DNA of 64,000 bases from Cellvibrio sp. 79 (lineage in GTDB: Bacteria; Pseudomonadota; Gammaproteobacteria; Pseudomonadales; Cellvibrionaceae), in contig MVDH01000003.1 of NCBI GenBank assembly GCA_003056245.1, forward strand, positions 907,957 to 971,956, in the 5' to 3' direction. Both the position numbers and the translations under genes were made by a program. How positions within the stretch are numbered: position 1 is the first letter of the stretch; each line of letters starts with the position of its first letter. Below are positions 1-64,000 of the stretch, piece by piece. Below the pieces are notes generated by a model, which made no database searches, was not told where the DNA came from, and worked only from the letters and a program-made list of their open reading frames with translations.

Positions 1-57
1 TTTATTCTTAATGCCGGCCATCATTGCTGAACGAGTTGGCTTATCTACAATATCCAT
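1..57 (-). CDS. vsr: Vsr very-short-patch repair endonuclease, N-terminal 19 codons (partial at window edge)
   Basis: Reading the minus strand from an ATG at 57 gives MDIVDKPTRSAMMAGIKNK and runs off the window. The pattern of an acidic start followed by K-x-T-R-S-x-x-M-x-x-I matches the well-known beginning of Vsr endonucleases, which nick next to T:G mismatches formed when 5-methylcytosine deaminates. The gene is divergent from the C5 methyltransferase starting near 219, and vsr genes usually sit beside such methyltransferases. Only the N-terminus is visible, so the catalytic residues cannot be checked. The call rests on this short motif plus context. Confidence 0.7.
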   Translation of the reverse strand, partial: MDIVDKPTRSAMMAGIKNK

Positions 58-133
58 AAAGTAATCTCGCCGTTAGCTTTTTAAAGAGAATCAAGCATTG
101 AAATGGTGGATGCATATTACCCTCATTTAATCA

Positions 134-162
134 TTGACAAAATCGGATGGTAAAAGTATGTC
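134..162 (+). promoter_or_regulatory. candidate sigma-70 promoter for the C5 methyltransferase gene
   Basis: A perfect -35 hexamer TTGACA (134-139) is followed 17 bases later by TATGTC (157-162), a weak -10. It lies in the vsr/methyltransferase divergent gap. If it is used, the ATG at 147 lies inside the promoter and translation must start at 201 or 219. Confidence 0.35.
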
Positions 163-218
163 CTGAAAATAGATCTCCTGTTATCCTATGCGCCGTCAAA
201 ATGCCACTTACTTTCATC

Positions 219-1772
219 ATGTCAGACCACGTCAAAATAATCGATCTCTTTGCCGGCCCTGGTGGTTTAGGGGAAGGCTTTTCCGTATACAGAGATAAGA
301 AAACAGGAGAATGCCCATTTTCTATTGCTGTATCTGTTGAGAAGGAAGCGAGCGCGCATAAAACACTTCAACTTCGTTCGTTCTTTCGGAAGTTTTCTAA
401 AGAAAACGTACCAGATGAATATTATCAATATGTAAGAGGCGAAATTACCAAAAAAACTTTGTTTGATGCTTATCCGGAAGAAGCTAAAGCTGCTTATGAA
501 GAAACCCTTCATGAGCCAAGAGCTCTTGGTGTTGACGACGAATACATTTATAAGCAGATAAGAAAATCCTTGCGTGAACACGATGGTCCAAAAGTCGTTA
601 TAGGTGGCCCACCTTGCCAAGCGTATTCACTGGTTGGCCGTGCAAGGAATATGGGAAAGATCGGATATGATGCAAAGAAAGATCATAGGCACTTTTTGTA
701 CAAAGAATATCTAAATATTCTCAACATCGTAGAGCCTGAAGTTTTTGTTATGGAGAATGTGAAAGGCATTCTCTCATCCACAGTAGATGGGGAATTAATA
801 TTTCCAAAAATTCTTAATGATTTGAGATGTCCAGGTAAAGCGATAGGAAAATCTTCCAAATATAGCTACAGAATTTTTTCTTTTGTAAAAAATGCTGATA
901 ATCAGGCAGAGCCTGTTTACGACGATCTTTCTGATTTTATTATTAGATCTGAAGATTATGGCGTGCCCCAAACTCGCCATAGGGTGATTTTGCTTGGGGT
1001 ACGAAATGATATTAGATTTACACCTGGGTTGTTAGAAAGAAAGAAAGGATTGTCAATAGAAAAAGTAATTGGTGAATTTCCCTCATTGCGTAGTGGGCTT
1101 TCAAAAAGCTTGGACAGTACATTAGAGTGGAAAAAAGTAGTTAAGGAAATAATAAAGAATTTTCCAGAGCACCTGAGAGCTGAAGGTTTATCAGAGCTTG
1201 CGTCAAAGATTGATCGCTATCCTTATAAAAAAGTTGATGCTGAATTACGAGGTGGGCAAGCGGTATATGCACCGTGGTCCACAGTTAAAAGCATGTCTGG
1301 GGAGCTTAAAGACTGGTATCGGGATCAGCGTCTAAAGTACATTTTAAATCATGAAACCCGTGGCCATATTGTTGATGATTTGAAGCGTTATTATTTTTGC
1401 GCGAGTTTTGCGTATGTAAATTCTCAGCGTGAAAACCCTAATCCAAAGTCGCATGAGTTTCCTAGATTTTTGGCTCCAAAACATAAAAATTGGGAAACTG
1501 GAAAATTTTCTGATCGCTTTAGAGTTCAGGTTGCTGGTAAGTGCGCGACTACTATCACAAGTCACATATCTAAAGATGGGCACTACTTTATTCACTATGA
1601 CCCACTCCAGTGTCGTAGTCTAACCGTTCGCGAAGCGGCACGAATTCAGACTTTTCCAGATAACTATTTTTTTGAAGGAACCCGGACGCAACAATATGTT
1701 CAAGTCGGAAATGCAGTGCCGCCGCTTCTAGCAAACAAGCTGGCTGAAATAGTTTATGATTTATTGCGATAG
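219..1772 (+). CDS. DNA (cytosine-5-)-methyltransferase
   Basis: This enzyme methylates cytosine C5 in a DNA target, using S-adenosylmethionine. The C5-MTase motifs appear in order (numbering from the ATG at 219): motif I DLFAGPGGLGEGF at about residue 9, motif IV GGPPCQAYS with catalytic Cys133, motif VI ENVKGI, motif VIII QTRHRVILLG, and motif X QVGNAVPPLLA near the C-terminus. A long variable region (roughly residues 290-440) between motifs VIII and IX should hold the target-recognition domain. The frame is open back to an ATG at 147 (541 aa). I prefer 219 (517 aa) because motif I follows directly and a TTGACA box overlaps the upstream stretch. No strong ribosome-binding site precedes any of the candidates. 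It is divergent from vsr and convergent with an AIPR gene. The base composition is clearly AT-richer than the housekeeping genes, suggesting transfer. Target sequence unknown. Confidence 0.93.
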   Translation: MSDHVKIIDLFAGPGGLGEGFSVYRDKKTGECPFSIAVSVEKEASAHKTLQLRSFFRKFSKENVPDEYYQYVRGEITKKTLFDAYPEEAKAAYEETLHEPRALGVDDEYIYKQIRKSLREHDGPKVVIGGPPCQAYSLVGRARNMGKIGYDAKKDHRHFLYKEYLNILNIVEPEVFVMENVKGILSSTVDGELIFPKILNDLRCPGKAIGKSSKYSYRIFSFVKNADNQAEPVYDDLSDFIIRSEDYGVPQTRHRVILLGVRNDIRFTPGLLERKKGLSIEKVIGEFPSLRSGLSKSLDSTLEWKKVVKEIIKNFPEHLRAEGLSELASKIDRYPYKKVDAELRGGQAVYAPWSTVKSMSGELKDWYRDQRLKYILNHETRGHIVDDLKRYYFCASFAYVNSQRENPNPKSHEFPRFLAPKHKNWETGKFSDRFRVQVAGKCATTITSHISKDGHYFIHYDPLQCRSLTVREAARIQTFPDNYFFEGTRTQQYVQVGNAVPPLLANKLAEIVYDLLR

Positions 1773-1810
1773 ATCTTAATTTTTTGGAAAATTCCTTAAT
1801 TCACCACTGT

Positions 1811-1952
1811 CTAAACAGTTAACTCTTTTTGCTCCTTTTCCAAAATATTGAGTAATAATAAGCTCTGTTTTTCTGTCGGAATTTTCGATGGCATTTGCAT
1901 TGCGATTTTTATACCGTTAATTTCTTTGTCGGTTAGGTTTCTTCTTTTACAG
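1811..1952 (-). pseudogene. out-of-frame C-terminal tail of the AIPR gene
   Basis: Directly after the AIPR stop codon, another minus-strand frame reads on for 47 codons (it contains NLTDKEINGIKIAMQ and PSKIPTEKQS) before stopping at 1811. This looks like the normal C-terminal tail of AIPR-type proteins from this kind of cluster. The switch point is a run of six A residues on the coding strand (1953-1958). Removing one A joins the two frames as ...DELYKNCKRRNLTD.... It is most simply a +1 indel. Transcriptional slippage on the A run or a sequencing error would give the same picture. Confidence 0.6.
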
Positions 1953-3869
1953 TTTTTTATAAAGTTCATCCCATTCAGCAACTGGAATTTCAACAACTTT
2001 CTTTTGTGCTTCTATCCCATTATCAATTTTTTGCGTTAGTTTGGCTGATTTTTCCTCTGCTAGATTGCTTTCAGTTGCAATTAGCTGATTAAAGAAATCG
2101 GATGATATTTTATTGGCAATTGGTTCAGTGGAGTCAACTAATTGTTTCCAGCAGGCTTCTCTTTTACACCATTCTGAAATATTTGAAATTCCGTGAGGTG
2201 GTTTAGTAATAATATCATTTACCATTTCTGAAATAGTTATGATTACATTTTCTAGCGTCGAATCAATTTCTTGCTCGTTCCAAATTTTTGAATAATCAAT
2301 GGATTCTTTTCTACGGTTAGTAATTTCACCGATCATCGCAAGTGTGTAAGCTACTATATTTGCCCTGTATCCTCCGTTATACCAACTTTGGGTAGATACA
2401 ATGCGTTCTGTGTTTCGAAAAATTATTGCTCGCGCCACCGCTCGCTTAAAATAGAATTCATTAAATGAATCAGATGACTTCTCCCACTCCCTTCCAATTC
2501 TCTCAGCATATTGTTTGAAATTTTTTTGTGAGCCTAAATTCACCCATTTTGGATGGTCATCCCAAACATTTTCATATTTTGCGAGGTCGGTTTTAGTGAA
2601 CATTTGAGGCTTGGGATGTTCAGCCTTGAAGCGACGTTGTTCAGCAAGACTAAGATTTGACTGTTCATCTGCATATTGACCCCGAGTTCGCTCATAAAAC
2701 CACCGCGTTTCACGTTGTGATCCGGATTTTGCCGGAGCCCAAAGACGCCTAGAAAATCCCTCCATTCTGACGTGAAATGGATGGTTGGAAAAAAAGTCAG
2801 CAGCATTCACTTTATTCTGGGTATTTGCATATTCTGAAATTTTTGGCACAACAAGATCGCTTTGCTGACCATCTATCACGGATAGTTTCATTTGAACAAA
2901 TATCTGTGAAAGATCTGCTTTATCTCGCTTTTTGGTATGGAATAGTGAGGCTGTTGTTTGGCCTCCATTAACAATTTGAAGGTCAATAATTTTTGTAATC
3001 ACGAGGCCTGTATCTGTCACGCTTGTCTCAATACTTTGTGCAGTGGCTGTTATCCCATTGTTGTAGGCGAAAAACATGTACGGTTCTTTTAAAATAGTTT
3101 CTCGTATCCCTTTGTTCACACTGCCTCGCGCCTGCAAAAATGTTCGAACGTTTTGCTCTAACAGGCGAGCTCCATATTTGTCGTAGAGTTTTGCCAAAAC
3201 TTCAGCTGGCATTACCATTAGATATGATTGATAGCTGTGAGTTGTTAAATGAGCGGGAAGTGAAGCTATACCTTTCCCGAACATTTGCTCAAAATCCAGA
3301 TTCAACGCTTCTTTGTGATTTTTGGAGCTTTGCTGTCTGTGTATGCGTGATATGTCCCATATATGATGGGTTGTTGGAATACCAGCAACTAACGTGTCGG
3401 GTAATTCCTGAATCTTATCGCTAAGAGAACGCTCGGAGAAAAGAAATAGGTTAACTTTATAAATTGTGCTTATTCTGTCGGCAATTTGTCTTGCAAGCCC
3501 ATATTCTGGTGAAGTAATTTCCAGATTCTGTGCTAATCCTTTATTGATGCATGCTTCAAAAAAATTTGTGAGGCGTTTAAATAAAACAGCGACTTCGGTT
3601 TTGCTTAGTGAGGCAAGTTCCACACGACTATCAAAGTCCGCAATGAACAGATCCAGGTTTCCTTCATCGTCAAACCAATAACCATCGATTCGCATTCCTC
3701 GTTGCGCTCGGTAATGACAAAGCTCAAAGCCGTCGCTGAAACCAGTTTCTACAAGTTCATTTGCGATTTTTTCCATAAATTCTGAAAGAAAAAAACTTCC
3801 ATTAGCCTCGGCATTTGAAAGCAATTCTTGACGAAAAGTATGAAAAAATTCTTCTTTTGTTTGTTCCAT
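1947..3869 (-). CDS. AIPR-family (abortive infection phage resistance) protein, frameshifted near C-terminus
   Basis: The 640-codon frame carries the hallmarks of the AIPR family: FAYNNGITATAQ near residue 270, IVNGGQTTASLF near residue 300, and SEYANTQNKVNAADFFSNHP about 50 residues further on. AIPR proteins are found in abortive-infection and restriction-like clusters; their biochemical activity is not well defined. The start ATG overlaps the TAA of the upstream PD-(D/E)XK gene by one base (TAATG), so the two are probably translationally coupled. The frame ends in ...EWDELYKKL at an A6 run, and a plausible 47-residue tail continues in another frame. The protein is therefore probably shortened by about 45 residues. 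Whether that abolishes function cannot be told from sequence. Family assignment is strong; defence role is by family and context. Confidence 0.85.
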   Translation of the reverse strand: MEQTKEEFFHTFRQELLSNAEANGSFFLSEFMEKIANELVETGFSDGFELCHYRAQRGMRIDGYWFDDEGNLDLFIADFDSRVELASLSKTEVAVLFKRLTNFFEACINKGLAQNLEITSPEYGLARQIADRISTIYKVNLFLFSERSLSDKIQELPDTLVAGIPTTHHIWDISRIHRQQSSKNHKEALNLDFEQMFGKGIASLPAHLTTHSYQSYLMVMPAEVLAKLYDKYGARLLEQNVRTFLQARGSVNKGIRETILKEPYMFFAYNNGITATAQSIETSVTDTGLVITKIIDLQIVNGGQTTASLFHTKKRDKADLSQIFVQMKLSVIDGQQSDLVVPKISEYANTQNKVNAADFFSNHPFHVRMEGFSRRLWAPAKSGSQRETRWFYERTRGQYADEQSNLSLAEQRRFKAEHPKPQMFTKTDLAKYENVWDDHPKWVNLGSQKNFKQYAERIGREWEKSSDSFNEFYFKRAVARAIIFRNTERIVSTQSWYNGGYRANIVAYTLAMIGEITNRRKESIDYSKIWNEQEIDSTLENVIITISEMVNDIITKPPHGISNISEWCKREACWKQLVDSTEPIANKISSDFFNQLIATESNLAEEKSAKLTQKIDNGIEAQKKVVEIPVAEWDELYKKL

Positions 3870-4642
3870 TAGATATCCTTAAATATCAATTGCTCATCAC
3901 ATTTGTAAGATGCGATATTTTCCAGCTGCAAATCATAACTAATATTGGTTACTCCAGCTGGGAGTTCGGAACGAATTAAACGAGGAAAATCACCTTCAAT
4001 TTTATATGTGTTTACTTCGCTAATCATAAATCTCGGAAGGTCATATTGCGGTAATGGTATATACCCACAAGCTGCTAATTTTCGATCAAAAGCATCTATT
4101 GATTCAGCATTTTTAAGTTTTAAATTTGTCATGCTAATAATTTCATTTAAAGATCTAGCAGCGCCTGACTCTGTCAGTGCGCTGATTCTATATATACGAA
4201 GAAACAGAAATTCATTTATCGATTCTAGTTGGTCTTCAGACGATATGCGTACAGTACTTCGTTCAGTGCCAGATATGGACTTTATTTCTACACTGGTGTT
4301 TCCAAAAATGAAATCCTGATGTGACCTTTCAGCGCCAAGCCAAGAGTCCACTGCATTATCACTAAAAATATCCTGATCAAGTAACTCGGATAAAAAAGTA
4401 ATTTCAGCAAACAAACCTCGCACTTCTTCTGCTGAAAGTTGCTGGCTATGCCCTGCTAAAAATGCTTTCCAACGGCGAAGATGCGAAAGTGAGATAGCTA
4501 GTGCACTTACTGAGTCTGTAGCATTTTTTAGCGAAATAATAAGTGCGTTGCACAATGCTTCGAAAATATCTCGATCAACCTGCTTTTGAAGAGAGAGTAT
4601 AATTCGCTGCTGTTCGTGCTCCCCTGACCGAAGATCAATGAC
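3869..4642 (-). pseudogene. PD-(D/E)XK-motif (DUF4420-like) restriction endonuclease component, 5'-truncated
   Basis: About 257 codons survive. The segment RDIFEALC...LRRWKAFL...LSAEEVRGLFAEITFL matches the helical region of the PD-(D/E)XK family found beside AIPR and Z1-helicase genes. It is followed by the nuclease-like core: W-x-G-A-E-R-S-H-Q-D-F, then S-V-E-I-K-S (the D...ExK metal-site signature). Family members normally have roughly 80 more N-terminal residues. Here homology stops at about 4642, where a sequence resembling an insertion-sequence tip begins. The only in-frame start codon (TTG at 4654) lies inside that tip, so the gene has no credible start of its own. In related clusters the genes upstream would be a Z1 helicase and a MutL/HSP90-like ATPase; both are absent, and pssA follows instead. 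Confidence 0.7.
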
Positions 4643-4674
4643 TGTAGTGGTCAAGTAAATTTGGCCACAATTTA
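4643..4674. mobile_element. insertion-sequence terminal repeat-like tip (probable IS3-family relic)
   Basis: From 4643 the sequence reads TGTAGTGGTCAAGTAAATTT, then GGCCACA. This resembles the TGT...GGTCAA...AAA(A/T)TTGG.CAC tips of IS3-family elements as I remember them. A minus-strand frame ending at 4672-4674 (...SHNQGLSPVMAERLHVSSS-stop) lies just inside the tip, where the end of an IS3 orfB would be, and contains a G-L-S-P similar to the family's C-terminal GYLSP. No transposase body or second end is present. Presumably a deletion adjacent to the IS removed the rest of the defence operon. Confidence 0.4.
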
Positions 4675-4859
4675 AGAGCTACTTACATGCAGTCGCTCTG
4701 CCATCACCGGAGATAATCCCTGGTTATGACTACTATTACGAAACAATCTGTTTGAAGCTCGCCCTGGCGAGGTCGCGCACTATACGCACCACACCCCGAC
4801 CCGGCAAGCTTTATTTAAGAGTTTTTTCACTTGCGAATACCTAGAAGCCAAACTGGCTT
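4675..4859. other. intergenic debris between the IS-like tip and pssA
   Basis: No gene is seen. The segment holds small inverted repeats: CTCGCC/GGCGAG around 4759-4772 and AAGCCA/TGGCTT at 4845-4859, immediately after the pssA stop. The latter has no U-run and is not a convincing terminator. The old junction between the core genome and the island probably lies here. Confidence 0.4.
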
Positions 4860-5690
4860 TTATTCCACCGATCCGGCTTTTTTTGAACCGCCAAACAGGA
4901 CATTAAACCCCTTTATTGCCGGCGCAGAGAGCGCATACAGGATGGCAATAGCCAGTATTCCCTGCTCCTGATAAATAATTAGCGAGGCAAACACCAACAC
5001 TACCAGCAACATAAATGCAAAAGGAACCCGACCACGGAAATCCATGCTTTTGAAACTGGTATAGCGGAAATTGGATACCATTAATAAACCAGTCAATGCC
5101 GTGGCAACCGCCACCGCCACACCCCAAGTTGATTCAGGGACTATCGACGACCACACCCATACGATGCCCGCAATAACAGATGCCGCTGCAGGACTTGCGA
5201 GACCGATAAAATATTTTTTGTCGACAACGCCAATTTGGGTATTAAAACGTGCGAGTCGCAAAGCTGCGCACGCCATATAAATAAACGCCGCCGCCCAACC
5301 CCACCGCCCCAAATCCTGCAGCACCCAACTAAACACCACTAATGCAGGCGCAACCCCAAAGGAGACCATATCCGCCAAACTGTCATACTGTTCACCAAAT
5401 GCACTTTGGGTGTTGGTCATGCGGGCGACGCGACCATCCATTCCATCAAGAAGCATGGAAACAAAAATGGCGATAGCCGCATGGGTAAAATTGCCATTCA
5501 TCGCGGAGACAATGGCATAAAAACCAGCAAATAGCGCCCCTGTAGTAAATAAGTTAGGCAGCAAGTAAACACCGCGATGGCGAACTTTTTTGCCACCCTC
5601 AGAAACCTCTTCCACCAGATCACCAAAAGGCAGCGGCCCTTCACTATCAACGGGATCATGCTTTGATGGTTCGTTATCCTGCTGGCTCAT
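4860..5690 (-). CDS. pssA: CDP-diacylglycerol--serine O-phosphatidyltransferase
   Basis: The enzyme makes phosphatidylserine from CDP-diacylglycerol and L-serine at the inner membrane, the committed step to phosphatidylethanolamine. The CDP-alcohol phosphotransferase signature D-G-x2-G/A-R-x8-G-x3-D-x3-D is present as DGMDGRVAR...FGEQYDSLAD. Several hydrophobic helices follow, consistent with the polytopic bacterial enzyme. Two ATGs lie six bases apart (5696 and 5690); GGAG is correctly spaced only for the second, giving 276 residues. It sits downstream of ilvC, the order also seen in Pseudomonas (ilvI-ilvH-ilvC-pssA), but a strong hairpin terminator separates it from ilvC here. It is the first core gene to the right of the degraded defence island. 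Confidence 0.93.
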   Translation of the reverse strand: MSQQDNEPSKHDPVDSEGPLPFGDLVEEVSEGGKKVRHRGVYLLPNLFTTGALFAGFYAIVSAMNGNFTHAAIAIFVSMLLDGMDGRVARMTNTQSAFGEQYDSLADMVSFGVAPALVVFSWVLQDLGRWGWAAAFIYMACAALRLARFNTQIGVVDKKYFIGLASPAAASVIAGIVWVWSSIVPESTWGVAVAVATALTGLLMVSNFRYTSFKSMDFRGRVPFAFMLLVVLVFASLIIYQEQGILAIAILYALSAPAIKGFNVLFGGSKKAGSVE

Positions 5691-5736
5691 ACTCATCTCT
5701 CCGATTGCGGGAGCGCCATTTTACACAGTCATAAAC

Positions 5737-5764
5737 AAAAAACGCGGCCTAAGCCGCGTTTTTT
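5737..5764 (-). terminator. rho-independent terminator after ilvC
   Basis: AAAAAACGCGGC, a CTAA loop and GCCGCGTTTTTT form a perfect stem flanked by A and T runs, just past the ilvC stop. It may act in both directions. Confidence 0.85.
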
Positions 5765-5783
5765 ATGAGCATTGAAAAAACCA

Positions 5784-6954
<1,171 letters not shown>

Positions 6955-7842
6955 ATGGATATCACCAAACTCCGTCTCTTTTGCACTCTCGCCAATAGCC
7001 TGCACTTCGGCCGTGCGGCGGCCAGCTGCCATGTCAGCCCGTCAACCTTAAGCCGCAATATCAAGCAGCTTGAAGATGACCTGGGCATTTATTTATTCAC
7101 GCGCGATAACCGTTCTGTCGTGCTAACCCATGACGGCGAACAATTTTTGGGATTTGCCAAAGAGGTCATCCTGCAATGGGAAACCTATCAGGAATCACTG
7201 CTCGCCCAAGCCGATCAGCTGCGCGGACAACTCAGCATTTATTGCTCGGTCACCGCGAGCTACAGCTTCCTTTATGAAATCCTTACCGAATTCCGCGTTA
7301 AACATCCCGGTATTGCGATCAAACTCCATACCGGTGATCCAGCACAATCAATTGATCGCATCCTTGCAGGCGAAGAAGACATCGCCATCGCCGCCAAGCC
7401 GGAAAAATTACCCGCCGGTATCAGCTTCAAACCCATCAACAGTTCACCGTTGATTTTCATCACTGCTAATAATGAAGACTGGCAGGGGAAAAACTGGGAA
7501 GAAATCCCCGTAATCATCCCCGAAGAGGGATTGGCAAGAGAGCGGCTGGATAAATGGTTTAACTCACTCAACATCAAACCGAATATTTACGCGGAAGTGA
7601 AAGGCAATGAAGCAATTGTGAGTATGGTGAGCCTGGGCTTCGGTGTCGGTGTCGCTCCTCAAATCGTGGTCGATAACAGCCCGCTGGCCGATAAAGTAAA
7701 GCGCTTTGATCCGCAACCCGATCTCGGCCCGTACGATACCGGGGTTTGTGTGATGGAGAGGCGCTTGAAAAGCCCGATACTCGCTGCATTCTGGTCACAG
7801 CTAACGCATAAGGAGAATTCCGGACTATCGGGCAAATATTAA
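6955..7842 (+). CDS. ilvY: LysR-family activator of ilvC, IlvY
   Basis: This LysR-type regulator should activate ilvC in response to acetolactate or acetohydroxybutyrate. The N-terminus MDITKLRLFCTLANSLHFGR, the helix-turn-helix HVSPSTLSRNIKQLEDDLG and SVTASYSFLYEILTEFR follow E. coli IlvY closely, and the C-terminal half has the matching VSMVSLGFGVGVAPQIV. The frame is open from an ATG at 6898. I chose 6955 (295 aa) because the family starts there; no strong ribosome-binding site distinguishes the two. The divergent position next to ilvC supports the name. Its 3' end overlaps the convergent wHTH regulator gene by 18 bases. Confidence 0.92.
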   Translation: MDITKLRLFCTLANSLHFGRAAASCHVSPSTLSRNIKQLEDDLGIYLFTRDNRSVVLTHDGEQFLGFAKEVILQWETYQESLLAQADQLRGQLSIYCSVTASYSFLYEILTEFRVKHPGIAIKLHTGDPAQSIDRILAGEEDIAIAAKPEKLPAGISFKPINSSPLIFITANNEDWQGKNWEEIPVIIPEEGLARERLDKWFNSLNIKPNIYAEVKGNEAIVSMVSLGFGVGVAPQIVVDNSPLADKVKRFDPQPDLGPYDTGVCVMERRLKSPILAAFWSQLTHKENSGLSGKY

Positions 7843-8697
7843 TTCCCGATCCAGCACGCGCAGCAAATTAGCCTGCAATTTATTGCTATCCAATCGCACC
7901 GAAGCTGCGCGCTGCTCAACACCGGTTTGCGCATCCACCAGGCCTAGCTCAATAACTTCCTGCCCGGCGATACGCACAACCCTGCTCTCAATAACCCAGT
8001 GCGCATCAAACTCGCGATATAGATAGGGAAAGGGATTTTCCGCGTGGCCAGACATTGCATTGCGTGATAACAGATGAACCCCCGGATACGCCCTGAGCAC
8101 ATCGCGCAGTGCACGATCCACACTTTCTTCAGTTTCGCTGGGCTCGGCGCCGGCAAAAATCGGCACCAGCGCAACGTGAAGCAAGGGCATATGCGCTTTC
8201 CAGCTTAACCATGCACTTATCGACATAGTTGCAAGTGCGGCAATCACCACATAGATAAGCAACATTCGCCACAAAGACACTCGGGAATGAGGGGCACCCG
8301 GTGACTGTTCAATTAAATTTTCCTCCACGGGAACTGTATCTACCGGAGTAGCCGCGACCAGCCCAGCGGTTAATTCAGGCAGCCAGCGATAGCCACGCTT
8401 AGGCAATGTTTCAATAAATTTTTCAGTTGAATTAAGTTTTACAAGCTGGGTACGAATATCAGATATTGCGCGCGTTAGTACATCATCGCTCACCAATTGG
8501 TTCGGCCACACAAAATCAAATAACTCCTGGCGTGTGGCTAGCTCACCAGCACGATCGATCAACACCATCAGCAACCGTTGATTAATAGGGTTAAGTCGCC
8601 ATGAATCGCCGGCTGGATTTTTCACCTCGCCCAAACCAAGGTCGATGGATAATCCGGCGCAACTATAAAGTGATTTATTGTTATTCATCATATTCAT
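7825..8697 (-). CDS. ToxR/CadC-like membrane-anchored transcriptional regulator
   Basis: Residues of about 12-108 form an OmpR/PhoB-type winged helix (INQRLLMVLIDRAGELATR, DDVLTRAISDIRTQL, ETLPKRGYRWLPEL). There is no receiver domain. A proline/acidic linker leads to one transmembrane helix (about 142-164, WRMLLIYVVIAALATMSISA), and the last ~125 residues would be periplasmic. This is the layout of one-component membrane regulators such as CadC and ToxR, which sense outside the membrane and bind DNA inside. ATGs lie at 8697, 8691 and 8688; the exact start is uncertain. It is divergent from an unknown membrane-anchored protein (8852), the natural candidate target. Confidence 0.82.
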   Translation of the reverse strand: MNMMNNNKSLYSCAGLSIDLGLGEVKNPAGDSWRLNPINQRLLMVLIDRAGELATRQELFDFVWPNQLVSDDVLTRAISDIRTQLVKLNSTEKFIETLPKRGYRWLPELTAGLVAATPVDTVPVEENLIEQSPGAPHSRVSLWRMLLIYVVIAALATMSISAWLSWKAHMPLLHVALVPIFAGAEPSETEESVDRALRDVLRAYPGVHLLSRNAMSGHAENPFPYLYREFDAHWVIESRVVRIAGQEVIELGLVDAQTGVEQRAASVRLDSNKLQANLLRVLDRELIFAR

Positions 8698-8851
8698 GGA
8701 TGCAGTCTAGCAATATCGAGCAACGCTTTGCAGGGCACAAAACCGCCAGAGGATGTTTTACGGAGGTTTTTCTCCGATACACGAAGGAAATTTATGCGAG
8801 AGTTAGTTCAACAAATGCAATCCGGCATAACAAAGATCTAAAGGAACACGA

Positions 8852-10315
8852 ATGATCCCAATACAAAAAACAATTCGCTTTATGTCTGCCTTGATTATTT
8901 TATTGTCGTTAATAATTGCCATGCTGCTCATCCCTAATTTTCATCTGTTCGATGAAACCCTATTACCGGAAATACAGGCAATGCCCCATTCGTCACCGGG
9001 CAGTAGGTCCAGCAATGGGCTGGTTTATGCGTACGGCATAGACGCCCCGGAGGGTGTTGCCCCCCACGCCGCTGGCGAAGAAATTATTGCGCTGATGCAA
9101 AACAAAGTGGCCACCGGCAAGTGGGGACCGCTCACCTTCAGTGAAACAGAAGCCATTTACAAGCAACGCAAAGTTGCTTCCTTTGAACCAAACGACTATA
9201 CCGCCATGCAGCCAAACTTTGCGCTGGAAAATGTCACGCCACCCTTAAAACAATCTCGCCCAAGCCGGCAAAAAAATGACTGGCAGCAAACATGGTGGCG
9301 CGATTACTCTTCCGCGCTGGATTGCAATTCTTTCGAGCGTAGCGATTGTTTTATACAGGTAAGTCGTCAGTTAAAAAGCATTCCGCTGCAAGATATGCGG
9401 CTGGTATTACGCTTACAGCGTTACCGTAAACTTATTCAATTCAATCAATACTCCGATGCTGTCGAAATGAAATTACCATCGCCGCTCGGTACCCCCATGG
9501 TCAATGGGCGAATTAATCTTGCGCAAGCCTATATTAATGATCCTACCAGCAGCTTCCTTATCACCTGGCAACAGGACACCAGCTTCTGGCTCAGGGTCTT
9601 GCGCGGCAGCCAGTCACTAATGAGCAAGCACACGGCAATCAGTGTCCTCAGGTACAATTTACAGAGCATCAACTCATTGATTAATGAACGACAACTCACT
9701 CCCGAGCAACAACAAACAATACGGCAACTATTATTACCACCGCAGAATCTTGACTTTGCACAAGCGTTGCGCACTGCACAACATCATTTTCAAGAGCTCG
9801 AAAATACCTGGGCATACATGGCGCACTCACCAACAAAAGTTCAATGGATTTATTGGCTTCGTCAGGATAACGCGAGCGCCAACGATTATTACCGTCGAAT
9901 CACCGCACCACTACTGCAATTAACACAATTAAAACCCGCTGACTTTGCTAGCGCCGCAAAAAAAATACAGCAAAAGGAACATATTGGATTCAGTTTAAGC
10001 CCCTATAATCTCGGGGAAAATTTTTTGCAGGAAAATCATCGCTCCTATCGTGATTTATTTATCTATTTATTAGCAGCTACAAACGACACGCTGGCGATTT
10101 ATCAAATGATCAATGTACAGCTGGATATTAAACAAAAACAGCCAGCCGATATTGCAGCATTTATCCGATCTGCCACACAACATGCCCCTTACACGAATGA
10201 AACGCTTAGCTACAGTGCTGAAACGGATGAGCTGGGCTTTCATTGTTTTAACAAACAGGATAATTGCACAATTAATTTACGCGACGAAAACACGATCAAC
10301 GAAACGGCTTACTAA
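8852..10315 (+). CDS. unknown protein with N-terminal membrane anchor
   Basis: I do not recognise a family. The 487-residue product has one hydrophobic N-terminal segment (about 12-29, [17 protein letters not shown]) that could be an uncleaved anchor or signal; the remainder looks soluble and extracytoplasmic. It has two close cysteines ([10 protein letters not shown], near 157-166) and two more near the C-terminus (HCFNKQDNC), which could pair in the periplasm. The middle is glutamine-rich and helical. AAGGA precedes the ATG with good spacing. It is transcribed away from the ToxR-like regulator, which suggests co-function, and overlaps the convergent glycosylase gene by 20 bases at its end. 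Confidence 0.75.
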
Positions 10316-10862
10316 GAAATGAGGACCCCGCCAAACCAAAACGCCAAGGCAAATCCATTGCTTTGGAAATTCCAATGCGTGGGCCGCGAACGACATCGAC
10401 AGGCGCGATAGCGGGTAATAATTTGAATGGTTTTTGGGCAAGGGAACGCCCGTTAAATGCATGTACGATCTCCAGCGCTTGCCCTACTCGCCCCGGACCG
10501 GAGCATAATAATTTTTCTGCTTCGACACCACGGCGCTCACGCATGATTTCCAAGCCATGGGTTGGCTGTATGGCGCGAATCAAAATTCCCGCTCCATGCC
10601 CTTCTGGCGAACATACAAAATTCAAACACCAGTGAATTCCGTAGGAACGATAAACATAAGCTCGCCCCGGCGGGCCAAACATGGAAGCATTGCGCACACT
10701 GGGGCCGGAGAATGTATGCGATGCTGGCTCTGCCTGATCATAAGCTTCCACTTCAACAATAATTCCGCCCACGCCATTTACAAAAAACTGCGCACCAATT
10801 AATTGCGGCGCGACTTCATGGGAGGGAGCAGAAAAATCTATTATGGAAAAGATATCTTTCAT
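10296..10862 (-). CDS. DNA-3-methyladenine glycosylase (AAG/MPG type)
   Basis: It belongs to the AAG/MPG family, which excises alkylated purines such as 3-methyladenine and hypoxanthine. Seen here are the active-site segment [18 protein letters not shown] (the acidic residue of VEAY being catalytic in the family), the [20 protein letters not shown] stretch and GSVL-like [11 protein letters not shown]. The length of 188 is typical. Its ATG overlaps the stop of the upstream 312-codon gene in an ATGA, so it is the last gene of the lipid-type operon and is probably translated by coupling. A DNA repair enzyme in this position is unexpected; it may simply ride along. Confidence 0.9.
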
Positions 10863-11797
10863 TGGGGTCCAGTTTCATCAGCCACTACAGATGCTTTGTT
10901 AACCGCATAATCCGGCGTATGGTGCTCGGCTTGCGCCCTTTTCAAATCCATTAAGAGCGCGTGTAACATTTCCGTCGAAAGACCGTGCAACACTAATCTG
11001 TAGCCCGCGCGCAAAGTACTCATTGGCACTAATGGATGTTTATTATTCAGCAGCACCAAATGTTGCGGTGAATTTAAAATCGTTGCCACGTACAAACCTA
11101 TCGTTTCATCTAACTGCAAGGAATTGGACGCACGCCAGAAATCATTATCGGTGAGAAATAATTGATAGGTCGGGGTAAACATTTCAATTGCCGTCTGCAG
11201 GTCAATGCCATTCAATATTCCTCTTGGCATTGATTCCAATGTCACTTCCGGTTCCTTAATCATACTGAAATCAGGATTAGCCACAGGACCCAATTTTTGA
11301 TTAGCATCGCGCAGTGCTTTACCCAAGCGAATAACAAAGTTAAACAAATTTAAATCGTGCTTTAAAAACAATTCATCTTTTAACTCATCCAGATTCATCG
11401 GTTTCAGCGGCGATGTTTCTACCTTAACGGGCGAATTCGCTGCAATAAATTCCAGTATCTGCGCTCCCATATGAAAGTGACGCAGCACCAGCCAATTGGC
11501 TTCAGGGCGCACGCAATATTTCAACCCGGTGGCGAGAATCCAGTGCAGCAATTTGGAGGCAGCCCAATTGCGCGGCACAACGACTTTCACAATCTGGATC
11601 AACACAATAAAAGTGCGCGCAACTGGTCGCACAAATGGTAATAAAAATTGGCGCGATGGCGTTTCCGAATCTGCCAGCCAGGCTTTCTTGACGTGATCCG
11701 GTAACGGCGTACTTTGATCGAGATACAACGCCAACCAGGGGTTTGGATCGCGCGGATCAAATTCCTGCGCTAAAAATTTGGGCGTTTTTTCCATCAT
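10859..11797 (-). CDS. unknown protein of the ketosynthase/desaturase operon
   Basis: I do not recognise the family. The 312-residue protein has no obvious signal peptide. It contains a hydrophobic stretch near 62-75 ([14 protein letters not shown]) and a second amphipathic one ([17 protein letters not shown]) that may lie on the membrane surface. There is a histidine pair HFHMGAQ near 107. Position is its main clue: it lies 14 bases after the ketosynthase fusion and overlaps the glycosylase start by 4 bases, so it belongs to the same transcript. It could handle the lipid product or substrate, but nothing in the sequence proves it. Confidence 0.7.
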
Positions 11798-11811
11798 AAA
11801 ATATCCAGAAA

Positions 11812-13686
11812 TTATGCTTCCACAATATGTTCAAACTGCATCAGATATAATTGCGCCGTGCGTTTTGCCGTGGCAAGAATTGTATTTACTGCTTTGGAAT
11901 CTTTTGCCAATACCAATTCCACAGCGGACAACCAACGCGCCAGATGGTGTTCATCGTTAGCGCCGTGATACTCCAGAAACCGAAATGCGCTTGCCGGCAA
12001 ATCAACCTGTTTGCGCAACAACGGCAGCAACGCAGGCACAATACGCTGGCCGGTACCCTCAATAATATAAATTGCACCCAATAAACCCAACGGATTTTTT
12101 GTTGCCGCCAATGCGTGCAGATAAGTATTTAATGCTTCACCACCGGGGTTACGCTGCAAATTATCCAATGCTTCTGTGCCGCCAGCACTGAGATAATCCT
12201 CATATAAAATTTTAAAATCGTTTTGTTCTTCACCCGCGTGCGTACTAATTAAATCTGCCAGTTCGGAATATTCATCACTAAGGGATGCAACCGCTTCGCG
12301 CATCCACTTACTGCCCTCGCGTACTTGAGGTACCCACTGCGCCGTCCAGCTACGATAATCCGCCACATCAAATTGATTGCTAACCAATTTATGAATCACC
12401 GGGCTGCGCCAGACTTGTGAGCGATAGTCATGCCAAACACCCGCTAATGACTGCAATAATTGCTGTAAATGTTGCGGGGCAGATTGCGGATCATGAGGGG
12501 GAGCAATAGGAACCTCCTGTTGTACTGGAGTAGCAACAACATTTTTCACGCTTATTGCTGCATCAGCCGCTTCAACTTCCAGCAACATATAGGCAGCAGT
12601 CATACGGCCAGACTCCGGAATAAAACAAAATATTTTTTCGCCGGGTTTTAGCGTATGGGTTTCAAGAAACTCTGCCAGCATGATAAAAATTGACGCTGAA
12701 CCGGTGTTTCCGCGTGTCGTTAAGTTGCTATACCAACGCTCGCGCGGAATACTTAATCCCGCTTTGGCTAATAATTCTTCTACAACGGGAATAAAACGAT
12801 TGGATGAATAATGGCAAAGGAAATGATCAATCTCGCTGGAATGAACCCAACCCTCTTGCACCAGCTTCACATATTCGTGGATGCTCACATCAAATAAGTG
12901 TGGCAATAGACGAATATCTTGTCGCAACGCCAACGCACCTTCTGCTTCCGCCTCACTGGAGGATGGAAAATCCAGAAACGATTTGCTGCGGTCTTCCGTT
13001 AGCCCAAGCTGCATGCAAACCGGATAATCGCCCGCAAAACTTTTTTGATGAACCCAATTTACTTTTAAACGTAGTCCATTTTTTTCTTGCGGATTATCCG
13101 TCAATAACAACGCGCCAGCGCCATCGGATAACATCCAGCGTAAAAAGTGCGCATCGAAATCACTTTGATAACCGCGCGGAGCGAAACGGCTTTTTTTGAA
13201 AATGCGCGACGGCATTTCGGCAGCAGCGACCACGGCGTGCTGATGCGCACCCAGCTCAATTGACTGCGCCGCATAATTAAGTGCGCCAATACCTGATGCA
13301 CAAACACCCAAACTCGATAACGTTTCCATTGGCCGCGCACCCAACTCACCTTGCACCATCGCCGCAAAACCCGGAATCAATGCATCACTGCCCGTTGAAC
13401 CCATAGTCAACAAACTAACATCGTTCAATGCAATATTGGTGCGCCGCAAACAATCTTCAATTGCATTTGCCGTGAGGCGTGCATGGGTTATTGCCGTTAC
13501 ACCGTTTTTATCAAGCGCATAATAACGCTGCTGAATTCCGTTCTCAGCGAGGATTTTGTTTTTAATTCGCAGCGAAATACGATTAATAGGGGCGATGTAA
13601 TCATCCATTGCCTCATTATCAACGGGCAATCCAGGCAAATGATAACCGGCGGCCTGAATATAAACACGATTAAAACGAGTGGGCAT
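11812..13686 (-). CDS. ketosynthase III - heme-oxygenase-like di-iron oxidase fusion
   Basis: Residues 1 to about 375 are a beta-ketoacyl synthase III fold resembling the FabH and StlD/DarB families. The Cys-His-Asn triad is intact: Cys129 in GVCASGIGAL, His292 in FLCHYSSNR and Asn327 in TRGNTGSAS. After a proline/glutamine linker (about 385-405), residues 406-624 form a helical domain of the heme-oxygenase/TenA-like type. Likely metal ligands are His483 with Glu486/487 (HAGEE), Glu543 (YIIEGTG) and His574-x3-Asp578-x2-His581; the last spacing matches that of di-iron HO-like oxidases such as CADD. By inference, one domain would make or load a beta-keto or condensed acyl chain and the other oxidise or cleave it. 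AAGGA is well spaced before the ATG. The operon has desaturase and hydroxylase genes upstream. Substrate unknown. Confidence 0.85.
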   Translation of the reverse strand: MPTRFNRVYIQAAGYHLPGLPVDNEAMDDYIAPINRISLRIKNKILAENGIQQRYYALDKNGVTAITHARLTANAIEDCLRRTNIALNDVSLLTMGSTGSDALIPGFAAMVQGELGARPMETLSSLGVCASGIGALNYAAQSIELGAHQHAVVAAAEMPSRIFKKSRFAPRGYQSDFDAHFLRWMLSDGAGALLLTDNPQEKNGLRLKVNWVHQKSFAGDYPVCMQLGLTEDRSKSFLDFPSSSEAEAEGALALRQDIRLLPHLFDVSIHEYVKLVQEGWVHSSEIDHFLCHYSSNRFIPVVEELLAKAGLSIPRERWYSNLTTRGNTGSASIFIMLAEFLETHTLKPGEKIFCFIPESGRMTAAYMLLEVEAADAAISVKNVVATPVQQEVPIAPPHDPQSAPQHLQQLLQSLAGVWHDYRSQVWRSPVIHKLVSNQFDVADYRSWTAQWVPQVREGSKWMREAVASLSDEYSELADLISTHAGEEQNDFKILYEDYLSAGGTEALDNLQRNPGGEALNTYLHALAATKNPLGLLGAIYIIEGTGQRIVPALLPLLRKQVDLPASAFRFLEYHGANDEHHLARWLSAVELVLAKDSKAVNTILATAKRTAQLYLMQFEHIVEA

Positions 13687-13689
13687 AAA

Positions 13690-14553
13690 TTAGTCCTTAA
13701 GGTGGAGCGAGCGGCTACGCCAGCGCGCATGCAATAATCCCAAACAATAGGTGCGCAACATATAACGCAATAATCCCGGCTCATTCAAGCGCGGATCGAT
13801 TAGCGGGCGATATTTCTCGTGCAGCGAAGACAGCTCTGACCAATGCGCACGCGGGTGGTGATGGTGTGCAGTATGTAAACCAATATTAAATAACAATGGA
13901 TTTACCAAACCATAAAAATTACGTGCAAAATTTATCGTCGCACCACTTCCGTCAGCATGGGCGTGCTGCAAATAATTCGTTGCCAATAACCAATGCAGTC
14001 CGTGTAGTTGTGGAATCAGCACCAATATTAACCAGCTTTTCCAATCCAGCCATGCCAAACATCCCCATAACAGCAACACCAAAAAATATTGCGCAAGCAC
14101 GTAGTAAAAATAGGCACGGCGAAAACGGTATAAGCGTTTCATCCAGCAAATAAACAGCGGATACAACACATACGTTGCCTGAAAAGGGTGTAACAAATAT
14201 CCCAATAAATGATTGGTATCACCGCGCGCGCCAGGAAATGAAAAACGATAGGTTCGCGCAACATCGTGCTCACCATGCTTATGACGATGGTGATTGGCTA
14301 TGTGGGCAGGATAAAACACAAAGGTCGGATGACCTTGCAACAGACCAATCCACAAATCGGTAACGCGATTCAACACGCGGGATCGCCACATGCGAAGATG
14401 CGCGTGGTTGTGGTGAATCACCCCCACACCCAGAGTTAAAAACAATTCCAGTAAATAAAGCGGCCAATGAAAACCATTCCGCCATTGCCAGATAACGACC
14501 GCCGGCAATAACAATAAATAGAAAACACTTTGCCAATCCCGCCAGTTGCGCAT
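13690..14553 (-). CDS. membrane fatty-acid desaturase-like di-iron enzyme
   Basis: It is an integral membrane protein of 287 residues with the histidine clusters of the membrane fatty-acid desaturase superfamily: HHNHAH near 47, HIANHHRHKH near 83, QHAHAD in the middle and HTAHHHHPRAHW near 225. Hydrophobic helices alternate with these clusters. Members insert double bonds, hydroxylate or (UndB type) decarboxylate acyl chains; the sequence does not show which. The stop is 3 bases before the ketosynthase fusion start and the gene lies 5 bases after the hydroxylase stop, so the three are one tight operon. Desaturation of the ketosynthase's substrate or product is an inference. Confidence 0.88.
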   Translation of the reverse strand: MRNWRDWQSVFYLLLLPAVVIWQWRNGFHWPLYLLELFLTLGVGVIHHNHAHLRMWRSRVLNRVTDLWIGLLQGHPTFVFYPAHIANHHRHKHGEHDVARTYRFSFPGARGDTNHLLGYLLHPFQATYVLYPLFICWMKRLYRFRRAYFYYVLAQYFLVLLLWGCLAWLDWKSWLILVLIPQLHGLHWLLATNYLQHAHADGSGATINFARNFYGLVNPLLFNIGLHTAHHHHPRAHWSELSSLHEKYRPLIDPRLNEPGLLRYMLRTYCLGLLHARWRSRSLHLKD

Positions 14554-14558
14554 AAAAA

Positions 14559-15311
14559 CTAACGCACTCGCCAGCGATTGATTTGTTTATCTGCCGCATC
14601 GGCAGGTAATGCAGTTTTAAAAATCCAATCCATAAATGGAAACATAAAACCGTAATTGCCGTTGAAGCAGGCATGATGCAAATGATGGCGCCGCGCTCCG
14701 TTAAAAATAACGCGCGGCGAACGGGGATTAAAATCAAAATTGGAATGGCCGATGCTATTGAACAACAAACTAAACAAGGGCACTGAAAAAAGCGCATAGA
14801 CACTAAAATCATGCATTACCATCGGCAACAAAATTACATTGCCCAACATCAACGCCTCCACTGGGTGAAATGCATAAGTGGACCAGGGAGTTGTGACTAC
14901 TGAACGATGATGCGGCAAATGAAACTGCCGCAACCAACGCGTATGCAGCAACCAATGGTTGAGATAGAAATGGATTTCATTCCAGATAACCAGTACAAAA
15001 ATTTCAAGCGCAATTTGCCAACCGGAAGGGTTAACCGCTAATCGCGCCCAACCAAGCTGCAATAATCCCCAAGGGAAAACCATCCCTATTCCAAAAATAG
15101 CAATGGAGCTGGCTGACAGTAATAATTCACGCTGCAATTGCCCCTGTCCCAGCGGGCGAGGATCGAGCCTGCAACCGATATGCAAGCGCGGTAGCAATTG
15201 CCGGGTAAAAAATACATTCAATGCGCCGAACATTAAATAAATACCGCCAAAAAACGCCAGGCCTACGGCGGCGATTTCCCACGCGGCACAATCTAAAATA
15301 AATTCTCGCAT
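14559..15311 (-). CDS. sterol desaturase / fatty-acid hydroxylase family protein
   Basis: It carries the FA-hydroxylase histidine pattern in order: HFYLNHWLLHT, FHLPHHRS, a mid-chain H in SIGHSNFDFN and RRHHLHHACFNGNYG. Hydrophobic helices lie on both sides. Enzymes of this family use a membrane di-iron site to hydroxylate or desaturate lipids. The frame is open from a TTG at 15344. I chose the ATG at 15311 (250 aa) because GGAAG stands 8 bases before it. It lies second in the operon, between a small membrane protein and the desaturase. Confidence 0.87.
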   Translation of the reverse strand: MREFILDCAAWEIAAVGLAFFGGIYLMFGALNVFFTRQLLPRLHIGCRLDPRPLGQGQLQRELLLSASSIAIFGIGMVFPWGLLQLGWARLAVNPSGWQIALEIFVLVIWNEIHFYLNHWLLHTRWLRQFHLPHHRSVVTTPWSTYAFHPVEALMLGNVILLPMVMHDFSVYALFSVPLFSLLFNSIGHSNFDFNPRSPRVIFNGARRHHLHHACFNGNYGFMFPFMDWIFKTALPADAADKQINRWRVR

Positions 15312-15371
15312 ACTAAAGCTTCCACTTATGCACCACGATAGCAACTAGCCACCATCCGTTGGAGCCATTGT

Positions 15372-15770
15372 TTACTGCCAGAAACTGCGCCACAGATAAC
15401 GGATAAACAAAAATCCACCCGACAACACATGGCCTATCAAAAACATAAATCCACTAAACATAACCGCCGCCGCTGAATCGCTATACTGATCAATACGCAA
15501 AATGTGCGTTCGGAAATGAAACCCCAGGAGGTAAAAGGGCAATCCCAAAATAAAACTTTGTAGCCAAATACTCCAAAAAGAATCCGCAAAGTAAGCCAGA
15601 AATGGATTGATGAAAAGCAACATCGACACCATCACATCCCAGCCTTGGGCCTCATTGTGACGGGAGACCAGTTTCAACGTAATTGCTTTAACGCTCGATA
15701 TAAGCAGCAACGCAACATGCCACGACAAGGGCGAGAAGATAATATCGTTTAACAATAATTCTTTATTCAT
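15372..15770 (-). CDS. small polytopic membrane protein, unknown
   Basis: A 132-residue protein with about three to four hydrophobic segments (WHVALLLISSVKAITL, MVSMLLFINPFLAYFA, WLQSFILGLPFYLLGF, AAVMFSGFMFLIGHVLSGGFL) and an Arg/His-rich loop between the last two. I do not recognise the family. It is the first gene of the presumed lipid operon: the next start lies 60 bases downstream on the same strand, and the terminator of the DUF2167 gene lies upstream. It may be a membrane partner of the desaturases. Confidence 0.68.
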   Translation of the reverse strand: MNKELLLNDIIFSPLSWHVALLLISSVKAITLKLVSRHNEAQGWDVMVSMLLFINPFLAYFADSFWSIWLQSFILGLPFYLLGFHFRTHILRIDQYSDSAAAVMFSGFMFLIGHVLSGGFLFIRYLWRSFWQ

Positions 15771-15830
15771 ACGATTACGTTTACTTTTTCACGTCCCTAA
15801 ATAAAACGCCCCGGAATAAATTCCCTAAAT

Positions 15831-15862
15831 AAAAAGCCGAACCTTGTGTGATTCGGCTTTTT
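15831..15862 (-). terminator. rho-independent terminator after the DUF2167 gene
   Basis: AAAAAGCCGAA and TTCGGCTTTTT form a perfect stem around a 10-base loop with a T run, 28 bases past the stop. It insulates the DUF2167 gene from the lipid operon that begins just beyond. Confidence 0.85.
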
Positions 15863-15889
15863 AACTAACCACAGCAATAGAATCTGGAA

Positions 15890-16792
15890 TTAGTTGTTTG
15901 ACTTACGCCCCAATAACTTTCCAATAAGTCCAAACAAAGCCACTGCGCCGATAATAATGAACTTTTTAAACGCAATAAAGAACGCCGCTATCTTGGCAAA
16001 AAAACCCATTTTTGCCGCAACCCCGCCAGCCACCAATGCTGCCAAACCGTATTCCGCAACATGGTCTGTTTCTGCATTAAAGTCCTGATAGCGATTGCCA
16101 TCGGTAAATTCCGTAACGGCCAACAGTTCTGGCATTTGCGCTTTTACCGTCGATATTTGATTCATCCCGGCCACGGCATTCAACACCAGCACACCTTTAC
16201 GACCAAGAATACGAATGTTGTAATTCAACGAATTTTCTTCGGCATTGTCAGTAGAAAATTCTTTTGCCCAATAATATTTATGCGTGTTTTTGTCGTAGTG
16301 AGGCGGCTCAGCCCAACCGACCAACAACATAGAACCGTAGCCTTGCTTTTTGCGCTCTTCGTTAACAGCGACAGATTCTTCTTTCATATCACCCAGTAAT
16401 TCCGAGTAATCAATACTGTCTGCATCTTCGTCGCTAACGTAACCATCTTCATCATAAGTAATCACAACACCCCAGCCATTTTCTGCCAGAGGGCTCACGC
16501 TCACAGGAATAATCATCCCCAGGGTTTCATTTCCCGGTGGGTTACCCCAGGCATCAACCAACAATTTTTCAGTGCTTTCAGGTGATAAATACTGAAAACC
16601 TTCTTTTAATTGAATAGTTGCAACCTTATTTGGAAGAGTAATATTTCCCGATTGAGGTTTTAGCGATTGCAGAAACTCTTCTGCGCTGATTTGGGGTTCA
16701 GTCGCAGCCGCAGGGGCCTCTTGGGCAGACAGGGTAATACTGAATAATGCAAGGACGGAAATGAACAGATACTTGATCGATAGATGTTTCAT
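15890..16792 (-). CDS. DUF2167 membrane-anchored protein
   Basis: The 300-residue product starts with a signal peptide (KYLFISVLALFSITLSAQE). The body is the DUF2167 fold: VATIQLKEGFQYLSPEST, LVDAWGNPP, GMIIPVS...WGVVITYDEDGYVSDEDAD and LLVGWAEPPHYDKNTHKYYWAKE. The C-terminus has two hydrophobic segments (GLAALVAGGVAAKMGFFAK and FIIIGAVALFGLIGKLLG) ending in a basic tail, so it is anchored in the inner membrane with the domain outside. Function is unknown for the family. GGAAG precedes the ATG at 7 bases. It is a single-gene unit with its own terminator. Confidence 0.88.
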   Translation of the reverse strand: MKHLSIKYLFISVLALFSITLSAQEAPAAATEPQISAEEFLQSLKPQSGNITLPNKVATIQLKEGFQYLSPESTEKLLVDAWGNPPGNETLGMIIPVSVSPLAENGWGVVITYDEDGYVSDEDADSIDYSELLGDMKEESVAVNEERKKQGYGSMLLVGWAEPPHYDKNTHKYYWAKEFSTDNAEENSLNYNIRILGRKGVLVLNAVAGMNQISTVKAQMPELLAVTEFTDGNRYQDFNAETDHVAEYGLAALVAGGVAAKMGFFAKIAAFFIAFKKFIIIGAVALFGLIGKLLGRKSNN

Positions 16793-16956
16793 AGGAAAGC
16801 TTCCATGTTTAATTAGAATTGATAACGCTGGTTCGTTATTTGTTTAGCGCGCCCAATATTAACATTTGATGCAAAAATAGACGACAGCATTGGTAGTTTT
16901 TTCTTATATAACCAAATGCGCGAGTTATCCCGAGCGCCAATAAAAACAGAGTGAAT

Positions 16957-16993
16957 AAAAAAGCCGATGTCTGTTACAAGCATCGGCTTTTTA
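16957..16993 (-). terminator. rho-independent terminator after ilvH
   Basis: AAAAGCCGATG and CATCGGCTTTT pair around an 11-base loop, with A and T runs outside, 24 bases past the ilvH stop. Confidence 0.85.
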
Positions 16994-17016
16994 TTATTAC
17001 GAATGTTATCGCTGGA

Positions 17017-17508
17017 TTACAAACTCAACACCTTCTCACCACGCGAAATACCACACACACCCGTGCGCACTACTTCGATAATGGCCGCATCACCAACGGC
17101 TTGCAAAAATGCATCGAGCTTGTCGCTCGCGCCGGTGATCTGGATGGTGTAGAGCGTGCTGGTTACATCCACGATTTGGCCGCGGAAAATATCCACGCAA
17201 CGTTTTACTTCTGCGCGTTGTGCACCAGACGCTTTGACTTTGATCAGCATTAATTCGCGTTCGATATGCGAACCTTCGGTCAAATCAACCAGTTTTACCA
17301 CATCAATTAATTTATTGAGGTGTTTGGTGATTTGCTCGATTTTATGATCATCACCAATCGTTGTCAGCGTTAAGCGCGAAAGGGTTGGATCTTCCGTCGG
17401 CGCAACAGTGAGTGATTCAATGTTGTAACCGCGTTGGGAGAACAAACCAACAACACGCGAGAGTGCACCGGGAGCGTTTTCCAGGAGAACAGAAATAATA
17501 CGTCTCAT
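17017..17508 (-). CDS. ilvH: acetolactate synthase small (regulatory) subunit
   Basis: This is the regulatory subunit that binds valine and stimulates the large subunit IlvI, the first common enzyme of branched-chain amino acid synthesis. The N-terminal ACT domain is clear (MRRIISVLLENAPGALSRVV, GLFSQRGYNIESLTVAPTED), and the C-terminal domain contains ELMLIKV and RGQIVDV. The length, 163, is normal. It begins 1 base after the ilvI stop, so it is co-transcribed and probably co-translated with it. A terminator follows directly, so the ilvIH transcript ends here and does not run on to ilvC as it can in Pseudomonas. Confidence 0.97.
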   Translation of the reverse strand: MRRIISVLLENAPGALSRVVGLFSQRGYNIESLTVAPTEDPTLSRLTLTTIGDDHKIEQITKHLNKLIDVVKLVDLTEGSHIERELMLIKVKASGAQRAEVKRCVDIFRGQIVDVTSTLYTIQITGASDKLDAFLQAVGDAAIIEVVRTGVCGISRGEKVLSL

Positions 17509-17509
17509 C

Positions 17510-19243
17510 TTATGTGCGCTCCGTTTTGCTCAGGATCATATCGCGCATGGATTGCTGTGCAACCTGCATTGGATAAACGTGTTCGGATTGATCAACCATG
17601 ATGTCCATAAATACAACACGATCTTTCAGCGCAAAACATTCTTCCAATTTTTGTTTCAGCTCTTCGCGCTTGGTTACACGCATACCTACATGGCCATAAG
17701 CTTCAGCAAGTTTGATGAAATCCGGCAACGAATCTTCATACAAACTTTCTGCGTAGCGACCTGAGTACTGCATGTCCTGCCATTGGCGAACCATGCCGAG
17801 CGCCTGGTTGTTCAGGCAAATAATTTTTACCGGCAAATGGTATTGGGTGCAGCAGGATAATTCCTGGATACACATTTGAATTGAACCTTCACCGGTAACG
17901 CATACAACGGTTGCATCGCGGTGCGCAACTTGCACGCCCATCGCTGCCGGCAAACCAAAGCCCATAGTGCCTAGACCACCGGAATTGATCCAGCGGCGCG
18001 GTTTATCAAAGCGATAATATTGCGCGGCAAACATTTGGTGTTGGCCTACGTCGGACGTTACATAAGCATCGCCTTTGGTAACTTCCCAGATGGCCTGGAT
18101 AACTTCTTGCGGCTTGATTTTATCGCTCGTGGTATCAAAACGATTTTGCGTGTAAATACCGTGGCGCTCGCGCCATTCGTTAATTTGCTCCCACCAGGCG
18201 GCAAGGGCGGGTGCATCCGGTTTTTCGCTGCTCTCTTTGATCAATGACAGCATTTCAGTGAGTACGCTATCCACTGCACCAACGATAGGAACATCGGCAA
18301 CCACGGTTTTGGAAATGGAAGCCGGATCAATATCGATGTGGATAATTTTTGCGTTCGGGCAGAATTTGCTAACGGCGTTAGTTACGCGGTCATCAAAACG
18401 TGCGCCTACAGCAAGAATTACATCGCTGTGATGCATCGCCGTGTTAGCTTCGTAAGTGCCGTGCATCCCCAGCATGCCAAGGAAGTTTTTACCCGTTCCC
18501 GGATAAGCGCCCAATCCCATCAAGGTATTGGTCACCGGGTAATTCAACTGGTCCACCAACTCTTTCAACAAATGCGAGGCATTACCCTGCACTACACCGC
18601 CACCGGAGTAGATCATCGGGCGCTTGGCGCCGAGCAGCAGTTGAACGGCTTTTTTGATCTGGCCGGAGTGACCGCGCGTTGCCGGATTGTAGGAACGCAT
18701 TTTCACCTTCTCGGGATATTCATACGGGAAGGTATAGAGCGGACTGGTGATGTCTTTAGGTACATCGATAACCACCGGGCCGGGACGGCCAGTCGCAGCA
18801 ATGTAATAAGCCTTTTTAACGATGTCCGGAATTTCGCTGGCGTGCTTGACCATGAAGCTGTGCTTCACGATCGGGCGGGAGATCCCCACCATATCGGTTT
18901 CCTGGAAGGCATCTTCACCAATCAGGTGACTCATGACCTGACCGGAAATAACCACCATCGGAATAGAATCCATGTAAGCAGTCGCAATACCGGTAATCGC
19001 ATTGGTTGCGCCGGGGCCGGAGGTTACCAGCACCGAACCGACTTTACCGGTCGCGCGCGAATAGGCATCGGCTGCGTGAGTAGCTGCTTGTTCATGGCGA
19101 ACAAGAATGTGTTTAACGTCGCTTTGACGAAAGATGGCATCGTAAATATGCAGGGCAGCGCCGCCTGGGTAGCCGAAAAGGTACTCAACACCTTCGTCTT
19201 TCAGGGCGCGGATGAGCATATCTCCGCCGGAAAGCATTTCCAC
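17510..19243 (-). CDS. ilvI: acetolactate synthase large (catalytic) subunit
   Basis: A thiamine-diphosphate enzyme that condenses pyruvate with pyruvate or 2-ketobutyrate. The catalytic glutamate sits in [18 protein letters not shown], and the ThDP-Mg motif is [12 protein letters not shown]...[13 protein letters not shown]. The central FAD/ThDP domain contains [15 protein letters not shown]. The frame is open far upstream (to 19417). I chose the GTG at 19243 (577 aa): AAGGGG lies about 8 bases before it, and the resulting [10 protein letters not shown] matches the family's beginning. It forms an operon with ilvH. Confidence 0.96.
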
Positions 19244-19783
19244 AATAATTCCCCTTTTAGGATGTGAATCGCATATGTGCGCGTGTGTCATTCGCCGATT
19301 AATTGTTACCAATGACTGTAAAAGCCAAAAGTTATGCCGTTGGTAAATCAGCGAAGAATCACACAGGAAAGTATCGGCACTTAGGGCAGGCCAATACCGT
19401 GAATGATCCACGATCAAAACCCGGCAAGGTCAGGATCGGATCAGCGAAAACCAGGCAGGTATGCACAGGTTTTCTCAGGCAGGTTCTGGTAGGAACCGCG
19501 CCATTAGATGGGTCGCCAAGAGGGTGACTTGGCGGGAAGCAGAGTAACGCCCCAGCTTAGGGACATCTGCAGGCCATCTAGCGGAGTGGCAATTCTCCCA
19601 AGATAAACGGCAATGTCAAGAAAATAGCCAGCTTTTGTTCATTTTTTAGCAGTTATTATCGGCTTGAAGCGCTAGTGCAGGTGATTCAGGGCTTGCACTC
19701 GCTCACAGATTTGGGCGCCGCAGTTTCACTGCCGTTCGATAGCGTCTATAGTTGCTGCATTCAACCGGTTATAACCCAAGGCA
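19244..19783. other. 540-base gap between ilvI and the DUF4124 gene
   Basis: The gap holds the promoters of two divergent genes. The ilvI side has a leader of roughly 340 bases from the candidate promoter. I looked for an attenuation leader peptide rich in Ile/Val/Leu codons and found none that convinces. No gene is supported. Confidence 0.5.
19591..19619 (-). promoter_or_regulatory. ilvI: candidate sigma-70 promoter for ilvIH
   Basis: On the minus strand TTGACA (19619-19614), a 17-base spacer and AGAATT (19596-19591) form a promoter-like pair upstream of ilvI. The -35 is perfect; the -10 is weak. Confidence 0.4.
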
Positions 19784-19789
19784 ATGATC

Positions 19790-20218
19790 ATGAAGTTCTC
19801 CTCTGTTTTGATGGCATCTGCTGTTTTAATGACAGTCATTACCCTGTCTAATACGGCTATCGCCAAAGATGGCAAGGTATACACCTGGACTGACAGCAAA
19901 GGGGTGATCCATTACGGAGAACATCCGCCAAAAGACGTACAAGCCAAGCTGGTAAAAACACGCACCGGACATAGCGACCCAACTCCAGCCCCCAAAACTA
20001 CTACCACCAACAGTTCCGTCAGCAACGTCGCTGAAGAAGCGGCTCCTGTGGCAAAAGATCCCAAACGCTGCGAACAAGCGAAAGAAAACCAGAAGTTGAT
20101 AGATAGCGGCGCTATGATCCGCACAAAGAACGCGGCGGGTTATACCGTATATATGTCACCAGAGGAAAAGGCAAAAGAGCGCGAAAGAATGCAGGAAATT
20201 ATCAATCAGGAATGTTAG
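19790..20218 (+). CDS. secreted DUF4124-domain protein
   Basis: A small (142 aa) exported protein. A signal peptide (KFSSVLMASAVLMTVITLSNTAIA) is followed by the DUF4124 motif VYTWTDSKGVIHYGEHPP. A Thr/Ser/Pro-rich linker and a charged helical tail follow, with a Cys pair (RCEQAKEN...IINQEC). DUF4124 proteins are common in gammaproteobacteria and lack a proven function. The ATG at 19790 is chosen over 19784 because AAGG then stands 8 bases upstream. It is convergent with clpB across a shared terminator. Confidence 0.88.
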   Translation: MKFSSVLMASAVLMTVITLSNTAIAKDGKVYTWTDSKGVIHYGEHPPKDVQAKLVKTRTGHSDPTPAPKTTTTNSSVSNVAEEAAPVAKDPKRCEQAKENQKLIDSGAMIRTKNAAGYTVYMSPEEKAKERERMQEIINQEC

Positions 20219-20236
20219 TGGCATTTCGCAAGACAC

Positions 20237-20270
20237 AAAAAAATGGCCATCAATCGATGGCCATTTTTTT
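20237..20270. terminator. bidirectional terminator between the DUF4124 gene and clpB
   Basis: AAAAAAATGGCCATC and GATGGCCATTTTTTT form a long perfect stem with A and T runs on both sides, placed between two convergent stops. Confidence 0.88.
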
Positions 20271-20274
20271 CATT

Positions 20275-22932
20275 TTAATTTAACCGTTTTGGGTCAAATA
20301 CAATTTTATCACCCACTAATTTCCCGTAGATAATTGAACCCGGTACAAATTTACCCGCGAGAATATCCTGCGCCAGCGGATTTTCAATGAGCTGCTGGAT
20401 AGCGCGCTTTAATGGCCGCGCGCCGTAGACTGGATCAAAACCAACGCTGGTCAATTTATCCATCACACTGTCTTCCAGCTCCAAACTCAATTCACGCTCA
20501 GCCAACCGTTTGCGCAATAGCTCCAATTGGATATCGGCAATACCGCGAATTTGTTCGCGCCCGAGCGGATGGAACACAACCACTTCATCAATACGGTTGA
20601 TAAACTCCGGCCGGAAATGTCCGCCCACCACTTCCATTACCGCATCTTTCATCGCGTTGTAGCGATTTTCGTTGTTAAGCGAATTGTTTATATCATCACT
20701 CACAACACTGTCGAAGCTGACCGTATCAAACGATTTGTCTTCAGCCAATTCCTGAATACGATCAGAACCGAGGTTAGAGGTCATCACGATAACGGTGTTA
20801 CGGAAATCTACCGTGCGCCCCTGACCATCGGTCAAACGACCATCATCCAATACTTGCAACAAAATATTGAATACATCCGGGTGCGCTTTTTCCACTTCGT
20901 CCAACAGCACAACAGAATACGGTTTGCGCCGCACTGTCTCAGTAAGATACCCACCCTCTTCATAACCCACATAACCCGGAGGCGCACCGATTAAACGCGC
21001 AACGGAATGTTTTTCCATAAATTCTGACATATCGATACGCACCAACGCATCGGTAGTATCGAATAAAAATTCTGCCAATGATTTACACAATTCGGTTTTA
21101 CCAACACCGGTTGGCCCTAGAAATAAAAACGATCCATTCGGACGATTCGCATCGCTTAACCCCGCGCGCGAACGACGCACCGCATTGGCAACCGCAACTA
21201 CCGCTTCGTGTTGGCCGATAACACGTTTGTGCAATGACTCTTCCATGCGCAATAATTTTTCGCGCTCGCCTTCCAGCATTTTGGAAACCGGAATGCCGGT
21301 CCATTTGGAAACCACTTCCGCGATCTCTTCATCGGAAACTTTATTGCGCAGCAGTTTCATTTCCATCATTTCTGCCTGGCTAGCCATGTCCAGTTGCTTT
21401 TCAAGTTGCGGGATAATGCCGTATTGCAATTCGCTCATGCGCGCGAGGTCACCTTTGCGGCGTTTTTCTTCCAATTCAAAACGGGCTTGCTCCAGATGAC
21501 TTTTTATTTCATGGGAGCCTTGTAGCGCTGCTTTTTCTGCACGCCAGATTTCTTCAAGGTCGCCGTATTCACGTTCGATTTTGTCGATATCCAGATTAAT
21601 TTTAGCGAGGCGTTTTTTGCTCGCTTCGTCTTCATCTTTTTTTACTGCCTCACGTTCAATTTTCAACTGGATCAAACGGCGCTCAAGGCGATCCATCTCT
21701 TCCGGTTTGGAATCGATTTCCATCCGGATGCGGCTCGCCGCTTCGTCGATTAAATCAATTGCTTTGTCCGGTAATTGACGATCAGTAATGTAACGTTGCG
21801 ACAATTTTGCAGCGGCAATAATTGCCGAATCGGTAATATCTACGCCGTGGTGGACCTCGTAGCGCTCTTTCAAGCCACGCAGAATCGCGATGGTATCTTC
21901 TTCATTGGGTTCATCGACCAATACTTTTTGAAACCGGCGTTCAAGCGCGGCATCTTTTTCAATATATTTGCGATACTCATCAAGTGTCGTTGCGCCTACA
22001 CAATGTAGTTCGCCGCGCGACAATGCAGGCTTAAGCATATTGCCCGCATCCATCGCGCCCTCACCTTTACCAGCGCCAACCATGGTGTGCAACTCGTCGA
22101 TAAATAAAATGATGCGGCCTTCCTGTTTACTCAATTCATTGATAACGGATTTCAACCGCTCTTCAAATTCACCGCGAAATTTTGCACCGGCGAGCAAGCC
22201 ACCAAGATCGAGTGACAATAATCTTTTATCTTTTAAACCTTCGGGAACTTCACCGTTAACAATACGCTGCGCAAGGCCTTCCACAATTGCCGTTTTACCC
22301 ACGCCCGGCTCGCCAATTAATACCGGATTATTTTTACTGCGGCGCTGCAATACCTGGATAGTGCGGCGAATTTCATCATCGCGGCCAATAACCGGATCCA
22401 GCTTGCCCGCTTCAGCGCGCGCGGTTAAATCCACCGTGTATTTTTCCAGCGCCTGGCGATTGCTTTCGGAATCTGCATCATCAACCGTGTCGCCGCCGCG
22501 AACTTTTTGAATGGCTTGTTGCAACCGCTGGGCGTTGCCGAATTTTTTCAATAAATCAGCGACTGCACCTTGCGACTCGGTCATCAACACCAGCAGCACT
22601 GAATCGCTGGAAACAAATTTATCGCCAACTTTTTGCGCGTGGCGATCAGCAAGGTTTAACAAACGCACCATATCCGGCGACATAGTCACTTCGCCGGTGG
22701 GATTTTTAATTTGTGGCAAATTTTCCAGATATTCATTCAATGATGTGCGCAAACCGGCGACATCAAAACCAGCTTGGCTGAGTAACAGACGCACACTTCC
22801 CGCGCCTTTCTGGTCGATCATGGCAAGCAATAAATGACCCGGGTCTAACTGGCTGTGATCTTGCCCCAACGCAATAGACTGGGCATCGGAAAGAGCGACT
22901 TGTAATTGGTTGGTTAAACGGTCGATACGCAT
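20275..22932 (-). CDS. clpB: ATP-dependent disaggregase ClpB (Hsp104 family)
   Basis: A hexameric AAA+ chaperone that works with DnaK to dissolve protein aggregates. Seen in order: N-domain repeats ([23 protein letters not shown]); first AAA domain with Walker A GEPGVGKT; the coiled-coil middle domain (about 400-520, charged heptads); second AAA domain with Walker A GPTGVGKT and Walker [12 protein letters not shown]; and the C-terminal [11 protein letters not shown]. It has no ClpP-binding loop of the ClpA/X type. The length is 885, compared with about 860 usually. The excess is an insert of about 20-25 residues (about 729-754, rich in Ser, Asp and Asn) just before the second sensor region. 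GAGG is well placed before the ATG. A heat-shock promoter lies upstream. Confidence 0.98.
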
Positions 22933-22973
22933 GGAATTACCTCAAGCGCGATGAGACTAATCGGTTGAAGCAA

Positions 22974-23001
22974 ACGTGGGGGCGGGAAGCAGGTTTTCAA
23001 G
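22974..23001 (-). promoter_or_regulatory. clpB: sigma-32 (heat-shock) promoter of clpB
   Basis: On the minus strand CTTGAAA (23001-22995), 13 bases, then CCCCACGT (22981-22974) agree closely with the sigma-32 consensus CTTGAAA-N(11-16)-CCCCATNT. It lies 42 bases before the clpB ATG. clpB is a classic sigma-32 target. Confidence 0.85.
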
Positions 23002-23025
23002 CAGACCTGTTGGTCTGCCTGAAAA
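22994..23025 (-). repeat. inverted repeat overlapping the clpB -35 element
   Basis: TTTTCAGGCAGACC, AACA, GGTCTGCTTGAAAA (minus strand) can form a 14-bp stem with one G-U pair. It lies 25 bases past the stop of the DUF4870 gene and may be its 3' hairpin, although no U-run follows. The right arm contains the clpB -35 CTTGAAA. Confidence 0.6.
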
Positions 23026-23049
23026 GAAAAGGTCAACATTTGCGCCAGA

Positions 23050-23589
23050 TCAATTCTGGCCGGGAGCACTCACTGTTGCCGGGCGAGGAGTTTCTTTCAC
23101 ATCAAAAAACTTGATAGTAATCGGATAGTTTTTAATGATGCCTTTGTTGGCATCCATAGCCCCCATAATGGTAAAGACCACTGAACAAACAAAGAGAATC
23201 GCAAACATTGCAAAGCCGATCAAAATAAAGCAAAGCGGTATACAAATAATCGAATAGATAACTGCACTGAAAATCCAGTTCATTACCACCCTGCCCTGCT
23301 GATCTATATAAGCATCATCTTTTTTGGATTGCCACATAATTAGCGGCACGATAATTCCAAGGAAGGGAACCACCCAGGAGCAAAACTGGGTGAGGTGCAA
23401 CACCATGGCATAATCGTAGTTATTGGTCTGCATAACGGTGTGCGGCTGAATTGGCGCACTGCCCGGCGCAGTGGATTGCGCTTTTGCTTGTGAACCCAGG
23501 ATGCGTTCTTTTGCCTGTTGATATTCTTCTTCCGTGATCAGGCCTTTTTCTTTCAGGTCATTCAGCTTTTCAATTTGATCGAGATCCAT
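23050..23589 (-). CDS. SHOCT-like / DUF4870 membrane protein
   Basis: The 179-residue product has a short N-terminal helix pair of the SHOCT type (LDQIEKLNDLKEKGLITEEEYQQAKERIL). A Gln/Pro linker leads to a DUF4870 (Tic20-like) membrane domain with about three to four helices (YAMVLHLTQFCSWVVPFLG, IIVPLIMW, VVMNWIFSAVIYSIICIP, MFAILFVCSVVFTIM). SHOCT modules are thought to mediate oligomerisation. Function unknown. It lies upstream of clpB on the same strand, but clpB has its own heat-shock promoter. Confidence 0.85.
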   Translation of the reverse strand: MDLDQIEKLNDLKEKGLITEEEYQQAKERILGSQAKAQSTAPGSAPIQPHTVMQTNNYDYAMVLHLTQFCSWVVPFLGIIVPLIMWQSKKDDAYIDQQGRVVMNWIFSAVIYSIICIPLCFILIGFAMFAILFVCSVVFTIMGAMDANKGIIKNYPITIKFFDVKETPRPATVSAPGQN

Positions 23590-23679
23590 AATATAGTCCT
23601 TGTGAGTGGTTTCAGTGCATATTAACCGCAGTTATTGGATAAGACACGCATCCACCCCATACGGATTCAAGCTATGAAA

Positions 23680-24453
23680 TTATTTTAACCAGATCAGGCT
23701 CGCCATTCGCCCGGTGGTTTTGTCGCGCCGGTAAGAGTAAAAGCGATCAGCGTCGGCGTAAGTGCAATAACCACCCCCATAAATTGCATGAACACCCAAC
23801 GCATTTAACTCGGCCCGCGCCAGCGCATAGATATCCGCGAAAAAATGCAGCGGGCGCTGCGCAGAAACAAATGCATTGGCGATTTGCTCACGCTGTTCAT
23901 GACTGCGCGCGCCTTTAAAAAAAGCCTCCAGCACATCCACACCTACTTCAAAATTCGGTTGGGAGATGGCGGGGCCGAGATAGGCCAGGATATCGCCCGG
24001 ATTACCACTGAATTTTTGCAAACCGCGTGCGCAAATTCCTCTGGCCAGACTGCGCCAACCGCAGTGCAAGGCAGCAACCTGGGTGCCTTGTTTGTCGCAT
24101 AATAAAATCGGTAAACAGTCGGCGGTCATTACCAGGCAAGCATATCCGGGTTGATTGCTGTAACTGCCATCGGCCGTACGCACCAAACCATCTGCTTTGG
24201 CATTTACTACTTTGACACCGTGGACTTGCTCCAGCCATTGCGGTGTTTTCACCAATCCTAATTGTGCGCTCAATTGTTGGCGATTTTTCTCCACTACTTT
24301 TGGATCATCGCCCACATGCAAACCAAAATTATTACTTGCGTATGGCGGCAAACTAAAGCCCCCATCACGATGAGTAATGCAAGTATGGACATTCGCTGGC
24401 GCCGGCCAGTCGAGCGCTATGGACGGTGTTATAACTTGAGCTTCACGAGTCAT
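23680..24453 (-). CDS. pgeF: PgeF/YfiH-family protein (peptidoglycan editing factor, LACC1-like)
   Basis: This is a DUF152-family enzyme of 257 residues with the conserved metal/active-site segments TADCLPILLCD and VAALHCGWRSLARGI. An H near the N-terminus (VHTCITHRDGGFS) and SNNFGLHVGDDP are also conserved. The family has been assigned both multicopper-oxidase/purine-nucleoside activities and, in E. coli, a role in keeping wrong amino acids out of peptidoglycan precursors. Its ATG overlaps the Kelch-like lipoprotein gene's TGA (ATGA). In Pseudomonas it sits between rluD and clpB as here, except for the extra lipoprotein gene. Confidence 0.93.
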   Translation of the reverse strand: MTREAQVITPSIALDWPAPANVHTCITHRDGGFSLPPYASNNFGLHVGDDPKVVEKNRQQLSAQLGLVKTPQWLEQVHGVKVVNAKADGLVRTADGSYSNQPGYACLVMTADCLPILLCDKQGTQVAALHCGWRSLARGICARGLQKFSGNPGDILAYLGPAISQPNFEVGVDVLEAFFKGARSHEQREQIANAFVSAQRPLHFFADIYALARAELNALGVHAIYGGGYCTYADADRFYSYRRDKTTGRMASLIWLK

Positions 24454-26741
24454 TTATTTGGAAAAACAAATTGGCCGCTATACGCACGGCGCCACGTAAA
24501 TTCACTATCAAATGACCACAGCTGGTTTGAATAGTCGATCTTATTTCCATCAGCTGATATAGGGCTTCCCATTATCATGCTTTCATTGTTCCATTGAAAA
24601 AAATGTGTGATTAAAAATGGAGCCCGTTCAGACACCTGCGTCCAATTATTGCCGTCAGTTGAAGTCCAGGCACTGCGATTTGAGCGATGGGCATTAACCA
24701 AGAGCAGGCGTTCACCTTCGACAAGGATAGAAAAATTATCCTGCACCACCAGATTATTTAACGCTTCCGCCTGCCAGGTCACACCATCTTCCGTTGAATA
24801 GGCTTTTAAAGTTCGCTCGGGAGCCCAAATGGTTCCGTAATTAAATACCAGCCAAAGCTTGCCCTTAAAAACCAATAATTGTTTGTATATTAGCCCACCT
24901 GTAGGCAAATCAAATGTATGCGTTTTTGTCCAATCAATACCATTACTGGATGACCACATATCATCAAATGATTGGGAGAAATTATTGCCACCCACAACCC
25001 ACAATGAACCGTTGAACGATGCAGCTGCTAACGATGTGCGCGGGGAAAATGCAGCGGCTGAGGATATTTGTGTCCAGCTTGTACCATCATCAGAGGACCA
25101 GACTGCATTGCTGTACTGGCCCGCACCGGCAAAACCACCAATGACATACAACTTGTTCTGGTGAACAACCAGATTGCATAGTGATTGCGTCGGTACAGGA
25201 CTGGTTATCGCCAGGCTTTCCCACTCCAGCAATTCGTTAGCGCGCCACAAGGTATCAGTTCCATTCGTCGCATAAAGTTGCCCTGCCCATTCAAAATATC
25301 GACAAGCGTCAGGGATTGTTGCGCGATTATTTTTGGGAACCCAGAGCTGGTTATTTGCAGATGCCCAGACTTTTGCTTCAAGGAATGCGCCCAATAAAAA
25401 CAACTCGCCCTGCAATGAAAGAATCTTATGTTCCATCTGAGACTCGGGAAGTTCCGCTGCCGCCAACGACCACACCGAGCCATCATCTGATGACCAAACA
25501 TCTTTTAACGAGCCAAAGCCCGGCATATATCCACCAGCCAACCATAGCTTCCCATCAAATTGATATACCGCATGCCCATAACGGCCGGTAAAAGCCGCAT
25601 GGGTGACCGCAGAGGACCAGTTAACACCATCGACGGATGTCCATATATCATTTTGGGCTGCGCTGTTTGCATACCCGGCCGTCAGGAAGAGCTGATTATT
25701 AAATTCTGTGACGTCCATTCCCGAGCGAGGGCCGAAAGGCGCACTCTCAACTACGCGGCTCCAATTAATTCCGTCTGATGATGACCAGATATCATTCTCG
25801 GTGTCATTCGCCTCTCCCCCAATGAGCCACAACTTTCCTTTGAAGGTAAATAGTGTGTGTTCATAACGGGAACTAAATGCGGCACTGGAATTGCGCAAAC
25901 TCCAATTAACGCCATCGGTTGATGACCAGATATCGTTGGTTCGACCATTGTTAGTCAATCCACCAACCAACCATAATTCATTATTAAACACCGCAACCCG
26001 ATGATATTTGCGTGCAGAAAAAGCCGCTTGCGCGGTTTCCTTTTTCCAATTGGCACCATCTACCGAAGACCACACATCGTTTTTGTAGCCAGTTTCAGAA
26101 CCGCCAATCAACCAGAGCTTGCCCTTAAACACCACAGCGGCGGCACCATCGCGATCAAGGAATTTATCCGTACCAATGAATGAAGTTGCCAAATCATCGC
26201 CATTTTTTAATGCGTAATATGCGTGGCCGCCCAACACCAATGTCGTGTCGAGCGCAGTGGTTTCTTCTAAATAAGTGTGCTCAACGGAATCGCATTGCTG
26301 GTATTGCAAAAAGTTACACCCGTCTTTCGCAGTGCGGACAAAATCCAATCCTTTTGCAGACGGGTCAACGTTGATTAATGTATCCGACTCACCAATCCAC
26401 GCTGTAAACGCAACCCGGGCAGGCGTTGAGACAGCAGACCTGGAGGAAACAATCACACTCGAGTCACTGGACGAACTGGACGAGGAAACGCCAACAGAGG
26501 ATGACAACTCGCTTTGTGACTCCGCTGATGACGATGTGATAGAGGAGGATGTAGTAGAGGAGGATGTAATAGACAACCCGGCTGAAGACTCGCTTGATAC
26601 AGACGATATGGATAACGAACTCGCTGATGAAACCAGCGTTGGAGATGACGGCGACACAACAGGGTCGCTGCTCCCGCCACCGCCACCGCAACCCGTAAAA
26701 CACAAGGCACATACCATCAAAAATACGTACATCCGAGCCAT
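24450..26741 (-). CDS. Kelch-like repeat lipoprotein with poly-serine linker
   Basis: The 763-residue product begins with a lipoprotein signal peptide and lipobox (VCALCFTGC, acylated Cys about 18), a run of glycines, then about 95 residues made almost only of Ser with Val/Thr/Ala. The rest holds roughly ten repeats of about 52 residues with the core KGKLWLIGG...NDVWSSxDGxNWxx, read as a Kelch-like beta-propeller or two propellers. It should be anchored in the outer membrane and exposed. The Ser linker is typical of Cellvibrio-type secreted proteins. No enzyme motif is visible, so it may bind polysaccharide or another surface ligand. It overlaps pgeF by 4 bases and lies between rluD and pgeF, where Pseudomonas has nothing. 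Confidence 0.85.
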   Translation of the reverse strand: MARMYVFLMVCALCFTGCGGGGGSSDPVVSPSSPTLVSSASSLSISSVSSESSAGLSITSSSTTSSSITSSSAESQSELSSSVGVSSSSSSSDSSVIVSSRSAVSTPARVAFTAWIGESDTLINVDPSAKGLDFVRTAKDGCNFLQYQQCDSVEHTYLEETTALDTTLVLGGHAYYALKNGDDLATSFIGTDKFLDRDGAAAVVFKGKLWLIGGSETGYKNDVWSSVDGANWKKETAQAAFSARKYHRVAVFNNELWLVGGLTNNGRTNDIWSSTDGVNWSLRNSSAAFSSRYEHTLFTFKGKLWLIGGEANDTENDIWSSSDGINWSRVVESAPFGPRSGMDVTEFNNQLFLTAGYANSAAQNDIWTSVDGVNWSSAVTHAAFTGRYGHAVYQFDGKLWLAGGYMPGFGSLKDVWSSDDGSVWSLAAAELPESQMEHKILSLQGELFLLGAFLEAKVWASANNQLWVPKNNRATIPDACRYFEWAGQLYATNGTDTLWRANELLEWESLAITSPVPTQSLCNLVVHQNKLYVIGGFAGAGQYSNAVWSSDDGTSWTQISSAAAFSPRTSLAAASFNGSLWVVGGNNFSQSFDDMWSSSNGIDWTKTHTFDLPTGGLIYKQLLVFKGKLWLVFNYGTIWAPERTLKAYSTEDGVTWQAEALNNLVVQDNFSILVEGERLLLVNAHRSNRSAWTSTDGNNWTQVSERAPFLITHFFQWNNESMIMGSPISADGNKIDYSNQLWSFDSEFTWRRAYSGQFVFPNK

Positions 26742-26779
26742 CTAGTCACATCTCCATTATTGATTAACAGTTAGTTCGC

Positions 26780-27748
26780 TTATTTATCATCATCCAGAAT
26801 GTAGCCCTTATTAAGGGCATCCAGCAGGTTTTTGAAATCGTCCGGTAAGGGCGCCGTCCATTCAGTGTATTCGCCGGTTCCCGGATGCTCTAACCCTAAT
26901 TTAAAAGCGTGCAGCGCCTGGCGAGGAAAATTTTTCAGCGAATCAATCAAATGCTGATTGGCGCCTTTGGGGATTTTGAAACGGCTTCCGTATGTTTGAT
27001 CGCCAACCAATGCGTGCCCGATATGCGCCATGTGCACACGAATCTGGTGAGTACGGCCGGTTTCCAGTTTGACGCGAATATGGGTATGGCTGGGATAACG
27101 TTTGGCTACGCGATAGTGGGTAACGGCACGTTTACCGCCCGCACTCAATACTGCCATCAGTTTGCGCTGGATTGGATGGCGCCCCATCGGTGCATCCACC
27201 GTACCTCCACCAGTCATCGCTCCTACAGCCACCGCTTCATATTCACGGCTCACGGTGCGGTCGGCCAATTGCTCCACCAGATCGGTATGGGCTTCTAACG
27301 TTTTGGCAATCACCATCAACCCGGTCGTTTCTTTATCCAGGCGATGCACAATACCGGCGCGCGGCAAATTAACCAGACCGGGAATATGGTTGATCAACGC
27401 ATTCACCAGAGTACCGGTGTAATTACCGGCGGCCGGATGTACTACCAATCCGGCCTGCTTATTGATAATGATCAGGTCATCATCTTCATGAATGATGTTG
27501 AGGGTAATTTCCTCCGGCTCCCACTCACCCTGCGCTTCCAGTTCTGCCTTCAGCTCCAGGGTTTCACCGCCGATTAATTTATCTTTGGGTTTGGCGATGC
27601 GGCCATCCACCTTGAGCTGCCCATCCTTGATCCAGCTTTGCAAACGCGAGCGGGAAAAGTCGGGGAACAACTCCGAGGCGATCTGGTCGAAGCGCATGCC
27701 GTTCATCTGGATCGGGACCTGGGCACTCAGGTCAAACACATCTTTCAT
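26780..27748 (-). CDS. rluD: 23S rRNA pseudouridine(1911/1915/1917) synthase RluD
   Basis: It isomerises three uridines in helix 69 of 23S rRNA. An N-terminal S4 RNA-binding domain (SRLQSWIKDGQLKVDGR) is followed by the RluA-type catalytic domain with HRLDKETTGLMVIAKT (catalytic Asp), then GRTHQIRVHMAHIGHALVGD. The length of 322 is normal. It is divergent from bamD, an arrangement conserved in gammaproteobacteria. A perfect 10-bp palindrome lies 22 bases before its start. Confidence 0.97.
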   Translation of the reverse strand: MKDVFDLSAQVPIQMNGMRFDQIASELFPDFSRSRLQSWIKDGQLKVDGRIAKPKDKLIGGETLELKAELEAQGEWEPEEITLNIIHEDDDLIIINKQAGLVVHPAAGNYTGTLVNALINHIPGLVNLPRAGIVHRLDKETTGLMVIAKTLEAHTDLVEQLADRTVSREYEAVAVGAMTGGGTVDAPMGRHPIQRKLMAVLSAGGKRAVTHYRVAKRYPSHTHIRVKLETGRTHQIRVHMAHIGHALVGDQTYGSRFKIPKGANQHLIDSLKNFPRQALHAFKLGLEHPGTGEYTEWTAPLPDDFKNLLDALNKGYILDDDK

Positions 27749-27769
27749 TCAATAACCTCAAGTAAAAGC

Positions 27770-27792
27770 TGTGTTGACCGCGTCAACACAGT
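27770..27792. promoter_or_regulatory. perfect palindrome in the rluD-bamD control region
   Basis: CTGTGTTGAC, CGC, GTCAACACAG: 10-base arms without mismatch. It could be an operator or a hairpin in the rluD leader. A smaller hairpin CCCCG/CGGGG (27871-27885) lies nearer bamD. No known regulator motif is recognised. Confidence 0.45.
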
Positions 27793-27918
27793 GGAAATCA
27801 GGAGCTTTTCTTTCTGCCAGATTCTTCCTGCCAGATTGGTATCCGCGAAGCTCTGTGTTTAAATACCCTGCCCCGCGAATCGGGGTCTACATTTGTCGAG
27901 ATAAGAGTTTATAACCCT

Positions 27919-28821
27919 ATGCGCGTCCTGCCCTGTTTGTTGCTCAGCACTGTTGTCCTGCTGACTGCCTGCTCTTCCAAGGAGCCTGAATACACTACCG
28001 AAGCGGATTTGTACAACGCCGCCACCAAACAACTCGAAAACAGCCAGTGGGAATCTGCGATTAAAAACCTGAACTCGCTGGAAGAAAACTTCCCGTTCGG
28101 TACTTACGCAGACCAGGCGCAACTGGAACTTATCTACGCGCAATACAGTTCAGATGAACCGGATGCTGCCATTGCCACAGCCAATCGCTTTATCCGCTTG
28201 CATCCCCAACACCGCAACGTGGATTATGCCTACTACATGCTCGGCATGAGTTCTTTTACTAAAGACAAAGGCATGTTCGAGCGTGTAATGCCGGTAGATA
28301 CCACTATGCGTGACCCAGGTGCAGCGCGCGAATCACTCGCCAACTTTACCCAGTTACTCAATCGCTACCCTGACAGCACCTACGCAGCCGACGCTAAAAA
28401 ACGCATGATTTACTTGCGCAATTACCTCGCCCGCTATGAAATCCATGCTGCCAACTATTACTTCAAACGCGGCGCCTATATCGCAGCCCTGGGTCGTGGC
28501 CGTTATGTATTGGAAAACTTCCCACAAACTCCGGCTATTCCCGATGCGTTGGCAACCATGGTACAAGGTTACTATCTGCTGAAAATGAATAGCCAGGCGG
28601 AAGAAACACTGGAGATCCTGAAACTCAATTACCCTGATTACCCGGCATTAAATAAAGATGGCGGCTTTAATCAGGAGTTTATGTACAACAATGGCAGGTC
28701 GCGCGTACTGGCATGGTTAACTCTTGGCGTTTTCAGCAAAGACGAAATTACCGGCTTTGATACCCGTGCACTGTACGACCCGCAGTACAAACCTGTTGCA
28801 GCGGTAGCGCGCCCGGAATAG
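27919..28821 (+). CDS. bamD: outer membrane assembly lipoprotein BamD
   Basis: An essential BAM-complex lipoprotein that recruits outer-membrane proteins to BamA. The signal peptide ends in the lipobox LLTACSS. About five TPR-like helical repeats follow (YNAATKQLENSQWESAIKNL, FGTYADQAQLELIYAQY, VDYAYYMLGMSSF, AANYYFKRGAYIAAL, DALATMVQGYYLL). The length of 300 is slightly above average. It is divergent from rluD and convergent with nadE. Confidence 0.97.
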   Translation: MRVLPCLLLSTVVLLTACSSKEPEYTTEADLYNAATKQLENSQWESAIKNLNSLEENFPFGTYADQAQLELIYAQYSSDEPDAAIATANRFIRLHPQHRNVDYAYYMLGMSSFTKDKGMFERVMPVDTTMRDPGAARESLANFTQLLNRYPDSTYAADAKKRMIYLRNYLARYEIHAANYYFKRGAYIAALGRGRYVLENFPQTPAIPDALATMVQGYYLLKMNSQAEETLEILKLNYPDYPALNKDGGFNQEFMYNNGRSRVLAWLTLGVFSKDEITGFDTRALYDPQYKPVAAVARPE

Positions 28822-28838
28822 CCCCTACGTTCACTACC

Positions 28839-28863
28839 AAAGGCCGCATTTGCGGCCTTTTTT
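28839..28863. terminator. bidirectional terminator between bamD and nadE
   Basis: AAAGGCCGCA, TT, TGCGGCCTTT followed by TTT. The T run reaches into the nadE stop codon on the opposite strand. Confidence 0.85.
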
Positions 28864-30490
28864 AATCCCCCATTTTCCAGCCAGAGGTTATCGGGTAACG
28901 CCGATCACGACCAAAGCCGCGTCGGCTAATACGTATACCGATCGGAGCCTGGCGGCGCTTGTATTCATTGACATCGACAAGGCGCACTGCCCGCTCCACC
29001 TGATCGCGGTTAAATCCACGTGCAATAATTGCCTCCGCACTCAAATCCTGCTCGATATACAGGGCCAGTATTTGATCCAGAATTTCATAGGGCGGCAAAC
29101 TGTCTTCGTCTTTCTGGTCTGGCGCCAGCTCCGCCGACGGAGGGCGGGTAATAACTGATTCCGGAATCACCGGGCTAATGGTGTTACGGTAACGTGACAA
29201 GGCAAATACCAATGTTTTAGGTACATCCTTGAGCGCATCAAAACCACCGGCCATATCACCATAAAGAGTGGAATAACCCACAGCCATTTCGCTTTTGTTG
29301 CCGGTAGTCAGCACCAAATAACCTTTTTTGTTAGAGATAGCCATTAGCAAAACGCCGCGGCAGCGAGCTTGCAGGTTTTCCTCTGTGGTATCACGCTTTG
29401 TACCGGCAAATTCATCAGCCAGCGCTGCCATAAAGGCCTCATACATAGGCTCGATGGAAATCGAGCTATAACGCACGCCGAGACGAGAAGCTTCATCTGC
29501 AGCATCGTCTTTACTCAAATCCGAGGTATAGCGGAACGGCATCATCACGGCTTCCACTCGATCCGCGCCCAAAGCGTCCACCGCCATTGCCAGGGTCAAT
29601 GCGGAATCTATCCCGCCCGACAACCCCAACACTACACCTTTAAAGCGGTTCTTATTGACGTAATCGCGCATACCAACAACAAGCGCTTGATATACAGTTG
29701 CCAGATTATCGGGAATGGGTTCCAACGCTTGCGCGGGTACAGAGATGCCTTGCTGGTCCCAGTGCACATCGACCGGGAATTGCCCTTCATCAAACGACGG
29801 TGCGCGGAAACAGGTTTGACCTGATGCATCGACTACGACAGAGCCACCATCAAACACCAATTCATCCTGGCCGCCGACCAAATTGGCGTAAATAACGGGC
29901 ATCTGGCCTTCGCGCGCGCGCGCGGCGACTACCGCTTCGCGTTCTTGTTGTTTGCCTTGATGGTAGGGGGAGGCATTCAGGTTAAGCATCAATTTGGCGC
30001 CGGCTGCCCTGGCTTGGGCCATGGGCTCAGGGAACCAGATATCCTCGCAAACACTAAGTGCTGCGGGCACACCTTTTAAATCAAATACGCAGGGAGCATC
30101 ACCGGCTACAAAATAACGTTTCTCATCAAACACCTGATAATTGGGCAGACACTGTTTTGCATATTCTGCAACCAGCTTCCCGTTCTGGATAACGCCAGCC
30201 ATGTTATACAACTTGCCAGCGCGAAAGCGTGGATAGCCAATCACCAGAGTTGTCTGGAGGCTTGATGCCTGTATTTCTTGCAGCGCGCGCTCAATCCGTA
30301 ATTCCAGGCTTGGGCGCAACAGCAAGTCTTCCGGCGGATAACCGGTGAGTGTCAGCTCGGGAAACAGGATCGCATCCACCGGCCCGTTCTCTAACGCAGC
30401 ACGTGCAACGGAAATGACCTTGGCAGTGTTGCCGGGGATATCACCCACCAAAGTATTCACTTGGGAAAGGATTAGCTTTAATGGCAACAT
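28862..30490 (-). CDS. nadE: glutamine-dependent NAD+ synthetase
   Basis: It amidates deamido-NAD to NAD+, with ammonia channelled from glutamine. The N-terminal nitrilase-type glutaminase has the Glu-Lys-Cys triad regions FPELTLTGYPPED, YAKQCLPNYQVFDEKRYF and SVCEDIWFPEP. The C-terminal ATP-pyrophosphatase domain has GLSGGIDSALTLAMA and TTGNKSEMAVGYSTLYGD. The frame is open to 30613. I chose the ATG at 30490 (542 aa), where MLPLKLILSQVNTLVGD matches the family start and AGGGCG precedes it. It is divergent from pilS. Confidence 0.96.
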   Translation of the reverse strand: MLPLKLILSQVNTLVGDIPGNTAKVISVARAALENGPVDAILFPELTLTGYPPEDLLLRPSLELRIERALQEIQASSLQTTLVIGYPRFRAGKLYNMAGVIQNGKLVAEYAKQCLPNYQVFDEKRYFVAGDAPCVFDLKGVPAALSVCEDIWFPEPMAQARAAGAKLMLNLNASPYHQGKQQEREAVVAARAREGQMPVIYANLVGGQDELVFDGGSVVVDASGQTCFRAPSFDEGQFPVDVHWDQQGISVPAQALEPIPDNLATVYQALVVGMRDYVNKNRFKGVVLGLSGGIDSALTLAMAVDALGADRVEAVMMPFRYTSDLSKDDAADEASRLGVRYSSISIEPMYEAFMAALADEFAGTKRDTTEENLQARCRGVLLMAISNKKGYLVLTTGNKSEMAVGYSTLYGDMAGGFDALKDVPKTLVFALSRYRNTISPVIPESVITRPPSAELAPDQKDEDSLPPYEILDQILALYIEQDLSAEAIIARGFNRDQVERAVRLVDVNEYKRRQAPIGIRISRRGFGRDRRYPITSGWKMGD

Positions 30491-30656
30491 AAGCGCCCTG
30501 AAAATAACGATGTGAGTGTTACGGCAATTGACGTTGCTAGCAGCAACCAGGGGAAAGGCCCTGTAAACTCGCCAAAGGCGCGCATTGTCCGCGATCTGGG
30601 CCGATAAAGCCAAGTGGATTTTTTATAACAATTCAGCACAAAGGATCAACCCGCCA

Positions 30657-32303
30657 ATGACCACGCTTGCGCATAGCGATGCTCGCAATTACAACCCCTA
30701 CGACCTGCTGCGGGTTTACACCTACTACCGCACACTGCTCGGCAGCTTGCTGCTCATTATGTTTGAACTGCAGGTCGCCCCAAAGATTTTAGGCAATGAT
30801 AATCCGGGGCTGTTTTTATACACCTCGGCGGCTTATACCGCCATTAACTGCATGACCCTCATTGTGATGTGGCAACTCAAGTTCTCACCATCACAACGCA
30901 AGCTCTTCGGCTCATTATTAATTGATGTATTTGCAATCGGCTTATTAATGCATGCCAGCGGAGGTGCTATCAGTGGATTGGGTTATCTGCTACTTGTTGC
31001 TATCGCTGCCGGCGGGATCATGCTGCGTGAACGCATTTCATTTTTCCTAGCGGCCATCACTACCCTTGTTGTCCTCAGCGAAGGAACTTACCGCTTTATC
31101 ATTCTTACCCAGGACAATAAAGCCATTTTTGCTTCAGGTACGCTTGGCGCTTTGGCCTTTTTAACCGCGCTATTATTCCAGCACCTAACCAAGAAAATTC
31201 GCTCGTCTTATGCCGAGGCCCAAGCTCAAGCCGAACACGCTGCGCACCTGCAAAAACTTGCACAACTCATTGTGGAGCGCATGCGCACTGGCATCATAGT
31301 GCTCAATAAAAATATGGAATTGGAACTCTGGAATCAATCGGCCATAAAACTTCTGGGCACCAACCTTTCCCCTAACCAGTCTATACGGCTTGATAAATTT
31401 CCAGAGCTTTATAAAAAATACCAGTCATGGTTACGCCACAGCAGCGACCACTCTCCGCAAATGAAAATTGAAAGTCAAACCACAACAGAAGTGAAGGTTA
31501 ATTTTGCTCATCTGGAGCAGGGAAACCCTGCCGAAACGTTAATTTTTCTGGAAGACGTGCGCTCTATAAACCAACAGGCACAACAATTAAAACTGGCATC
31601 TTTAGGTCGATTAACGGCAAGCATCGCCCATGAGATTCGCAATCCTCTCGGCGCGATTAGCCATGCCAGCCAATTGCTGGGAGAATCTCAGGAGTTACCG
31701 CAAAGCGATCATCGCCTGCTAGACATCATCAATAACCATAGCAAACGAGTAAACCAAATCATTGAGAACATACTACAGCTCTCGCGTCGCAAAGCAGCAA
31801 AACCGGAGCAAATTAATTTAGAGCAGTGGCTTCCTAATTTTATTAACGATTATAAAATTGGAAAAAATAATGGCAACCAGCTCATTATTAATGTTTTGGA
31901 AAAAAATATTGGCAACCTACGTAACAGCTATGAATATGATGACGTGAACCCACAACAATTAAATGCAAAATTTGATACCAGCCAATTACAACAGGTATTA
32001 ACCAATTTATTCGACAACGGTATTCGCCATGGAACGCAGGAATTGCGAATTGAGATAGGTTTAGATATTGCTCACCAACAACCCTATATTCGGGTAATAG
32101 ATTATGGCCCTGGTATAAGCGAAGAAAATAGCCGTCATTTGTTTGAGCCGTTCTTCACCACCGAAAACACTGGCTCGGGATTAGGTCTATATATATGCAA
32201 AGAATTGTGCGAAGCCAACCAGGCTGTTATTTCTTATAAGCGTACAGAGCAAGGCGAAAGCTGCTTCCATCTACAACTTGCACACCCTGAAAAAGCGACT
32301 TAA
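30657..32303 (+). CDS. pilS: sensor histidine kinase PilS
   Basis: Inner-membrane kinase that, with PilR, controls pilin (pilA) transcription in Pseudomonas-type bacteria. About six transmembrane helices occupy the first ~200 residues. A PAS-like linker (MRTGIIVLNKNMELELWNQSA) follows, then the HisKA H-box SIAHEIRNPLGAISHASQLL, and the HATPase boxes (LTNLFDNGIRHG, DYGPGISE, TENTGSGLGLYI). The frame is open from 30585. I chose the ATG at 30657 (548 aa), with AAGGA upstream. pilR follows after 15 bases, so the two form an operon. Confidence 0.95.
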   Translation: MTTLAHSDARNYNPYDLLRVYTYYRTLLGSLLLIMFELQVAPKILGNDNPGLFLYTSAAYTAINCMTLIVMWQLKFSPSQRKLFGSLLIDVFAIGLLMHASGGAISGLGYLLLVAIAAGGIMLRERISFFLAAITTLVVLSEGTYRFIILTQDNKAIFASGTLGALAFLTALLFQHLTKKIRSSYAEAQAQAEHAAHLQKLAQLIVERMRTGIIVLNKNMELELWNQSAIKLLGTNLSPNQSIRLDKFPELYKKYQSWLRHSSDHSPQMKIESQTTTEVKVNFAHLEQGNPAETLIFLEDVRSINQQAQQLKLASLGRLTASIAHEIRNPLGAISHASQLLGESQELPQSDHRLLDIINNHSKRVNQIIENILQLSRRKAAKPEQINLEQWLPNFINDYKIGKNNGNQLIINVLEKNIGNLRNSYEYDDVNPQQLNAKFDTSQLQQVLTNLFDNGIRHGTQELRIEIGLDIAHQQPYIRVIDYGPGISEENSRHLFEPFFTTENTGSGLGLYICKELCEANQAVISYKRTEQGESCFHLQLAHPEKAT

Positions 32304-32318
32304 ACACTGGAATCAACC

Positions 32319-33719
32319 ATGACACAAAAACGTGCACTGATAATTGACGATGAACCGGATATCCGCGAGCTGCTGGAAATCACGCTGGGAAGAATGCAAA
32401 TTGATACCCAAAGTGCAGCCACTGTCACCCAGGCCAAACAATTACTAGCGCAACACACCTACGATTTATGTTTGACCGATATGCGTTTGCCTGATGGTAG
32501 CGGTTTGGAAATTGTTGATTTTATCCAGCAACATCAACCACAACTTCCTGTTGCGGTCATCACTGCACATGGCAGCATAGACACCGCTATTGAATCCATG
32601 AAGGCTGGTGCATTTGATTTTATTTCGAAGCCGGTAGATTTATCTACGCTACGCAAATTGGTTAATACGGCAATTGAATCCAGTCAGCTAATCCCCCAAC
32701 CAATCCCAAAACTCACACCGATTATTGGTGAATCAAAAGCAATTCAGGATTTGATCCGAAGTATTGAAAAGCTGGCGCGATCCCAGGCTCCGGTTTATAT
32801 CAGCGGCGAATCGGGCTCAGGTAAAGAACTTGTCGCACATTCAATTCATGATTTAGGTCCACGCGCCAATAATCCTTTTATCGCGGTCAACTGTGGTGCT
32901 ATTCCACGTGAGCTAATGGAAAGCGAGTTTTTTGGCCATAAAAAAGGGAGCTTTACGGGAGCGCACCAAGATAAAACAGGTTTGTTTCAAGCGGCTGAAG
33001 GAGGCACGTTATTTTTTGATGAAGTTGCGGACCTGCCACTCGATATGCAAGTCAAATTGCTGCGCGCGATTCAGGAAAAATCTGTTCGACCTGTAGGGGC
33101 CGCAGAAGAAATTACCACCGACGTACGCATTTTATGCGCGACCCACAAAAACCTGGAAACTGAAGTTAAAGAAGGGCGTTTTCGTCAAGATTTATTTTAT
33201 CGCTTGAATGTTATTCAACTTGCAGTGGCACCTCTGCGGGAGCGTAAGGAAGATATTCCACTCCTGACGCAACACTTGCTGAATAAATTGGCATCCGAAA
33301 TAAATTTACCCGCACCGAAGATCTCTCCGGATGCGCAAAAAATATTAGAGAACTACCAATTCCCAGGCAACGTTCGCGAACTGGAAAATATTCTTGAACG
33401 TGCATTTACATTGTGTGAAAGCAATATTATTGACGGCAGTGATTTGCAATTGCGCGACAACCCAATCACCCAATCAGAAAAAGTGTATGCAACGCCAGGA
33501 AAAACAAGTGCCAGGCAAAATGTTGGAATTGTTGATTACCCCGCGCGGTGCGCAGAGTATCCATCGCTGGATGACTATTTACAGGATGTAGAAAAAGAGA
33601 TTCTTTGTAATGCGCTAGAGCAAGCCAAGTGGAATAAAACATTAGCAGCAAAGCATTTGGGGATTAGTTTCAGATCACTGAGATATAGATTGCAAAAACT
33701 TGGGCTTGATGACGAATAA
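32319..33719 (+). CDS. pilR: sigma-54-dependent response regulator PilR
   Basis: NtrC-family activator of 466 residues. The receiver domain has phospho-acceptor Asp in CLTDMRLPDGSG and Lys in ISKPVD. The AAA+ domain has Walker A GESGSGKELVA and the sigma-54 contact loop GSFTGAH. Walker B is in GGTLFFDEVADL. A C-terminal Fis-type helix-turn-helix (NKTLAAKHLGISFRSLRYRL) binds DNA. It should switch on the major pilin promoter, which is not in this window. The gene is convergent with pilE. Confidence 0.96.
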   Translation: MTQKRALIIDDEPDIRELLEITLGRMQIDTQSAATVTQAKQLLAQHTYDLCLTDMRLPDGSGLEIVDFIQQHQPQLPVAVITAHGSIDTAIESMKAGAFDFISKPVDLSTLRKLVNTAIESSQLIPQPIPKLTPIIGESKAIQDLIRSIEKLARSQAPVYISGESGSGKELVAHSIHDLGPRANNPFIAVNCGAIPRELMESEFFGHKKGSFTGAHQDKTGLFQAAEGGTLFFDEVADLPLDMQVKLLRAIQEKSVRPVGAAEEITTDVRILCATHKNLETEVKEGRFRQDLFYRLNVIQLAVAPLRERKEDIPLLTQHLLNKLASEINLPAPKISPDAQKILENYQFPGNVRELENILERAFTLCESNIIDGSDLQLRDNPITQSEKVYATPGKTSARQNVGIVDYPARCAEYPSLDDYLQDVEKEILCNALEQAKWNKTLAAKHLGISFRSLRYRLQKLGLDDE

Positions 33720-33723
33720 ACTA

Positions 33724-33753
33724 TTTCCTATCAGGGTTACCCCTGATAGGAAA
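33724..33753. terminator. hairpin between convergent pilR and pilE
   Basis: TTTCCTATCAGGG, TTAC, CCCTGATAGGAAA is a perfect 13-bp inverted repeat lying between two convergent stops. There is no long T run, so termination strength is uncertain. Confidence 0.6.
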
Positions 33754-33765
33754 TTACCCTAAAAA

Positions 33766-34173
33766 CTACCAACAAACCGCAGGCAACGTCTCGCCCTTGT
33801 GATCAACTGTCATCTTTACGCAGTCAGTGTCGGCTGTTTGAGGGACTAACTTCGCAGTTGCTGTCAGCTTGTATGTAGTAGCAGTGGCTTCACTGATAGT
33901 AATTTCATAAAAACCACTCCCTGGAGTTTTGTAAGGGGTTGTACTCACAGATTTATATGCAGAGCATTTGTCAGCATCATTATACTTTCCATTGGCGGTA
34001 AAGCATTTTTGCAATCGCTGAGCGATATCCATAAGCTCAGTTTGCCCCTCTACACGATTACTTTTACGAACTGTATCTAAATAGCTTGGATAAGCAATTA
34101 AAATAAGAGTGCCGACAATCGCAACCACAATCATTAATTCAACAAGAGTGAACCCTGAAAATTTTGTTTTCAT
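33766..34173 (-). CDS. pilE: type IV minor pilin PilE
   Basis: The product is a prepilin with a short basic leader cleaved before Phe in KFSGFTLVELMIVVAIVGTL, including the Glu5 of mature pilins. The body is small, with the paired C-terminal cysteines (DTDCVKM...AVCW) of a D-loop and a second pair (QKCFTANGKYNDADKC). At 135 residues it matches the PilE minor pilins that prime pilus assembly. It is the last gene of the minor pilin operon, 7 bases after pilY1; no pilY2 is present between them, unlike P. aeruginosa. Confidence 0.9.
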   Translation of the reverse strand: MKTKFSGFTLVELMIVVAIVGTLILIAYPSYLDTVRKSNRVEGQTELMDIAQRLQKCFTANGKYNDADKCSAYKSVSTTPYKTPGSGFYEITISEATATTYKLTATAKLVPQTADTDCVKMTVDHKGETLPAVCW

Positions 34174-34180
34174 AATTTTA

Positions 34181-37100
34181 TCACTCTAGTTCACGCCAGG
34201 ATTGACGGTTAAATAAATCGCAAGGTTTGCTACCCACTGCACTTACTGACTCACCTTGGCTCTGATTACCAATAGCAACAAATATACCGCTACCATCGCC
34301 ATTTGCCCCGCCACATTCATTACTAACAGAACTGGATGCGCCTGATGAGACAGGAGATGATGAATTCGCTACTGCATCCTTATAACTTCCTTCGATTGAG
34401 GTAAGTCGTCCAAAAATTGCAACTTTCTGAAACTTGTTCCCATTTGTCCCGAGCAATTTATATTGAGGATTTGGCTCGCCTGTTGCCTTCAATTCCATTA
34501 TCCAACCGGTACCACCAGATTCACATGGGTCTTGGCTCGGTATCACTGTAGGGAAAACCAAACGATCATATGCAAGAAGAGGTCTCGTAATAACCCTCTC
34601 GTTTGCAGGAAAATCAAGGTACCAACCATTAACTGAAGCCCAGTTGATTGCATTTGTATTATCAGTATTAATCTCTCCACCGATAGTTCTTAACCCACCG
34701 GTCTCAGTAAAGGATTTAATATGAAAATTATTACGTCCATTCGCCTCCGGTATTGCGACCCCTTTGTCGACAATTGCGTAGAAGCTCTGAACATCAACCG
34801 ATGGCTGATTATCGTTTGATGCTACATACATACCAGTTCCAAAATAAACCATCACTCGTGCCGGAGTTATCCCTTTATTAAAACCTAATGTTGGGCTTGC
34901 AGTAATTGGTTGGCGAGTTGAGCCTTTTTTAGCAACAAATAACGGTACCCCAGAATTGGCAGCTACCCAAGTATTATAAGCAGTACCGGTTGGCAAGTTG
35001 AATTTCCACATATTCCCGCGTATGTCGCCAGCATATGCGGACACTATCAAACCATCTCCATTTGGGAGTAAAGCAGGTTCGGACAATGCGCTTTCAGCAA
35101 CATTATCAGTCGAAATAAATTTTGTTCTACTTGATCCTACCCAATTATTGCGCGCCCGATTAATTTCATCGTCAATATCAATAACACCAAGGTAAGCTTT
35201 TGCACTACCACCCTGCGTGGAGTTGTAACCATTACCAACAAAAATTTTCCACCGCTTATCTGCCCCAGGGGCAATAACTGCCATGCCAGTGATGTAACCT
35301 AACTCGGGGTACTGAGCTTCTGTCAACTCAAACAAAACATTATCAGCACCAAAAGAATCGGGGCTCGTAACATCCAGTACATAAATCCCCCTTCCTCCAG
35401 CCCCCAAGGTGCCAACCAGAACATTTTTCCATCCTCCATTAACATAGGCATCGGAAACATACACCGGCCCATCAACCATATATTTATGCAGTTTTGTATT
35501 ATCTTTTCCGTAACGTTCAGATGCCAGATCCGGAATATTTGCTATAACTTGTGTGGGAACATAAGCAAATACTTCACGCCCGGCAGGAACAGGATCTGAA
35601 GATGAAACTCGAGCATTAAAACCATGCAACATTCCGTCATTAGCGCCCACATAAAGCATCTCTCTGCGATTTTTCTTTTTGGTATTGTAATAATCGATAT
35701 ACGTAGCCGCCCCCAAATCGGCGTGCAAGTCATCATAGTTTAGATTTGTGTTTCCGGCGAAAGCAGGGTCAGAGTTAACTATATCGCCAAGTAGGCGTCC
35801 TTTACGATCACGCACATCTGCTGCATCATTTTCTACGGTATCATCTACTCCTTTAAACCAGTCCAACCTTTTTTGTCCGATCGTGTCAGAACCAGAAGTA
35901 CCTTTCAGCAAATTCTTTTGTGAAGTAGTTAAGTTTGTCCATACTAATGATTTTCCCACGGAACCATTGAACGTATATATATTTCGGGATGCAGCAGCAG
36001 GAATACTGGCTGTCCACAAAGGTGTCGTAGCAAAAACACCACTGGAATTTATCTCGGTGGCCTTGAGGTCACCAGACCAGTCATTGCTATCAAATAGCGC
36101 GTTATATACCACGCTACCCGTGTTCAAAGTGGTAGAGTTCGCGGCAGCGGCAGCGGCATTATTTTTAGCGCGGCCATTAATATCGTCCAATAAACCTGAC
36201 ATTCGTCTTGCAAAAGTATCCGGGTCTTTTGCGCTAAAGAAATCCCCACGACCATTAATAGCAGCGTGGAGCATATCGTCTACCTTAGTACCATTTTCTG
36301 CACTATCTTCCAACGTAGGCCAAGAGATAGTACCTCCAGTACTATTTTTTCCTGTTGCTATAGCATCAGGGACACTCTTAACAGAAATATTCCCTTCAAC
36401 ACCCAACCCAATCGTAAACGTAGTCATATGCTGCCAAAAAGCAGGATCAATAGCATTTGGCTTCACTCTATTTTCAAGCCCTGTAGCACCAGAACGTAAA
36501 TCCGTCTTCCAATACTTCATAGCAACATCAGCCAAACTATTTGATTCACTATCAGCAAATGGAGCTGTTGGTTGATATTGGTATTTTCCACCCGTTATGT
36601 GATTCACAATTTCTGCCCCGGCGGTATTGTCATTATTTCCCGCGGTGGTAACTCTACTGGTCCAATATCCATCTGACATTAATAATGCGTAACTTGCACG
36701 GCATTGGACATGGGGGGTCGGATTATCAGTGCCCGGCAACTTCCCCCACGGCCCCCTATTATCACTTCTCATGTAATATTGCCCTATATAATCCAGTGCA
36801 TTAGGTAACGGCGTACCGCCACTAATCGTCACTCCATATAATTCAGTTAAAAATTCAGTTTTGCGCGTTGCATCGAATTTACGAACACCAGTTTTAATGA
36901 TTTCAGTAGCCACACCATCTACGGTGCTGCTATCCCTGTTAATAGTTCCGAAACCAACACGAATATCATCTTGCTGCGGTGCGAAAGCGCGACCAATACC
37001 CGCTCTCGCGGTCAACACTCTTGATCTGTAATAGGTATACCAGTTAGCAAAGTTTTGAATTTCCTGAGCATAAGTACACGTTCTAACAACTCCAACAAGA

Positions 37101-37864
37101 CTACAATCTGTTCGCGCATCACCCCGACCATGTCCCGAATAAGTGAGCGTTGTATTAATAATTTTTTGCTCTTGATAGTTGTCTTTGTTCCATACGTCAG
37201 TTTGATTGTTGACATTACCGGTAAACCAATAATAGGTCGCTGGATATATTGTCCAACTGCCATGGCTACCGCTTATAGATGAACCGGTTTTACAATCCGT
37301 TGCTGATTTGCAACCCCACCACGCAGATGTTTTCGTTGCAAAAACCCGGGTGCTAGCTGCATCAGTTAAATTACGGCATTTTTTTGCGTCGAAAACGCCA
37401 GATACGGTCAACGGATTCATCGGATTATGTAATGCACAAGTCGCACTTGCATTAGGCATGGTAGTAATGCCATCAGTTGAAATCCATGGAAGATATAATT
37501 TGGAAGGGTCGTAATAGCTGGTATTTACCTTTGATCGAAACAATTTCCCATATACGGCGTAATCACTGTTCACATTACCAGGAATAGCCGCTTTAGCGTT
37601 AAAAGCGTTAGCACCGTAATATTGATCAGCTGGAGGAAAAGAAAAAACCGTATCAGCATAAGGTTGTAACCGATAAGTCTCCGGTGTAATCTCAAACTGC
37701 ATTGAACCTGAGTCATCCAGAACAAACATTAAATTAGGTTCAGCACCTGACGTTAAAAATAAAGGTTTCTGTGAGAGACTAATTGCATGTGATTGAGCCA
37801 CATGTAGCGTCACCAAAGAATAAATGGCAAAACCTACAACCATTTTATATTTTGAAAAAAACAT
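34181..37864 (-). CDS. pilY1: type IV pilus tip adhesin/assembly factor PilY1
   Basis: A large exported protein that sits at the pilus tip and opposes PilT retraction, also linked to surface sensing. A signal peptide (YKMVVGFAIYSLVTLHVAQSHA) is followed by an N-terminal von Willebrand A-like region with the MIDAS start VLDDSGSMQF. The C-terminal beta-propeller typical of PilY1 includes EMLYVGANDGMLHGFNA, VGTLGAGGRGIYVLDVT and an EF-hand-like Ca2+ loop candidate DIDDEINRARNN. The frame is open from 37900. I chose the ATG at 37864 (1227 aa) because GGGG stands 7 bases upstream. A short Ser-rich patch (SSPVSSGASSSVSN) near the end recalls the local linker habit. Confidence 0.93.
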   Translation of the reverse strand: MFFSKYKMVVGFAIYSLVTLHVAQSHAISLSQKPLFLTSGAEPNLMFVLDDSGSMQFEITPETYRLQPYADTVFSFPPADQYYGANAFNAKAAIPGNVNSDYAVYGKLFRSKVNTSYYDPSKLYLPWISTDGITTMPNASATCALHNPMNPLTVSGVFDAKKCRNLTDAASTRVFATKTSAWWGCKSATDCKTGSSISGSHGSWTIYPATYYWFTGNVNNQTDVWNKDNYQEQKIINTTLTYSGHGRGDARTDCSLVGVVRTCTYAQEIQNFANWYTYYRSRVLTARAGIGRAFAPQQDDIRVGFGTINRDSSTVDGVATEIIKTGVRKFDATRKTEFLTELYGVTISGGTPLPNALDYIGQYYMRSDNRGPWGKLPGTDNPTPHVQCRASYALLMSDGYWTSRVTTAGNNDNTAGAEIVNHITGGKYQYQPTAPFADSESNSLADVAMKYWKTDLRSGATGLENRVKPNAIDPAFWQHMTTFTIGLGVEGNISVKSVPDAIATGKNSTGGTISWPTLEDSAENGTKVDDMLHAAINGRGDFFSAKDPDTFARRMSGLLDDINGRAKNNAAAAAANSTTLNTGSVVYNALFDSNDWSGDLKATEINSSGVFATTPLWTASIPAAASRNIYTFNGSVGKSLVWTNLTTSQKNLLKGTSGSDTIGQKRLDWFKGVDDTVENDAADVRDRKGRLLGDIVNSDPAFAGNTNLNYDDLHADLGAATYIDYYNTKKKNRREMLYVGANDGMLHGFNARVSSSDPVPAGREVFAYVPTQVIANIPDLASERYGKDNTKLHKYMVDGPVYVSDAYVNGGWKNVLVGTLGAGGRGIYVLDVTSPDSFGADNVLFELTEAQYPELGYITGMAVIAPGADKRWKIFVGNGYNSTQGGSAKAYLGVIDIDDEINRARNNWVGSSRTKFISTDNVAESALSEPALLPNGDGLIVSAYAGDIRGNMWKFNLPTGTAYNTWVAANSGVPLFVAKKGSTRQPITASPTLGFNKGITPARVMVYFGTGMYVASNDNQPSVDVQSFYAIVDKGVAIPEANGRNNFHIKSFTETGGLRTIGGEINTDNTNAINWASVNGWYLDFPANERVITRPLLAYDRLVFPTVIPSQDPCESGGTGWIMELKATGEPNPQYKLLGTNGNKFQKVAIFGRLTSIEGSYKDAVANSSSPVSSGASSSVSNECGGANGDGSGIFVAIGNQSQGESVSAVGSKPCDLFNRQSWRELE

Positions 37865-37917
37865 ATAATTACCCCACCATGTAATTTCGTCGCCGCTCAT
37901 TTATTAGTGCAGTGTGA

Positions 37918-38457
37918 TTATTGCCGACGATAAAGGGACTGTAGATAAACAATTGAGTTAGGAGTCATTCCAACACCACGACCAGTAATACGATAAACCA
38001 TTATCTCCGGCTTATTTTGCATACTGACAAAATCCACTCCCCCACCATCAGAACCGGGAACATAAACAACATCCAGTTTTTCAACAACAAAACGAGGGCG
38101 CTCAGATGTTAGCGCAAGATCTATATCAAGTTTTACCGAAAGATTGTCATCCCACACATATTCGTTTCGCCAATAGGTGGAGGTAACACCGCTCTGCTTG
38201 CCAAGCATCACGCCTTTAGTAGAACCTTCGGTATTTGGAGGATTAACACCATTAACAATCCCCTCACCTTGGCGCAATGCTGCTTCAGCAGCTTGAAAAG
38301 CAATTTGTCTGTCACGTACGTTGCCTGCCATTAATTCTTGCATATTGCTGCCCTTGATTGATGAGATACCAACAATGGTCATTAACAGCAATAAAATTAA
38401 TGTGACAAGCAATACTGCACCTGATTGCTTTCCACTAAAAAAAACATGGCTATTCAT
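37918..38457 (-). CDS. pilX: type IV minor pilin PilX
   Basis: 179 residues with the PilX-type N-terminus KQSGAVLLVTLILLLLMTIVGISS and the following NMQELMAGNVRDRQIAFQAAEAALRQGE, typical of PilX/GspK-like minor pilins. Like many PilX proteins it has no Glu at position 5. GAGG lies 7 bases before the ATG. It lies between pilW and pilY1 in the minor pilin operon and is expected in the priming complex at the pilus tip. Confidence 0.9.
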   Translation of the reverse strand: MNSHVFFSGKQSGAVLLVTLILLLLMTIVGISSIKGSNMQELMAGNVRDRQIAFQAAEAALRQGEGIVNGVNPPNTEGSTKGVMLGKQSGVTSTYWRNEYVWDDNLSVKLDIDLALTSERPRFVVEKLDVVYVPGSDGGGVDFVSMQNKPEIMVYRITGRGVGMTPNSIVYLQSLYRRQ

Positions 38458-38466
38458 GTGTTGACC

Positions 38467-39483
38467 TCAAGGTAGCTGATTACGTAATGCAACAGTTGTG
38501 GAAAAAACATTTCTCAAGCGACGATCTGTAGCTGTCACTGTTTTACCATCAAAATCATAAACCTGCTTCTCTTCCAGCACATTATCGGAAAAACCTTCCA
38601 CTAATAATTCCAGCTTTACACTAATTACCGGATTATGCTCAGTAGGTTTCTGCACCCATAACCCATCCATTTTTCCTGTGGCGTCTTCATAACTGCTACT
38701 AGTTTTCGATCGGTTAAACTTAACGGCCATATTGGAAACTCCTTCCAATAACTCGACAGATTGTTCATCATTAATTTTTTGAAATAGACTGGAGCGCTTA
38801 CTCGTTCCTTCTTTAATGAAATAAGTAACTGTTCTCGCCACAGAAACTCTTGCGCCTGGCATAAAATATTCGTCGTAAGTAAAAAGATCCCCTCCCCAGG
38901 TTCCCACATAGCTAATTTCTAATGCAGTCCCTTTCAAAGTGATATTTGATGCTTGAAACACAATGGTTTTTTGATAATCAGAAATCATCAATGTATCGCC
39001 TTTGCAAATGCCATTTATTTTATCGCCACCATCTTTGCAGGCTTTAGCTTCCGTTGAAACCAATCCAACCGTTAATTTTGTAAGCTCTGCTTTTTTTATC
39101 AACTCCGAGCCAACTCCATCCACAACGCCTCGAATGACCAACACTCTTGTGTCATTTAATGCGCCCAACTCAGCTACTTTTGCATCCTTGGATTCGAATA
39201 CCGATATACCATTCTCATAGTCAGTTTTATACGTACTAGACGCTAATTTATTTTTAATTAGAGGAGCTCGCCCTCTAAATCCAGTAAAGCCCGCCATACG
39301 CAAATCGCGATTAATAAATTCAGATGCAAGCCGCCCCGACTCCTGAATACCGGAAGTTGATTGCTGAACCTGAAAACTTTCCCTGCTGGAAAGAAATAAT
39401 TGAATCACGCCCCCCATTAAAATCAGCCCTAATGTAATGGCAATCATCAACTCAACAAGCGATAAACCGTTTTGACGATACAT
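38467..39483 (-). CDS. pilW: type IV minor pilin PilW
   Basis: Prepilin leader and helix RQNGLSLVELMIAITLGLIL, followed by SSRESFQVQQSTSGIQESGRLA, which is characteristic of PilW. The frame is open to 39618, but the prepilin motif fixes the start at the ATG at 39483 (338 aa), 10 bases after the pilV stop. The C-terminal half shows the PilW VSVARTVTYFIKEG...LLEGVSNMAVKF pattern. It is part of the tip-priming minor pilin set. Confidence 0.92.
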   Translation of the reverse strand: MYRQNGLSLVELMIAITLGLILMGGVIQLFLSSRESFQVQQSTSGIQESGRLASEFINRDLRMAGFTGFRGRAPLIKNKLASSTYKTDYENGISVFESKDAKVAELGALNDTRVLVIRGVVDGVGSELIKKAELTKLTVGLVSTEAKACKDGGDKINGICKGDTLMISDYQKTIVFQASNITLKGTALEISYVGTWGGDLFTYDEYFMPGARVSVARTVTYFIKEGTSKRSSLFQKINDEQSVELLEGVSNMAVKFNRSKTSSSYEDATGKMDGLWVQKPTEHNPVISVKLELLVEGFSDNVLEEKQVYDFDGKTVTATDRRLRNVFSTTVALRNQLP

Positions 39484-39493
39484 GAATAAAGTC

Positions 39494-39877
39494 CTATAAA
39501 CGTGTGGCGTATGTAAATTTTGATGCTGTCTCTTTTTTGTCATTAGTGCGAGAAGATTCAGTCCATGTAATATCGATGGTACACATCCTGCTTCCATCAC
39601 ATTGCAAAACAGCATCACCTTCGGGCAATACAGCTGAGGCGAGCTTTTTCAAAGACTCCGCAGATGGCTGTACTAATGCATTCGGAGCCATCGGACTAGC
39701 CATGCGCACTCGTTCCAAAATATCGTAGGCCAACAGATTAGCTTCTGTTCTCATTAACGCTTCATTGTTTTGTTTTAACGATCTGACTTGCAATGAAGAC
39801 ATCGCAAGCAAAGAAGTACCAATCAGCAATACCGCAACCAATACTTCAATTAACCCAAAGCCTTTCTCTAGCTTCAT
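39494..39877 (-). CDS. pilV: type IV minor pilin PilV
   Basis: 127 residues beginning LEKGFGLIEVLVAVLLIGTSLLAM, a prepilin with Gly-Phe cleavage site and Glu5, followed by QVRSLKQNNEALMRTEANLLAYDI as in PilV. A Cys pair (QCDGSRMC) lies in the C-terminal half. GGAG stands 7 bases before the ATG. It lies between fimU and pilW. Confidence 0.92.
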   Translation of the reverse strand: MKLEKGFGLIEVLVAVLLIGTSLLAMSSLQVRSLKQNNEALMRTEANLLAYDILERVRMASPMAPNALVQPSAESLKKLASAVLPEGDAVLQCDGSRMCTIDITWTESSRTNDKKETASKFTYATRL

Positions 39878-39894
39878 TTGATAACTCCGCTAAA

Positions 39895-40446
39895 TTATTC
39901 GCAAACGTCAGGACTGATACGAATCATTCCGGACAAACTCACAGATACTTTTTTCGCATTTCCACTTTTGCACCCCGTGACCTTCATTCTCACATCAATC
40001 GCAGCCGCGTTATTGCCCTTGGAAAGAGCCCCCAGGCGGGAAAAGCGAATGAACGTTTGATTGTTGCCACCGGCTTTCACAGTAATCGCACTATTTATCT
40101 TTGATTTTCCTGTTGTTTTTAGTAAATTTTTTATGCCGTTTTTCTCTATAACAGGAGCATCATTATCGGTTGCAGCGTAATCCTGAAAAATAATCCATCC
40201 TTCATTCCACTCACCAGTACAACTTTTACCGTCGCTGCTAGCACAAATAGTTACGCGGGTAGCAAGCTTCAAAGATTCTGTACGAGTGAAATTCAACGCT
40301 GCCGCAAAATCATCAGCCATTGACTGGGCGCGACTGGAATGCACCATCGAAGTAAAATTTGGTATCGCCATTGCGAGCAAAACTGCCCCAATAATTAGTG
40401 TGATCATCAACTCAACCACGGTAAATCCAGCCATTCGACGTTGCAT
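39895..40446 (-). CDS. fimU: GspH/FimT-family minor pilin (FimU position)
   Basis: A pseudopilin of 183 residues starting MQRRMAGFTVVELMITLIIGAVLLAMAIPNF. The body is of the GspH type (SSRAQSMADDFAAALNFTRTESLKLATRVTIC, WNEGWIIFQD) with cysteines near 75-90 and in the last residues. The frame is open to 40539; the prepilin motif fixes the ATG at 40446. It is directly upstream of pilV, the place of fimU in Pseudomonas, hence the name. It begins the minor pilin operon. Confidence 0.88.
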   Translation of the reverse strand: MQRRMAGFTVVELMITLIIGAVLLAMAIPNFTSMVHSSRAQSMADDFAAALNFTRTESLKLATRVTICASSDGKSCTGEWNEGWIIFQDYAATDNDAPVIEKNGIKNLLKTTGKSKINSAITVKAGGNNQTFIRFSRLGALSKGNNAAAIDVRMKVTGCKSGNAKKVSVSLSGMIRISPDVCE

Positions 40447-40658
40447 GTTTGTAATCCTGAATAAATCAGCAAAACCCGACCTGATCGCGAACTCTAGACA
40501 GGCCAATGGACAAAAGTTTATATTCGAAAAGCCTAACACACCTGATATACGTCTCCGCTTGAGGCACGACGTCTGGTCACCGTGAATGAATGAGCGGCGC
40601 AGTTCGGCACATATATCAACATAGATAGCAATAAACCCATCAATGAAAAGGATTTCGT

Positions 40659-41201
40659 ATGCAACGCTCCGGCTTTACCCTGCTTGAACTATTAATAACT
40701 CTGGTTATAAGCGCCATATTGCTTTTAATGGCTCTTCCCAACTTCAACAACCTTGTTCAAAGCTCGCGCATAATGGCGGTCAGCGAAGAATTGCAAGGTG
40801 CCATTTCGCTGGCCCGCTCAACGGCAATAGCAACCAACTCACGAACAATACTTGCGGCAACCAATAATCACTGGCACGAGGGATGGACATTATTTATAGA
40901 CACAAATAACGATGGCAATTTATCTGAAGGAGAAACAACGGTGAAAGTTGGCGAGGAAAAACAAAGGGTAGTAACCGATGCGAGCCAGCCGATGGATAGC
41001 TATATTTCTTTTATTAGTACAGGGGAAAGCAGACAGAAAAGTAAATCAAGTTCAGGGGCTTTCCTTGCGGGACATATTAAAATTTGTCCCGCAAACAAGG
41101 GTGGAGGGAATAAATTAATTTTATCCGGAGGAGGCCGGACCAGACTCGAAAAATTAACGGAAAGCGATTGCGCTCAATTACAAGCGCAAGGCCTTCGGTA
41201 G
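40659..41201 (+). CDS. fimT: GspH/FimT-family pseudopilin, second copy
   Basis: 180 residues beginning [31 protein letters not shown], a full prepilin motif, then [32 protein letters not shown] and [20 protein letters not shown]. It is clearly a paralogue of the divergent fimU product. Unlike Pseudomonas, where fimT and fimU run in the same direction, this gene points the other way and its end overlaps ispH by 24 bases tail-to-tail. Its role (pilus priming or DNA uptake) cannot be told from sequence. Confidence 0.85.
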
Positions 41202-42116
41202 GGAAAAACTAATGTTTTCGGGAGTTCCGTCCATTTCAAGTGGAGTTTCCGCACCGCACGCTTTTAATTTATCAATCACCTGTTTTACCAAGATTTCCGG
41301 CGCACTTGCGCCGGCAGTAATTCCAATAGCAGCGCGATTTTTAATCCATTCCGGATTTATATCATCCGGTCCGTCAATTAAATAACTTTCCGTTCCGCAG
41401 CGCTCAGCCAGTTCACGCAAACGATTCGAGTTTGACGAATTCGGGGAACCGACAACCAATACCAGATCACACTCCAATGCCAATTGACGCACAGCATCCT
41501 GGCGATTAGTCGTTGCATAACAGATATCATCTTTGCGTGGCCCCTGGATCTTAGGGAATTTATTGCGCAGGGCTTCAATAACTTTTGCAGTGTCATCCAT
41601 TGATAACGTAGTTTGCGTTACATAAGCCAGGTGCTCAGAATCACGCACCACCAATGCATCGACATCAGACTCGTCTTCAACCAGATAAATAGAGCCTCCA
41701 TTAGAAGTGTTATATTGCCCCATGGTGCCTTCCACTTCCGGATGGCCTTCATGACCAATCAAAATGCATTCACGGCCTTCACGACTGTAACGCGTAACTT
41801 CAATATGCACTTTGGTAACCAATGGACAAGTCGCATCAAAAATTTGCAAGCCACGATCTTCCGCTTCTTTACGCACTGCTTGCGACACACCGTGGGCACT
41901 GAAAATTAAAATAACATCGTCGGGAACTTGCTCGACCTCATCGACAAAAATGGCACCGCGCTCACGCAGCGAATCCACCACAAATTTGTTATGCACAACT
42001 TCATGGCGCACATAAATAGGCGCTCCGAAAACATCAAGCGCACGATTTACAATATCAATCGCGCGATCAACGCCGGCACAAAAACCACGGGGATTTGCAA
42101 GTTTGATTTGAGTCAT
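41178..42116 (-). CDS. ispH: 4-hydroxy-3-methylbut-2-enyl diphosphate reductase
   Basis: Last enzyme of the MEP isoprenoid pathway; a [4Fe-4S] protein that makes IPP and DMAPP. The three cluster cysteines are in [20 protein letters not shown] and [11 protein letters not shown]. The catalytic glutamate is in [14 protein letters not shown]. The length of 312 is normal. It starts 2 bases after the fkpB stop and belongs to the ileS-lspA-fkpB-ispH run. Confidence 0.97.
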
Positions 42117-42118
42117 GA

Positions 42119-42568
42119 TTAATGCACCTGCACCGGTTCAATTTTCAGGATGGCAACTTCAAATAAAATATCGCGACCCGCAAGCGGATGATTAAAATCG
42201 ACCACAACCACTTCTTCGTCAAAATGCTGAACCACTCCTGGCAATTCAGTTTTTTGCGCATCGGCAAATGACAACATTAAGCCTTCACTTAATTCCAGGT
42301 CCGGGCTGAATTGGCTACGCGCAATTTCCTGGATATTGTTGGGATTGCGCTGACCAAAACCATCTTCAGGTTTAATTACCAATGTTTTGTGCTCACCTTC
42401 AAACATACCGAAAATTGCTTTTTCAAAACCGGGCAGCAAATTGCCATCGCCTACCGTAAACGTCGCGGGAGTACGCTCAAAATTGGAATCGACTATATCA
42501 CCATTGTCCAATTGCAATGAGAAGTGCAAAGTGACTTTGGTTCCTGGACCTATGGCTAACTCACGCAT
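42119..42568 (-). CDS. fkpB: FKBP-type peptidyl-prolyl isomerase (SlpA/FkpB)
   Basis: 149 residues with the FKBP core [34 protein letters not shown], then an insert-in-flap domain ([15 protein letters not shown]...LMLSFAD) and [11 protein letters not shown], as in SlpA/SlyD-like isomerases. It is a cytoplasmic prolyl isomerase/chaperone. The ATG overlaps the lspA 3' end by 8 bases; ispH follows after 2 bases. This gene order is widely conserved. Confidence 0.95.
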
Positions 42569-43058
42569 CAGCTTTCTTCTCTTTCACAAACAACATATCA
42601 ATAATTAATACAGCAGCGCCCAACGTAATTGCCGAGTCAGCGAGATTGAATGCCGGCCAGTAATTATCCTGGTAGTGCACCACAATAAAATCCACTACGT
42701 GCCCGTGCACAATGCGGTCATAAAGATTGCCTACTGCACCACCAAGGATAAACGCGAGCGCAAAAGCCTCGCGTACTTTGGTCGCCGCAACACGGGCAAT
42801 CCAGACAGTCAGTAACACACTGGCAACTATGGCGATAACTCCAAAGAACCAGCGCTGCCAGCCACCTGCATCTGCCAAAAAGCTAAATGCCGCACCGGTG
42901 TTGTATGCCAGAGTAAAATTAAAAAATGAGGTGAATACTTTTGTTTCGCCGTATTCAAATGCCGCTTCAATTGCGTGCTTGCTCGCCTGATCCAACAACA
43001 CAATCACAATTGCCACTGCATACCACAACCAGGCTTTTTGATAAATTTTTTCGGTCAT
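42561..43058 (-). CDS. lspA: lipoprotein signal peptidase (signal peptidase II)
   Basis: An inner-membrane aspartyl protease that cleaves the signal peptides of diacylated prolipoproteins, such as BamD and the Kelch-like lipoprotein in this window. It has four transmembrane segments. The two catalytic Asp are in VGNLYDRIVHGHVVDFI and FNLADSAITLG, and FNFTLAYNTGAAFSFL is present. The length of 165 is normal. It lies about 130 bases after ileS. Confidence 0.97.
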   Translation of the reverse strand: MTEKIYQKAWLWYAVAIVIVLLDQASKHAIEAAFEYGETKVFTSFFNFTLAYNTGAAFSFLADAGGWQRWFFGVIAIVASVLLTVWIARVAATKVREAFALAFILGGAVGNLYDRIVHGHVVDFIVVHYQDNYWPAFNLADSAITLGAAVLIIDMLFVKEKKADA

Positions 43059-43086
43059 TACAGATTACCTTAATCCCTCCCCCGCC

Positions 43087-43109
43087 CTCCCTTTTTCAAA
43101 GGAAGGGAG
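43087..43109. repeat. short inverted repeat in the ileS-lspA gap
   Basis: CTCCCTT and AAGGGAG flank TTTCAAAGG. Intergenic sequences of this CTCCC...GGGAG type are often dispersed repeats, but only one copy was noticed in this window. There is no T run for a terminator. Confidence 0.4.
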
Positions 43110-43188
43110 TTGATTGCCCCGCATACAACGTGCGATTAAGCAATCAATTCCTCCTCTTAAAAACCTCGAAGAGCAGCAGGGGCTTTAA

Positions 43189-45987
43189 TTACGCAAATGC
43201 GCGTTCTTCACCCGCGCCATCCACATTGGTGACGCAACGCAAACATACGGTTGGATGCAATGTATTTGCACCAACATCAGCACGATGATGCCAGCAACGC
43301 TCGCACTTGGTGTATTCAGATTTTTTCACAACAACTTGCAAGCCAGCTACTTCTGTGGCTTCTGCGTTTTGCGCTGCACTTAATGGTTGTACTTTTGCAG
43401 TCGATGTAATCAAAACAAAACGCAATTCATCGCCCAGTTTTTGCAATTCAGTTTGAAGTTTTTCATCGGCAAATAACGTTACTTCTGTACCAAGGGCTCC
43501 ACCAACTTCACCTGCTGCACGTTTAGCTTCGATTACTTTGTTAACTGCTGTTTTCACTTGCGCGATTAACTCCCAGTAACTCTCTGGCAATGAATCAGCA
43601 GGTAACAATGGCAATGAATACCATTCTGCAATAAACACATTTGCTTCACGTTTGCCGGGCAATACTTGCCAGATTTCATCGGCAGTGAAACTCAGGATTG
43701 GAGCAATCCAGCGTACTAACGCTTCGATTACATAATACAGCGCGGTTTGCGCAGAGCGGCGCGCGCGCGCATCTGCTTTAACGGTGTATTGGCGATCTTT
43801 AATGATATCCAGATAAAAACCACCCAATTCAACGACACAGAAGTTATGCAGCTTCTGATAAATCATGTGCAATTCATAACTGTTGTAGCAGCTGATAATT
43901 TCTTGCTGCAATTTTGCAGTTTGACCAACAACCCAGCGATCCAGTTGGACCATTTGATCCATTGGCACCAAGTCGGTTTCCGGATTAAATCCCACCAGGT
44001 TCGACAAAATAAAACGCGCGGTATTGCGAATACGACGATAAGAATCTGCTGTGCGTTTTAAAATTTCATCTGACACGCGCATGTCGTTACTGAAGTCGGT
44101 GGCAGCGATCCACAAACGCAGGACATCTGCACCGTATTCATTCATGACTTTTTGTGGCGGCACTACGTTGCCCAATGATTTAGACATCTTGTTGCCGTTG
44201 GCATCCACAGTAAAACCATGGGTCAATACAGTTTTATAAGGAGGAACTGCATTCATTGCCATGGAGGTTTTCAGGGATGACTGAAACCAGCCGCGATGCT
44301 GGTCAGAACCTTCCAGATACAAATCCGCCGGGAAACGCAAACCGGCGCGCTGTGCAAGTACAGCATAATGAGTAACACCTGAATCAAACCACACATCCAA
44401 CGTGTCAGTCACTTTTTGATAGGTTTCTGCATCGGCGCCAAGCAACTCTTTTGCATCCAGTTCGAACCAGGCATCCATTCCGTTTTGTTCAACTTTTTGC
44501 GCAACCGCTTCAATTAAGCGCGGCGTTTCCGGGTGCAATTCCTGGGTTTCTTTATGCACAAACAATGCGATAGGCACACCCCAGGTACGCTGACGGGAAA
44601 TACACCAATCAGGCGATGAGGCAAGCATGGAATCAATACGCGCTTTACCCCAATCCGGAACCCACTGCACACTGTCGACAGCAGCAGCTACCTGATCGCG
44701 CAAATTATTTTTGCTCATGCTGACAAACCACTGCGGTGTCGCACGGAAAATCAATGGCGTTTTTGTTCTCCAGCAATGCGGGAAGCTGTGCGTAATTTTT
44801 CCTTGCGCCAGCAACGCGTGTTTTTCGATTAACAGCGCAACCACTTTTTCATCCACTTTATACACATGGTCGCCCGCAAAAATTTCTACGTTAGGACGAT
44901 AGGTGCCGTGATCATCAATGTAATTGAGCGTGCCGATTCCGTATTTCAAACCAACTGCAAAGTCTTCCGCACCATGATCCGGTGCGGTGTGTACAAAACC
45001 GGTACCGGCATCAGTGGTTACGTGGTCGCCGAGAATAACCGGAACCTGACGATGATAAAACGGATGCTGTAGCAGCAAACGTTCAAGTGCCGCGCCTTTC
45101 ACGCGACCAACAATTTCCGGTTCATCGACATGAGCACGCGACATAACGCTGTTCACCAGTGCTTCTGCCACCAGCAAACGCTCAACGCCAACTTGAACTA
45201 CAACATAATCAACATCAGCATTTGCAGAAACGGCCTGGTTAGCAGGCAAAGTCCACGGTGTGGTAGTCCAGATCACCACCGAAATTTTTCCGCAACCAGT
45301 TAAACCGTCAATCACTTTTTCAATTGCCGGTTGATCGACAAAAGTAAATTTCACATCGATAGAGAAAGAGGTTTTATCGTGATATTCCACTTCAGCTTCT
45401 GCAAGCGCGGAGCCGCCAACCACACTCCAGTAAACCGGTTTGAAGCCGCGCAATAGATGACCGTTCTCGGCGATTTTTCCGAGCGAACGAATGATGTCCG
45501 CTTCGAATTTATAATCCATGGTGAGGTAAGGGTTTTCCCAATCACCTAATACACCCAGGCGAATAAAATCCTTACGCTGGCCTTCGAGTTGCGCAGCAGC
45601 ATATTCGCGGCATTTTTGGCGGAAGGTTTTTACATCAACTTTATCGCCCGCTTTGCCGATTTTTTTCTCCACATTGTGTTCGATGGGCAAGCCGTGGCAA
45701 TCCCAACCGGGCACATACGGAGAATCAAAACCACTCAGGGTTTTGCTTTTGATAATGATGTCTTTGAGGATTTTGTTAACCGCATGACCGATGTGGATAT
45801 CGCCATTCGCATAAGGTGGGCCATCGTGCAAAATAAATTGTTCACGACCGGCGCGCGCGGCGCGAATTTGTTGATACACGTTATTGGCTTGCCAGTTTTT
45901 TAGCATTTCCGGCTCGCGCTGCGCGAGGTTCGCTTTCATGGCGAAATCGGTGTTAGGCAGATTCAGTGTAGCTTTGTAATCGGTCAT
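43189..45987 (-). CDS. ileS: isoleucyl-tRNA synthetase
   Basis: A class I synthetase of 932 residues. HIGH is present at 65-68 ([15 protein letters not shown]) and KMSKS in [11 protein letters not shown]. The CP1 editing domain is of normal extent ([24 protein letters not shown]). The anticodon-binding domain follows, and the C-terminal zinc-binding tail has C-x2-C pairs CERC and CLRC. It is a bacterial type 1 enzyme. It precedes lspA and follows ribF, the conserved order. Confidence 0.98.
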
Positions 45988-46025
45988 GATTCACGGTCAA
46001 CTTTGTTAACAAATTAATAAGAAAT

Positions 46026-46979
46026 TTATTTAGCGATTGCAGCAAAAAATTGTTGGGCTTGGGCAATATCCGTTTGCAATTGCGCTTTCAATTCATCCAG
46101 TGAATTGAATTTTTTTTCATCGCGTAATTTGGTGTGGAAGGCAACATTAATCATCGCGCCGTAAACAGTGCGGGAGAAATTCAATAAATGCACTTCGAGC
46201 AGCGGCTTTTTAACGCCGTTTACCGTTGGGCGCACACCGAGGTTGGCAACACCATTGTGTACACTGCCATCAGAAAATGTGACGGTGACGGTGAACACAC
46301 CGTGCAGTGGTGATTTATAACGGCGCAAATGGACATTGGCGGTAGGCACACCCAACTGCCGTCCTAATTGCTTGCCGTACACAATGCGGCCGCTGATGCT
46401 ATAGGGGCGGCCCAGCAATTTTTCAACGCCTGCGAAATTGCCCGCTTCCAGTAATTGGCGGATACGTGTACTGCTTACCCGCTCGCCATCAATCTCCAGG
46501 GTGCAAGTATCCGTGACCTCAAAACCGCGCACGGCGCCAACACGTTGCAGGAGCGCAAAGTCTCCGCGGCGATCACAGCCAAAACGGAAATCATCCCCTA
46601 CGACCAGATGCTTGATTCCCAAACCATCCAGCAGGATTTTTTCGATAAATTCTTCGGCAGAAAGACTGCGCAGCTGTTCATTGAATTGCAGGCAAAATAC
46701 GCGCGTTACGCCAGCAGCCAAGAGAGCCTGTACTTTTTCACGCACGCGCATCAAACGTGCCGGGGCTTTATCGCCGGAAAAAAACTCGTGGGGCTGGGGT
46801 TCAAAAATGATCACAACAGCGGGCAATTGGTGCTGGCGCGCAACGGCCAGCAACTGGCGCAGTATCGCCTGATGGCCGAGGTGCACCCCGTCGAATGAAC
46901 CTATAGTTGCCACACAGCCCCGGTGCCAGGGGCGCAGGTTGTGTAACCCGCGAATAAACGCATGTGCCGCCGGATTCAC
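46026..46979 (-). CDS. ribF: bifunctional riboflavin kinase / FAD synthetase
   Basis: The N-terminal nucleotidyltransferase has TIGSFDGVHLGHQAIL and the following LVVGDDFRFGCDRRGDF and SSTRIRQLLEAG. The C-terminal flavokinase has GRIVYGKQLGRQLGVPTANV and FNSLDELKAQLQTDI. It makes FMN and then FAD. The open frame begins with a TTG at 46997. I prefer the GTG at 46979 (317 aa), because GGGAG stands about 10 bases upstream and ...RGLHNLRP then begins near the family's start. It lies between murJ and ileS. Confidence 0.95.
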   Translation of the reverse strand: MNPAAHAFIRGLHNLRPWHRGCVATIGSFDGVHLGHQAILRQLLAVARQHQLPAVVIIFEPQPHEFFSGDKAPARLMRVREKVQALLAAGVTRVFCLQFNEQLRSLSAEEFIEKILLDGLGIKHLVVGDDFRFGCDRRGDFALLQRVGAVRGFEVTDTCTLEIDGERVSSTRIRQLLEAGNFAGVEKLLGRPYSISGRIVYGKQLGRQLGVPTANVHLRRYKSPLHGVFTVTVTFSDGSVHNGVANLGVRPTVNGVKKPLLEVHLLNFSRTVYGAMINVAFHTKLRDEKKFNSLDELKAQLQTDIAQAQQFFAAIAK

Positions 46980-47059
46980 GCTGTGTAATGCTCCCAATCA
47001 AATCGACTAAAAAATGAGGCGGGCAGTATACAGGAGCGGCAGCGCCTGAGCCTAGCGCA

Positions 47060-48694
47060 TCAATGATGCGCCCTGAAATCGCGCAGGCGAACTCCGACCG
47101 CAAACAGGGCAAGCAGGTAGGCCATCAAGCCCGCGACACAGACTATCGTCAGGCGGATCACCCGCTCCACCACGTGCCATTCATTCCACCCTCCCCAGAA
47201 ATACAGAAACACCGACAGCACACCCGCCATCGCCAGATTAGCAGCACCATAGCGAAGCCAGATTTTTGGCCAGCTATTGGCCGGCTTGTACACCTCGGCT
47301 TTGCGCAACCCGCGATAGAGTAAATACGCGTTTACATAAGCTGCCATCGCAGTAGTAAAAGCCAGGCCGACATGCCCCAAATGCCATGCAGCCAGGGGTA
47401 TAACAACGATGGGTTTCATCAGGATATTGGCAAAAATGGCGATAATGCCGGTGCGTACCGGGGTTTTCATATCCTGCCGCGCAAAGAAACCGGGCACCAG
47501 AACCTTGATCAGCATGAACGCAAACAACCCCAGCGCATAAGCCTTCAGGCTATAGGTGGACATAATGATGTCCTCATATTTCATTTCACCATGGAAGAAC
47601 AAGGTGAACAGAATTGGCTCTGCCAGAATGATGAGGGCGAGGGTCGCCGGAAGGGCGATTAACACCACAAAACGAATTGCCCAATCAAGCATGTCGCTGA
47701 ATTTTTGTGTGGATTGCGTGGTACTCAAGCGGGATAAGCCCGGCATAATCACCGTCGCGATCGCTACGCCAAACACCCCTAACGGCAACTCCACCAAACG
47801 GTCCGAATAAAATAACCAGCTCACCGCGCCATCGCCCAACTTGGTGGCAATTACTGAGTCCAGCAACATATTTACCTGACTTACCGACACCCCGAACAAC
47901 GCAGGGGCCATCAACACCAAAATACGTTTTACGCCAGGGTGGGACCAATCCAGTTTGGGCGTGGGCAACAAGTGGATTTGCTGCAAAAACGGCAATTGGA
48001 ATAGCAGCGAAAACACCCCGGCCACCACCACACTCCAGGCCAATGCGTAGGCGGGATTGGGGAAGAAATCGGCAAATAGCAATACACCGGCAATCATGAA
48101 AACGTTGAGGAATACCGGTGTAACCGCCGGTATGGCGAAGCGATCATAACTATTGAGGATTGCGCCGGCGAAACCGGTCAGCGATATCAACATCAAGTAC
48201 GGAAAGGTGATGCGTACCAGGTCGACCAACAGGGAAAACTTTTCCGGTTCATCGGCATAACCCGGCGCGAACACATAGGCAAAACCCGCGGCGCCAACGA
48301 GCCCCAGCAACGTAAACAACAACAAAATCGAACCCAAACAACCTGCGACACGATCAGCCAACTCCTTTACTGCATCGCGCCCACCTTTCTCTTTATATTC
48401 GGTAAGCACCGGAATGAATGCTTGTGAGAACGCCCCTTCCGCAAACAGTCGGCGAAAAAAATTAGGGATTTTCTGCGCAATCGCGAATGCATCCATAGCG
48501 CCGCCAGCGCCGAGCACACTGGCGAGCACAATGTCGCGCACCAAACCCAATACCCGCGATGCCATTGTCATGGAGCCAGTCAACAAACTGGAGCGCAACA
48601 GGCTTTTGGGTTTGGCCGGCGTTACCGGGGCGGGAGTATTATTTTCGGGAGAATCAGACACGGATAAACCTGCGTGGGCGAAAAGATGCGGCAT
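47060..48694 (-). CDS. murJ: lipid II flippase MurJ
   Basis: A polytopic inner-membrane protein with about 14 helices that exports lipid II for peptidoglycan synthesis. Characteristic segments: SMTMASRVLGLVRDIVLASVLG, MDAFAIAQKIPNFFRRLFAEGAF, ALFGVSVSQVNMLLDSVIAT and WLFYSDRLVELPLGVFGVAIAT. The length of 544 includes a slightly long, Pro/Thr-rich N-terminus before the first helix, so the true start could be a later GTG. In Pseudomonas rpsT lies upstream; here it is absent and a small secreted-peptide gene is divergent instead. Confidence 0.96.
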   Translation of the reverse strand: MPHLFAHAGLSVSDSPENNTPAPVTPAKPKSLLRSSLLTGSMTMASRVLGLVRDIVLASVLGAGGAMDAFAIAQKIPNFFRRLFAEGAFSQAFIPVLTEYKEKGGRDAVKELADRVAGCLGSILLLFTLLGLVGAAGFAYVFAPGYADEPEKFSLLVDLVRITFPYLMLISLTGFAGAILNSYDRFAIPAVTPVFLNVFMIAGVLLFADFFPNPAYALAWSVVVAGVFSLLFQLPFLQQIHLLPTPKLDWSHPGVKRILVLMAPALFGVSVSQVNMLLDSVIATKLGDGAVSWLFYSDRLVELPLGVFGVAIATVIMPGLSRLSTTQSTQKFSDMLDWAIRFVVLIALPATLALIILAEPILFTLFFHGEMKYEDIIMSTYSLKAYALGLFAFMLIKVLVPGFFARQDMKTPVRTGIIAIFANILMKPIVVIPLAAWHLGHVGLAFTTAMAAYVNAYLLYRGLRKAEVYKPANSWPKIWLRYGAANLAMAGVLSVFLYFWGGWNEWHVVERVIRLTIVCVAGLMAYLLALFAVGVRLRDFRAHH

Positions 48695-48752
48695 TATCCA
48701 CGGCTGATATACTCAGGCACAACACCCGTTCGACGCGAATCAGGAAGAACTT

Positions 48753-48899
48753 ATGCGCAACTATTCCCTTCTGGTATCCGGCCTTGTCATTTGCATGAGC
48801 CTCAGCGGTGCGAAATACCAGGGACGCAATGAAAGCTTTTGGGAACACCAGGGTGAGACGACCGTAGTTTGGGGTTACAACACGCCGGAGTTTGTGTGA
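48753..48899 (+). CDS. small secreted peptide (48 aa), coupled to the DUF481 gene
   Basis: A short open frame with AGGAAG 5 bases before its ATG. The product begins MRNYSLLVSGLVICMSLSGA, a likely signal peptide, leaving a mature peptide of roughly 28 residues containing ESFWEHQGETTVVWGYNTPE. It has no relative that I recognise. Its stop TGA overlaps the GTG start of the next gene (GTGA), which strongly suggests that it is translated and couples translation of the outer-membrane protein gene. It is divergent from murJ, 58 bases away. Confidence 0.6.
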   Translation: MRNYSLLVSGLVICMSLSGAKYQGRNESFWEHQGETTVVWGYNTPEFV

Positions 48900-49894
48900 A
48901 AAAAAGCAGAGTAATAGTGCCCGTTTTGTTTCGTATTGTTTTATTCAGCAACATCAGCCTGGGATTATCAGCGCAGGCCGATACATTATTACTGAACAAT
49001 GGTGACCGCATCAGCGGTGAAATTATCGAGCTAAACGCAACAACGGTAAAAATCAAAACCATTTATGCCGGGACTGTCGTGTTGGACACCCATGCCATCC
49101 GCAGCTTTCATACAGACCAGCGTCAACAGTGGCAAATAAATCTAAAACCACAACAAACGCTGATTAAGGAAAGCGCAAAACGCGGCCATGTAAATATCGA
49201 TGGAAAAACAATCCCCATTCAGGATCTGGCGCTAGCACCCGAACAAGCACGCTGGAAAAAGTCCGGCTTGCTGGAAGTATCAATGGATGTGGACAACGAT
49301 GATAACCGCAAAGAAAAACTTCACGTAAACACTGAATTAAATCTGGAATCCAAACATTGGCGCCACGCACTTAAATCAGAATCAAAACGCGATAAGGAGC
49401 ATGAAAAAGTTACCGAAGATACCATCGAAATAAATTACACCCTGGATTATTTATTTGATGCTCACTGGTTAATACGCGCTGATAGTACCTATCGCGAAGA
49501 AGGCGTGGATATTACCAGTCAATACTGGTATCTCGGCGCAGGGCCGGGTTATCGTTTTTGGGGTGAAGGCAAAGATAAACTGGATGTCATTGTTGCCTAC
49601 AATCGATTCTGGTTTGAAACGGGGCCATTCGATCTGGAACTAAGTGCCTGGGCAACAGCACTGGATTACGAGCAGTACTGGTTTAATGAAAAATTGCAGA
49701 CTTTCGCTGATATCCGCATCGCGTTTCCCACCATTGATACCATTGACCACATCGCCAATACCAGCAGCGGGTTGCGCTATTACTTCGAACATAATATCCA
49801 CGTTTCCTTTAAATACGATTACAACGAAACCAGTTTTATTCTCGGCACCGTGCGCGACAGCAGTTATGTTCTGGGTGCTGGCGTTAATTTTTAA
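48896..49894 (+). CDS. DUF481-family outer-membrane beta-barrel protein (YdiY-like)
   Basis: The product has a signal peptide (KKSRVIVPVLFRIVLFSNISLGLSAQA), a small N-terminal domain (TLLLNNGDRISGEIIELNATTVKIKT, VVLDTHAIRSFHTD) and a C-terminal region of alternating aromatic/charged strands ending in Phe (SSYVLGAGVNF), the outer-membrane barrel end signal. This fits DUF481 (salt-induced YdiY type). An upstream ATG at 48869 is in frame, but I chose the GTG at 48896 (332 aa): GGAG is well spaced and the signal peptide starts there. It is coupled to the small peptide gene. Confidence 0.86.
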   Translation: MKKSRVIVPVLFRIVLFSNISLGLSAQADTLLLNNGDRISGEIIELNATTVKIKTIYAGTVVLDTHAIRSFHTDQRQQWQINLKPQQTLIKESAKRGHVNIDGKTIPIQDLALAPEQARWKKSGLLEVSMDVDNDDNRKEKLHVNTELNLESKHWRHALKSESKRDKEHEKVTEDTIEINYTLDYLFDAHWLIRADSTYREEGVDITSQYWYLGAGPGYRFWGEGKDKLDVIVAYNRFWFETGPFDLELSAWATALDYEQYWFNEKLQTFADIRIAFPTIDTIDHIANTSSGLRYYFEHNIHVSFKYDYNETSFILGTVRDSSYVLGAGVNF

Positions 49895-49936
49895 ATTGGC
49901 AACAATAACAATAAAAATTAACACCAGCGCAATTCA

Positions 49937-51958
49937 TTATTTAGCCGCCGCGATAAAAGGATATTCCTTGTTGTCGATAATCGGTTCAATACCAAAAAAA
50001 TCATTGAGTACCGACTCCGCCGTACAATAAGCGCCTTCAACCCAGGCCTGATCATTGGAGTAAGTTTCACCGACAATAAAAATATTGGCATCCGCGCCGG
50101 AAATTAATTGCGAGGGTTTGCGAATTTTTTGCTGCACATCGCCGATATTAAAATGGGCCGCCCAAGCATGATAACCCGCATTAAACGGTGGTAATGACCA
50201 ATCGACATACGCAGCCTCCAATGGCTCCGGCACATCGGTGTAATCCGAATTGGGGCCAAAATGCACCTCGGCCAATTGCTTACGCAGCATTTTTACCATA
50301 CGCGCAGGCACCTTACGCGGGCCAATCAATGGCTGCACATTTTCCGGTGTCGGTAATACCTGTTGTTGATCCGGCTCAAGCTCCAATTCTTTCCAGAACG
50401 TGGTGTAAACCTCATCGTCATAACTGGCGAGCAAACCGTAAACCGGTTTGGATTTTTTATCACTGGCGTTATTGCCAAAATACACTACCTGGCGAATAGG
50501 TGTATCCGTCACGCTTGGGCCGATGGTGTAGTTCAATGCTGCCGCCAGCAATTCCTGTTCTTGCTTATACGTCAAGCGCTCGTCAATTTTCTGTTCAAGC
50601 GCGCCAACAAGTTCTGCCGCACCCACAGTATTCGCCGATGTCGGATAAGGAGTGCCAATTAATTCCGTTAGTGCTTTTAAATAATTTTTAGGGAATCCGT
50701 TGGTTTTCAATTCCGTAACCACATCGGCAGTAACTTCATAACCAATAAGTTGCGGTGTGTAGGTGGGCGGGTTTTCAGCATCAGCAGTCCACCAGGGAGA
50801 ATCAAAAAACATTCCCACTTTGTAAGAGGGCTGCATGACGGCAGACTCGAGATAAAGCTGTACCTGGCGATCATTTAATACATCCAGTCCATCCTGTTTT
50901 TCAAAACGCGAGCCATTGGCAACTTGTTCCAATGCATGGCGCGGCATGGCTAGCCAGGCAGCATCGGCCGTTTTACTTTCAGATTTTTGCCAGGGATGTT
51001 CACGTGTCGCAATATTGAAATGGATTTTTTTTGCTTTGGCAGTAATGGAATGCAAACGCCGATTGGGATAATAACGAAAATCAACGCCCTGGATCTTCGC
51101 TAATTTTACAATTGCGTCAAATAACGCATTGAACATCCCCGAATAACCGATGGTGATAGTTTTGTATTGATTGCCAGGGGTGAATTCATTATTAGCCTGG
51201 AATGCATAAGCCGAATTCCAATTGATGACATTGGAACTATACCCGTTACCATCAGCCGCATAATTAAAACCTTCTGAACCCAATTGATCGTACATCAAAT
51301 TCCAGTAACCAATATCTTTCAGTTTATCGCCTTTTTGATACACGGATTTATCGCCAGTTTCCGCTTCGATTTTTCCATCCTGATAAAAACTGTCCCACTC
51401 GCGTCGGGTTTGCGGGCCGGAAGTGCTGGTGACTGACAAATTTTCTACGATAGAAAAACCGGTATCGGGTGAAGCGGCAGCACCGTAGTGATCGACATGA
51501 TAAGGCGCCTGGTTTTGCGAGGTGATTTCGCTCAAAAAGAAATTTTTGGAACGCAAATAATAAAGCGGATTCACGGATTCATTAAAAGGGACAGAATATT
51601 TGTCCAGCCCTAGCGTTTTAATCACAGTCGTAACGACCCGGTGCCCGGGCGCAGTGCCATTATTGGCATTCTTTGCGGTCATATCCCACTCGGAATAGCG
51701 CATACCACCGAGTTCAAGATAGGATTGGTTTTTGTCATTTTTGTAATGCCACGTACAAATACGGGCACCAGCAGCGCGAGTCCCCGGATGGCTTTTGGAA
51801 AAATCGTATTGCCCCCAATCATACAGTTCCAGCACATCATCTTTCGTTAATTTTTTTGCTTTGGATTTTTCATTTTTTACGGTACCACTTAATAATCGCC
51901 ACGCGGTGTACAAACCGGCTGCACCAGCACCAAATATGGAATAGGTTTTTTGCGTCAT
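49937..51958 (-). CDS. FAD-dependent amine / L-amino acid oxidase family protein
   Basis: The 673-residue product has the dinucleotide motif IFGAGAAGLYTAW at the very N-terminus, ELGGMRYSEWD (flavin contact), and near the C-terminus IFIVGETYSNDQAWVEGAYCTAE, the flavin-binding end of monoamine/L-amino-acid oxidases. No signal peptide is seen. It probably deaminates an amine or amino acid to an aldehyde or keto acid with H2O2 release; the substrate is not visible. AAGGA is 9 bases before the ATG. It follows a 2-keto-acid decarboxylase gene on the same strand with a 57-base gap, so the two may act in sequence. Confidence 0.85.
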   Translation of the reverse strand: MTQKTYSIFGAGAAGLYTAWRLLSGTVKNEKSKAKKLTKDDVLELYDWGQYDFSKSHPGTRAAGARICTWHYKNDKNQSYLELGGMRYSEWDMTAKNANNGTAPGHRVVTTVIKTLGLDKYSVPFNESVNPLYYLRSKNFFLSEITSQNQAPYHVDHYGAAASPDTGFSIVENLSVTSTSGPQTRREWDSFYQDGKIEAETGDKSVYQKGDKLKDIGYWNLMYDQLGSEGFNYAADGNGYSSNVINWNSAYAFQANNEFTPGNQYKTITIGYSGMFNALFDAIVKLAKIQGVDFRYYPNRRLHSITAKAKKIHFNIATREHPWQKSESKTADAAWLAMPRHALEQVANGSRFEKQDGLDVLNDRQVQLYLESAVMQPSYKVGMFFDSPWWTADAENPPTYTPQLIGYEVTADVVTELKTNGFPKNYLKALTELIGTPYPTSANTVGAAELVGALEQKIDERLTYKQEQELLAAALNYTIGPSVTDTPIRQVVYFGNNASDKKSKPVYGLLASYDDEVYTTFWKELELEPDQQQVLPTPENVQPLIGPRKVPARMVKMLRKQLAEVHFGPNSDYTDVPEPLEAAYVDWSLPPFNAGYHAWAAHFNIGDVQQKIRKPSQLISGADANIFIVGETYSNDQAWVEGAYCTAESVLNDFFGIEPIIDNKEYPFIAAAK

Positions 51959-52015
51959 TTGCGTCGATCCTTAATAATTGATCAATAAAAATTACTGGAT
52001 GAAAAGAAAATGGAT

Positions 52016-53743
52016 CTATATTGGCAAGGTTTCGTTTCCCAAGCGCGCCATCTGCCCAGGCAAATCTTTTTGTGGAATAACCACTTCTACCAATACCGGC
52101 TGGCTGGTTATTTTTTTCACTGTCGCAAGCGCAGCATTGAGTTCACTTACCGTTTCCACGCGAATGCCGTGGGCGCCAAACGCTTTAGCCAGGGCCATGT
52201 AATCCCACTGCGGCAAAATATCGAAGGTATCAAATTTATGTTGTGGGCTGGGTTTAAAAGCATCCATATCCACGTACACCTGTTCAATCGCGTAAACACC
52301 ATTATTCATCACAAAAATAACCGCATTTAAATGATTGCGCGCGAGCGTAGAAAGCGATTGGCACACCATCATAAAGCCGCCATCGCCGGCAATAGTCCAG
52401 GCACGCTTGCCGCTGCCCAATTGCGCGCCCGATGCTGCACCGGTTTCAAAACCAATGCACTGCCAGGCCGCCGATCCGATAAAACTTCCCTGCGCCATCC
52501 CTTGCGCATTCGCAGCCACATACAGCGAGCTACTTACCCCGAGCAACATCACAATGTCATCCAGCATTTTGTTGTCGTGCAAAAATTTCATGGAATGCTG
52601 GAAGAAACGGTTATAGGTAATCACCTCCGGTTTTTTGTTCCATTGCGAGTCAGAATTGGATAACCATGGTTCCGGATAAACAGGCAATAATGCTGGAACT
52701 ACTTTTAGTGGATAGCTTTTTGATTTTTTGAATCGCTCTACCAACGCTTCCATAAAATCACGCAGGGTTACCTCCGTATATTTGAAATACCCCACACGCA
52801 TTTGCCCAGTGGAGGACTGGATCATTTGTGGATATTTATTTTCCATCAGCCACAAATAATCATCGGTAAGAATCGTTCCCAGTGAAATAATACAATCGGA
52901 CTCTTCAACGCGTTGAATAACACTTGCATAAGAAGCCTGGTCAGAATAGGTGCCAATAAATTGCTTTCCTTTTTCATCCAGCACCGTTTTTCCCAGAGTC
53001 GTGGTGGTGTAGGAAATACCGCTTTCATCAAGTATTTTCTGCAATACATCAGCCAAACCAAAACGCAACACTTCTACACCCGCAAAAATCAATGGTTTTT
53101 TTGCTGCTGTAATTTGCGTCCAGGCAAGCTCTACCGCATTCAATAATGCAAGGGGTTCGCTTTTAGGAATGTGCGGCTGCAATGGTTTGGCTGATGGTTT
53201 CAGACAAGGCTCACCCCACACTTCTTTGTAACAGGCAATATAAACCGGGCGTTTATGAGTCAGCGCAGCAATGAGCAAATTATCAATTTTTTCTGCCGCA
53301 CCTGCTGAAGTACTTAATGTTTCAGCAGCAACTGTAACCTGGCGAAATACGTTTTCATCCGCATGCAAACTGCCCGTCGAGTGATGAAACAACATGCCGT
53401 ACATATCCGTCTGGTTGCGCATATCTGCGCCTGGGCAAGCACTGATCACCACGACAGGGCTGTATTCCACGTAAGCCCCGGCAATTGCGTTTAATGCACT
53501 GAATGTACTGACACCATATTGCAACGAAACTGCAGCAAGGCCGCGTGTGCGACCATAAGCATCGGCAGCGTAGGCTGCATCCAGTTCATTGATCGCGCCG
53601 ATGGTATTTACACCGTCAAAATTTTCCAGCGCCTGGGTAAAGTGTTTTACGTAATCACCGGGTATCTGGAATACATCGGTAACATTCAGTTGTTTAAGGC
53701 GGGTTAGTAAATAATCGGCAACAGTAAAAGTCTTGCTGGTCAT
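52016..53743 (-). CDS. thiamine-diphosphate 2-keto-acid decarboxylase (indolepyruvate/phenylpyruvate/pyruvate type)
   Basis: A ThDP enzyme of the pyruvate/indolepyruvate decarboxylase family. The catalytic Glu is in GAINELDAAYAADAYGR. The HH pair is in LFHHSTGS. The ThDP-Mg motif runs from AGDGGFMMVCQSL to FVMNNGVYAIEQ. Non-oxidative decarboxylation of a 2-keto acid gives an aldehyde. The open frame begins with a TTG at 53752; the ATG at 53743 (575 aa) is better, with AAGGA 12 bases upstream. The amine oxidase gene is downstream on the same strand: amino acid to keto acid to aldehyde would be an Ehrlich-like route. The pairing is inferred. Confidence 0.9.
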   Translation of the reverse strand: MTSKTFTVADYLLTRLKQLNVTDVFQIPGDYVKHFTQALENFDGVNTIGAINELDAAYAADAYGRTRGLAAVSLQYGVSTFSALNAIAGAYVEYSPVVVISACPGADMRNQTDMYGMLFHHSTGSLHADENVFRQVTVAAETLSTSAGAAEKIDNLLIAALTHKRPVYIACYKEVWGEPCLKPSAKPLQPHIPKSEPLALLNAVELAWTQITAAKKPLIFAGVEVLRFGLADVLQKILDESGISYTTTTLGKTVLDEKGKQFIGTYSDQASYASVIQRVEESDCIISLGTILTDDYLWLMENKYPQMIQSSTGQMRVGYFKYTEVTLRDFMEALVERFKKSKSYPLKVVPALLPVYPEPWLSNSDSQWNKKPEVITYNRFFQHSMKFLHDNKMLDDIVMLLGVSSSLYVAANAQGMAQGSFIGSAAWQCIGFETGAASGAQLGSGKRAWTIAGDGGFMMVCQSLSTLARNHLNAVIFVMNNGVYAIEQVYVDMDAFKPSPQHKFDTFDILPQWDYMALAKAFGAHGIRVETVSELNAALATVKKITSQPVLVEVVIPQKDLPGQMARLGNETLPI

Positions 53744-54083
53744 GGGAATCAATTTTCCTTATACAAAAAGTAAGAGGTCAGTGCCAATCGCAATCCCTGT
53801 GCAATTGAGTTCAGGAGAACACAAAAAAATGCAGCACAAAATATTTTCATTAGTTGATGTGCTACTTGAATCTAGCGGTTAATTTTTATTTTGCTGACAT
53901 TTTTTATCCGCATAAGATTGATTTTTGCAGAGACAAGTCACGCTCATTTTTTAAAAAATTTCCATTACAGAAAATTACAGGGCGTTACCGAATAGCTTGT
54001 GGTGATTTAGTAACCAGATCGATAAAAGCAGACCCTTCACATTGGCAAAAGATTGACGTTGACTTTCTCGCGCAAGCCATATA
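53744..54083. other. AT-rich divergent control region, decarboxylase / yebG
   Basis: About 340 bases without a supported gene. It must hold the promoters of the decarboxylase and yebG units. A 17-codon frame after AGGAG (ATG at 53829) was seen but is not supported by anything else. Confidence 0.4.
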
Positions 54084-54099
54084 CTGTACATAAAAACAG
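54084..54099 (+). promoter_or_regulatory. yebG: LexA (SOS) box of yebG
   Basis: CTGTACATAAAAACAG matches the LexA consensus CTGT-N8-ACAG exactly at its conserved ends. It overlaps a -10-like TATACT (54080-54085) and lies 25 bases before the yebG ATG. yebG is a known SOS gene in E. coli. Confidence 0.85.
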
Positions 54100-54124
54100 T
54101 AACAACACTTTCGAGGGTTTACCC

Positions 54125-54418
54125 ATGGCAGTAGTCGCCGTATGGCTATGTGATCGGGATGGCAGTATGTTTGAAGATAGAAAAGTCGCAGAAGAACACG
54201 ATAAGTATCTGGAGCTGGCCGCCAATATCACTCAATTAATTGAAGAAAATATTCCCGGCATTGATGAACAGCACAGTGAAGCTATAGGCCTGTTATTGGC
54301 ACAACGCCGTGAACTGTTGGCCAAAGCCTGTAAAGGCAAGCCTGATGAATTATTACAGCCTTTCACTTACGAAAAGCCTGTAACCCTGAACAGCAAAGCC
54401 ACCACCGCCACGGAATAG
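54125..54418 (+). CDS. yebG: YebG-family SOS-induced protein
   Basis: 97 residues from the ATG at 54125: AVVAVWLCDRDGSMFEDRK, VAEEHDKYLELAANITQLIE, SEAIGLLLAQRRELLAKACK. This fits the YebG family, in particular the pseudomonad form with W-x-C-D-R-D-G-S-M-F. It is a small acidic, helical, probably cytoplasmic DNA-damage protein of unclear activity. The frame is open from 54053, but the family start and GAGGG upstream favour 54125, and the LexA box would otherwise lie inside the coding region. Confidence 0.92.
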   Translation: MAVVAVWLCDRDGSMFEDRKVAEEHDKYLELAANITQLIEENIPGIDEQHSEAIGLLLAQRRELLAKACKGKPDELLQPFTYEKPVTLNSKATTATE

Positions 54419-54852
54419 GAACACCAGGCAGAGGTAGTTGCTGTAAGCACCGGTTCGCCCACATCAAACCGGTGCAGTTAATGGCCGCCCACACAGCCAT
54501 TAACACACAAATAACTGAATTCACCACCCTGGTGGTAACTTCAGCGGTTTGTGACGTGTTTAAGTGGGCTTACCAGACAATTGGATCTACTTCTCCCCAG
54601 CGGTATTTCCGGCGTTTGGTTGGCTCACTTGCTTCCAATGACTCATTCTCGCCCAGGTCGTTCAGCCACACCTGATGCGGCAATGAGCCACTTTTGCCAC
54701 CGCCCCCTTTCCTGATTCATCGGGAAAACCTCAACGGGTGCGGTGGTTTTTTCTGATCCCCCTACGGACCTTAAACTTAGGTAAAGCTGGCGTGCAATTG
54801 TGGCCACTTCGTCTAGAGTTAGGAGATTGTATACAAGTAGGTGGAACATAAA
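54419..54852. other. 434-base gap after yebG
   Basis: It holds the yebG hairpin, a second weak hairpin (AAAACC...GGTTTT, about 54724-54750, followed by T residues) and presumably the promoter of the solute-binding-like gene. Short frames on both strands have no signals or family likeness. No riboswitch core was recognised. Confidence 0.4.
54447..54475 (+). terminator. hairpin downstream of yebG
   Basis: GCACCGGTT and AACCGGTGC form a perfect 9-bp stem 29 bases past the yebG stop. It has no T run, so it is only a possible terminator. Confidence 0.4.
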
Positions 54853-55761
54853 ATGTCATTAATATCACCAATATTTCCCTGGGTTCGCGGCGCCCGCTTT
54901 CTCATCAGTAGTCTGGTTACGTGTTTATTGCTGGCCCCTTTATTGCTGGCCCCATTCCCGGTTTACGCGCAAACCAAACAGTTGCGTGTTGTACAGGGTA
55001 ATAACAGTATTGAATCCTATGCTAAAGGATTATTGAGATTGGCCCTTAGCAAAGCCCAGGATAAATATGAGCTGCAAGAAGCTATTCCCAATACCAGTGA
55101 AGAACGCATGGTTAATATGTTGATGGACAATCAACTGGATGTAGTCTGGTACGCGACCACTAATGATTTGGAAGAGAGATTACTGCCCGTTCGTATTTGT
55201 ATCTATCGCGGTCTGCTGGGTTACCGGTCACTTATGATTAAAAAAGGTACTCAATTTAAATTCGACGGAATAAAAACACTGAACGATCTTAAAAAAGTAT
55301 CGCTTGGCCAAGGGCGTTTCTGGGCGGACACCAATGTGCTTACCGCAAACAACCTTAACGTGGTCAAGGTCCTCAAATATGAAGGGCTTTTTTACATGCT
55401 GGATGGTGATCGTTTTGATGCATTTCCACGCGGTGTACACGAGCCCTGGTCAGAAATAAACCGTTATCCAAAATTGTCGCTGGATGTGGAGAAAAATTTA
55501 CTGCTTTCCTACATCAATCCATTTTATTTTTTTGTAAACAAGTCCAACACCAAACTGGCACAAGATATTGAACGCGGTTTGCGTATTGCTATTGAAGATG
55601 GAAGCTTTGATGAATATTTTTTTAATGACCCGACCGTAAAGGACGTTGTTGAAAAAGCCAACCTGAAGGAACGCACTATCATTCATTTGGACAATCCATC
55701 GCTGCCCCCCAAAACACCTGTTGATGATAAATCGCTGTGGATTGATCCTTATTCGATGTAA
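54853..55761 (+). CDS. periplasmic solute-binding-like protein (SBP_bac_3-type fold)
   Basis: The 302-residue product has a long signal peptide (FLISSLVTCLLLAPLLLAPFPVYAQ) and a body of the amino-acid-binding-protein type (KQLRVVQGNNSIES, LMDNQLDVVWYATTNDLEERLLPVRICIYRGLLGYRSLMI, FFVNKSNTKLAQDIERGLRIAIEDGSFDEYF). No permease or ATPase genes are nearby, so it is probably a stand-alone sensor or orphan binding protein and not a transporter part. The frame is open from a GTG at 54841; I chose the ATG at 54853 because GGTGG is 8 bases upstream. It is convergent with the methyltransferase-PhyH gene. Confidence 0.82.
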   Translation: MSLISPIFPWVRGARFLISSLVTCLLLAPLLLAPFPVYAQTKQLRVVQGNNSIESYAKGLLRLALSKAQDKYELQEAIPNTSEERMVNMLMDNQLDVVWYATTNDLEERLLPVRICIYRGLLGYRSLMIKKGTQFKFDGIKTLNDLKKVSLGQGRFWADTNVLTANNLNVVKVLKYEGLFYMLDGDRFDAFPRGVHEPWSEINRYPKLSLDVEKNLLLSYINPFYFFVNKSNTKLAQDIERGLRIAIEDGSFDEYFFNDPTVKDVVEKANLKERTIIHLDNPSLPPKTPVDDKSLWIDPYSM

Positions 55762-55822
55762 TAATTCTGAATACACCGGCCGCGCGCGAATCTCGCAGCC
55801 GGTACAACTCATTTCAATACAA

Positions 55823-57811
55823 CTATGCAGCGTACATGTTGATGTATTGCACCATCCGTGGAAAGTTAGCGCGATTGGGACTGCTACCGTGTGGCAATGC
55901 TTGATGCCAGATAATTAAATCCCCGGCATTCGCGGCAATAGGTTTTACTGGCCACTGGGACCAATCCTGTTTCTGCAGATCAATGTCTTTCGGCTGTTGC
56001 GCTAACCAATGATCAATTTCTTTATGAAACCCGGGCACACAACAAAATGCGCCTTGATGCTCTGCAACATCCGTTAAATAAATTAATGCCTGGGTACCAA
56101 AAGGAACAGGGGCCTGGAGTTCGACATCCCAATGAATAGAGGGCCCGGGAAATTGCCATTGTGGTGTTTCGGGAGGATTAAAACCCACTCTATCCGTAAT
56201 GACCACCAGATCTTCACGCTGCCATAATTGTTGGAAAATAGCGCGGACATAGGGCGATTGCCGCGCAACTTCAAATGCCGGGTGCGCGAACAATTGCACC
56301 ATAATTTTTTTCATTTCACCGGAAGGTTTATACCAGCTTGCAACGTCACCTTCATGCATCTGCAAATAATCCCAGATTGCAGTTCGCGCTGCAGCAGCTT
56401 CCTGTGAAGATAAGATGCCGGGAATAATTAAGTAACCCTGCTCATCCCAATGCGACAGCTGGGCCTCGGTCAATACCGGAGCATCATTGAGTAATATTGA
56501 TTTTTTATTTTCCAGGCAATCCACCAATGCACTATTGGTGCTTTCAATGATTAATGAATCCAATGATCCGCCATGGTTAAACTCAATCCAGTGTTCGAAT
56601 TCGGCGATATTACTTGCTTGATATATCTGCGCTATGGCTGGTTCAAGACCCATACCAAGCTTATACAATAAAATACGATCCAGCTCCCATTCATTATCAG
56701 CAAATCGGTCGCGCTGTTGCTTTGCTTTTTCAGATGAAAGGGATTTTCCCAATTGGACTTTGTGCCAGAAGCGCAGCAAATGATATAAACCTAGTGAGGA
56801 TTTTTCGCGCACATCCGGTAACGGCAATTCATCAATATCCGGCTCCTGTTCATATTCAAATACAAAACGCGGGTAAGTAGATTGCTCATAGTGATATTGC
56901 AACATGCTGTCAGGTTTTATGCGTATATTTTTTTCATAGATCGGCAAGGTTAATTGGGATTGGTTTTCACGCAGGTACAGTTCATCAATGACACAAATTT
57001 CAGTCGTCAGCTTCAAATCACGCCAACCAATAGATTCTTCGGAAATTGACAAACTTCCTCGCAATGAAGTCATATCGCCACTGCCAATTCGCGCAGCAGT
57101 CATTTTGTCCAACTGGAAAATGTTACCGATATGGTGTGGCGCCTTTTCGCTACTACCTGGATTTGTTAACCACAAATCCAACCGAATATGTCGGGGAAGT
57201 AACCAGCCATCCGGTTTTAAAAATTGCTGCAGGTGCGCAAAAATACTGACTTGGGGTTCTTGTAATAATCCTTGCCGCATGGTTTCCGAAATAATCACAT
57301 CATACTTGCGTGATGCCTGCCAGTTGCATGCATCCGCACAGACTATTTCTTCAATTAACTCACTTTTCTCAAGTTGCAGCGAGACCAATAAGCGCTGCAG
57401 GAATTCCAGTGATTCTGCATGTATATCCAACAGGGTTACACGCAGGTGCTGTTCAGCAAATAACGGTAGAAGAGGCACAAGCAATAATCCAAATGGCCCT
57501 GTGCCAGCATAAAGTACGCGCACAGGCTCCGTTGTTGATGCGGCCAGTTTTTGTTGCAGCGCTGCATAAACTCCATGTATAAAAATACGTGTGCGCTCAA
57601 CATCTTTTGCGCATTGTGCGGCAGTTGTAGGTGACACCGCTTTACCATTGGCAGTAACGCTGGCACCTTCGTCAAGAAACTGCGCCGGGTGTAAATCAAC
57701 ACCGGTAATTTCACATAATTTTTTTACCAATTGATCAACAACAGGTTTGGCTGGACCTGCGCCGGTGCACTCAAGCAGGCCGGTTACAAGCGGTATTAAC
57801 GGGTGGGACAT
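55823..57811 (-). CDS. SAM methyltransferase (PRMT-like) - phytanoyl-CoA dioxygenase (PhyH) fusion
   Basis: Numbering is from the ATG at 57811 (662 aa). The N-terminal part has a class I methyltransferase core: motif I VRVLYAGTGPFGLLLVPL near 98, acidic LLDIHAES, then DACNW and YDVIISETMRQGLLQEP, which resembles the double-E region of protein arginine methyltransferases. The C-terminal ~205 residues are a PhyH-type 2-oxoglutarate/Fe(II) oxygenase (LSHWDEQGYLIIPGILSS) with the HxD at His560-Asp562, distal His641 (LPHGSSPNR) and an Arg six residues on for 2-oxoglutarate. The combination suggests successive methylation and hydroxylation of one substrate; which is unknown. A TTG at 57862 overlaps the upstream kinase stop, but AAGGA is placed 9 bases before 57811. 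It is downstream of the hybrid kinase. Confidence 0.83.
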   Translation of the reverse strand: MSHPLIPLVTGLLECTGAGPAKPVVDQLVKKLCEITGVDLHPAQFLDEGASVTANGKAVSPTTAAQCAKDVERTRIFIHGVYAALQQKLAASTTEPVRVLYAGTGPFGLLLVPLLPLFAEQHLRVTLLDIHAESLEFLQRLLVSLQLEKSELIEEIVCADACNWQASRKYDVIISETMRQGLLQEPQVSIFAHLQQFLKPDGWLLPRHIRLDLWLTNPGSSEKAPHHIGNIFQLDKMTAARIGSGDMTSLRGSLSISEESIGWRDLKLTTEICVIDELYLRENQSQLTLPIYEKNIRIKPDSMLQYHYEQSTYPRFVFEYEQEPDIDELPLPDVREKSSLGLYHLLRFWHKVQLGKSLSSEKAKQQRDRFADNEWELDRILLYKLGMGLEPAIAQIYQASNIAEFEHWIEFNHGGSLDSLIIESTNSALVDCLENKKSILLNDAPVLTEAQLSHWDEQGYLIIPGILSSQEAAAARTAIWDYLQMHEGDVASWYKPSGEMKKIMVQLFAHPAFEVARQSPYVRAIFQQLWQREDLVVITDRVGFNPPETPQWQFPGPSIHWDVELQAPVPFGTQALIYLTDVAEHQGAFCCVPGFHKEIDHWLAQQPKDIDLQKQDWSQWPVKPIAANAGDLIIWHQALPHGSSPNRANFPRMVQYINMYAA

Positions 57812-57858
57812 AAACCAGATCCTTGCATTTTTTAAAAGACGTTTTCTGAACGATAGTA

Positions 57859-60800
57859 TCAACGGGAAATAGCCAATAACTCTGTTAATTGTTGCCAGAG
57901 CAAATGTTTGGTAATTGGTTTTAATAAAATACGTGCCGGCGCTAATGATTGGGCCAGTTGTGAATCCTGGTCGGTGATATTGGCAGAGAGAAAAATAATG
58001 GGGGTTTGTTGCCAGCGTGCGGTTGCCCGCATATTTTTTGCCACTTCAAAACCATCAAGTTGTGGCATCTGCAGATCAAGGATGACCAAATCAACCGGTA
58101 TGTATTCTTGCAATATTTCCCAGGCTTTTAATCCATTATTTGCTTCCAGTAAATAAGCACCGGTGTGTTTGAGTTGCTTATACAGGATCATACAATTAAT
58201 CGTATCATCATCAGCAAACAGAATAGTTCGCTCTTGCAAATCCGGTACTTGTAACACTGGAGAAGAAAGTGCTGCCGCCGCTTGCTGTTGTTCAGTCGGT
58301 TGCGGGTCTAATAATGGAAAATTCACAATAAAACGCGAACCTTTACCCAATGTGGATTCAACATGAATTTCACCCCCATGTTGTTCGATTAAATAACGAG
58401 TAACGGTTAAACCCAAACCGGTACCACCGGAACGACGATTCGCTGATGCCTCAAGTTGACTGAATGGTATAAAAAGTTTTTGCATATCCTCCTGGGCTAT
58501 ACCTATGCCAGTATCCTGCACAATTAATTGCAGTGCGTCCGGCATGCGTTGGCAAATAACCGCCACGCTGCCCGCATCGGAATATTTAATGCTGTTGCTG
58601 ACAAGATTTAACAGAATTTGCTCCAGGCGATTAGCATCAGCCCAAATGCGATCATCTATTGCCGTACTATTAATTAATTGCAGGTTTTTGTTGGACGCTA
58701 AAGGTTTGACGATGGAAAACACATTTTCAACGAGCGGATGAACTTCCACCCAACTTTTAAATAAGTCGATGTTGGCTTCCGCCATTTTGGTGTAATCAAG
58801 AATATCGTTAATCAGATGACTGAGCCGGCGCCCGCTCGAAATAATTAACTCGAGTTTTTTGCGCGCGCTCCCCGGTGGCAATTGCAGTTCCTCTTCCAGG
58901 GCCGAAGCGAGGCCAACAATTCCGCTCAGTGGTGTACGCAATTCGTGTGAAGTATTGGCAAGAAATGCATCTTTAACTGCATTGATACGGACCAGTGCAT
59001 GATTCAATTGTTTTTCTTTTTCCAGTGCCACTTTTTCCCGCTGGTGGCGATACATCAAATACAACACGGCGCCAATAAGCAGCGCATAAAGCGCATAAGC
59101 CCATGCGGTTTTCCAGGGCGCCGGTAGCACACGTACAGCGATATCCAACTGCTGGTTACTCCACTGCCCACTGCTATTGGATGCTTTTACCTGAAAACGA
59201 TAATTACCTGCCGGAATATTAGTGTAAGTCGCACTATTTTTATTGCCTATATAGTTCCAGTCTTTATCAAAACCTTGCAAACGATATGCGTATTGATTGC
59301 GCGCCGCGAGATGGTAACTAAGCGCTGCAAAATCAAACGCAAACATGTTGTGTTTGTGGGTTAACTCCAAGCGGTCGATAAGATTAATACTTTTCGTCAC
59401 AGGTGATTCAGCCGTGGCAGGTTTCATTTCGCGATTGGCAATTTTCAAGCGAGTGAGACGCACCGGAAATTCAGCTTGATCCAGTGCCATACGCGCGGGA
59501 TCGAATTGGCTCATTCCCTCCACACCGCCAACATACATTGCGCCGGTCGCTGCCACCAATAAGGCGCCGCGGTTAATCGTAAATGCTGTGATTCCCTGAC
59601 TGGTATTGAATGTTGCAATGGCCAATGTATCCGGATTTACACGCGCCAGGCCCTGATAAGTTCCGAGCCAGATATCGCCGCTTTTGTCTTCCGTTACACC
59701 CGTTACCACCAGATCAGGCAAGCCTTGCTCAAGCCCCAACGCAATCAGCGGTTCATTATCGTTTACCCAAATAAATACTCCCGCGTCCAACGTGCCGATC
59801 CATACACGCCCACGCGAATCTTCAAAAATATTGCGCACCATCAAGCTCGGCATATTGCGCAGACCCGCATCGTGCCGGCCAAAATGTACGTAGGTTTTGC
59901 TGGCGGGATCATAGCGATCAAGTCCATTAGTACCACCCACCCACAACCGTTGCTGGCGGTCACGCAACAAACAATAAAGGTCGAGACTGGAAATTCCCGC
60001 CACATCTTTTTGCGGAATCTGCGCAGAAAATGTTTCGGTTGCAGGATCAAAACGATTGAGCCCACCTTCCTGGGTTGCCAAAAACATCTCGCCATCAGCG
60101 CCCGGAAAAATATCCCATACGATGTTGGAACTCATGCTGCCGGGGGTATTGGTCGCCGTAAAATGTTTCAGTTGTCCGCGACTGTCCAACCGATAAACCC
60201 CATCGCTCCAGGTACCAATCCATTGATTTCCCAGCGTATCGCGCGCCAGCGCCGTGACCGGCTTTTTCGGCATGGGTTGCGGCAAATTCTCCGCTGATAA
60301 ATTAGTAAAACGCCCGCTTGCCGGATCAAATTCATTCAACCCTTTTTCAGTGCCGATCCATAAACGTTTGTCCGGAAATTCAAAGAAGCTGAGCACGCCG
60401 CTGTCATTTAATTGCGGCGATAACGGATTAATGGTTTGCTGGTAATTACTGACCTTATCGCTGCTGCGATGGTAAAGGCTAATGCCGCTGGGGAAATGGG
60501 TCACCCACAAATTACCCTCATGGTCAGCAAACAACCCCACGGTTTTATCGCTGGTCAATGATTGCGAATTCCCCTGTTGATAACGATGGCTAACCCAGGT
60601 TTTGCTATTAAGGTTGTAACGCAACAACCCGGCGCCATCAGTAGAAACCCATAAATGGCCGGATTGGTCGTTGAGCATTGTCCAGACCGAATTACTGCCG
60701 ACGGAATCCAGCGCGGGCAAATGCGTGAACTCACTGCTCAGCGGATTGAATAAATCGATTCCAGTCGTGTGCTGACCCAACCACAAATTGCCTTCTGCGT

Positions 60801-61521
60801 CTTCGGTAATAGCATCAACGCGGCGGCCGGATGTACCCGTCGCATCGGTGCGATCATGGGGGAAAAAATGGAACTGGCCGGTATGCGGATCAAATTGTGC
60901 AAAGCCCGCATCGCTGGTACCAACCCAAAGGCGTCCGGCAGAGTCCTCAAATAGCGCGCGGATACTGGTCGCCACCGCAGCAGTAGAAACACCTTCAGGC
61001 AGGATAAATTCTTGCGCGTGAGTCCGTTCGCGATTAATCCGCACCAGACGGCCATTATCGCCAACGTAGAGATTACCCAACTTATCTTCCAGCAGCGCAT
61101 ACACCGAATTGTGGGAGCCCAATGTCGCGGGGGCGAAAGGGGCAAACTCATCGCGCTGTGCGTCATAGCGACATAACGCCTGCTCCGCGCCAACCCACAA
61201 ATCGCCACGGCTATCGCCGAGTAACGCCTGTACAAAACGGCCGCAGACATTCTGGGTATCGGCCCCTACACCGGCATAATTTTTCAGCTCGACACCGTCG
61301 TAACGCAATAAGCCCTCGCCACCGCCAAACCAGATAAATCCCTGGCGATCCTGAGCGATGGTAACGAGATTATTCAACGCTTTTTTATTGGCGGGATCAT
61401 CCAGTTCGATTTGTTCAAAACGGATATCAGCGGCCAATAAAGGACAGGCCGCGATAGAAGGCAGCAATAGCAGGAGCAACAACCACACGCGGTTGATTTG
61501 TTGTTGGACTTGTGTGGACAT
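57859..61521 (-). CDS. hybrid histidine kinase with periplasmic two-component propeller (HTCS-like, no AraC output)
   Basis: 1220 residues. Signal peptide (1-31). A long periplasmic sensor of repeated ...SRGDLWVGAEQ..., GRLWVGTSDAGFAQFDP-type blades (about 35-740) forms two propellers. A Y_Y_Y domain follows (FDKDWNYIGNKNSATYTNIPAGNYRFQVKA). One transmembrane helix (WAYALYALLIGAVLYLMY) leads to HisKA (FLANTSHELRTPLSGIVGLA), HATPase (NRLEQILLNLVSNSIKYS, GTGLGLTVTRYL) and a receiver with phospho-acceptor Asp in LVILDLQMPQLDGFE. The layout is that of polysaccharide-sensing hybrid two-component systems, but without a DNA-binding domain, so a phosphorelay or kinase-only output is expected. AGAGGT precedes the ATG. 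The next gene on the strand is the methyltransferase-PhyH fusion. Confidence 0.92.
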   Translation of the reverse strand: MSTQVQQQINRVWLLLLLLLPSIAACPLLAADIRFEQIELDDPANKKALNNLVTIAQDRQGFIWFGGGEGLLRYDGVELKNYAGVGADTQNVCGRFVQALLGDSRGDLWVGAEQALCRYDAQRDEFAPFAPATLGSHNSVYALLEDKLGNLYVGDNGRLVRINRERTHAQEFILPEGVSTAAVATSIRALFEDSAGRLWVGTSDAGFAQFDPHTGQFHFFPHDRTDATGTSGRRVDAITEDAEGNLWLGQHTTGIDLFNPLSSEFTHLPALDSVGSNSVWTMLNDQSGHLWVSTDGAGLLRYNLNSKTWVSHRYQQGNSQSLTSDKTVGLFADHEGNLWVTHFPSGISLYHRSSDKVSNYQQTINPLSPQLNDSGVLSFFEFPDKRLWIGTEKGLNEFDPASGRFTNLSAENLPQPMPKKPVTALARDTLGNQWIGTWSDGVYRLDSRGQLKHFTATNTPGSMSSNIVWDIFPGADGEMFLATQEGGLNRFDPATETFSAQIPQKDVAGISSLDLYCLLRDRQQRLWVGGTNGLDRYDPASKTYVHFGRHDAGLRNMPSLMVRNIFEDSRGRVWIGTLDAGVFIWVNDNEPLIALGLEQGLPDLVVTGVTEDKSGDIWLGTYQGLARVNPDTLAIATFNTSQGITAFTINRGALLVAATGAMYVGGVEGMSQFDPARMALDQAEFPVRLTRLKIANREMKPATAESPVTKSINLIDRLELTHKHNMFAFDFAALSYHLAARNQYAYRLQGFDKDWNYIGNKNSATYTNIPAGNYRFQVKASNSSGQWSNQQLDIAVRVLPAPWKTAWAYALYALLIGAVLYLMYRHQREKVALEKEKQLNHALVRINAVKDAFLANTSHELRTPLSGIVGLASALEEELQLPPGSARKKLELIISSGRRLSHLINDILDYTKMAEANIDLFKSWVEVHPLVENVFSIVKPLASNKNLQLINSTAIDDRIWADANRLEQILLNLVSNSIKYSDAGSVAVICQRMPDALQLIVQDTGIGIAQEDMQKLFIPFSQLEASANRRSGGTGLGLTVTRYLIEQHGGEIHVESTLGKGSRFIVNFPLLDPQPTEQQQAAAALSSPVLQVPDLQERTILFADDDTINCMILYKQLKHTGAYLLEANNGLKAWEILQEYIPVDLVILDLQMPQLDGFEVAKNMRATARWQQTPIIFLSANITDQDSQLAQSLAPARILLKPITKHLLWQQLTELLAISR

Positions 61522-61736
61522 ACCTCTGATAGTAGCCCAGCAACTTGGTTTTGCCCGTCATTACCACGACTTTACACAAGCAGCTTGCGCCTGTTTACAT
61601 AAGCGGCTCGCGCGTATGAAAGGCTTCACAAAATCATTGCTCATCGCCAAGCTGTCATGAAAACAGCAAATATTCTTAACAATGCAGTTATAGCGTGGCC
61701 TGAAACCTTCACAATCCAACGATAAAGGAGTTTCCC

Positions 61737-62999
61737 ATGTTAAAACCGCTACACCTGCTCGCCAGCGCCACCCTGGCACTGCTCATTCCCTTTACTGCTT
61801 GCGCCCATGGCGATAAGTACGATGGCGATAAATATCCACATTTCAAAGACGACGAGAAAAGTGCGAGCGTGCAACTTGGCCCGCGCCCGTTTTACTTAGT
61901 AAACGATATGGATAAAAGCGCGCTCAAGAAAAAATTGCAAAGTTGCGCGAATGGCCCTTTCAAAAAAACCAATTTTTCCATTGGCCATCGCGGTGCGCCT
62001 TTGCAGTTCCCAGAGCACACTAAAGAATCTTATGAAGCTGCAGCAAAAATGGGCGCAGGCATTCTGGAGTGCGACGTAACGTTCACCAAAGATAAACAGC
62101 TAGTATGTCGCCACTCACAATGCGATCTGCACACCACCACCAATATTCTGGCAACACCGCTGGGCAGCAAATGCAGCCAACCGTTTTCACCCTTCGATCC
62201 AGTCAGCGGTAAAGCTGCCAGTGCGAATTGCTGTACCAGCGATATCACGCTCGCCGAATTTAAAACCCTGCAAGGAAAAATGGATGCGTTCAATCCCAAA
62301 GCAACAACACCGGCAGAATATTTACAAGGCACCGCCAACTGGCGCACTGACCTTTACGCCAGTAAAGGTACCTTGTTAACCCATGCCGAAAGTATTCAGC
62401 TGTTTAAAAAACTCGGTGTAAAAATGACGCCCGAATTAAAATCAGCGAGCGTGCCTATGCCATTTAACGGTTACACCCAGGCACAATATGCACAACAATT
62501 AATTAATGAATACAAAGCGGCAGGCGTAAAAGCACGCGATGTGTGGCCACAATCATTTGATATCCAGGACGTGCGTTACTGGATCAAAAATGAAGCGCAA
62601 TTTGGCAAGCAAGCGGTTTACCTGGATGATGCCGATACTATCGCCGATGTACCAACAGCTACTGATTTACAACTCTATGCCGATGAAGGTTTTAACATTG
62701 TCGCACCACCAATCTGGGTGTTGTTGGCATTGGACAATGACAACAAAATTATTCCATCCGAATACGCGCGCAACGCCAAAAAAGCCGGTTTGAAAATGAT
62801 CACCTGGTCATTTGAGCGCTCCGGTCCACTTAAAAATGGTGGCGGTTGGTATTACCAAACTATCAATCCCGCGATTAATAATGATGGCGATATGATGGAT
62901 GCATTGCATGTATTAGCGAAGGATGTTGGCGTGATTGGAATTTTTTCTGATTGGCCAGCGAGCGTGAGTTACTACGCGAGCTGTATGAATTTAAAATAG
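61737..62999 (+). CDS. secreted glycerophosphodiester phosphodiesterase
   Basis: 420 residues with a signal peptide ([19 protein letters not shown]). The GDPD core is [51 protein letters not shown] (the catalytic His pair and Glu/Asp metal ligands are all present), MTPELKS, and at the end [10 protein letters not shown]. It would release glycerol-3-phosphate from glycerophosphodiesters in the periplasm or outside. Between the two core halves is a cysteine-containing insert (KCSQPF...ANCCTSD) and helical segments, making it longer than cytoplasmic UgpQ. AAAGGAG is at ideal spacing. It lies between two hybrid kinase genes and is transcribed away from the first. Confidence 0.92.
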
Positions 63000-63047
63000 C
63001 AGTTACCTGATAGTTAAAGAACCAGCTCATTAAAAAGTCTGGTCCTT

Positions 63048-63084
63048 CAAGAGCCTGGCCGATTAAAAACCGGCCAGGCTCTTG
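63048..63084. terminator. hairpin between the GDPD and hybrid kinase genes
   Basis: CAAGAGCCTGGCCG, 9-base loop, CGGCCAGGCTCTTG: a perfect 14-bp stem between convergent stops. The T run is poor (CTGTTT). Confidence 0.6.
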
Positions 63085-63128
63085 CTGTTTACCCGCAAAA
63101 ACTCCAATGTTATTTTCATAATAACGTC

Positions 63129-64000
63129 TCAGGAGTTTTCCAACAGCCACTCCTGTGCCGCCGCTACAGTCAATTGCAATTCCTGTTGCAGATGTTGCCA
63201 GTGCTTATCCGACTGTTGCACAGACTTTTGCGCGAGCAATTCGAATTCCAGCACGCGCGCAGCCTCAATAAAATCGGTAGCGCCCAACATACCAACGGTG
63301 CCACGCAGGGTATGTAATGAACGCGCGCAAGCTTCCCAATCATCCTGCTGGTATAACTGCTGTAAATTGGCAACCGTTTTTTCAGTGTTACTCAATAAAT
63401 TGGTAACAAGTGCGCGGGTTTTTTCCATATGCGCACTATTGGCGGCGGACATCGCCAGCAACTTATCAATATTAAATTTTTGCGCGGCAGAAACCGTTTG
63501 TGTTTTTTCAATTGGTGTCGTTGCATTGCTTTTTTGATCACTGCCGGAGTTGTGGGTGTGCGGCAAATAATGCGCAATGGTCGCCAGCATTATGTCGGCT
63601 TCAATTGGCTTGGCGATGAGATCATCCATGCCAGAAGCTATACACTCATCGCGCTCGAATTCCATTACCCCGGCAGTCATTGCTAATATTGGCAGGGTTA
63701 GCCCCAATTCCTTACGGATCATCCGCGTTGCTGTGAATCCATCCATCACCGGCATTTGCACATCCATTAATACCACATCATAGAGATCACTGTTTTCACG
63801 TAATCGATCAACCGCTTTTTGGCCATTGTCGACAATATCCAGCGTTGCACCGGCTTGTGTTAATAATTCGTGCGCAACAATCTGGTTAAATTCATTGTCC
63901 TCAACTAACAGAATACGCCCCTGAAGAAGGGTCGTAGCTGAACGCGAATGTTGCGTGCCATCAATGTCTTTTGCTAACAACTCATGCAAGGTGTCAAACA
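63129..64000 (-). CDS. hybrid sensor kinase C-terminus: receiver plus HPt domain (partial at window edge)
   Basis: The frame is open to the right edge (..FDTLHELLAKD), so this is the 3' part of a longer gene; a TTG at 63989 is only an in-frame codon. A receiver domain (RILLVEDNEFNQIVAHELL, VVLMDVQMPVMDGFTA with phospho-acceptor Asp, LIAKPIE) is followed by a linker and an HPt domain with the phospho-His in SLHTLRGTVGMLGATDF. This is the REC-HPt end of BarA/ArcB-like unorthodox kinases. The hybrid kinase at 57859 ends in a receiver without HPt, so this HPt might serve it; that is speculation. Confidence 0.88.
   Translation of the reverse strand, partial: FDTLHELLAKDIDGTQHSRSATTLLQGRILLVEDNEFNQIVAHELLTQAGATLDIVDNGQKAVDRLRENSDLYDVVLMDVQMPVMDGFTATRMIRKELGLTLPILAMTAGVMEFERDECIASGMDDLIAKPIEADIMLATIAHYLPHTHNSGSDQKSNATTPIEKTQTVSAAQKFNIDKLLAMSAANSAHMEKTRALVTNLLSNTEKTVANLQQLYQQDDWEACARSLHTLRGTVGMLGATDFIEAARVLEFELLAQKSVQQSDKHWQHLQQELQLTVAAAQEWLLENS

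Follow-up and report, generated by a model that had tools for sequence, protein, structure and literature searches.

Gene content of the locus

Six open reading frames were located by an ORF check on the minus strand of the 64-kb window, by which we mean the whole stretch of Cellvibrio sp. 79 DNA that was analysed (64,000 nucleotides). In the direction of transcription they are:

15372..15770, minus strand: small membrane protein, 132 aa; no Pfam family match
14559..15311, minus strand: FAH, membrane fatty-acid hydroxylase/sterol desaturase family, 250 aa; PF04116, 82.7 bits (cut-off 31)
13690..14553, minus strand: FAD, membrane fatty-acid desaturase family, 287 aa; PF00487, 89.8 bits (cut-off 29.7)
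11812..13686, minus strand: KS-HO fusion, 624 aa in one ORF; ketosynthase (KS) domains and Haem_oxygenas_2 (HO), PF14518
10859..11797, minus strand: DUF6999 protein, 312 aa; PF22523, 430.4 bits (cut-off 27)
10296..10862, minus strand: MPG, DNA-3-methyladenine glycosylase; PF02245, above the Pfam cut-off

The coordinates, strand and spacings behind an earlier note's description of six same-strand genes with short gaps or overlaps were verified: 5 bases separate FAH from FAD, 3 separate FAD from KS-HO and 14 separate KS-HO from DUF6999, which overlaps MPG by 4 bases. The FAH frame as first listed extends to a TTG at 15344, but the start is probably the ATG at 15311, because alignment with the Cellvibrio relatives begins no earlier than residue 10-12; the protein then has 250 aa. 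FAH and FAD both score above the cut-offs of their family models and carry His clusters, already described as complete, which are 98-100% conserved (91 loci for FAH, 88 for FAD); PDB sequence searches with either protein returned nothing useful. The note had also counted three different iron-oxygenase folds, which is slightly generous because FAH and FAD both belong to His-cluster membrane diiron families. Promoter and terminator scans gave signal at or below chance level. The GC content of the cassette equals that of the window (46.2% in both), and the idea of a recent, compositionally foreign insert was rejected.

A conserved four-gene unit

When 84,980 species genomes were scanned, a DUF6999 relative was encoded in 437 stretches; among the 80 loci that we kept are representatives of Achromobacter, Variovorax, Alcaligenes, Azoarcus and other genera. 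All counts come from tblastn, a simple gene caller having misread high-GC loci. Of the 80 closest named loci, 77 have the order FAH-FAD-KS-HO-DUF6999 on one strand, so that the neighbourhood search proposed for the fusion and its 312-aa neighbour reveals routine co-occurrence, the opposite of rarity. In two wider draws KS adjoins an above-cut-off DUF6999 in 16/16 and 9/9 genomes and HO lies near one in 15/16 and 9/9, and in a third draw KS accompanies DUF6999 in three of four genomes, the fourth (G919) holding a DUF6999 remnant with no KS or HO. DUF6999 adjoins the fusion in every fusion-bearing genome (11/11) among 200 genomes from the order of G431. Across 86 loci the five domains show correlated pairwise distances (0.92-0.97), values that partly reflect shared ancestry and come from hits taken without individual screening for orthology. 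The co-occurrence of FAH, FAD, KS-HO and DUF6999 is far beyond chance.

The unit nevertheless comes apart in places. FAD appears to be optional, since it was not found in L038, L199 and L200. The parts are separable, because L135 and L144 have FAH and DUF6999 with KS-HO absent and, in L175, KS is paired with DUF6999 with no HO detectable at 1e-4. The L175 locus comprises FAD, a DarB-like KS, DUF6999, two P450s, MMPL and PapA-like genes; it shares the KS-DUF6999 pair and an FA_desaturase gene with the cassette, but differs in its type I PKS and P450s. In the G275 group an acyl-ACP/phospholipid acyltransferase lies downstream of DUF6999 in two of three loci. A plasmid search gave 51 matching records; among the 15 listed, all fall below 60% identity and only one, from Pseudoalteromonas sp. 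THAF3, covers at least 80% of the query; its annotation splits KS and HO into two genes.

What stands of the six-gene operon proposed in the earlier note is thus a unit of four genes only, FAH, FAD, KS-HO and DUF6999 (10859-15311); MPG and the 132-aa protein are not members. As a pathway gene, MPG was rejected on the strength of an empty site (L218) and of cassettes lacking an intact MPG. It also occurs without the cassette in L216 and L219-L222, and we judge it a resident neighbour outside the pathway because a cassette-free Cellvibrio genome reads ilvI-ilvH-MPG. The 132-aa small membrane protein gave no family match in profile searches, and it was rejected as a member because no homologue was found in 20 loci at 1e-4 or in the 80 named loci at 1e-5.

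Ketosynthase and heme-oxygenase-like domain in one protein

Within the 624-aa fusion, KS occupies about residues 1-375 and HO about residues 400-620. The two share one open frame in all 78 pairs among the 80 closest named loci, and elsewhere loci having both carry them as separate adjacent genes. It is thus the fusion itself that links KS to HO. Long ORFs at high-GC loci brought up FAD-KS-HO and KS-HO-DUF6999 triple fusions as candidates, which we rejected (0/78 loci with KS-HO).

The best solved relative of KS, by sequence (1.5e-67) and also by structure search, is StlD, the ketosynthase for bacterial stilbenes in Photorhabdus, which lacks an HO domain. Identity is 34-36% over residues 6-371 (PDB 5gk0-5gk2). 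The Cys-His-Asn triad, already reported as intact, is C129-H292-N327 and aligns with StlD, its His probably corresponding, after a presumed offset in numbering, to the H302 that the title of PDB 5gk2 gives as mutated. KS thus resembles StlD and DarB, which form cyclohexanediones and resorcinols, but it scores 342.2 bits on NCBIfam NF005293 (StlD/DarB, cut-off 450) and 288.4 on NF053539 (DarB, cut-off 550), and since it lies below both cut-offs its reaction may have changed. By comparison, the dar-cluster KS of L045 scores 585 on NF005293, above the cut-off, and 485 on NF053539, also below it.

Structure prediction of the fusion (AlphaFold2) was informative for one half. The HO region (residues 401-620), where block means of 66-93 exceed 80 in most blocks, gives the heme-oxygenase-like fold, but the KS half is poor (block means 26-85) and its geometry was therefore left unused. 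HO scores 45.3 bits on PF14518 (cut-off 28.9), and a structure search with the predicted model matches it to 3dde (TM 0.78 on target, rmsd 2.8). H483, E487, D490, E543, H574, D578 and H581 are invariant in 15/15 HO sequences. HO is a putative non-heme diiron-type oxidase. The pair on its first ligand helix is His/Asp (H483/D490), and compared with CADD, whose pair is Glu/His, the ligands look swapped. According to the main text of PMC13108848, UndA, CADD and SznF are heme-oxygenase-like diiron oxidases (HDOs). The cassette HO is like them in its PF14518 match, its fold and its three invariant His with at least three invariant carboxylates; it differs in being fused to a ketosynthase, and the words "fusion" and "polyketide" are absent from that main text.

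The earlier suggestion of a terminal olefin or polyene product is not specifically backed, as StlD/DarB, the closest characterised relatives of KS, point to a cyclohexanedione/resorcinol-type condensation rather than olefin formation. An olefin or ketone could still arise if KS, like OleA, joined chains head-to-head to a beta-keto acid that HO decarboxylated oxidatively, with FAH and FAD modifying the product. UndA is itself an HDO fatty-acid decarboxylase in the text of PMC13108848, and OleA structures are among the matches to the KS model, but those listed share 17-19% identity with it, where StlD reaches 34-36%; nor was an ole-like partner gene recognised beside the cassette, where most neighbours in relatives are unnamed by family search. 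We regard this route as unlikely.

The 312-aa gene, previously called unknown, turned out to belong to DUF6999 (PF22523, 430 bits). It is predicted to be all-alpha (AlphaFold2 pLDDT 81, pTM 0.81), with H107, H147, D148, D199, D230 and H271 invariant in 16/16 sequences. A fold search of the PDB gave no significant match and a PDB sequence search nothing useful.

Comparison with dar clusters

The KS of dar clusters (DarA/DarB; arcuflavin and flexirubin types) shares its superfamily and its triad with the cassette KS, and acyl-derived substrates are expected in both systems. In the relatives, dar clusters contain darB, a gene in the darA position and proteins that pass the NCBIfam cut-offs for the DarG family and for DarH. 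The darA of L045 is so named from its position beside darB, as in PMC3949708; neither Pfam nor NCBIfam has a family that matches it. The cassette, whose KS is fused to HO, contains no darA-position gene, ACP, DarG, DarH, ABC gene or acyl ligase, and DUF6999, FAH and FAD stand there instead. That the cassette is an ordinary dialkylresorcinol cluster in reduced form, as the shared superfamily of KS and DarB might suggest, we consider very improbable. Besides falling below both NCBIfam cut-offs, the cassette KS forms its own group in the KS tree, away from the darB of true dar clusters (support 100/98). The L045 darA-position gene had no match in cassette genomes G000, G014 and G012, although the same query matched four positive controls (G015, G026, G033 and G431), and G431 holds the four-gene cassette alongside a dar cluster.

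Proposed pathway and implications

That these enzymes act on acyl chains, as first supposed, we judge likely. Our confidence is good that KS makes an acyl-derived product which HO oxidises. That the whole is a four-gene cassette for acyl-chain (lipid-type) biosynthesis, an O2-dependent variant of DarB-type chemistry, we put at about even, and ring chemistry like that of DarB somewhat below that.

The reactions are read from the observed gene set and order, conservation, fusion, active-site residues and homology. KS would take up a fatty acyl group at C129 and, in the manner of StlD and DarB, condense it with another chain, probably a 3-oxoacyl one, to yield a dialkyl-cyclohexanedione-type product or a related beta-dicarbonyl. 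HO would then oxidise this product with O2 and so stand in for DarA, which is a separate aromatase in dialkylresorcinol clusters. DUF6999 would be a third core component with that product as its substrate and may be a further metalloenzyme, and FAH and FAD would introduce hydroxyl groups and double bonds into the alkyl chains in the membrane.

KS might instead serve as an acyltransferase towards a carrier or a small acceptor, with HO hydroxylating or desaturating the acyl group, the product being a modified polar lipid, for example ornithine-lipid-like. An LplT/Aas acyltransferase does adjoin DUF6999 in L067 and L197, and FAH weakly matches the ornithine lipid hydroxylase OlsE, but at 17 bits, far under the cut-off of 475; the cassette has no acceptor-making gene and the KS triad is that of a condensing enzyme, so that we find this alternative improbable.

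The earlier statement that no described pathway is known with this gene set is supported, none having appeared among the open-licence papers listed by our searches. We tentatively suggest that the cassette may represent an undescribed but widespread pathway class, in which a KS is fused to a diiron oxidase that takes over from DarA by oxidising the newly made beta-dicarbonyl or ring, helped by a DUF6999 metalloenzyme of a new all-alpha fold (3H/3D) and followed by two membrane diiron enzymes, the outcome being a new class of lipid. The cassette provides the first functional context for DUF6999 and, being only 4.5 kb, can be expressed whole. A natural fusion of a ketosynthase to a diiron oxidase, if true, would link the making of C-C bonds to O2 chemistry in a new way.

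Gene content of the locus

All six genes that the earlier note had read as one operon are present in the window, and five of their ORFs exceed the Pfam cut-off:

15770-10296, minus strand: 132-aa membrane protein; membrane fatty-acid hydroxylase (FAH); membrane fatty-acid desaturase (FAD); 624-aa ketosynthase fused to a heme-oxygenase-like domain (KS-HO); DUF6999 protein; DNA-3-methyladenine glycosylase (MPG)

The host assembly consists of 13 contigs (5.7 Mb) and its closest named relatives are Cellvibrio. The KS-HO fusion is matched at 75% or more in 12 of the 21 genomes of the genus, including a contig-cut piece in G011. Of the nine genus genomes that lack the fusion, six have MPG; the gene order is ilvI-ilvH-MPG in G018, which has no such match and where ilvH and MPG lie about 60 bases apart, and DUF2167-MPG in G013. 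G019, G012 and G011 each carry the cassette or part of it; MPG is reduced to a fragment in G019 and was found in neither of the other two. This distribution, without the fusion in six genomes and fragmentary or missing beside the cassette in three, indicates that the cassette adjoins a resident repair gene. Since MPG is resident, and since neither 20 neighbouring loci nor 80 named loci contain a relative of the 132-aa protein, we delimit the unit as FAH-FAD-KS-HO-DUF6999 (10859-15311); the proposed operon thus keeps these four genes and loses MPG and the 132-aa protein as members.

The end of MPG is overlapped by 20 bases by the end of a plus-strand gene for a 487-aa protein with no Pfam family (8852-10315), whose divergent neighbour is a winged-helix regulator (7825-8697). 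Genome G010, a genus assembly with 7% contamination, holds two fusion copies (C8:3034-4905 and C36:3306-5177; 92% and 87%), which could reflect either a duplication or a mixed bin.

Conservation and architectures

A DUF6999 profile scan gave 437 relatives, of which the best 80 were kept. FAH, FAD, KS, HO and DUF6999 lie on one strand in the same order in 77 of these 80 loci, and KS and HO share one open frame in all 78 pairs; L074 is cut by a contig end. Two Variovorax loci have FAH and DUF6999 with flanks resembling those of locus L101, and FAD and KS-HO are absent between them, FAH being followed directly by DUF6999 (L135:3764-5424, L144:8219-9867).

Because the 80 kept loci are the closest relatives, wider draws were added, the phylum and order draws both counting the window's own genome. 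DUF6999 was found in 9 of 398 genomes across the phylum, and KS and HO adjoin it in all nine; six have FAH and FAD, G368 has FAD with no FAH detected, G420 has a gene that we call C19, and G275 has none of the three beside KS-HO-DUF6999. In the order draw DUF6999 was matched in 17 of 390 genomes. All 16 above the cut-off have an adjacent KS and 15 an adjacent HO, the exception being G721 (L175), while the seventeenth, G722, matches below the cut-off and has neither. In the order of G275, which belongs to another class of the phylum, DUF6999 occurs in 4 of 196 genomes, three with KS-HO-DUF6999; the fourth, G919, has a DUF6999 remnant alone, with no KS or HO. A remnant of the DUF6999 C-terminus lies at L198:8729-8917, and L196 of the same genus keeps the full KS-HO-DUF6999 set. 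As no FAD turned up in L038, L199 or L200, we regard KS, HO and DUF6999 as the core and FAH/FAD as a tailoring part.

In a second architecture (L040-L043, L068, L170-L173; nine loci) KS and HO are separate genes with C19 upstream. C19 is a family of His-rich membrane proteins of about 190 aa (L041:5939-6514 and eight relatives) that matches no Pfam family; its invariant His include H30, H47, H81, H86, H104 and H106. It is a candidate for an unrecognised membrane metalloenzyme and may substitute for FAH/FAD. KS-HO-DUF6999 also occurs without C19 (L039, L165-L169, L174). Directly downstream of it, L067:4700-8098 and L197:4184-7573 encode an LplT/Aas acyl-ACP-phospholipid O-acyltransferase (1581 bits in L067, cut-off 1349; L197 copy 94% identical), which suggests an acyl-lipid context; none follows DUF6999 in L196. 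L175:901-16902 is a polyketide locus with a type I PKS, FA_desaturase, DarB-like KS, DUF6999, SBF transporter, two P450s, MMPL and a PapA-like protein, in which no HO was found.

The HO domain and DUF6999

The HO-domain profile matches the functionally uncharacterised HO-like protein 3dde at 8e-12, and the HO region of the predicted model aligns to it with a TM of 0.78. Residues H483, E487, D490, E543, H574, D578 and H581 of the fusion are invariant in 15 HO sequences, D490 aligning to a His of 3dde. By comparison with CADD, the Glu/His pair of the first helix appears to be His/Asp in the window's HO domain, a site that may be a ligand variant. Judged by residue type, the invariant set would be compatible with either the 3H/3C or the 3H/4C ligands reported for HO-like diiron oxidases in the review PMC13108848.

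The predicted DUF6999 model is all-alpha (pLDDT 81, pTM 0.81) and matches no known fold, since its best Foldseek match had an E of 0.29 and a TM of about 0.1. Invariant H107, H147, D148, D199, D230 and H271 lie in, or beside the start of, five helices of the model; their types allow a guess at a putative metal site. Residues 51-77 are hydrophobic.

The ketosynthase and dialkylresorcinol clusters

The best solved relative of the cassette KS is StlD, the Photorhabdus stilbene ketosynthase (1.5e-67), and its scores against NCBIfam StlD/DarB (342 bits, cut-off 450) and DarB (288 bits, cut-off 550) lie below the cut-offs. Among 51 KS sequences placed in a tree, the enzymes of cassette type (37 rows) and those of dialkylresorcinol (dar) clusters (11 rows) form separate groups, with supports of 100/98 and 100/99. 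The KSs of L039, L174 and L175, all with DUF6999, group with dar under midpoint rooting, used for drawing only, a placement that argues against a simple cassette/dar split.

Dar assignments were based on the gene table in PMC3949708, gene order and NCBIfam matches. In L045, a 132-aa protein exceeds the DarG-family cut-off (170 bits against 70), a BtrH-like protein that of DarH (490 against 300), and one ORF of 88 aa matches PP-binding (ACP). Genomes G015, G026, G033 and G431 have the darA-position gene, which is named by place only as it matched no family; the cassette genomes G000, G014 and G012 lack it. Dar-type clusters in relatives (L044-L050, L201-L204) comprise darB, the darA-position gene, DarG-/DarH-type proteins, ABC genes and a ketosynthase, not all genes being called at each locus; the genus genomes G006 and G015 have a dar cluster and no cassette.

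In the order of G431 a search with the fusion gave matches at 1e-20 in 14 of 200 genomes; eleven carry the fusion itself, each beside DUF6999, and the four KS-only places all lie within dar clusters, G431 having one such place in addition to the fusion. Because G431 carries cassette and dar cluster together, the two are not alternatives for one function.

Proposed function

In our proposal the KS would condense acyl chains, the fused HO domain would oxidise the product with O2, DUF6999 would complete the core, and FAH/FAD would modify chains within the membrane. A ring-forming, DarB-like version of this chemistry is the likeliest single reading; since the KS falls outside the curated family, an olefin/ketone version and an acyl-transfer version stay open beside it. 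Among the best literature matches listed, mostly outside subscription papers, no title or abstract opening describes the gene set. We rate the cassette as a new combination of two known kinds of chemistry, that of DarB-like ketosynthases and that of HO-like diiron oxidases, and there is a real chance that it represents a new pathway class.
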